DNA of 21,136 bases from a virus. The position numbers were made by a program, and so were the translations under genes. The stretch's first letter is position 1. Every line of letters begins with the position of its first letter. Below the pieces are notes generated by a model. The model was not told the origin of the DNA and made no database searches. It saw only the letters and a program-made list of their open reading frames with translations. Location of the stretch: the IMG/VR virus record IMGVR_UViG_3300030106_002384, positions 33,388 through 54,523 of that record; one strand, given 5' to 3'. This document shows, in pieces, positions 1 through 21,136 of this stretch.

Positions 1-60
1 AACAGTGGTTAAGTTTGTAGTAGACAAAGCTGCAGCAGAATTTTTAAATCTTACAGCCAT
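1..60 (-). CDS. Structural protein, N-terminal fragment (cut by window edge)
   Basis: An ATG at 60 opens a frame that stays open for all 20 visible codons and runs off the window. It begins MAVRFKNSAAAL, a style of N-terminus seen in phage tail and other virion proteins. It starts three bases after the stop of the preceding 43-aa gene, and an AAAGG sequence overlapping that stop can serve as its ribosome binding site. Its place at the end of the head/tail gene run suggests a tail or fibre component, but too little is visible to name it. Confidence 0.5.
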   Translation of the reverse strand, partial: MAVRFKNSAAALSTTNLTTV

Positions 61-63
61 GTC

Positions 64-195
64 TTAACCTTTCCTTTTTACGTTTTTAATTGTACCTTTA
101 TTTGCAGAAGCATAAAATACTTGCCCACCTTTTTCCCTTCCATATATTTTTTTCATGGAAGATTTAATCTTTTTACCTTTTTTAGTTAGAGGCAT
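64..195 (-). CDS. Small conserved basic phage protein (43 aa)
   Basis: The 43-residue product begins MPLTKKGKKIKSSMKK and contains GGQVFYASANKGTI. This pattern (basic start, then a K/G-x-VFYAS-xNKGTI stretch) recurs in small uncharacterised phage proteins encoded near structural genes. It has no signal peptide or membrane segment and is strongly lysine-rich, so nucleic-acid or virion association is possible, but no function is established. It lies between the 188-aa structural gene and the truncated gene at the left edge, in the same operon. Confidence 0.7.
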   Translation of the reverse strand: MPLTKKGKKIKSSMKKIYGREKGGQVFYASANKGTIKNVKRKG

Positions 196-226
196 CAGTG
201 AGCAAGTATTTCTATTATGCTAATTA

Positions 227-793
227 TTATGATACTGCAGCACTAAATGGTGTAGCTTCTGTACCAGATGCAGTAAGTACGCCTTTTACCGTGTACTGAT
301 TTGTTGCAATATCTACGAGAGTGAGTTCATCTCCAATAGAAACACCACCTGTTGTTGTACCATCAAGAGTAATAGTATCTGAAGCAGCAACAGTATTAAA
401 TGATATTACAGTGTTACCACCATCCTGATGAAGAATTACAGAACCATCAATCGTATCAGTTGCATCTGCCACTTGTATTTTGTAGTTTGAAGTGTTTACA
501 ACTGAAACAATAAATTGGAACTCTGCACCAGAACCTGTAGCTGCTGGTAGAGTAAAGGTGGCTGCTGCGTCACCGCCTACTTCACCCATAAGCAGTATAC
601 GACCTGCATGATCTGCATTAGTAAGAGTAGTATCTGCTGTAAGTGTTACTACATCTCGTATAAAAGAACCGCCTAGAGTAGTTGTACCTGCAGTAACAGT
701 TAGCCCTCCTGAGTCAACAGTAAGGCCATCTTCAATAAAAACGTCTTCAGGGACACGGGATACTCCCTGAGTTAGTTTAGAACTTGTAGCCAT
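227..793 (-). CDS. Putative virion surface/decoration-like protein (188 aa)
   Basis: This 188-aa protein is rich in Thr, Gly, Ala and Val, with an alternating beta-strand pattern and almost no charged helical stretches. Such composition is typical of phage head-decoration and fibre-associated beta proteins. The N-terminus (SRVPEDVFIEDGLTVDSGG) leads into repeated GLTV/TLTADTTL-like strands. An AAAGGA ribosome binding site sits a few bases before the ATG at 793. It follows the 311-aa head–tail connector gene with a 26-base gap, within the structural operon. A virion role is inferred from composition and position; no named family was recognised. Confidence 0.6.
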   Translation of the reverse strand: MATSSKLTQGVSRVPEDVFIEDGLTVDSGGLTVTAGTTTLGGSFIRDVVTLTADTTLTNADHAGRILLMGEVGGDAAATFTLPAATGSGAEFQFIVSVVNTSNYKIQVADATDTIDGSVILHQDGGNTVISFNTVAASDTITLDGTTTGGVSIGDELTLVDIATNQYTVKGVLTASGTEATPFSAAVS

Positions 794-819
794 TTTTTAT
801 TCCTTTCTTAGCTATTGTA

Positions 820-1755
820 TTAAAAAGACGATGAGGTTGTATAAACAGAACTACTTGATCTAGGAATGTACGTTGATCTAACATAGTCAAGTCTATTAAT
901 TAATAAAGTTTGCATATTTTTTATGCCTTCATTAAATAGTGCAAAACTTCTTTCATATAGAGGAACTTCACTTCTATACAAATATGTATAAGCTACAGCA
1001 CCATCTACAATTACATGACCAAATCTATCTGGAATGGTTGTAGTATCTCCATGTGCCGACAAGTCAACACTTGGATGGGTAAAGTAATCAAAAGTTAAAG
1101 TGTAAGCTTTATCTGGAAAAGGATATAAACCATAATTATTATTAGGATGTCTAAATACGTGTGTAGGTATACCTCCTGCATCTATCTGCGCTACAGTAGT
1201 TCCAGTAGAATGACTTGCTGCCGTAGTGCTTTCTGCACCTCTTGTAGCACCTGTAAATGTAGTTGAGGTAGTTCCAGTATACGTAATATTTTCAGATCCA
1301 ATAATTATTGTTCCTGATGAATCAAAGGATGAAGTGCTAGATACAGTGATAGTAGTATCACTATCTGTAATACCACTGCTTAATGTAGTTGTTACTGTGT
1401 CATCTTCTTGATTTACTAGTAAGTCAATGTATTCTTTATAATCTAATACTGCTATGTGTCTAGCTGCATTACCAAATGTTTCACTTTTTCTAATTCTAAA
1501 TGTAGCGTAATCAACGTGTTTTGTGTTTGAAGGTAAATCATATTTCACTACCCCTGCAGTTAAAGTTTTATTTTCTTGTGCTGCATTAAAAGGCCAGTTA
1601 AACTCACGTTGATTTATGTAACGAATAGCTTGATTAACAGAGTCTTTTACTTGTATCTGTATACCACGGGCCGTGCTAAAGTCAGTAGAAGTAAGTTGCA
1701 CTTCATTTAATTTAGCAAGAACACTGTTTGTATAAGTTAAAAAAGTATTTGACAT
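820..1755 (-). CDS. Head–tail connector/tail accessory-like protein with inserted beta domain (311 aa)
   Basis: The N-terminal ~115 residues (TFLTYTNSVLAKLNEVQL, then a helical DSVNQAIRYINQREFNWPFN segment) and the C-terminal ~120 residues resemble adaptor or tail-accessory proteins of short-tailed phages that bind below the portal. Residues ~119–190 are a Ser/Thr-rich beta module containing TTITVSSTSSFDSSG, IIIGSENITYTG and TFTGATRG. This is a repeat type common in phage tail proteins, and here it looks inserted into the adaptor. The start ATG at 1755 has only a weak GAAAG-type binding site. It follows the 177-aa gene after a 64-base gap that holds a hairpin. The connector role is inferred from fold-like sequence and gene order. 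Confidence 0.6.
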   Translation of the reverse strand: MSNTFLTYTNSVLAKLNEVQLTSTDFSTARGIQIQVKDSVNQAIRYINQREFNWPFNAAQENKTLTAGVVKYDLPSNTKHVDYATFRIRKSETFGNAARHIAVLDYKEYIDLLVNQEDDTVTTTLSSGITDSDTTITVSSTSSFDSSGTIIIGSENITYTGTTSTTFTGATRGAESTTAASHSTGTTVAQIDAGGIPTHVFRHPNNNYGLYPFPDKAYTLTFDYFTHPSVDLSAHGDTTTIPDRFGHVIVDGAVAYTYLYRSEVPLYERSFALFNEGIKNMQTLLINRLDYVRSTYIPRSSSSVYTTSSSF

Positions 1756-1778
1756 CTAGTATCTTTCTGTGAAAGTAA

Positions 1779-1808
1779 TGGAGAGGGCATTCGTAGTTAC
1801 CCTCTCCA
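1779..1808 (-). other. Intercistronic hairpin between the 177-aa and 311-aa structural genes
   Basis: TGGAGAGGG (1779–1787) is perfectly complementary to CCCTCTCCA (1800–1808), giving a 9-bp stem and a 12-base loop. It lies in the 64-base gap after the 177-aa gene stop. No T-run follows on the minus strand, so it does not look like a classic intrinsic terminator. An RNA-stabilising or attenuating role is possible. Confidence 0.55.
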
Positions 1809-1819
1809 AACCTTATTAT

Positions 1820-2353
1820 TTATGCAAGTTGATCACGATCAACCTCAACGGTGTCTTCACCGAAACCGTTACAGTTAACTATGCAAGCATAAACCCTCAA
1901 TCGTCCTGATGTAACGTCAGCAGAACCAGCAATCAACTTAACGTCAATTGTGTCTGCAGTAGTTACAAAACATTCAAAAAGAGAGTCTGCACCAGTAATA
2001 ACATCATTAGATTGTCCGTTAGATCCTTCAGCAAGAATACCTGTTGAACTAACATCACCACCATCAATAATATCATCACCTGCTGCAAAGTCGATATCAA
2101 CGGTAGGCGAAGTACCGTCAAATGCTTTTAGAACTTCTGCTCCTGCAAACAAAACAAAAGTATTTACAGGAATTTCTAGAAGTTGAAAAATGTCTCCATC
2201 AGTACAACTGTAGCCATCAGCAGTCAAGGTATCCATATCAAGAATAGCTTCCACCATTCTCATAACTTGTCCACCTCGACTTGCTTGATTTGCAACAATA
2301 GAGCTAGAATTTACTCCAGTTGTGCTTTTGGAAGTCATATCAAAAGTTGCCAT
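1820..2353 (-). CDS. Putative capsid-associated structural protein (177 aa)
   Basis: This 177-aa acidic protein starts MATFDMTSKSTTGVNSSS and has beta-rich segments such as TFVLFAGAEVLKAFDG and SGRLRVYACIVNC. It lies 10 bases downstream of the major capsid gene, with a strong AGGAGGG ribosome binding site before the ATG at 2353, so it is probably made in large amounts. A small, highly expressed, beta-rich protein directly after the coat gene is often a decoration or head-stabilising protein. That is inference; no family was recognised with certainty. Confidence 0.6.
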   Translation of the reverse strand: MATFDMTSKSTTGVNSSSIVANQASRGGQVMRMVEAILDMDTLTADGYSCTDGDIFQLLEIPVNTFVLFAGAEVLKAFDGTSPTVDIDFAAGDDIIDGGDVSSTGILAEGSNGQSNDVITGADSLFECFVTTADTIDVKLIAGSADVTSGRLRVYACIVNCNGFGEDTVEVDRDQLA

Positions 2354-2363
2354 AATATCCCTC

Positions 2364-3437
2364 CTATGCTACGTTGTACTTAGCAGTGGCAATAGCCTCT
2401 GGACGTAGAATCTTACGACCATAAAGGTGCATACCACGCACAATATCAGCAAAACTATCATTATCACGATACGTTTCCGTCTTCGTAATTTGACTTGCTG
2501 TGGCTACCGCTGAGTCATGTCCAGCAACAATAACACCAAAGTTGCTGTTCTGGTTGGCCGTACCTGACGTACCCGGACCAGTTCCAACTGAAGGTAGATT
2601 GTTAGAAACATAAACACGGAAACCATAAAGGTTGTTAAGAGCCAAGCCATTGCGAATAGCACCCGACTCACCGAAGTCTGAATTTAGAAGACGAGAATCT
2701 TCATCCATCAATACTTCCATGAAGTGTGGGGATACTACTAGCCAACGACCATCTTTATCTACAAACTGTGTATCTAATAGACGATTCATTCTAGCAATGA
2801 CCATATTAGGTGATGCAGTAGCAGTTGGAAGCGCACTGGCTCCGGGCAAACGAGCTGCAACTGGAATTGAATGCGTTCCAGCAGAACTTGTTGTAATGTT
2901 ACCAAAGTCACCTTTCTTCAGTTGCATGGAAGAAAGCAGTTCATCTGCACCTGCAGTTGAAATAGCTTTTGTTCCAGATACTGTAGTATTAGCAGTACTA
3001 GCAACAGCATTAAGAGAAGCTTGAGCAAAACCTGAAAGGTAGCCAAGCACTTCCATGTCATACTGATCTTTTAGGCGATAACCTGCACGATCAGATGCCA
3101 TTGATTGGAAGTTCACATGAGAATGTGCTTCTTCAATATCGTCAACCTTAAATGCAAAGTAATTAGCTTTGTCTACGACAAGCTGAAAATCTTCGTCATC
3201 AAGGTCTTGAGGCGTAACTTGAGCACCACGAGCATACTCTTTGACCGTGATCTCAGGCTCTTTGATGATACGAACTGTATCACCGAAATTAGCGATCTCA
3301 CCAAAGTAATCATTATTGGTGATATCTTCTACTACAGACGACTTACGAAATGCAAGTTGCGTCTGCTTTGAATATATTACAGGGCTAAAATTGCCATTCG
3401 GCAGATTGTTATACCCTGCAGCACGAGTAAAAGCCAT
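2364..3437 (-). CDS. Major capsid protein (357 aa)
   Basis: The protein starts MAFTRAAGYNNLPNGNFSP. Early on it has the coat-protein pattern VVEDITNNDYFGEI–NFGDTVRII–PEITVKEYARGAQV, in which an N-terminal arm is followed by 'ITN-DY-GEI-GDTV' strands known from HK97-fold coat proteins of phages. ATG 3437 is preferred over an in-frame start 33 bases upstream (3470) because AAAGGAGAGG lies directly before it. It follows the scaffold gene and is separated by a 275-base leader with its own probable promoter, consistent with high expression. Length fits a single-domain coat protein of about 350–400 residues. Downstream genes are also structural. Confidence 0.85.
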   Translation of the reverse strand: MAFTRAAGYNNLPNGNFSPVIYSKQTQLAFRKSSVVEDITNNDYFGEIANFGDTVRIIKEPEITVKEYARGAQVTPQDLDDEDFQLVVDKANYFAFKVDDIEEAHSHVNFQSMASDRAGYRLKDQYDMEVLGYLSGFAQASLNAVASTANTTVSGTKAISTAGADELLSSMQLKKGDFGNITTSSAGTHSIPVAARLPGASALPTATASPNMVIARMNRLLDTQFVDKDGRWLVVSPHFMEVLMDEDSRLLNSDFGESGAIRNGLALNNLYGFRVYVSNNLPSVGTGPGTSGTANQNSNFGVIVAGHDSAVATASQITKTETYRDNDSFADIVRGMHLYGRKILRPEAIATAKYNVA

Positions 3438-3481
3438 TTTCCTCTCCTTTTTATCGTGTACAGTGGGCAAACTTTACCCAC

Positions 3482-3504
3482 AAGCATAAAATTAGTTTAT
3501 GCTT
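3482..3504 (-). other. Hairpin in the capsid-gene leader
   Basis: AAGCATAAA at 3482–3490 pairs perfectly with TTTATGCTT at 3496–3504 around a five-base loop. It sits 45 bases before the capsid start codon and directly beside a second short inverted repeat (3463–3481). There is no U-run, so a translation or stability role is more likely than termination. Confidence 0.5.
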
Positions 3505-3671
3505 CAGGGACATAACTTTTATAGGGCCAGCAAATTAGGGGTAGGATATATAGATGATCAGTCTACTATCGGCCTGTTTTACAGGGTTGCCAAAAAGCTT
3601 AATATAATGTGTAACAATTAGGGTTGGCATATATTACATATATGAGCCTAATTTTAAACTGATACTACACC

Positions 3672-3699
3672 ATTTTAACTAAAAGAATTTATTTGTCAA
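3672..3699 (-). promoter_or_regulatory. Probable sigma70 promoter for the major capsid gene
   Basis: On the minus strand a perfect −35 box TTGACA (3699–3694) is followed by 16 bases and TAAAAT (3677–3672), a 5-of-6 match to the −10 consensus. It lies immediately after the scaffold stop codon. Transcription would begin near 3665 and yield a ~230-base leader, giving the coat gene and its downstream neighbours extra transcripts. Recognition by host sigma70 is inferred from the consensus. Confidence 0.6.
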
Positions 3700-3712
3700 G
3701 TAAAAAGTAAAC

Positions 3713-4609
3713 TTACCTAGCACTTCCACTAATATCGTATATAAAGTTGCCAGTTCTAATAGCTTCCATTATAGCATCAGAATTCTTTTCATACTCTACA
3801 GCACTCATAGCTTCAACAGTAGACTCTTTCCATTTACCACTATCAGCATTTGTTTCAGGTAAAGATTTAGTAGATTTAGTATCTACAAGTGAAGCGGCAG
3901 ATTTATCAGACTTAGGCTTTACCTTCTCTTCTTTAGCAAAAATTCCTTTGTCTACTTTATATAAGTCAATCGCCCTTGCTGCAGATCTAGCGTCTGTTTC
4001 ATTTTCATATAACGCTTCTTGCACCCATTTAGGTTGATCTTCTGCCCAATCGTGAAATTCCTCACTTGATCGAATGTCATCAAAATCAGGATGTAAAACT
4101 AAAAGCTCTGCCTCTGCTTTTTCTTTTCTAGCAGAAGTTTGAAGAGTATCAATCTCTGCTAATCTAGTTTCAATCTCTTTTGATTGTTCTCTTGACTTCT
4201 TAATCGCTATAGTTTCTATAACTGCAGCTACATCAGGATATTCCTTTGACCACTCTTCAAGTTCTTCCTCAGATTTTGGAAGTTGAATTTGTGTTTTTGT
4301 AGCTTCACTTAGTTGACTTTGCAAAGCAGATATTTTTTCTTCAAACTCTTTTTGTTGTTTTTGAGAATGCCTACGAAGATCTCCATATCTTTTCTTAAAA
4401 GTTTTTTCTTCTGCGCTTACAGGAACTTCATTATCTTCCTCTTCTTCCTGTGCTTGTTGCTCTGCAACTTCATCATCTTCAGACTGTTGTCTAATAAGTT
4501 CTTCAAGTTCCTTTTCTTCGTCTTCTAAACTTTTACGATTACTGTACTTTTTATCTGCAATCGACATTACTTTTTTAACAGGTTCTACTTCACCTACTGC
4601 ATCTACCAT
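3713..4609 (-). CDS. Putative scaffolding protein (298 aa)
   Basis: This 298-aa, highly charged, predicted largely helical protein has a Glu/Gln/Asp-rich N-terminal third (residues ~28–75). Coiled-coil stretches follow around residues 75–110 and 130–165, then a basic/Lys-rich segment near 225–245. It contains the scaffold-like phrase PEVAAVIETIA-type helix (YPDVAAVIETIAIKK). A position directly before the major capsid gene, helical acidic composition and size all match phage head scaffolds, which guide coat assembly and leave the prohead. AAGGAG lies nine bases before the ATG at 4609. No protease gene is evident next to it. Confidence 0.75.
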   Translation of the reverse strand: MVDAVGEVEPVKKVMSIADKKYSNRKSLEDEEKELEELIRQQSEDDEVAEQQAQEEEEDNEVPVSAEEKTFKKRYGDLRRHSQKQQKEFEEKISALQSQLSEATKTQIQLPKSEEELEEWSKEYPDVAAVIETIAIKKSREQSKEIETRLAEIDTLQTSARKEKAEAELLVLHPDFDDIRSSEEFHDWAEDQPKWVQEALYENETDARSAARAIDLYKVDKGIFAKEEKVKPKSDKSAASLVDTKSTKSLPETNADSGKWKESTVEAMSAVEYEKNSDAIMEAIRTGNFIYDISGSAR

Positions 4610-4629
4610 AAGTTTTTACTCCTTGTTGG

Positions 4630-4703
4630 GGCTAACCGTAGCCAAATCGGGGGGATTAGGTGAGCCAACATATGAGACTATTATACTAAAGCTAGTCTCT
4701 GGC
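4630..4703 (-). other. Hairpins in the gap between the 605-aa gene and the scaffold gene
   Basis: The 99-base gap contains GGCTA…TAGCC (4630–4643, four-base loop). It also holds a larger hairpin with GAGACT (4674–4679) pairing AGTCTC (4694–4699), extended by GCCA/TGGC at 4664–4667 and 4700–4703. A TATAAT sequence lies in the loop of the larger one on the minus strand, but no good −35 accompanies it. Processing or attenuation before the scaffold–coat genes is possible. Confidence 0.4.
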
Positions 4704-4708
4704 TTTTA

Positions 4709-6526
4709 TTATTCTCCTCCTGATCCTTCACCAGACATACGTGATCTAAATTCCTTTTCTACTTCTTCTGCAGTAAGTTTTCTAGTTCTGTCTGCATCAT
4801 CTGCATCTGATGTAATAGCGGATCTTTTTCTTTCAAGTGTTCTATTTTTTTGTTCTTCTACTAATTCTGTGTATAATTGTTTAGCTGCTTCAGTTGGTAT
4901 GATATCTATACCTCCTCGTTGATCTATAGGATTAAGAGCACCTCCTATACTTGATACTTGCCCTTCACTTGGAACGGTTCCGTATTTACCTGTATCTCCT
5001 TTAAGATTTGTTAAAGCTCGTATTCTAGCAGCATTGTTTTCATTAAAGTCAGGACTAATTAATAGTTCTCTAACTTTACCTGCAGCTTGTCTTGAAGCTT
5101 GTATTCTATTTTTACTTCTAGGATTAAGAAGGTTACTAACAGTAGGTATAGCTAATATAGCAGCACTAATACCAAGTGGAACTGCTAATGATGCAAGGGT
5201 CGTACCTGCAGCCGCTGTACCTGCACCTGCAGCACCAGAAGCACCAGAAGCAGCACCTGCAGCAGTCGTACCTGCACCTACATTAGCTGCTTCTAAAGTT
5301 GCAAGACCTGTATTTAATCCAGCACCCGTTAAGCCCGTTCCACCAGCAATACCACCTCCTGCACCAATAGCACCTAATGCTTCAGCACCAGCCAACTTTG
5401 AAAGGCCAACATTTAATGCCTGACCTGTTAAACCAGTTCCACCAGCAATACCACCTCCTGTACCAATAGCACCTAATGCTTCAGCACCAGCCAACTTTGA
5501 AAGGCCAACATTTAATGCCCGACCTGTTAAACCAGTTCCACCACCAGCAGCATTAACAAAATTTTCTGCTCCTGATTTAACCATACCGCCTATTAATTCT
5601 TTAAGACTTCCACCTGTCTGTCGTACAAAATCAACTAACTCTGAACCTCCCGGTACACTTTCTAATAACTTTATTCCTCCCTCTACTAATTTTCCATCTG
5701 TAAGATCATTAATAGTGTTAAATGCTCCTAAAGCTCCCAGTGCAGTCGCAGTAGTTTTAGCCGTGTCTCCTAATTCTGGAAACTCAAAAGAAGAAGGTTT
5801 TGAAATAGCAGGTATAGTCGTAGTTGCATCTCTTTTACGATATCCTGCAGGAACTCCTCCTTGTACTGCACCTCCAATAGTGGTTAAATATATAGTATTG
5901 CCTTGTTCATTAACAAATTCTTCAATGTCATACCCTCCCGGTAAACCAGCAGCAGTAGCTTGTGAAGCTCTATATGTTGGAGCTTGTGGTTGTAACTGAG
6001 CAAAAGATGAGGGAGCCACAGGAATCGGTTGACCACTGACAGGTCTAATAGGTTGTTGAGCAGTTGTAGTAGTGGTAGGGATAGATTGAACAGCTTGCCC
6101 CGGAATAGTAGGAGGTGTTAAAGTAGGCACTTGAGGTAAAGCAGTGGTTTTTAAACCTCCAGTTTGAAACTGCTGAGTTTGCATATTGCCTTCCATGTCC
6201 ATAGTAGGTAATGGAATATTGTCAGAAACAGTTTGTTCTTCTGGGTTACCGACCATACCCATTTGATCCATTTGTTCTAGTCCATCTTTAGCAACCTCAA
6301 GAGACTTCATATAAAAATCTACACCGTGATATCTAACAGCATAGTCAGGTATTACAAACTCACCCGGACTGATTGCGACTGTTTCATCATCACGCACACC
6401 TTCTGCAGTAGCTCCTACTGGTATTTCATTTCCACTAACCGGATCTACTTCATCAGGATCTGCTACAAGACCAGAGCGCATCATTTGATCTTGCATGTTG
6501 TCTTCAGCCATATCTACATTAGACAT
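4709..6526 (-). CDS. Gly/Ala-rich structural protein with tandem repeats (605 aa)
   Basis: The 605-aa protein has three parts. An acidic N-terminus contains the motif DDETVAISPGEFVIPDYAV, which I associate with uncharacterised virion proteins of marine podovirus-like phages. A Pro/Gln/Thr-rich linker covers about residues 115–200. A Gly/Ala/Leu-rich region contains two near-identical 33-residue repeats (~330–395) and a decayed third, then a hydrophobic stretch (~442–465) and a charged C-terminal tail. AAGGTGG precedes ATG 6526. It sits between portal and scaffold, a place used by internal virion, tape-measure-like or ejection proteins. The hydrophobic repeat region fits an ejected, membrane-interacting protein, but that is inference. 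Confidence 0.6.
   Translation of the reverse strand: MSNVDMAEDNMQDQMMRSGLVADPDEVDPVSGNEIPVGATAEGVRDDETVAISPGEFVIPDYAVRYHGVDFYMKSLEVAKDGLEQMDQMGMVGNPEEQTVSDNIPLPTMDMEGNMQTQQFQTGGLKTTALPQVPTLTPPTIPGQAVQSIPTTTTTAQQPIRPVSGQPIPVAPSSFAQLQPQAPTYRASQATAAGLPGGYDIEEFVNEQGNTIYLTTIGGAVQGGVPAGYRKRDATTTIPAISKPSSFEFPELGDTAKTTATALGALGAFNTINDLTDGKLVEGGIKLLESVPGGSELVDFVRQTGGSLKELIGGMVKSGAENFVNAAGGGTGLTGRALNVGLSKLAGAEALGAIGTGGGIAGGTGLTGQALNVGLSKLAGAEALGAIGAGGGIAGGTGLTGAGLNTGLATLEAANVGAGTTAAGAASGASGAAGAGTAAAGTTLASLAVPLGISAAILAIPTVSNLLNPRSKNRIQASRQAAGKVRELLISPDFNENNAARIRALTNLKGDTGKYGTVPSEGQVSSIGGALNPIDQRGGIDIIPTEAAKQLYTELVEEQKNRTLERKRSAITSDADDADRTRKLTAEEVEKEFRSRMSGEGSGGE
5341..5538 (-). repeat. Two 99-bp tandem repeats inside the 605-aa gene
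   Basis: Bases 5341–5439 and 5440–5538 are tandem copies differing at only a few positions, each encoding 33 residues around LSKLAGAEALGAIG. A decayed copy lies at about 5290–5340. Because the unit is a multiple of three the frame is kept. The near identity indicates a recent duplication or ongoing copy-number change. Confidence 0.85.
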
Positions 6527-6541
6527 ATTTGTTCCACCTTA

Positions 6542-6769
6542 TTATTTAACAGAATTTACCTCATCTCTAAGTTGTTTGAGTTTTCGTAAAATAGCTATAG
6601 CACCTTGTGCTTGATAAATACTTTGCATCTCTACATTTTGTTCTAAGTTTGCTTGTTGTCTTTGTATCAACCATTCAATGTAATTATTGAAGTGGTCCCA
6701 TTGGCGTTTGTTGTTGACCAGCGTTTTGAGCTTGCTGAGTAGGTTGCTGTGGTTGTTGCGGTGTTCCAC
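6542..6769 (-). CDS. Small helical protein downstream of portal (75 aa)
   Basis: A GTG at 6769 is preceded by GGAAGGA at good spacing, supporting this start even though the gene then overlaps the last 86 bases of the portal gene in another frame. The product is helical and Gln/Asn-rich, with NNKRQWDHFNNYIEWLIQRQ followed by a likely coiled coil and the end LRKLKQLRDEVNSVK. Small proteins with a QWDxFxxYIEW-like segment sit next to portal genes in other phages, to my recollection. Function is unknown; a head-assembly accessory is possible. Confidence 0.65.
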   Translation of the reverse strand: MEHRNNHSNLLSKLKTLVNNKRQWDHFNNYIEWLIQRQQANLEQNVEMQSIYQAQGAIAILRKLKQLRDEVNSVK

Positions 6770-8831
6770 TAAATTGTCCTTCCATTGGTACAGGTGCTGC
6801 TCCTACTCCTATGTTACCTCCTCCTCCTCCTATTTGATCATTAGGATTTACTCCTTGAGCACTTGGAGCTTGTGCTTGTGGAGGTTGTTCTGGTTGTTGC
6901 TGTTGTAGTATTTTTGCTTGACGCATAGCTTCTTCAGGAGTATTACAAACTTTATCTGGATCAAGTCCCATAGAATTTGCTATTTCACGAATAATAGAAG
7001 TAAACTTAGCAAAAGGAGCTAGAGCAGGATTAGCTACTACCTGTAAGAATTGTAATAATCTTTGACTACGAACTTCATTAGCCATAAGACTTTCAGTTCC
7101 TCTAGCTTTAATTTCAAGATCACCTTTTATTTCAGGATCAAAATTAAATTGCATATTAAAACTATAGAAGGCTTCTCCTAAAGGACGAAGTAAATAATCA
7201 TCAAAGTTTTTTATAACAGTTTTTACACTTCCTGCAGCAGCACCCATAAGCATAGATATGCCAGCAGCAGTTCTACCAGTGCCTACTACACCTGTTTGAC
7301 CATGAGCAAAACTTGGTAAACCTGTAGCTTCATCAGTAAGCTGACGAGCTTTATCAAACAACTGCATATTTTCATTACTTACATTAGGAAATTTAGTTCC
7401 AAATATAGCTTGTCCCGGTGCTCCACCTTGTCTTCTAAATACTTTACCGGGATATACTTGTAAGTCTTGCCCCGGCACTAAATTAGTTTCATCCACTTCA
7501 ATAAGAAGATTGCCACTAAGAACAGCATTATCTACTGCCATTCTCATAAAACCATTCATTAATGTTTGAGTATCGTCCATATTTTCAGCAAGACCGATAC
7601 CAAAAAAGCTATAAGGATTAAGTTCATAAGGCACAGCATAAAAAGGTATACGAGCAGGTTTAAATGGATTTACTACAAGACGAAGAATAAAACTGTTACA
7701 TATCCAACAATTTACCTGTATTTGGTCAACGTCCTTAAATTCTTTGGGTAGTTCAATACCGTACTCTTCTGCCATACTAGTATCCATAGTTCCCCAATAT
7801 TCAAATATTTGGTAACGCTCTGGATTGTCATTTAAATAATAGTCTTTAAGATCATCTTCCCAATATTCACTAGAGTAAACTTCACCCATTTCAATACAAC
7901 GATCAATAGCTTCTTTTCTAAAGTAAGGCCTATTTTTTAACTGACGTATTTGTGATCTAGAAAGTCTATGTCTTTCTATAACGTAAGTAGCATCGTCCAT
8001 GTTCATAGAGTCGGGATCAGGATAAAAGTCCCAACAGGATACGTGCTTAACTTGAGGCACAGTTTTAAATGTAGGTGTGTACTCTCCATTTTCATCCCAA
8101 CTAGGATACTCTTTATCTATTGCAAATGGACCTTTTATAATACCTGTACCAAATAATGCACACTCAAAAGCAGAAGAACGAAGATGCTTACTTGCACCTG
8201 ATTCTTCTAATTGATCCATGATTTGCTTTTCCATTTTCTTTGCAGCTACCATAGCTGGATGAAATGTTACAGCACTTGGAGTAAGACCTTCTCCTTCAAC
8301 TAAACCTTCAATCTCAGAAAGTTTTTCTTCTAATGGACCAAGTTTTATTTTCTTTTCTTGTAAACTTGCAAGAGTATCTCCAGCTTCAAGATCCTGACCG
8401 TCACCGGGAAAACCATAAGGACTAGTAGCTTCTCGATCTTGCTGTTGCTCTTGTTGATCTTCAGGAACTTTTGGATCAAAATGAACTGCTTCGCTTACTC
8501 CTTCAGGAAGAACAGTGGGTTCTATACTTAAAGGAAACTTTTGTCTTGCAAATAGAACATCTGTTATTTGACCATACGCTGCAAGAACTTTTGTTTTTGT
8601 TACTTTTATAAATACTCTAGAACGCTCTGCTTCAGTAAACTGAACGTCAGGTCCATATATACCTCTGTAGTTTCTATAAGACTGTAACCATCTTTCTTCA
8701 TCAAACCTACGCCAGTCTTTTGATCTATTGTATCTTTCCTCTATAAAAGCAACTAGCTGAGAGTACTCAGCATCATCGTCTTTATCTTCTAAGACTAAAG
8801 GATTTGCATCTTCAAAATTTTGATCTGACAT
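6684..8831 (-). CDS. Portal protein (715 aa)
   Basis: The 715-aa product fits the long portal proteins of short-tailed phages such as the P22 type (~725 aa). The N-terminal part contains FIEERYNRSKDWRRFDEERW and FIKVTKTKVLAAYGQITDVL. The centre has the wing/stem features FALDKEYPSWDE-like beta segment, FYPDPDSMNMDDATYVIERH and GLAENMDDTQTLMNGFMRM. The C-terminal ~65 residues are Gln/Pro/Gly-rich and low in complexity. Twelve copies form the vertex ring through which DNA is packaged and ejected. It starts two bases after the large terminase stop, the usual neighbour. Confidence 0.88.
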   Translation of the reverse strand: MSDQNFEDANPLVLEDKDDDAEYSQLVAFIEERYNRSKDWRRFDEERWLQSYRNYRGIYGPDVQFTEAERSRVFIKVTKTKVLAAYGQITDVLFARQKFPLSIEPTVLPEGVSEAVHFDPKVPEDQQEQQQDREATSPYGFPGDGQDLEAGDTLASLQEKKIKLGPLEEKLSEIEGLVEGEGLTPSAVTFHPAMVAAKKMEKQIMDQLEESGASKHLRSSAFECALFGTGIIKGPFAIDKEYPSWDENGEYTPTFKTVPQVKHVSCWDFYPDPDSMNMDDATYVIERHRLSRSQIRQLKNRPYFRKEAIDRCIEMGEVYSSEYWEDDLKDYYLNDNPERYQIFEYWGTMDTSMAEEYGIELPKEFKDVDQIQVNCWICNSFILRLVVNPFKPARIPFYAVPYELNPYSFFGIGLAENMDDTQTLMNGFMRMAVDNAVLSGNLLIEVDETNLVPGQDLQVYPGKVFRRQGGAPGQAIFGTKFPNVSNENMQLFDKARQLTDEATGLPSFAHGQTGVVGTGRTAAGISMLMGAAAGSVKTVIKNFDDYLLRPLGEAFYSFNMQFNFDPEIKGDLEIKARGTESLMANEVRSQRLLQFLQVVANPALAPFAKFTSIIREIANSMGLDPDKVCNTPEEAMRQAKILQQQQPEQPPQAQAPSAQGVNPNDQIGGGGGNIGVGAAPVPMEGQFSGTPQQPQQPTQQAQNAGQQQTPMGPLQ

Positions 8832-8833
8832 AT

Positions 8834-10477
8834 TTAATATCCAAAGGTTGCGTCAGAAGGTAAATATCTATCTGACATATGCTCTATTGTAAAATCGAAT
8901 ATACCTCTTCTAGGTCTACTCATTATACCATAGCGTAGTGCATCATATAAGTGATCTTCTGATTTAGTATTTACATCTTCGGGATTCTTTGGGTCAAGAG
9001 GTATAGAAGGTAACTGTGATACAAGATTAATACAGCTATGAAAGATAACCATGCCGGGTGTGTCATTATCGTCAAAACTTTCTTGAATTTGTAACCGTCT
9101 ATGTATTTCATTTTTACCTGCTATTCTACTCCCTGCACTTCTATCACTGGGTCGCCAGCGACAACCTTCCATAATCATTTGTTCTGCAAGAGATGGTCCC
9201 GTATCTCCACGTTTATGCCAACAGGAACTATCAAGAACACCATATAGTATTGTACCATCTTCATCTTCTAAATGTAATATTTTATTAGCTAAATCTTTTG
9301 CTAACATTTTAGATACATACAATTCTCTATATATTATTAACTGTCCATCTGGAGCTACAGTAAACCAAAGTACAGCACTATAAGAACCATACCCATAATC
9401 ACATGCTCTAAACTTGGGCCAGTTTTTAGGTATATCAAAAGGCTGTACAACATGAATTGTTCTATCAAATTCTGGAAACGCTGCACCTTCAGATACATCC
9501 CAGTTTCCCTCTAGTAATCTTTTTCTTTGACTTTCAGGTAATGAAAGTAGCATAGTTTCATAATCACCACTTTCAGATAGGTATGGATTATCAAATAATT
9601 TTGCAGGTATAAACTTTCTTTGAAATAAAGGTTCACCTTCTTTTGAATGACCTGAAGGATAAACTAAAGTTTTTCCATTTTCATCAGTAGCCCAAAACTG
9701 TTTTCCTGCAGGAGAAGGATCAACAAAATATTTCTTTACCCAAACATGTCCTGCACCACCGGGGTTAGTAGTAGCTCTCATGTACACTGGTAAATCAGGA
9801 GCAGTAGACCTCAGACGAGAACGAAGATAATCCCAAGCAAATCCTGTGGGCCATTGCGTGAGTTCGTCAAAGCCTATCCAACAAAAAGACAACCCTTGGT
9901 AGCGGAGTACATCATCATCTCTATCTAGATATGACAGCCACAATCTTCCACCTGCAGGGGAGGTCCACTGCATCTTTCTTTCCGACCACTTGATACCGGG
10001 AATAATTTTTGGATATAATTCTTGTGATTTCCAAACTAACTCTCTTAATTCTTCTGTGGTTCTACGAAGTAGTAAACCTGAAAATTGTGGATGTCCTAAG
10101 TAGCGCAGTGGATCAGCTAACATAGCGTAGCTTTTTCCTCCTCCTGCCGCACCACCATATAATACTTCTCTTTCTGCTGCCGCTAAAAAATCTGTTTGCG
10201 GTCCGTCATTAGGCTTAAATAAAATATTATGCTGTTCATCAAAAGTTAACTCAGGTATTGTGTCTTGAACAACAACTTTAGGGATGTCTATCTTCTTCTC
10301 TTGCTTCTTCTTTCTTCGATCCGATACGTTTGCTCTCAATCTCTTCAAGTTTTTCGAGGGCTTTTTTATAGTTGTTAAGCCATGTTTTATATGTTTTTGC
10401 CTTACTCTTCCTTTGCTTTTCGATTTTGATTCGCTTTCTGAGGCCAATGTAGGAAATTTCTCGTCCTGTTCTGTCAC
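8834..10477 (-). CDS. terL: Terminase large subunit (547 aa)
   Basis: The packaging ATPase/nuclease shows Walker A GGAAGGGKS (K115), Walker B as hydrophobic residues then D204–E205, the coupling motif TTNPGG (236–241), and an RNase H-like nuclease with D360 (ACDYGYG), D416 (GVLDSSCW) and D508/D512 (EDHLYDALRYG). All key residues are present. The GTG start at 10477 has GAGGTGG just upstream. The first ~70 residues are Lys/Ser-rich and overlap the upstream gene by 200 bases in another frame. No other start codon lies between this GTG and the ATPase core, so the overlap seems real. Its product cuts concatemers and drives DNA into proheads at the portal. Confidence 0.93.
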   Translation of the reverse strand: MTEQDEKFPTLASESESKSKSKGRVRQKHIKHGLTTIKKPSKNLKRLRANVSDRRKKKQEKKIDIPKVVVQDTIPELTFDEQHNILFKPNDGPQTDFLAAAEREVLYGGAAGGGKSYAMLADPLRYLGHPQFSGLLLRRTTEELRELVWKSQELYPKIIPGIKWSERKMQWTSPAGGRLWLSYLDRDDDVLRYQGLSFCWIGFDELTQWPTGFAWDYLRSRLRSTAPDLPVYMRATTNPGGAGHVWVKKYFVDPSPAGKQFWATDENGKTLVYPSGHSKEGEPLFQRKFIPAKLFDNPYLSESGDYETMLLSLPESQRKRLLEGNWDVSEGAAFPEFDRTIHVVQPFDIPKNWPKFRACDYGYGSYSAVLWFTVAPDGQLIIYRELYVSKMLAKDLANKILHLEDEDGTILYGVLDSSCWHKRGDTGPSLAEQMIMEGCRWRPSDRSAGSRIAGKNEIHRRLQIQESFDDNDTPGMVIFHSCINLVSQLPSIPLDPKNPEDVNTKSEDHLYDALRYGIMSRPRRGIFDFTIEHMSDRYLPSDATFGY

Positions 10478-10700
10478 TTAACCACCTCGCTACTTCTCGA
10501 TATGAGTATTCTTGTAAATATTTTTTTGCTAATTCTAGTGCCTCTAATTCCTCTATTATAGGTATGAGTAAGTCTTCATCATTTTTATCTACTTTATATC
10601 CAAAAGGTATAGTTCTACTAATTCTAGGTATGGCTAACCATTCATTATCTTCTTGTAAGCCTACTGGATTAGGCATTTCAAAATACGCAAAATTACGCAT
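10278..10700 (-). CDS. Recombinase-domain-like DNA-binding protein (140 aa)
   Basis: Residues ~30–95 (IPFGYKVDKNDEDLLIP, then YLQEYSYREVARWLSDRTG and YIGLRKRIK) resemble the DNA-binding 'recombinase' domain of large serine recombinases, where P-x-GY is followed by 'xxYSxREIAxxLN'. There is no catalytic resolvase domain, so it cannot act as a recombinase alone. A basic, helical Lys/Glu tail follows. ATG 10700 overlaps the small terminase stop as TAATG, and its 3′ end overlaps terL by 200 bases. Between terS and terL it may help DNA recognition for packaging; this is inference. Confidence 0.65.
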   Translation of the reverse strand: MRNFAYFEMPNPVGLQEDNEWLAIPRISRTIPFGYKVDKNDEDLLIPIIEELEALELAKKYLQEYSYREVARWLSDRTGREISYIGLRKRIKIEKQRKSKAKTYKTWLNNYKKALEKLEEIESKRIGSKKEEAREEDRHP

Positions 10701-11065
10701 TATGATATGGCAGACTCTTTTGGAGGTAATAACATGATACCACTAGGAGCAGTCAACTCTACCTTATCTGTTTTATGAATACCTATACGGTCTAGCAATT
10801 CCTTTGCTGCATTGAGCCTGTGTTGATTGCCTAGCTCTGAAGGACGATCTAGAACATTAATCATTGCTCTAGCTGCTCGTGGAGCATTCATGGCAAGATA
10901 CTCTCTTGTAAGTTCAAGCACTTCATCTTTTACAGAACGTAGAACTTCGGATGAACTTGTCCCTTCACTGTACCCTGCTATCTGTTTTGCTCTAGTGTAA
11001 TCACCTTCAGCTTCATCAAAAAGCACTTTAAGAAATGTCTGTTGTTTAGTAGTAAGTTCTCTCAC
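10700..11065 (-). CDS. terS: Terminase small subunit-like protein (121 aa)
   Basis: The 121-aa protein has an N-terminal helix-turn-helix-like segment (LTTKQQTFLKVLFDEAEGDY, AKQIAGYSEG) typical of small terminases. An oligomerising helical middle with APRAARAMINVLDRP and RLNAAKELLDRIGIHK follows, as in terminase_2-like proteins. The C-terminal tail ends in a hydrophobic LLPPKE region. The GTG start overlaps the holin stop as GTGA, implying translational coupling. It would bind the packaging site and present DNA to TerL, encoded one gene downstream. Family assignment is by eye, but position and motifs agree. Confidence 0.75.
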   Translation of the reverse strand: MRELTTKQQTFLKVLFDEAEGDYTRAKQIAGYSEGTSSSEVLRSVKDEVLELTREYLAMNAPRAARAMINVLDRPSELGNQHRLNAAKELLDRIGIHKTDKVELTAPSGIMLLPPKESAIS

Positions 11066-11517
11066 TTGCGTAAACTCCTATCTCCAAACCACCAAGCTAC
11101 AGCCGTAGTTGTTAAGAACATGAGTTGATTAGATAACTCACGTACAATCTCATGGTTATCTTGAATACTAAAGAATATGTATCCTGAGAAACCTAACAAA
11201 CCAAAAGTAAGTATAGGGCGAACAAATCTTAGTATAGAAGATATGACAGGTGTAGCAGGTCCATAAGAAGCATCGTGAGCATACGAAGCTGACCTCATTT
11301 CTGAATCAGCTTGCACTTGAGCTATAGCTTGTTCACTTTCAAGTTCCTCTTGTCTTGCAGTCATTTGTAATTGTTGAAGTTGTATCTCTTGATCAAACTC
11401 CAGTTTCATCTGCTTCAGTTCTTGCTTCTTTTCTAGAAACCTACCTACTGTACCAATAGCACTACCTACAATACCTGTAGCACCCCCTGATAAAACTGTA
11501 GCTATAATTTCAAACAT
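11062..11517 (-). CDS. Holin-like membrane protein, three-TM type (151 aa)
   Basis: The architecture matches phage/GTA three-TM holins: a short N-terminal hydrophobic segment (residues ~4–25), a long Gln/Glu-rich coiled coil (~27–75), a TM segment at ~98–118 (FVRPILTFGLLGFSGYIFF) and a last one at ~131–144 ending AWWFGDRSLRK. The FWFGxRxxxK-like ending is characteristic of that family. It would sit in the inner membrane and permit endolysin action. It lies 12 bases after the M15 peptidase gene and overlaps terS by four bases. Confidence 0.75.
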   Translation of the reverse strand: MFEIIATVLSGGATGIVGSAIGTVGRFLEKKQELKQMKLEFDQEIQLQQLQMTARQEELESEQAIAQVQADSEMRSASYAHDASYGPATPVISSILRFVRPILTFGLLGFSGYIFFSIQDNHEIVRELSNQLMFLTTTAVAWWFGDRSLRK

Positions 11518-11529
11518 GTAAACATTCCT

Positions 11530-11892
11530 TTACCACGTTGCATGAAACTTTCTGTTGTCCACATGCACAAAACTGTTATAGTGTATACCTAATCCTCTAA
11601 AGCCTACTAACCTAGCAGTGTCTATTATGTCTTGCTTATTAACACCTCTTAGTGATATATCAAATGCAGTAGCAGGACGTATCTTTGTAGCTCTATGTTG
11701 ACTTTTTGGTGCTCCACCTACCATTGCATTATGTCTAGGACATCTAGCAGAACTGTTAATAATAATTGGTTTGCCTATGAGATCTCTCAATCTTTGTAAT
11801 TTATCTATGGCTGCATCTTCTATAAATATAGTTCCACAGCCACATTTACATGCGAGTTCAGACCAAAGAAAAGATCGACTTGCGTATTTCAT
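11530..11892 (-). CDS. Endolysin, M15 family D-Ala-D-Ala carboxypeptidase-like (120 aa)
   Basis: The zinc peptidase signature of M15A enzymes is visible: SSARCPRHNAMVGGAPKSQH (H66), AFDIS (D78) and FVHVDNR (H110), after a CKCGCG element near residue 15. Spacing between H66 and D78 is about five residues longer than the usual SxHxxGxAxD, through an RATKIRPAT insert. ATG 11892 overlaps the stop of the preceding membrane-protein gene as ATGA and gives the family's usual N-terminus. A start nine codons earlier (11919) is possible but lacks a clear advantage. It cleaves peptidoglycan stem peptides in lysis together with the adjacent holin. Confidence 0.85.
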   Translation of the reverse strand: MKYASRSFLWSELACKCGCGTIFIEDAAIDKLQRLRDLIGKPIIINSSARCPRHNAMVGGAPKSQHRATKIRPATAFDISLRGVNKQDIIDTARLVGFRGLGIHYNSFVHVDNRKFHATW

Positions 11893-12092
11893 GTCAAAGG
11901 CAATTTTAAAATATTCCAAAGCAAAGTAACCATGCCCAAAAGAACTGTCACTGTAGATCCCATAATAATAGCTTCAAGTCTTCGTATTCTTCCTGATAAA
12001 GAATCTAATTGACGTTGTGTGGCTTCTGCTCTTACTGTGCATTCTCTTTCATGTGCTAACATTTCAGATTGAACTTGTACGGCTGTAATCAT
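11889..12092 (-). CDS. XhlA-like small lysis membrane protein (67 aa)
   Basis: The 67-aa protein has an N-terminal charged coiled-coil helix (residues ~5–40, ending SGRIRRLEAI) and one C-terminal TM helix (~43–62, IMGSTVTVLLGMVTLLWNIL). This is the layout of haemolysin XhlA-type proteins and some small holin/spanin components. ATG 12092 overlaps the upstream oxygenase stop (TAATG), and its own stop overlaps the endolysin start (ATGA). Membership in a lysis cassette with the M15 enzyme and three-TM holin supports a membrane lysis role. Confidence 0.65.
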   Translation of the reverse strand: MITAVQVQSEMLAHERECTVRAEATQRQLDSLSGRIRRLEAIIMGSTVTVLLGMVTLLWNILKLPLT

Positions 12093-13078
12093 TATGCAAC
12101 TTCTTGTAAAGTTGTATCTATTTCACCTGTTTCTAAATTCATATTATCTAAAACAGGCACTGACGTAGATTCTCTTAATTTTGCAGCTTCAATCATATCC
12201 TGTGGCTCCACTCCTGAATTTTCACGTTGACCAAAAAGCATAGTTACATTTATACGCTTGTTATCAAAACCGGGAAGAAAATTTACATCTGCTGTTTTAT
12301 GAAACAGATTAGAATTAAATAGAACGCATCTGTTATACTTATATGGAATGTAAACTGCTTTTGATTGTTGTTTATCTAAATACTCAAGCACTTCATCTTT
12401 GTTGTCGCCATTGTATCTATTAAAGTCCCAATCTACAGGAGCACCTGCATCCCAAATCCACATGCCCCCTGTCTTACCTATATCCTTTTCTTTATCATAA
12501 TCTCTATTTGCTTCTGTAGGTGTAATCCAAAAGTTTACATTGACAGCGGCAAAATCAGCATGTACATCTATACCCGGACATTTTGATTCATACTTAAATG
12601 CCCACATTTGAGCTAAGTTACGTTTATTTGTAGTATTAAATATTTTAGGTAAGTTCTGTACCATCTCCAATGCAAGTGTCTCTAAAACTTGAGGATTAAA
12701 ACCATTCTGTCTAAACGCACCTAGATAACCTCTACCATAAATTGTATTCCAAAAAGGAAACTCAAGACAATAATCTTTAAGTTTCTGTAATGCCTCTAAG
12801 TTCATAAAGTCATCTATAACTACAATATTAGGTTTTGTCTTATAATAATTTTCTTCTACTATATTAAAAGGTAACTTTTTATTAATAGCACCTTCATTAT
12901 GATTGTGATGAGGAAGTACTAATCTACCTGAATTAAGTAACCAAAGAAGTTGACCTATATCATGTGCTTCTTTCATGTGAAGCATGTGTTCCTTAAAAGG
13001 CTGGTCGTTAGAATTTTCTAGTGGATTATATTCTTTCTTTGTTTCTTTTGCTTTTGCTCTACGCTGTTTTCTATTCAT
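12092..13078 (-). CDS. 2-oxoglutarate/Fe(II)-dependent oxygenase-like protein (328 aa)
   Basis: The double-stranded beta-helix dioxygenase pattern is visible: HAD at H173/D175 (GIDVHADFAAVN), then FWITPTEAN, a distal His H260 (LFNSNLFHKTAD) and a 2-oxoglutarate-binding Arg about 15 residues later (KRINVTMLF, R275). The iron triad and the Arg are all present, so it may be active. The N-terminal 80 residues are basic, then NIVVIDDFMNLEALQKL, the usual start of prolyl-hydroxylase-like domains in marine phages. Substrate is unknown: protein hydroxylation or nucleic-acid modification are both possible. It is coupled to the lysis genes by a TAATG overlap. Confidence 0.8.
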   Translation of the reverse strand: MNRKQRRAKAKETKKEYNPLENSNDQPFKEHMLHMKEAHDIGQLLWLLNSGRLVLPHHNHNEGAINKKLPFNIVEENYYKTKPNIVVIDDFMNLEALQKLKDYCLEFPFWNTIYGRGYLGAFRQNGFNPQVLETLALEMVQNLPKIFNTTNKRNLAQMWAFKYESKCPGIDVHADFAAVNVNFWITPTEANRDYDKEKDIGKTGGMWIWDAGAPVDWDFNRYNGDNKDEVLEYLDKQQSKAVYIPYKYNRCVLFNSNLFHKTADVNFLPGFDNKRINVTMLFGQRENSGVEPQDMIEAAKLRESTSVPVLDNMNLETGEIDTTLQEVA

Positions 13079-13085
13079 AAAGACA

Positions 13086-13280
13086 CTACGCCTTCTTTTT
13101 AGTTCTCCTAACGGGACTTTTACCTTTTGCTTTCATTGGTGCTCCTACGGCAATCATTAAGCTTACACCGCCTTTAGGTTTATCTTTTTTATCTGGTACA
13201 TACCTACCTTTAAATTGTTTAGCTGCAGCACGAGCGTTCTTTTCACCTTCTTTTGTATAGGGAAACATTACTGTAGGCAT
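13086..13280 (-). CDS. Small basic protein (64 aa)
   Basis: This 64-aa protein starts MPTVMFPYTKEGEKNARAAA. It has a DKKDKPKGG segment and ends in a strongly basic tail (KGKSPVRRTKKKA). It has no membrane segment. It lies one base after the 208-aa gene stop and seven bases before the oxygenase gene, so it is part of the same transcript. The Lys/Arg/Gly tail is shared in style with the next three upstream genes, suggesting nucleic-acid or virion-interior binding. I do not recognise a family. Confidence 0.65.
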   Translation of the reverse strand: MPTVMFPYTKEGEKNARAAAKQFKGRYVPDKKDKPKGGVSLMIAVGAPMKAKGKSPVRRTKKKA

Positions 13281-13281
13281 A

Positions 13282-13908
13282 TTACTTTTTCCCTTTATTA
13301 ATAGGTGTAATCTTAGAAGCCATACCTCCTACATAAAACATACCACTCTTACGATAGTCTATATTACCATTACGACTTTTCTTCATGCCACCTTTGGCTA
13401 ACTTTACTCCTCGTCCTTTTAAAATATCTGCTTGTGAAACTTTACCGTCACCAGTAAGATCAGGGAAACCACCTTTTTTTAATTTAGGTTTTGGTTTACG
13501 TCTAGGTAAAGGTTGATTTTTTTCTCTCATATTTCTATTAAACTTTAATAAACTGTCAAATTCGTCCCTATCAATCTTACCTTCTTTAAACATACTTCTA
13601 ATTTCAGCATCTGTTGGACCTCTGGTGCTAGATTCTTTTACGCCCCCTCGTTGAAATTTTTGTTCACTCATAAATTTATCAAAGGCTTTTTTGTCTTTTA
13701 ATGTATTGTTAAAAAATGCTTTATCTGGACCTGAAGCTTCTTCCATTGCTTTTCTTAAATCAGTCTTTTTAAATTGAGTTGAAAATCTTCTAACTACATC
13801 TCCATAGTCTACAGGATTTTTCAAATCAAAATTTTTATTATCTTTAAATTTTTTTAAAGAATCTATTAAAAATTTCCCTGCATCTGTAACTATGTTAATT
13901 TTACCCAT
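13282..13908 (-). CDS. Basic protein with EF-hand/dockerin-like calcium loop (208 aa)
   Basis: The N-terminal ~130 residues are charged and helical. A Lys/Pro linker (RRKPKPKLKKGG) follows, then DLTGDGKVSQAD at residues 150–161. This fits a 12-residue EF-hand/dockerin calcium loop: D150, T152, D154, G155, V157 and D161 at positions 1, 3, 5, 6, 8 and 12. Further KGG and GG motifs lie in the C-terminus. Such a DLTGDGKV loop flanked by KGG occurs in uncharacterised marine-phage proteins, to my recollection. It is separated by one base from each neighbour. A calcium-stabilised virion or assembly protein is plausible but unproven. Confidence 0.7.
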   Translation of the reverse strand: MGKINIVTDAGKFLIDSLKKFKDNKNFDLKNPVDYGDVVRRFSTQFKKTDLRKAMEEASGPDKAFFNNTLKDKKAFDKFMSEQKFQRGGVKESSTRGPTDAEIRSMFKEGKIDRDEFDSLLKFNRNMREKNQPLPRRKPKPKLKKGGFPDLTGDGKVSQADILKGRGVKLAKGGMKKSRNGNIDYRKSGMFYVGGMASKITPINKGKK

Positions 13909-13909
13909 G

Positions 13910-14245
13910 TTATTTTCTCCTTTTTACTATTGATTTTTTACGAAGAGTTCCACCTCGTTTAAAATTTTTTATGTCTCTTATTGCAGGTTCAACTTCTGTA
14001 GCTAACGTAACTGTACCATATTTTCTCTTTGAGGAAGCTGTACCTGCTATATCAGTAATTTTATCAATAGCTTTTTTAGCTGCTTCAACACTTCGATGAG
14101 AGCTTAAAGGTTTTCCTAATTTAGAAGCTGCTTTCCCACCAAGCTTTCTAACTACATACTTAGCGGCTGCTTTACCTGCTTGAGAAGCGGCAGCTCTAGC
14201 CCCAGCCCCAAGCAAAAATACTCCATATGCTAAAGGAGCTACCAT
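13910..14245 (-). CDS. Basic Ala/Lys-rich protein with hydrophobic N-terminus (111 aa)
   Basis: The 111-aa protein begins MVAPLAYGVFLLGAGARAAA, a short hydrophobic stretch that could be a signal or membrane-associated helix. It continues with Ala/Lys-rich helices and ends FKRGGTLRKKSIVKRRK. ATG 14245 overlaps the upstream stop by one base. The K/R-GG plus basic-tail ending resembles the neighbouring 208-aa and 266-aa proteins. Function is unknown; an internal head or DNA-binding protein is possible. Confidence 0.65.
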   Translation of the reverse strand: MVAPLAYGVFLLGAGARAAASQAGKAAAKYVVRKLGGKAASKLGKPLSSHRSVEAAKKAIDKITDIAGTASSKRKYGTVTLATEVEPAIRDIKNFKRGGTLRKKSIVKRRK

Positions 14246-15045
14246 TATCTTTTACCTTTCTTTTTGAAAAAATTAGGTATGTCACTTACTGTTCCAGTTC
14301 CAGTATAAACATATTTTTTACCTTTATAATTAACTTCCTTTTGATATTTCTTTAGTCCACCTTTTTTAAATATTTGAAATCTGTCTAGAGCTTTAAGTTC
14401 TTCTTCTGTTGGAAGCTCACCCTTGCTCCCAAGTCCCATTTCTTCTGCAGCTTGTCTTCTTGTAAATGATGGTGGTCTTTGTCCTAACAGTTCTTCAATT
14501 CGCTCGCCCATTCTTTCTGGCATGGGTTCACCTTCTTGTCTACGACCTGTTTTAGGGACAAGATTTTGTCTACCACCGAGATAGGAATATTTGTTAAAAT
14601 TCTTTAGTATTTTACCTAAAGACTCTGGTGTATTTTGTCTGAATAATTTTTCCCCCTTTGGTGTGAGAATGCGAGTAGTCTCTGGTCCTTCTGGATCTAA
14701 TTCTCTTTTAATTTCTCTTTTCCGTTGTGCTATAAGGCTCCTTTGTTCTGGTCCTGTTAGGTTTTTTTCTGCTTTTCTAACATTTTGTAATCTTTTTTCT
14801 TGTGCTTCTGTAGCTTTTAATTTATCTTCTTGTGCAGCCGTAAGCTTTTTACCCTTTCTCCCCGTGCCTTTTACTTTATTTAATGCTTCTTGTAATTTTT
14901 TTAACTTTTCTTGTCTTGTTTTAGTAGGATTTTTTTCAAGCTGTTTTTTAATTTTTTCAATGTCTTTATTTAAAGATTTAGTATATCTAGCCTTTCCCAA
15001 CCCTGTAAGTTTTAAAAGTTCAAGGGCAGTTTTTACTTTTGCCAT
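14245..15045 (-). CDS. Lys-rich coiled-coil protein (266 aa)
   Basis: The 266-aa very basic protein has a helical/coiled-coil N-terminal half (residues ~20–115, dominated by Lys, Glu and Gln). A middle Arg/Glu/Pro-rich region contains RMGERIEELLGQRPPSFTRRQ, and the end is FQIFKKGGLKKYQKEVNYKG with a final KKKGKR. A GGAG ribosome binding site lies inside the end of the preceding cysteine-rich gene, so the two are linked. It resembles no enzyme. Composition suggests binding to DNA or to acidic virion parts. Confidence 0.65.
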   Translation of the reverse strand: MAKVKTALELLKLTGLGKARYTKSLNKDIEKIKKQLEKNPTKTRQEKLKKLQEALNKVKGTGRKGKKLTAAQEDKLKATEAQEKRLQNVRKAEKNLTGPEQRSLIAQRKREIKRELDPEGPETTRILTPKGEKLFRQNTPESLGKILKNFNKYSYLGGRQNLVPKTGRRQEGEPMPERMGERIEELLGQRPPSFTRRQAAEEMGLGSKGELPTEEELKALDRFQIFKKGGLKKYQKEVNYKGKKYVYTGTGTVSDIPNFFKKKGKR

Positions 15046-15048
15046 AAT

Positions 15049-15198
15049 CTATTCTCCTTCATTTTCTATGTAACTTAATATATGTTTTTTTCTGGCATAA
15101 TCATTATGACATTTACAAAAACAGTCATAGTCAATACATTGCTTACCTCTGCATTCGCACAGATCGGGGGCAGAGCAATTTTTGCATTTACACGCCAT
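15049..15198 (-). CDS. Cysteine-rich metallothionein/zinc-finger-like miniprotein (49 aa)
   Basis: A short frame from ATG 15198 to TAG 15049 encodes 49 residues with nine cysteines (3, 5, 8, 14, 16, 21, 26, 28, 30) plus H31, in CxC, CxxC and CxCH groupings: MACKCKNC, LCECRGKQC, DCFCKCH. This density is typical of metallothioneins or small zinc-binding modules. It starts two bases after the preceding stop, and its own end carries the binding site (GGAG) of the next gene, so the gap is filled exactly by coding sequence. Metal binding is inferred from the pattern; the role is unknown. Confidence 0.7.
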   Translation of the reverse strand: MACKCKNCSAPDLCECRGKQCIDYDCFCKCHNDYARKKHILSYIENEGE

Positions 15199-15200
15199 AC

Positions 15201-15392
15201 TTATTTTCCATGAATTTTCATAGCAGCACTGTGTGATTTATCAAAAGACATTCCATGCTCCATCATAATTTTCATAGAATCTAAATGCTTTTTAGAATGA
15301 CCACCTACAGTTTTACCTTCTTTATTTTTATGAGGCTTCGCATGTAATTTAAGTTTATCTTTTTGTGCTTGACTGAGTTTCTTTGTTTCCAC
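15201..15392 (-). CDS. Small His/Lys-rich protein (63 aa)
   Basis: A GTG at 15392 preceded by AGAGGA encodes 63 residues: METKKLSQAQKDKLKLH, then HSKKHLDSMKIMMEHGMSFD and an end of KSHSAAMKIHGK. It is basic and predicted helical, with several His and Met residues that could bind metal next to the cysteine-rich gene. Small proteins with an HSKKHxxxMxxxMxxGxSFxxAHxxA-like pattern recur in phages, but no function is known to me. It is tightly spaced with both neighbours. Confidence 0.65.
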   Translation of the reverse strand: METKKLSQAQKDKLKLHAKPHKNKEGKTVGGHSKKHLDSMKIMMEHGMSFDKSHSAAMKIHGK

Positions 15393-15396
15393 TGCT

Positions 15397-15630
15397 TTAT
15401 TCCTCTAATTTTTTATCTTCTATGTATTGTTGTAAATCAATTACTTTATCTTCAGATACGATCCGTATAATTGTGTTAGTTACATTTATTTCTTTTTTTA
15501 AAGATTCCATACGAATCATAAGTAATTCAAGCTGTTCTTCATAAAAATGTAATTCACGTTCTTTACGAAGCTTCTGCTCTATTATATCTGAAAGTAAAAT
15601 TATAGAAGAGTTGGGTACTTGTTCTATCAT
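15397..15630 (-). CDS. Small coiled-coil protein (77 aa)
   Basis: The 77-aa, Glu/Leu/Ile-rich protein is predicted to form a single long helix (residues ~12–50: EQKLRKERELHFYEEQLELL). Its C-terminus is acidic (YIEDKKLEE). No good ribosome binding site precedes ATG 15630. The stop is followed after four bases by the next gene's GTG. Function is unknown. The 106-base gap upstream (15631–15736) has no gene and no convincing promoter. Confidence 0.55.
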   Translation of the reverse strand: MIEQVPNSSIILLSDIIEQKLRKERELHFYEEQLELLMIRMESLKKEINVTNTIIRIVSEDKVIDLQQYIEDKKLEE

Positions 15631-15736
15631 GTTAAAAAGCTATAGAGAAAATAAAACCTATATAAGATTCTGTGTTCATAGATGTTATGTAAAAGTCTAT
15701 TTGATATCTGTCACATAATTCTAGATTCATCTACTT

Positions 15737-15949
15737 TTACACTTTACACATCTTATTTTTTAGCCAAGTAGAAAGTTCACTTAATTTTAAATGTACTTTT
15801 GCTACAGGCCAAGTAGCCCATCCCACTACTTTTAGTGCTACAAGAATTACCCACGTTGTTACATTCTTTATGTATCGTGGAAATGGAACTACAATCTTAT
15901 GCATACCTTTATCTCCAAAAACTCTATGATATAAAACACCTACTGTCAT
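15737..15949 (-). CDS. Small membrane-associated protein (70 aa)
   Basis: The 70-aa product has a basic N-terminus and a hydrophobic segment at ~29–50 (NVTTWVILVALKVVGWATWP), compatible with one TM helix or an amphipathic membrane anchor. A basic tail ends KNKMCKV. The ATG overlaps the stop of the upstream 43-aa gene (TAATG), showing coupling. No family was recognised. Confidence 0.55.
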   Translation of the reverse strand: MTVGVLYHRVFGDKGMHKIVVPFPRYIKNVTTWVILVALKVVGWATWPVAKVHLKLSELSTWLKNKMCKV

Positions 15950-16080
15950 TATCTCTTCTTAGCAGCAGCTTTCCTTTTGGGCATCATGCCACCCATCATC
16001 ATCTTTTTCTTTTTCATGGGTTTGCCATACATACCGCCACCCATCATTTTTTTCATTGGTTTCTTCTTATGTCCCGGCAT
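15949..16080 (-). CDS. Met/Lys/Gly-rich miniprotein (43 aa)
   Basis: A 43-residue frame from ATG 16080 encodes MPGHKKKPMKKMMGGG, then KPMKKKKMMMGGMMPKR and ends AAAKKR. About one residue in four is Met and over a third are Lys/Arg. It ends in a TAATG overlap with the next gene, which supports it being translated. Similar M-M-G-G/K-K-K-rich small proteins occur in marine phages. Its role is unknown; nucleic-acid or membrane binding fits the charge. Confidence 0.55.
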   Translation of the reverse strand: MPGHKKKPMKKMMGGGMYGKPMKKKKMMMGGMMPKRKAAAKKR

Positions 16081-16096
16081 AGTCAGTTCACTCCCC

Positions 16097-16300
16097 TTAG
16101 TCTTGGTTCCAGCCTTCGGCTTTCATGGCATTATAAACTTCTTCATATGAAAAAGTTCTGCCTGATGCTGCACGTATGGCAGCACGAACATATACTACGT
16201 CATGGTGGGGTAATCTAATATGGTCTTGATAGTTAGCCATACTTTGATAAAACTTTTCTAAAGTTAGATCATTATACCATTTTAATGGTTTTTTCTTCAT
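16097..16300 (-). CDS. Small protein of unknown function (67 aa)
   Basis: The 67-aa product begins MKKKPLKWYNDLTLEKFYQS and has a mixed helical body including VVYVRAAIRAASGRTFSYEEV, ending MKAEGWNQD. It lies just after the MazG-like gene and before the Met/Lys-rich miniprotein. ATG 16300 is preferred; a TTG two codons earlier (16306) is also in frame. Neither has a clear ribosome binding site. No family was recognised. Confidence 0.6.
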   Translation of the reverse strand: MKKKPLKWYNDLTLEKFYQSMANYQDHIRLPHHDVVYVRAAIRAASGRTFSYEEVYNAMKAEGWNQD

Positions 16301-16314
16301 TGTCAAGAAAAAAA

Positions 16315-16713
16315 TTACACTAGATCAGATAAGTCAGGCGGTTTATAATTTTCAGACTTCATAACTTTACCGTCTTTTCTATGTATTGGATTGCCATTAG
16401 AATCAAGCTTAGACATATTAGAAGCATGGACCCTAGCAAAAGCAGTATCGAAATCCCACCCATAAGTATCAGCCATACCCACACAGACAACCACAACATC
16501 TACAAGTTCCTTTAATACATTCTCTGCAGGTTCTTTGTTTATAGCTTCAAATAGTTCTAAGATTTCTTCATTTATAAGTGACTTACGAAATAATCTTAGC
16601 TCTGCAGCTTCTACACTTGCAGTATGATATTTCTTTTTTCTAGGACATTTAAAAGCTTTATGAAAAACGTACAAACTTTCTCCTACAGACATCTCTGTCA
16701 TCTTATCTGTCAT
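16315..16713 (-). CDS. MazG-like/PRA-PH-type nucleotide pyrophosphohydrolase (132 aa)
   Basis: The all-alpha NTP pyrophosphohydrolase signature is present: LINEEILEL gives E49, E50 and E53, and KELVDVVVV gives E69 and D72, the acidic magnesium-binding set. A C-terminal RVHASNMSKL and GKVMKSENYKPPDLS follow, as in phage PRA-PH-like proteins. Such enzymes hydrolyse nucleoside triphosphates, or possibly the alarmone (p)ppGpp, to favour phage growth. The ATG at 16713 has GGAGG just upstream. It is the first gene after the consensus leftward promoter. Confidence 0.82.
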   Translation of the reverse strand: MTDKMTEMSVGESLYVFHKAFKCPRKKKYHTASVEAAELRLFRKSLINEEILELFEAINKEPAENVLKELVDVVVVCVGMADTYGWDFDTAFARVHASNMSKLDSNGNPIHRKDGKVMKSENYKPPDLSDLV

Positions 16714-16748
16714 TCAACCTCCGTTAATATATATATACTATACATATA

Positions 16749-16808
16749 TGTTATAGCTTTTTTATAAATCAAATGTTAATATTTGCTTATGTTGTATGTG
16801 CTATAACA
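16749..16808. promoter_or_regulatory. 9-bp inverted repeat spanning the leftward start site
   Basis: TGTTATAGC at 16749–16757 is the exact reverse complement of GCTATAACA at 16800–16808. The second arm overlaps the predicted transcription start of the leftward promoter, just below its −10 box. The arms are 42 bases apart, which could be two operator half-sites for a repressor or a leader-RNA stem. Confidence 0.45.
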
Positions 16809-16809
16809 C

Positions 16810-16838
16810 ATTATACTTATGTTAGTTACCCTTGTCAA
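16810..16838 (-). promoter_or_regulatory. Consensus sigma70 promoter for the leftward (late-type) operon
   Basis: On the minus strand TTGACA (16838–16833), exactly 17 bases, and TATAAT (16815–16810) form a perfect 12-of-12 consensus promoter. Transcription would start near 16803 with a ~90-base leader before the MazG-like gene. Such a strong match implies use of unmodified host RNA polymerase, perhaps limited by the overlapping inverted repeat. Confidence 0.85.
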
Positions 16839-16961
16839 TCATTAAATTAATTAAAAAAACTCTAGCAAAGTATTAACAATTCTTGTCAGCACTGAAAGTG
16901 GTTAACAACTCATTTACCTGATCTGTGTATAACCGTGTATATACGTACGTAGTGACCCCCC

Positions 16962-16979
16962 ATGCCCCCTACGGGGCAT
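16962..16979 (+). other. Hairpin 1 of the leader array
   Basis: ATGCCCC (16962–16968) pairs with GGGGCAT (16973–16979) around a CTAC loop, a GC-rich 7-bp stem. No T-run follows in either direction. It opens a run of adjacent hairpins. Confidence 0.7.
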
Positions 16980-16991
16980 ACCCTCTCAAAG

Positions 16992-17029
16992 TTAGCCGAA
17001 GGCTAAAATGTTAGCATCGAAGATGCTAA
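16992..17029 (+). other. Hairpins 2 and 3 of the leader array (twin GAA-loop hairpins)
   Basis: TTAGCC-GAA-GGCTAA (16992–17006) and TTAGCATC-GAA-GATGCTAA (17011–17029) are perfect stems of 6 and 8 bp. Both begin TTAGC, end GCTAA and share the loop GAA. They are four bases apart and look like related elements. Confidence 0.75.
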
Positions 17030-17033
17030 ATAT

Positions 17034-17056
17034 TTGAAAATGTGTAACATTTTCAA
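17034..17056 (+). other. Hairpin 4 of the leader array
   Basis: TTGAAAATGT (17034–17043) pairs perfectly over 10 bp with ACATTTTCAA (17047–17056) around the three-base loop GTA. It begins four bases after hairpin 3. Confidence 0.75.
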
Positions 17057-17060
17057 GGTT

Positions 17061-17102
17061 GTTATTTATTACCCTTTCACTTGTGAAAGGGAAATAAATA
17101 AC
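17061..17102 (+). other. Hairpin 5 of the leader array (long)
   Basis: GTTATTTATT (17061–17070) pairs with AATAAATAAC (17093–17102). After one A·A mismatch, CCCTTTCAC (17072–17080) pairs with GTGAAAGGG (17083–17091). This gives 19 base pairs in 42 bases, the longest stem in the window outside the R repeats. It starts four bases after hairpin 4. Confidence 0.8.
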
Positions 17103-17120
17103 AATACAGCATTTTGCATC

Positions 17121-17142
17121 GCTGATCCACTATCAGCAGTGG
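17121..17142 (+). other. Interleaved alternative-pairing element (switch-like)
   Basis: GCTGAT (17121–17126) can pair with ATCAGC (17132–17137), while CCACT (17127–17131) can pair with AGTGG (17138–17142). The two stems interleave with no linker bases, so both cannot form fully at once. That is the geometry of a two-state switch or compressed pseudoknot. The remaining bases to 17218 include a run of seven C residues but no gene. Confidence 0.45.
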
Positions 17143-17218
17143 AGATAGATCATAGACTTTGTCAAGATCTGGCATCCGGCAAAATTGTTGGAGGCAGAGG
17201 ACCCCCCCAAACCAAAAC

Positions 17219-17271
17219 CTATAATATCTTTTTGCAAGTGAGTTCTTACGAACTGCAAAAAGAGATTATAG
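17219..17271 (+). repeat. Hairpin cassette R1 (subtype A, variant stem)
   Basis: Outer arms CTATAAT/ATTATAG and a stem CTTTTTGC/GCAAAAAG flank a five-base bulge AAGTG and the shared tip AGTTC-TTAC-GAACT. Compared with R2, the stem C to T change is matched by G to A on the other arm. Its end is 35 bases before ATG 17307. The spacer has ACCAACCAACCAAA before the ribosome binding site. Confidence 0.85.
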
Positions 17272-17306
17272 AGAATATAAACCAACCAACCAAATGGAGA
17301 ACAACC

Positions 17307-17471
17307 ATGGAGAATATATATCCTTTCTCAGTTAAAGAAGTACCTTACACTGAAGATAAAAATGCTTTTGTGATAATGTTCTATGATCAAGAAGTAGATC
17401 CTATGTCTGGAGTGTTTGAAACCAGGGAGGATGCTTTGGATCAAATTTCCATTCTGGAAATGGCGATCTAA
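17307..17471 (+). CDS. Small acidic early protein (54 aa)
   Basis: ATG 17307 follows GGAGAACAACC, the binding-site pattern of this gene cluster. The frame is open upstream to 17034, but that extension reads through the hairpin array and R1 and is rejected. The 54-aa acidic product begins MENIYPFSVKEVPYTEDKNA and has a FVIMFYDQEVDP strand and an FETREDALDQISILEMAI helix. This resembles a small alpha/beta fold of unknown function. It is the first gene of the rightward cluster. Confidence 0.75.
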   Translation: MENIYPFSVKEVPYTEDKNAFVIMFYDQEVDPMSGVFETREDALDQISILEMAI

Positions 17472-17480
17472 ATCACAAAC

Positions 17481-17531
17481 CTATATATACTCTTTGCAGT
17501 GAGTTCTTACGAACTGCAAAGAGATATATAG
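17481..17531 (+). repeat. Hairpin cassette R2 (subtype A)
   Basis: Arms CTATATAT/ATATATAG (with one bulged A) and CTCTTTGC/GCAAAGAG enclose the bulge AGTG and the tip AGTTC-TTAC-GAACT. The 51 bases are identical to R4. It ends 37 bases before ATG 17569. Confidence 0.9.
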
Positions 17532-17568
17532 ATAAAATAAAAATCAACCAACTAACTGGAGAATAACT

Positions 17569-17700
17569 ATGAATATATCTCAAGAAAAGAAACTACTAAA
17601 GCTGTTCCATGTCTCTAAAATGATTAGAGAGAAAGAGGAGAGAGAAGCTCAAAAGATGTACGAATGGTGTGTCGAGAATGACTGTTTGGGAGATGATTAA
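17569..17700 (+). CDS. Small helical early protein (43 aa)
   Basis: ATG 17569 follows CTGGAGAATAACT. The 43-aa product, MNISQEKKLLKLFHVSKMIR followed by a Glu/Arg-rich helix and an end of CVENDCLGDD, is highly charged and probably a single helix pair. It lies alone between R2 and R3, so it forms its own module. No family was recognised. A DNA-mimic or host-takeover peptide is possible given size and position, but this is inference only. Confidence 0.65.
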   Translation: MNISQEKKLLKLFHVSKMIREKEEREAQKMYEWCVENDCLGDD

Positions 17701-17708
17701 ACACAAAC

Positions 17709-17757
17709 CTATATATCTCTTTGCAGTGAGTTCTTACGAACTGCAAAGAGTATATAG
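17709..17757 (+). repeat. Hairpin cassette R3 (subtype B)
   Basis: Arms CTATATA/TATATAG with a bulged T, and CTCTTTGC/GCAAAGAG, enclose the AGTG bulge and AGTTC-TTAC-GAACT tip. With flanks, 17699–17764 is identical over 66 bases to 18937–19002 (R5). It ends 14 bases before ATG 17772, with no CCAA-rich spacer. Confidence 0.9.
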
Positions 17758-17771
17758 AGAAAGGGCAACTG

Positions 17772-17867
17772 ATGGCTAACCTATTGATCGGCATGTATTT
17801 TTCCATAGCACTACCATTTACGTTCTGGATTTTTATTATTACTTTGAACCTTTTTACAGGAGTTTAA
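17772..17867 (+). CDS. Single-helix membrane micropeptide (31 aa)
   Basis: ATG 17772 opens a 31-codon frame: MANLLIGMYFSIALPF, then TFWIFIITLNLFTGV. It is almost wholly hydrophobic and would form one TM helix. AAAGGG lies upstream within the R3 flank. Its 3′ end contains the ACAGGAG binding site of the 120-aa gene that starts two bases after its stop, so translation of the two is linked. Small phage membrane peptides can depolarise membranes or inhibit host proteins; the role here is unknown. Confidence 0.6.
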   Translation: MANLLIGMYFSIALPFTFWIFIITLNLFTGV

Positions 17868-17869
17868 TT

Positions 17870-18232
17870 ATGCAGCCTAAATTTTGTTTAGTAGCAATCA
17901 CTGGCGATAAATCAGCAGATGGTATGAGTGACACAAATACCGTGTACTTGTTTGATGATAAACATCTTGATCATGTTCATGAATTCTTAAAAGCACAATT
18001 AGAGTATGAAGTGTTTATGGCAACATACAAAATACCATGTGAAACAGAAAGTGATGTAAAAAAGTATGATCAAGTTTGGGAAAATCGCTTTAATACTTTT
18101 GATAAACTAGAAGAAGTAGGTATTTTTAAGGATAAATGGGATTTTAGAACTACATGGAATTTTGCTTTGTATGATGAAATATCTTGCAACAAGGCATACA
18201 AACCTTGGAAACTGGTGATCACTTCCGAATAA
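17870..18232 (+). CDS. Early protein of unknown function (120 aa)
   Basis: The 120-aa acidic soluble protein starts MQPKFCLVAITGDKSADGMS and continues with TVYLFDDKHLDHVHEFLKAQ. The C-terminal part is rich in aromatic residues (KWDFRTTWNFALYDEI). It has an alpha/beta pattern and no recognised motif. Its ribosome binding site lies in the tail of the 31-aa membrane peptide gene. The next element, R4, begins eight bases after its stop. Confidence 0.7.
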   Translation: MQPKFCLVAITGDKSADGMSDTNTVYLFDDKHLDHVHEFLKAQLEYEVFMATYKIPCETESDVKKYDQVWENRFNTFDKLEEVGIFKDKWDFRTTWNFALYDEISCNKAYKPWKLVITSE

Positions 18233-18240
18233 ACCAAAAC

Positions 18241-18291
18241 CTATATATACTCTTTGCAGTGAGTTCTTACGAACTGCAAAGAGATATATAG
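18241..18291 (+). repeat. Hairpin cassette R4 (subtype A)
   Basis: The 51 bases are identical to R2 and end 37 bases before ATG 18329, the same spacing as R2 to its gene. The spacer ACCAACCAACCAAA is nearly identical to that of R1. Confidence 0.9.
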
Positions 18292-18328
18292 ATAAAACAT
18301 AAACCAACCAACCAAAAGGAGAACAAAC

Positions 18329-18937
18329 ATGGCTCATGCATCACAAGAACTTAAGAAAAAATTAACCCCTGAAATTAATAGAGTATTATCTAAGTATGGG
18401 ATGAAAGGCACTATATCTGTTAGAAATCGAATGACGTTAGTGGTGACTGTAAGATCTGGTTTTATGATGTTTGATCAAACATTTGTAAATACCTGTCACA
18501 TAGATAAATTCTATGAAGGTGTGCAAAAAGAATTTTTACTAGAGTTAAAACTTGCTATGGAAGGGCCAAACTTTTTTAACCACGATGACGCTTCGACAGA
18601 TTACTTTAATAGATCTCACTACATAGACATAAAAATAGGAACATGGGAGAAGCCGTATGTAATTATAAAACCAAAAGAAATAAAAGTTAAAAGTAAATGG
18701 ATACAATCAATCAACGCTAAAATGAAGGAGACTAAAATGGCTACTAATAAAAGAACTTGGCAACATTTTATCAATGGCGAATGGGTCAATATCCCCAATG
18801 ATAGAACTACTTTTAAGACGGTATCACAGAGTGATCCGATCAGAGTGGTACATCCTAATGGATCTTGGTTTGTTACTCATAACAAAGATAAAGCTAAGCA
18901 GTTTAATCTTGAACTGAGTGCCAGATCCGCAAAATAA
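18329..18937 (+). CDS. Two-part early protein, possible fused or nested gene (202 aa)
   Basis: The N-terminal ~110 residues (ELKKKLTPEINRVLSKYGMK, then GTISVRNRMTLVVTVRSG) resemble a small conserved phage domain of unknown function with 'KYGxKGxxSVRxxxTLVxxxxSG'. The C-terminal 66 residues begin MATNKRTWQHFINGEWVNIP and form a separate-looking unit with IRVVHPNGSWFVTHNKDKAK. The codons just before that Met read AAGGAGACTAAAATG, the same signal used by real starts in this cluster, so 18737–18937 may also be made as a separate 66-aa protein. It is flanked by R4 and R5. Confidence 0.75.
   Translation: MAHASQELKKKLTPEINRVLSKYGMKGTISVRNRMTLVVTVRSGFMMFDQTFVNTCHIDKFYEGVQKEFLLELKLAMEGPNFFNHDDASTDYFNRSHYIDIKIGTWEKPYVIIKPKEIKVKSKWIQSINAKMKETKMATNKRTWQHFINGEWVNIPNDRTTFKTVSQSDPIRVVHPNGSWFVTHNKDKAKQFNLELSARSAK
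18737..18937 (+). CDS. Possible nested in-frame product (66 aa)
   Basis: ATG 18737 is in frame with the 202-aa gene and is preceded by AAGGAGACTAAA, matching the signals before 19705, 20096, 20349 and 21096. It would yield the C-terminal 66 residues alone (starting MATNKRTWQHFING). Either it is an internal start, or two once-separate genes fused in frame. It could also be a coincidence of codon use. Confidence 0.4.
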   Translation: MATNKRTWQHFINGEWVNIPNDRTTFKTVSQSDPIRVVHPNGSWFVTHNKDKAKQFNLELSARSAK

Positions 18938-18946
18938 AACACAAAC

Positions 18947-18995
18947 CTATATATCTCTTTGCAGTGAGTTCTTACGAACTGCAAAGAGTATATAG
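18947..18995 (+). repeat. Hairpin cassette R5 (subtype B)
   Basis: It is identical in its 49-base core to R3, and in 66 bases including flanks. It ends 15 bases before ATG 19011, the same short spacing as R3 to its gene. Confidence 0.9.
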
Positions 18996-19010
18996 AGAAA
19001 GGAAAATTCA

Positions 19011-19703
19011 ATGGTTCATACTTCCACGATGTCAGGTAAACTTGAGTTGTTCAAGTCTATCAGTACCAATACAGTAGTTAACTACTTCTGTTTTGATAGG
19101 TACAATAAAGCAAAGGTTAAGAATAAAAAGGCAGGTAAAGTAGTCGATATCTGTGGTATATGTTACAGTCAAATTATGCTTAGTTCATATAGAAAGAATG
19201 TGCAACCGGCATTGGATCGGAACGAAGAACTAGCAGAAAGGTTACTAGACAAAGAAGAACTACCTACTTACTTGGATGCTTTCCTTAGAATAGATGCTCA
19301 TGGTGAGCTACTTACTCACAAGGTTGATCCAAGCACTGGTAAAGTTATCAAGACTTTTCCTAAGTATAATCACATAGAAAATCTATGTAGAATTGCTGAA
19401 CATAATCCACATTGTAACTTTGCCTTGTGGACTAAACGAACAGAGATAGTTAAACCTTTCTTTAACAAACGTACTAAACCTGCCAACTTGATCTTGATAT
19501 ATTCTAATCCAAAGGTTAGTACAATCTTGACTTCACCACCTACTCACTTTGATAGAACATTTAATAATGTCTTAGAGGATGAGTTTGTAGATCAGCAAAA
19601 TTGTACTGGTCAAAAATGTAAAGATTGCTTGCTATGTTATACCAAAGATAATGGTGTGACTACCATAGTGGAGAAGGCAAAGTTTTATGTAAAGGAGAAT
19701 TAA
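19011..19703 (+). CDS. GP88-like cysteine-rich phage protein (230 aa)
   Basis: Motifs in order resemble the phage 'gene product 88' family: an N-terminal CxxC (C48, C51; VVDICGICYSQIM), then FLRIDAHGEL (R93, D95, H97), then HNPHCNFALWTKR, and a C-terminal C198-x4-C203-x2-C206-x2-C209 cluster (NCTGQKCKDCLLCY). The last cluster could hold zinc or an iron–sulphur centre. The family's biochemical role is not known to me. AAAGGA precedes ATG 19011. The stop overlaps the signal for the MORN-repeat gene, which starts two bases later, so they are co-translated after R5. Confidence 0.65.
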   Translation: MVHTSTMSGKLELFKSISTNTVVNYFCFDRYNKAKVKNKKAGKVVDICGICYSQIMLSSYRKNVQPALDRNEELAERLLDKEELPTYLDAFLRIDAHGELLTHKVDPSTGKVIKTFPKYNHIENLCRIAEHNPHCNFALWTKRTEIVKPFFNKRTKPANLILIYSNPKVSTILTSPPTHFDRTFNNVLEDEFVDQQNCTGQKCKDCLLCYTKDNGVTTIVEKAKFYVKEN

Positions 19704-19704
19704 A

Positions 19705-20094
19705 ATGACTGAGGAATTTGAATTTTACCACGACAACGGTCAGCTATCTGAAAAGGGTAACTACAAGAACGGTAAACAAGAAGGAAGATGGTTCTATTAC
19801 TACGACAACGGTCAGTTAAGTGCAAAGGGTGACTACAGGAACGGTAAGAAAGAAGAAACGTGGGTCCATTACTACTCAAACGGTCAGTTATGGGACAAGG
19901 GTAACTTCAAAAACGGTAAGTATGAAGGAACGTGGGTCACTTACTATAGAGACGGTCAGTTAATGATGAAGGGTAACTTCACAAATGGTTATCGAGAGGG
20001 AATGTGGGTCGAATACCACTGGGATGGTTCAAAGGATACCCGTTGGTCGGGTGTTTACAGTAAATATAAGAAAGTTTATGTAGAGGAGAACTAA
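19705..20094 (+). CDS. MORN_2/YwqK-like repeat protein (129 aa)
   Basis: The product is almost entirely four 24-residue repeats from residue 3, each close to F-Y-x-D/N-G-Q-L-x-x-K-G-N/D-Y/F-x-N-G-K-x-E-G-x-W, plus a diverged fifth. This is the MORN variant 2 pattern of YwqK-type proteins, a family with members annotated as antitoxins and others of unknown role. The repeats are also visible in DNA with a 72-bp period. AAGGAGAATTAAAATG gives a strong start. It is coupled to the GP88-like gene before it and the 54-aa gene after it. Protein binding is the likely role, inferred from the repeats. Confidence 0.8.
   Translation: MTEEFEFYHDNGQLSEKGNYKNGKQEGRWFYYYDNGQLSAKGDYRNGKKEETWVHYYSNGQLWDKGNFKNGKYEGTWVTYYRDGQLMMKGNFTNGYREGMWVEYHWDGSKDTRWSGVYSKYKKVYVEEN
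19711..19998 (+). repeat. Four 72-bp tandem repeats in the MORN-like gene
   Basis: The period is exactly 72 bp: the AACGGTCAG or GACGGTCAG core recurs at about 19735, 19807, 19879 and 19951. The copies are diverged but clearly related, and each encodes one 24-residue MORN_2-type unit. Confidence 0.8.
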
Positions 20095-20095
20095 A

Positions 20096-20260
20096 ATGTT
20101 TATAGAAGTAACCAAAGATAGAGTGTATGGGAATGTTTTACACTACCCTGTTTGTCAAAAGGCAAAGTTATTTGCGAGGATTGCAGGATCAAAAACTTTA
20201 ACAGAGCATACGATGAATTTGATTAAGGAGATGGGATACGAAATACGACTAGTTATTTGA
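20096..20260 (+). CDS. Small early protein (54 aa)
   Basis: ATG 20096 follows GAGGAGAACTAAA. The 54-aa product starts MFIEVTKDRVYGNVLHYPVC, then QKAKLFARIAGSKTLTEHTM, and ends YEIRLVI, a compact beta–alpha–beta-like chain. Members with 'V-x-P-x-C-xxA-xxFAxIAG-xKTLT' are found in various phages, to my recollection, without a known function. It is the last gene before R6, in the module begun by the GP88-like gene. Confidence 0.7.
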   Translation: MFIEVTKDRVYGNVLHYPVCQKAKLFARIAGSKTLTEHTMNLIKEMGYEIRLVI

Positions 20261-20263
20261 ACC

Positions 20264-20313
20264 CTATATATACCTGTGTAGTAAGTTCTTACGAACTACA
20301 CAGGGATATATAG
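20264..20313 (+). repeat. Hairpin cassette R6 (subtype A, fully exchanged stem)
   Basis: Arms CTATATAT/ATATATAG are kept, but the middle stem is CCTGTGT/ACACAGG instead of CTCTTTGC/GCAAAGAG. The bulge is AGTA and the tip AGTTC-TTAC-GAACT is unchanged. Exchange of both stem arms while pairing is retained is strong evidence that the structure is selected. It ends 35 bases before ATG 20349. Confidence 0.88.
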
Positions 20314-20348
20314 AGAGAGTAGAAACCGACAGACCAAGGAGAACTAAA

Positions 20349-20534
20349 ATGACATTGGAAGAGGCACGAAAAATAGTAGGCAATACACCTACGTATGCAC
20401 TTAGAAACATGGTAAAGGCACTTAAGCTACATCAATGGTTAAATACTGAAGACGATTGGAAGCGATTGAAAGCCGCCCAATTAATATTAAGGAAGAAGGA
20501 ACATTCCGCACCATTAATATTGAGGAGCAAGTGA
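20349..20534 (+). CDS. Small conserved-type early protein (61 aa)
   Basis: ATG 20349 follows AAGGAGAACTAAA. The 61-aa basic helical protein contains NTPTYALRNMVKALKLHQWL followed by NTEDDWKRLKAAQLILR. This pattern (ALRNMVKAL–xxWLNTxEDxxRLxAAxxxLR) I associate with small uncharacterised proteins in many phages. It ends one base before the next start (TGAcATG), so translation is coupled. Confidence 0.72.
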   Translation: MTLEEARKIVGNTPTYALRNMVKALKLHQWLNTEDDWKRLKAAQLILRKKEHSAPLILRSK

Positions 20535-20535
20535 C

Positions 20536-20832
20536 ATGTCAAAGACAGAATTTCCCTTCATAGTTTTGACTGATACACATGATCAGTCACCAAAAAGTAT
20601 GTCAGCTTTTACAGTACATAGTGTAAAAGATTTTTTAGATTTTGCACAGGAAGAGGCAGACTGGAGCTACATAGTATACAATGAAACTAAACTTGAGGAG
20701 AGTTTCGGTTCCCTTGAAGATTGCCAAGATGAAGTAGTTAATGGCTATGATTGTTATGGCCTTATATTGACGATCATTATGGCCTTGAGGCATGGCAAGT
20801 TTTGTATAGCTCGCCATCTAAAAGAATGGTAG
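20536..20832 (+). CDS. Early protein, probably the front part of a frameshifted gene (98 aa as read)
   Basis: ATG 20536 follows GAGGAGCAAGTGAC. The first ~75 residues (FPFIVLTDTHDQ, DFLDFAQEEADWSYIVYNET) look like a normal acidic protein. After about 20756 the frame yields a less protein-like tail (LILTIIMALRHGKF) and stops at 20832. In the −1 frame, however, a coherent sequence (YIDDHYGLEAWQVLY) continues to 21059. One extra C in GGCCT near 20760 would give a single 174-aa protein. Alternatives are a programmed −1 shift or two overlapping genes. Confidence 0.6.
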   Translation: MSKTEFPFIVLTDTHDQSPKSMSAFTVHSVKDFLDFAQEEADWSYIVYNETKLEESFGSLEDCQDEVVNGYDCYGLILTIIMALRHGKFCIARHLKEW

Positions 20833-21059
20833 AAATTTCCACTGAGCATCACCATGAGTATTATACTTATGAGAATGCACCAAATATTCTTGATGCGGCT
20901 ATGGACTATATGCAGAGTGAGGAGGACTGCCAGTATTTCTCCACAGATGACACAGTAGAAATGTTTTCAGCAACGTCTTTACACCATGAATGGAGGGCTG
21001 AAAAATTAATTAACCAACAATTAGATGCAATCAAGGTACTTTATGCACCATTTAATTAA
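20826..21059 (+). CDS. Second part of the frameshifted gene or separate overlapping gene (77 aa from ATG)
   Basis: The reading frame is open from just after a TGA at 20748 to TAA 21059. Its first ATG is at 20826, inside ATGGTAG, overlapping the stop of the preceding frame by seven bases. The protein is acidic (VEISTEHHHEYYTYEN, then AAMDYMQSEEDCQYFS) and resembles the preceding part in composition. No ribosome binding site precedes ATG 20826, and protein-like sequence extends upstream of it, so it is more likely the C-terminal half of one gene. Confidence 0.5.
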   Translation: MVEISTEHHHEYYTYENAPNILDAAMDYMQSEEDCQYFSTDDTVEMFSATSLHHEWRAEKLINQQLDAIKVLYAPFN

Positions 21060-21095
21060 TACAACTGTATCAATGAGATAAAAAGGAGGACTAAA

Positions 21096-21136
21096 ATGAC
21101 TTACGAGGATTTAAGGCAATACCTCAACACGTTAAG
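21096..21136 (+). CDS. Early gene, N-terminal fragment (cut by window edge)
   Basis: ATG 21096 follows AAAGGAGGACTAAA, the strongest example of the cluster's start signal. Thirteen codons are visible, MTYEDLRQYLNTL, with no stop before the window ends. The start is probably real because the signal is identical in form to that of its neighbours. Function cannot be judged. Confidence 0.6.
   Translation, partial: MTYEDLRQYLNTL

Follow-up and report, generated by a model that had tools for sequence, protein, structure and literature searches.

In the early block of phage T7, hairpins stand in the intercistronic gaps at the RNase III sites R0.3 to R1.3. To our knowledge, these sites have neither a conserved tip nor a leader made of a hairpin array. 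A long stem has been described for the T7 R1.1 site, and the substrate of the yeast enzyme Rnt1p has been described as a 13-bp stem capped by an AGNN tetraloop (PMC8708148). In cluster K mycobacteriophages, inverted repeats of the SAS/ESAS system lie upstream of many start codons, where a control of expression has been proposed, and the ESAS are 17-nt imperfect repeats near the SAS GGGATAGGAGCCC (PMC12699233). The promoter hairpins of phage N4 require a C(GNA)G loop (PMC4496689). Moreover, a survey of structured RNAs has reported the manA and wcaG motifs of marine phages (PMC2864571). In this study, a window of 21,136 nucleotides (positions 33388-54523 of a viral record of 54523 bases) was analysed, which contained an array of small hairpins and, downstream of it, a second kind of hairpin with a fixed tip, here called the GA-tip hairpin. 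Sequence comparison indicated that the GA-tip hairpin precedes early genes in unrelated marine phages and that its stem varies freely in sequence, with the pairing and the small tip kept.

The early leader region of the window

Judged by its terminase (73% to Roseobacter phage CRP-1 and to HMO-2011), its capsid and portal, and its CRP-1-like gene plan, the phage belongs to the HMO-2011 group; a DNA-similarity search of named phages gave no match. The first 60 bases of the record (G000:C1:1) reappear at position 54149, with an inexact overlap of 374 bases, and these recurring ends suggest a complete genome that is circularly permuted or terminally redundant. Three small paralogous proteins with GNYKNGKxEGTW-type repeats were also noticed, one at 19705-20094 of the window and two at 551-916 and 1104-1475 of the record. 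Late genes run leftward from 16713 and early genes run rightward from 17307. The array sits between them in a gene-free region, which extends from a MazG-like gene (minus strand, up to 16713) to the first early gene (17307-17471, plus strand, 54 aa, ATG at 17307 with the SD sequence GGAG). On the minus strand of this region, a perfect sigma-70 consensus promoter (16838-16810; TTGACA, 17 nt, TATAAT, 12/12) faces the MazG and late side.

The array had been reported, in a sequence-only reading of this DNA, as five hairpins with an ambivalent sixth element, and it proved to be real, with all five stems and the loops GAA, GAA and GTA present. Five hairpins that are perfect or nearly perfect in Watson-Crick pairing, together with the sixth element, occupy 16962-17142 on the plus strand. 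As delimited by sequence and folding, H1 (16962-16979) follows a C-tract and has 7 bp and a CTAC loop; H2 (16992-17006, 6 bp) and H3 (17011-17029, 8 bp) both carry a C(GAA)G triloop; H4 (17034-17056) has 10 bp and a GTA loop; and H5 (17059-17104) has 8 bp plus about 12 bp around one A·A mismatch, with a CTTG loop. Element 6 (17107-17142) can form the mutually exclusive pairings GCTGAT/ATCAGC, CCACT/AGTGG and CAGC/GCTG. The regular spacing of four bases claimed for hairpins 2 to 5 holds between H2 and H3 and between H3 and H4, but H4 and H5 are only 2 nt apart when the whole H5 stem is counted. The absence of terminator-like U-runs was confirmed, since the U-tract that follows the stem of an intrinsic terminator was not found on the plus strand within 16962-17300.

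The array exceeds chance. Its folding z score was -7.6 as RNA and -9.9 as DNA, and none of 200 shuffled sequences folded as well. A 250-nt stretch here contains 6 strict hairpins, where the hairpin density of the genome would predict 0.2 (Poisson 8e-8 for a stretch of that size), and this was the only 250-nt stretch with at least 5 strict hairpins in the 54.5-kb genome, where their total was at the level of chance (44 found, 42 expected in shuffles). Exact copies of an array hairpin were not found in viral contigs. A second tip type, TCACTTGTGA, taken from H5, occurred in three places only.

The sequence-only reading, which saw the array, had missed a repeated 50-nt hairpin from 17219 onward. 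Six such hairpins of about 20 bp, all on the plus strand, precede early cistrons within 17219-20313. Copy 1 (17219-17271), with an extra A near the tip, stands before the gene with ATG at 17307; copy 2 (17481-17531) lies between the stop at 17471 and the ATG at 17569; copy 3 occupies 17709-17759; copies 4 (18241-18291) and 5 (18947-18997) precede the genes 18329-18937 and 19011-19703; and copy 6 (20264-20313), an AA variant, precedes the gene 20349-20534. Each consists of a stem of free sequence that leads into a tandem G·A and then a small loop closed by a 2-bp helix whose pairs covary. The minimum free energy structures from RNAfold contained the 2x2 GA/GA tip, or nearly so, in all six copies, with one bulged A in copy 1. 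The stem of copy 6 differs in sequence from those of copies 2-5 and its pairing is preserved. Copies 2-5 begin 8-9 nt past a stop codon, and the early genes of the window that start immediately after the preceding stop have no GA-tip hairpin. An earlier model of the tip, with a 4-nt bulge and a TTC/GAA stem, was rejected because the variants break it, whereas the tandem-G·A model keeps every inner pair.

GA-tip hairpins and arrays in other phages

Viral contigs were scanned with the 16-nt core GTGAGTTCTTACGAAC and with its GTAA variant, and 92 distinct GA-tip copies were gathered from several phage lineages. The flanks of most core matches were complementary, yet wholly different in sequence between phages. 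Counted over the first eight positions, pairing was bimodal among 125 distinct core sites, with 6-8 positions paired in 109 of them and 1-5 in 16. In contigs of bacterial and archaeal genomes, only 2 of the 18 exact core matches had paired arms, and these two (L228 and L232) are possibly phage DNA. In 38 diverse sites chosen from the scan, all 13 outer pairs changed on both sides, and the covariation score was 0.80, against 0.17 in shuffles (0 of 500 as high) and at most 0.23 with slid partners. Since these sites were found by the core and screened for paired arms, the selection itself accounts for the invariance of the tip and for part of the pairing percentage in this set; it accounts neither for the double changes nor for the bimodality. 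In a set of 22 sites that included variants, the score was 1.03 versus 0.21. Furthermore, the inner two pairs were kept in every sequence, variants included, and they covary (GU/AC, CU/AG, AC/GU).

A general detector in which the core was not fixed (outer stem, 5' GA or AA, two pairs, a loop of 3-8 nt, 3' GA) gave 47 matches, compared with 0 in shuffled genomes, and revealed other tips of the same layout, namely GACTTCTTAGGA, GACTATAAGGA, GAGTATCTTACGA, GAACGTAGTGA and GAACTAAAGTGA. The tip hairpin is an exceptionally strongly covarying structured element of several marine phage lineages, and variants of it exist in cultured phages, with GATACTTTAGTGA twice in HMO-2011 and GAATATTTGTGA in CRP-345.

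A start codon with an SD sequence lies downstream on the same strand at 77 of 109 sites, compared with 6 on the opposite strand. The hairpin base stands at a median of 11 nt past the upstream stop (53 sites) and 24 nt ahead of the start (73 sites), and with this short spacing a promoter would hardly fit except within the hairpin or the upstream gene. The arms are at least 17 nt long, with a mode of 20, and a genome carries up to six or seven copies, each at its own cistron. A -35 box was not universal upstream of the tip hairpins and was present in some groups only. In one group (L021, L023, L015, L056 and L057), repeated TGATGA motifs accompany a TTGACA box that lies 37-41 nt ahead of the core, and a possible -10 box falls partly within the hairpin's 5' arm. 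A palindrome, GTCCAAYRTTGGAC, is repeated near start codons upstream of early genes in CRP-1, CRP-345, L138, L157 and L172, and is possibly the operator of a dimeric protein.

Hairpin arrays recur beside tip hairpins. They lie directly upstream of one in several groups (for example, 12233-12497 before 12534 in L021, 1875-2317 before 2346 in L050, and L022/L046). Nine genomes with tip hairpins (G000-G008) were compared. In seven of them, hairpin-dense windows are confined to the early region that holds the tip hairpins: in G000, G002, G004 and G007 they immediately precede these, and in G001, G005 and G006 they fall among them or shortly after. Where the dense windows are not directly upstream, a tip hairpin lies within about 0.7 kb. 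In G003 and G008, no hairpin-dense window was found at this threshold. The sequence-only reading had looked to covariation in relatives. The relatives of this phage do not share its array, but covariation was borne out by the neighbouring leader hairpins and in part by the arrays of other phages: aligned relatives kept array pairs partly by double Watson-Crick changes (62 in F1, a noisy figure since the member L180 was entered in the wrong strand, and 84 in F2), but breaks were similar or more numerous. Hairpin-dense stretches also occur within an early coding sequence in L095, L123 and CRP-1, and in L095 (4923-5633, minus strand) and in gp01 of CRP-1 (L070, 1-627) the coding sequence carries perfect hairpins of 6-8 bp at about one per 30-60 nt.

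In the phage's own lineage, a different pattern was observed. Upstream of the array, at 16898-16949 on the plus strand, lies a promoter-like box, GTGGTTAAC..TTTACCTGATCTGTGTATAACC.TGTATATACGTACG, which is conserved in HMO-type relatives and is a probable early rightward promoter. Relatives (L331-L346) were found via MazG, at 95-60% identity, and the box is common to L331-L343 and L346, where the sequence covers it, and to CRP-1 and CRP-345, in the form GTGGTTAAC..CCTGATCTGTGTA. In HMO-type phages, the longer string GTGGTTAAC..TTTNCCTGATCTGTGTA..TGTATAC precedes a C- or G-tract, beyond which the sequence is hypervariable. The leaders past the box in the MazG relatives, CRP-1 and CRP-345 are unrelated and show no unusual folding, with z scores from -2.0 to +1.5 versus -6.8 here. 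Where the leader of a relative is covered far enough, no array was found at the corresponding position, nor was one found there in CRP-1 or CRP-345, and a GA-tip hairpin of the window's kind was not found in the leaders of the MazG relatives. In L331, the nearest relative (95% MazG identity), the sequence covers only 79 nt beyond the box, and these are unlike the window's sequence. Moreover, L335 and L336 are near-identical over a stretch of about 350 nt that runs from MazG through the box, and then continue into entirely different leaders, which marks a sharp exchange point. Since the nearest relatives have no array, the lineage does not need it; and since the relatives share the box and neither the array nor the tip hairpin, the array appears to travel with the tip-hairpin module and not with the lineage. 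Such a distribution makes an essential role as an origin less likely and favours one in early gene expression.

Possible roles of the leader

Among the readings proposed for this locus, that of a structured regulatory RNA, raised in the sequence-only reading as one alternative, fits best when taken as a leader. We tentatively suggest that the first early transcript begins with the array as its structured 5' leader, and that this leader belongs to an exchangeable module of early expression, by which early mRNA is shielded or processed; to this reading we would give somewhat less than an even chance. Host RNA polymerase would make the early transcript from the box near 16898-16949, and the array, standing between this box and the first of the six GA-tip hairpins, would form the 5' leader of that rightward transcript. 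The array could keep the untranslated leader folded and so protect it from single-strand nucleases and from Rho. The tip hairpins, as judged from their layout, length and fixed tip, would mark the intercistronic gaps, so that each non-coupled early cistron would be preceded by a tip hairpin of about 20 bp and the array and tip hairpins together would make up the exchangeable module. A factor that measures both tip and length might then process or insulate each cistron, and the simplest candidate would be a host RNase III-type enzyme or another RNA-binding protein. A host polymerase is expected because no phage RNA polymerase was found. The whole-genome search for an N4-type virion RNA polymerase, to which the sequence-only reading had pointed, was negative: N4 vRNAP (phrog_2206) and PF00940 were absent from the 54.5-kb record and from 16 other tip-carrying phage records, many of which may be fragments, and the phage N4 control was detected at 3964 bits and E 9.6e-15, respectively.

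An alternative that we consider unlikely, but that has to be taken seriously, is that the array acts as DNA, with small hairpins extruded as cruciforms or from single strands. They would lie at a replication origin or in an early control region and be bound by a protein of replication or by one that binds single strands. The composition of the stems would suit such a role. In the arms next to the tip, 422 Watson-Crick pairs were counted with 2 GT and 6 AC, so that G·U was as rare as other mismatches; in whole stems, with gaps allowed, there were 77 G·U versus 1963 Watson-Crick pairs and 138 mismatches; and in the arrays, whose stems are otherwise Watson-Crick only, the GT count equalled AC in the comparison that had L180 on the wrong strand. 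This near-absence of G·U is unusual for selection on RNA alone, and raises the question of why stems resembling those of mRNA stay almost free of G·U. In addition, the closing pair was C-G in 75 cases versus G-C in 6, C(GNA)G loops occurred on either strand, and a GNA-type loop or its complement was present in 24 of 53 CG-closed array triloops versus 13 of 65 elsewhere in the genomes. The DNA fold z was stronger than the RNA one on both strands, although this difference is not independent of the scarcity of G·U and partly restates it. The hairpin-dense stretches within coding sequence in CRP-1 and L095 point the same way. The origin alternative and the GC-skew analysis put forward in the sequence-only reading gave a divided answer: the cumulative minimum falls at record position 50737, a distance of 0.2 kb from the array. 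This is also where the genes change strand, and close relatives that share the box and the arrangement of genes lack an array. Furthermore, initiator repeats were not found, and the GA-tip hairpins are sense-oriented ahead of start codons. The sense strand, the place in the 5' UTR and the fold of the tip support the RNA side, which is provisionally ranked first; scarce G·U and the DNA-type loops would also fit a role at the DNA level.

A rather improbable possibility is that an RNA-binding regulator encoded by the phage uses the leader and tip hairpins as its operators and controls early translation or antitermination, in the manner of lambda N/boxB or HK022 put. A conserved tip on free stems does resemble a site of protein recognition, and the hairpins lie closely upstream of SD sequences. 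However, no protein was found that is common to the nine tip-carrying genomes compared and absent from CRP-1, a comparison limited by small proteins and incomplete contigs, and this result points weakly to a host factor. The presence of a copy at each of several cistrons, up to six or seven in a genome, is also unlike the nut and put sites, which stand at operon starts.

It is less probable again that the array is largely a mutational footprint, in which hairpin-templated DNA repair in an often single-stranded region would leave perfect inverted repeats with no function of their own. Perfect arms free of G·U, DNA-type loops, the occurrence in coding and non-coding positions alike and the poor conservation within the lineage would all be expected of such a process; against it, there is usually one such region per genome, repeatedly beside tip hairpins in different types of phage, and the array hairpins partly preserve their pairing through double changes in relatives. 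Finally, that the array consists of N4-type hairpin promoters read by a virion RNA polymerase is extremely improbable, since the likeness remarked on earlier extends to the 6-10 bp stems, the 3-nt loops and the C(GAA)G loops of H2 and H3 (PMC4496689), but these loops are on the plus strand, which is non-template for the rightward genes, and the negative searches, single-subunit polymerases included, with their positive control rule out promoters of the known N4- and T7-like polymerase families.

Comparison with described systems

In the window, a scan against Rfam gave no match at gathering score, the sub-threshold matches being to eukaryotic or unrelated families only, and searches for tRNA and tmRNA returned nothing. 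A full-text search of open-access papers found no description of such a tip hairpin, which is apparently undescribed. A wider claim can be considered, doubtful as we hold it to be: the array and GA-tip hairpins may form a transferable early-expression cassette of unrelated marine phages, in which a host-encoded factor would recognise the tandem G·A at the tip of a two-turn stem, whatever the sequence of that stem, as a bacterial counterpart of tip-and-ruler processing that is undescribed in Rfam and in the literature searched. The tip hairpin offers a handle on early gene expression by phages that have no RNA polymerase of their own.

The small hairpins, 3-nt loops and C(GNA)G closure of the array are like those of the N4 vRNAP promoters (PMC4496689), but there is no vRNAP here and the arrays do not have one gene per hairpin. 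The manA and wcaG RNAs are likewise structured leaders in marine phages, and are other motifs. The SAS/ESAS system shares the feature of inverted repeats upstream of many starts in one phage genome; it differs in that the arms of the GA-tip hairpins are free in sequence and the tip is fixed, and the SAS GGGATAGGAGCCC was not seen upstream of the early genes of the window. The substrates of Rnt1p resemble the GA-tip hairpin in their stem of free sequence, fixed minimum length and conserved tip; however, Rnt1p is a eukaryotic enzyme, and the tip found here is instead a tandem G·A followed by 2 bp and a loop of 3-6 nt. The early RNase III sites of T7 (R0.3-R1.3) share with the GA-tip hairpins the long stems and the location in the intercistronic gaps of an early block, which in this phage would also be transcribed by host RNA polymerase. 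Unlike the T7 sites as they are known, the GA-tip hairpins have a fixed tip and are accompanied by a leader formed by a hairpin array.

Follow-up and report, generated by a model that had tools for sequence, protein, structure and literature searches.

What are the six inverted repeats (R1-R6) that stand at the heads of the early gene groups of a virus, and what might read them? They lie in a stretch of 21,136 nucleotides (hereafter the window), i.e., bases 33,388-54,523 of a virus record of 54,523 bases (IMGVR_UViG_3300030106_002384). The large terminase has about 73% identity to those of Roseobacter phage CRP-1 and Puniceispirillum phage HMO-2011; the source is therefore an HMO-2011-type podophage. 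The GP88 and MORN repeat families are present among its early proteins, and its leftward operon has a perfect sigma-70-like site.

Six hairpins at the heads of early gene groups

R1-R6 form one hairpin each, of 49-53 nt (Table 1). The sequence AGTTCTTACGAACT is found six times without mismatch on the + strand of the window. With up to 2 mismatches and on both strands, 12 matches are obtained vs. 0.26 expected, and none of 100 shuffles reaches 12. In the whole record, AGTRAGTTCTTACGAACT occurs 6 times forward, 0 times reverse and 0 times in the backwards control. R1-R6 are confirmed as genuine, far above chance.

The sequence-only reading had described these six copies at the same positions. 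All six were found there on the + strand, and the rest of the record contains no further copy. Its middle-stem sequences were also correct, i.e., CTCTTTGC/GCAAAGAG, CTTTTTGC/GCAAAAAG and CCTGTGT/ACACAGG, both arms being altered jointly from one variant to the other. As it had noted, the copies precede gene groups, and the closely packed genes within a group have none between them.

Table 1. Hairpins R1-R6 and the open reading frames (ORFs) that follow each of them; positions refer to the window.
Feature	Positions	Strand	Remarks
R1 hairpin	17219-17271	+	loop GAGTTCTTACGA; 19 bp stem, bulged A beside AGT; covariance-model E 1.1e-5
First early ORF, 54 aa, after R1	17307..17471	+	from sequence
R2 hairpin	17481-17531	+	loop GAGTTCTTACGA; 19 bp stem; covariance-model E 4.1e-8
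ORF, 43 aa, after R2	17569..17700	+	
R3 hairpin	17709-17757	+	loop GAGTTCTTACGA; 18 bp stem; covariance-model E 1.4e-8
Two coupled ORFs after R3	17772..18232	+	31 aa, then 17870-18232 (120 aa)
R4 hairpin	18241-18291	+	stem identical to R2; covariance-model E 4.1e-8
ORF, 202 aa, after R4	18329..18937	+	
R5 hairpin	18947-18995	+	stem identical to R3; covariance-model E 1.4e-8
Three coupled ORFs after R5	19011..20260	+	19011-19703, 19705-20094, 20096-20260
R6 hairpin	20264-20313	+	loop AAGTTCTTACGA; unrelated stem CCTGTGT/ACACAGG; covariance-model E 1.9e-9
Coupled ORFs after R6	20349..21059	+	

The covariance-model search that the sequence-only reading had proposed finds the element in 23 of 25 records, with 63 copies in all (E <= 1.1e-4). 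Against Rfam 15, the window has 0 matches at the gathering score and only sub-threshold chance matches (E up to 5); the matches of eight other carriers are likewise sub-threshold and due to chance. A literature search on the loop sequence and on HMO-2011 hairpins returned nothing relevant. R1-R6 belong to a hairpin family of marine phage early operons that had not been listed before. The family is new as an object; as a kind, i.e., a phage hairpin in a leader or between cistrons, it has functional relatives.

A conserved apical module on a free stem

The exact core AGTRAGTTCTTACGAACT matched 97 contig stretches of IMG/VR. Among the 60 distinct exact-core viral matches, 54 have at least 8 of the 12 flanking positions paired, with unrelated stem sequences. 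In 84,980 GTDB genomes the exact core is found in 7 places, all of them stemless (no more than 6 of 12 positions paired). These cellular matches are chance copies without stem and serve as an internal control for the viral copies. When core positions 6/13 or 7/12 are altered, 20 viral loci are matched and none has a stem. The set was enlarged by further scans for the stem and for loop variants. The stem-supported element is found in 157 of the IMG/VR stretches examined; under a stricter scan, 83 distinct stems are obtained, and 89 hairpins have the RA...GA frame vs. 8-17 for decoy frames. Among phages, the tip is fixed while the stem, of 12-26 bp, varies completely, both arms changing jointly (the stem chain is mostly 12-27 bp long).

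The fold was deduced from an ungapped alignment of 45 diverse copies. Core position 1 covaries with position 18 (A-U in 29 copies, U-A in 10, G-C in 4 and C-G in 2) and position 2 with position 17; AGT therefore pairs with ACT. The sequence-only reading had drawn an AGTR bulge below an AGTTC/GAACT tip. In that fold, 16 of the 45 sequences fail to form pair 16-29, whereas its substitute in the continuous stem is intact in 45/45, and the tip helix shows a both-sided change in one pair only. The continuous stem with two loop pairs has 89.3% of cells paired vs. 56.9% in shuffles, both-sided changes in 15 of 16 pairs, 250 compensatory cells vs. 80.6 +/- 7.3 in shuffles and a covariation score of 0.776 vs. 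0.171 (at most 0.226 with the partner slid). The bulged fold is thus rejected by the covariation of the 45 sequences. The hairpin cassette at the heads of the early modules stands, but a continuous stem that ends in a structured loop of 11-13 nt takes the place of its bulged tip.

This loop, RAGUUCU(U)ACGA, is closed by the AGT/ACT pairing. The ViennaRNA loop model consists of an R.A/A.G internal loop, a G-C/U-A mini-helix and a UCUU apex; the R.A/A.G step probably has a sheared geometry. The conserved apical module can be written R-A-(G-C)(U-A)[A-U]-UCU(U)-G-A, the sequence of the stem being free and its covariation strictly Watson-Crick. Three kinds of variants support the mini-helix of the loop: (i) G-C is swapped to C-G in GACTTCTTAGGA and GACTATCTTAGGA; (ii) the loop U-A changes to U.G on 4 distinct stems, and no C.A is seen beside an intact G-C; (iii) a paired insertion adds one pair (GU-UCU-AC / GUA-UCU-UAC). 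The closing pair of the ATCTT apex variant is always A-U, while that of the other variants is almost always U-A. A Loop E or bulged-G motif is rejected since position 2 is not invariant. A dsDNA operator (stoperator-like) is rejected as well, since long flanking arms of unrelated sequence covary.

A palindrome of mobile or selfish origin (MITE- or REP-like), inserted between genes by chance, would agree with a multicopy and sporadic element that named relatives lack. It is nevertheless very improbable: the loop is common and the stems are unrelated between phages, which is the reverse of a mobile repeat, and orientation is fixed relative to transcription. Covariation and strand constancy largely refute this origin.

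Stem interruptions show no clear peak at any fixed position (i.e., no cleavage «ruler»). G.U represents 5 of 47 isolated stem mismatches and is no commoner than the other mismatches. That G.U is not favoured is unusual for an RNA helix and would be compatible with a DNA-level hairpin or with correction of the palindrome. The element could be a hairpin promoter or cruciform of the N4 early promoter type, read as extruded single-stranded DNA. A conserved loop on a free paired stem is the behaviour of N4 vRNAP promoters (PMC4496689), the position is immediate-early, and no sigma-70-like site was scored on the + strand between the divergence point and R1, though the leftward operon has a perfect one. 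However, stems of 12-26 bp and loops of 11-13 nt differ from the short N4 hairpins with their 3-base loop, and on the coding strand the loop U-A gives U.G, never C.A. Moreover no RNA polymerase appears among the proteins scanned: the Pfam matches of 44 early proteins contain none, the giant proteins tested have no polymerase match, and PF00940, for T7-type RNA polymerase, is silent in 23 records, in a search run without a positive control. These results weaken one of the roles listed by the sequence-only reading, a promoter for an unusual polymerase, which we consider improbable.

Carriers, position in the early operon and candidate partners

The 23 long records were sorted into groups A, B, C and G002. 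Group A comprises the podophages around the source window together with G007, G008, G009, G014, G019 and G020. Group B comprises G001, G003-G006, G010, G012, G017, G018 and G021, and its nearest named terminases are those of the SAR11 phages HTVC023P and HTVC027P (about 42%). Group C comprises G011, G016, G022 and G024, with terminases that resemble those of Flavobacterium and Cellulophaga phages. G002 has only structural genes in common with group B. Shine-Dalgarno sites are scarce in the genes of group C (0-14% vs. 36-74% elsewhere), which, together with the terminase relatives, suggests that the hosts of group C are Bacteroidota. The carriers come from three or more unrelated phage groups and probably infect at least two kinds of host bacteria.

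No copy was found by direct scan in 19 named relatives (1.04 Mb), nor in named relatives with the covariance model. The direct scan is the firmer of the two, because the covariance model had zero candidates there at first look, though G000 and G016 were detected in the same run. Homologous phages without the element, which the sequence-only reading would have counted against itself, thus exist among the named isolates. This absence shows that the element is sporadic, not meaningless.

All copies are on one strand in 70/70 stretches with at least two copies. All the multi-copy genomes scanned are one-stranded as well, the exceptions being weak reverse echoes of palindromic copies (E above 0.6). 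The element is on the coding strand, in the gap that separates the stop codon of an early gene from the following start. There are 1-7 copies per genome. They cluster where the early region begins, within its first kilobases, adjoining the divergence from the late genes; some are found kilobases into the operon, e.g., before the primase-helicase gene in G010. For 50 copies, the median distance from the previous stop codon to the loop is 29 nt, and that from the loop to the next ATG is 37 nt where an ATG is recognised (37/50 copies); for some copies, especially in group C, no next start codon is evident. In three related phages the first element is preceded, at a distance of about 220 nt, by a promoter-like site (TTGCCA-17-TATACT), so that the hairpin would be within the transcript. 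Overlap of the element with a promoter is rejected: the TTGACA found upstream of the G010 and G001 elements is coding sequence (LDKL*/LDSL*) up to the stop codon.

A strong hairpin between cistrons could be an intrinsic terminator or attenuator. The longest T-run after the loop is however only 1-4 in all 50 copies examined; this function is refuted on anatomy, and its probability is close to nil. Taken together, the spacing to stop codon and ATG, the constant strand, the lack of a T-run and the upstream site fit a hairpin that would be carried inside a polycistronic early transcript.

In most copies the base of the hairpin is just upstream of a Shine-Dalgarno site. It is conceivable that this leader is bound by the ribosome itself or by a host protein (ribosomal or RNA-binding) and that early translation is tuned in this way. 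Such a translational operator seems unlikely: the element is also found in phages that hardly use Shine-Dalgarno sites (group C), which makes a pure ribosome-site switch unlikely, and E. coli rRNA contains no look-alike with fewer than 3 mismatches. Mimicry of rRNA or pairing with it is rejected (6-7-mers at chance level only). A trans RNA partner is rejected too, the reverse complement of the loop being absent from the carriers.

Proteins of 23 carriers and 13 named relatives were compared by clustering and HMM. No protein family specific to the carriers of groups A, B and C was found in this set. The families joining the three groups (M15 lysin, structural and minor ones) are also present in phages without the element. 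Since no protein family follows the element across the groups, a conserved host partner is likelier than a phage protein. Binding by a phage protein, as once proposed for these hairpins, loses ground accordingly, and a conserved host factor would be the simplest partner. No phage RNase III was found either, while the positive controls were detected; processing by RNase III would thus need the host enzyme.

A host partner would also suit a put-like or NusG/LoaP-like antiterminator, in which the nascent hairpin would bind an elongation factor or the RNA polymerase of the host, which would then read through the early region. This is a serious rival, although we regard it as rather unlikely. The element sits at the start of the early operon, no polymerase was found in the carrier phages, and a host-universal partner (RNA polymerase, NusG, NusA) would suit carriers from two host phyla. 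Precedents are HK022 putRNA (PMC9378689) and the dfn hairpin bound by LoaP (PMC12691694). Serial copies, some of them far into the operon, are however unlike put, and the early region has no clear excess of terminator-like sites over shuffles (4 vs. 1.9 +/- 1.5, most of these sites being on the opposite strand; 10 vs. 8.4).

Proposed role and comparison with known systems

Our preferred reading, held with somewhat less than even confidence, is that R1-R6 are a co-transcribed intercistronic RNA signal of the early operon, probably a processing or protection site. (i) Each hairpin would be transcribed within the polycistronic early mRNA; (ii) the apical module would be the recognition mark for a trans factor common to the hosts of quite different phages; (iii) recognition would lead to cutting and/or protection of the RNA at the hairpin, marking the boundaries of cistrons much as the early RNase III sites of T7 do, but with a loop marked by its sequence; (iv) each early module would then be freed as a stable separate mRNA with a clean 5-prime leader. 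Among the roles that the sequence-only reading had listed, RNase III-like processing, 5-prime stabilisation and put-like antitermination are still candidates. Such a boundary signal would account for the intercistronic site, the length of the stem, the multiple copies and the orientation on the coding strand. By itself it leaves the constant loop unexplained, which implies a specific reader. No requirement for a conserved loop is known for bacterial RNase III, and the conserved loop would thus imply another or an additional reader. Against processing stand the absence of any G.U excess among stem mismatches, that of a fixed position for stem interruptions, the named relatives without the element and the start codons that are not evident in some copies.

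It is possible, though doubtful, that a core bacterial machine conserved from Alphaproteobacteria to Bacteroidota can be addressed in general by RAGUUCU(U)ACGA, whatever the stem. If so, this machine would be the RNA polymerase elongation complex, an RNase or the ribosome, and unrelated marine phages would share or reinvent one loop word for the control of early operons without a phage protein. Very few cis-acting RNAs common to phages of different host phyla are known to us. The fixed apical module and the free stem make the element uncommonly well defined, and its small size allows direct testing. Should a core host factor turn out to be its partner, the element would represent a protein-free takeover of early gene expression by marine phages and a metagenome marker for such phages.

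Known systems resemble the element in part. The early RNase III sites of T7 are long double-stranded intercistronic hairpins on the coding strand, several per genome, recognised by a host enzyme. The present element likewise forms a long dsRNA hairpin, separates early cistrons and has the orientation of the genes. It differs by a conserved apical module of 11-13 nt carried on dozens of stems, the T7 sites being recognised by their stem and having no such loop, and its cleavage is hypothetical. The substrates of yeast Rnt1p, a eukaryotic RNase III, combine a free stem with an AGNN tetraloop as recognition mark; the element also combines a free stem with a conserved apical loop, but the loop itself is different.

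In N4 vRNAP promoters, the loop and some bases are conserved and the other stem bases are free if paired (PMC4496689). A fixed loop, a free paired stem and early genes are common to both; the N4 promoters are however short DNA hairpins with a 3-base loop, read by a giant virion polymerase, and no polymerase match was found here. HK022 put is an element of about 70 nt with two adjacent stem-loops, in two copies per genome, and putRNA acts on the zinc-binding domain of the RNA polymerase beta' subunit without protein (PMC9378689). Like putL and putR, the element is a cis-acting phage element near the start of the early operon with a proposed universal host partner. Unlike them, it is a single hairpin in 1-7 copies, with no similar sequence recognised. 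In the LoaP/dfn system, a small leader hairpin has a conserved tip which is the recognition mark of an elongation factor (PMC12691694). The dfn tip is of UNCG type and is found in Bacillus, once per operon, whereas the apical loop described here is UCU(U).

The intergenic region before R1 and the early genes

Upstream of R1 lies a full match (12/12) to the sigma-70 promoter consensus, TTGACA-17-TATAAT, which would be the promoter for the leftward late operon. Between this match and R1, no site on the + strand reached a comparable score. The divergent intergenic region upstream of R1 holds about five perfect or near-perfect hairpins placed back to back, i.e., GCCCC.TACGGGGC, TTAGCCGAAGGCTAA, TTAGCATCGAAGATGCTAA, TTGAAAATG..CATTTTCAA and TTGTTATTTATTACCCTTTCAC..GTGAAAGGGAAATAAATAACAA; an origin or a structured leader is possible.

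Among the early ORFs, one matches a small protein family (c80) by its C-terminal third, and this third has its own Shine-Dalgarno site and ATG. The family occurs as a free-standing protein in group B carriers, and none of the 13 named relatives that were scanned has it. The c80 part is predicted to be either a fusion or the product of an internal start. In-frame tandem repeats of 72 bp, coding for MORN-type repeats, are also found.

Coordinates of the features (window positions unless a retrieved stretch, L, is named)
Feature	Position	Strand
Sigma-70 consensus match	16838-16810	-
Hairpin run	16960-17105	
ORF with c80-matching third	18329-18937	
Shine-Dalgarno site and ATG	near 18738	
72-bp repeats	19705-20094	
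Record's end	20751-21056	
Its recurrence at record's start	L162:40-294	
G014 stem	L225:13034 (G014 near 33,034)	

Completeness of the records

The end of the 54.5-kb record recurs at its start (translations 99% identical), so its sequence is probably that of a complete genome, circularly permuted or terminally redundant. The carrier G001 (106,894 bases) is likely a tandem or chimeric assembly, since it is nearly twice the G003 genome and has many gene clusters in two copies.

Variants of the element and stem mismatches

Closing pair and loop length covary between element subtypes: with the 13-nt loop GAGTATCTTACGA (L002, L010, L018, L033, L034, L111, L318 and others) the closing pair is always A-T, not T-A. 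In the carrier G007 the element lies upstream of gene family c52; at the corresponding place in G014, a perfectly paired stem of 18 bp carries another loop, AAGTTCAGAATGAA, and is possibly a diverged or replaced element. Isolated mismatches in the stems of all copies are mainly U.U, A.G, A.A and C.U. The G.U wobble is not favoured (5/47), which is unusual for an RNA helix.
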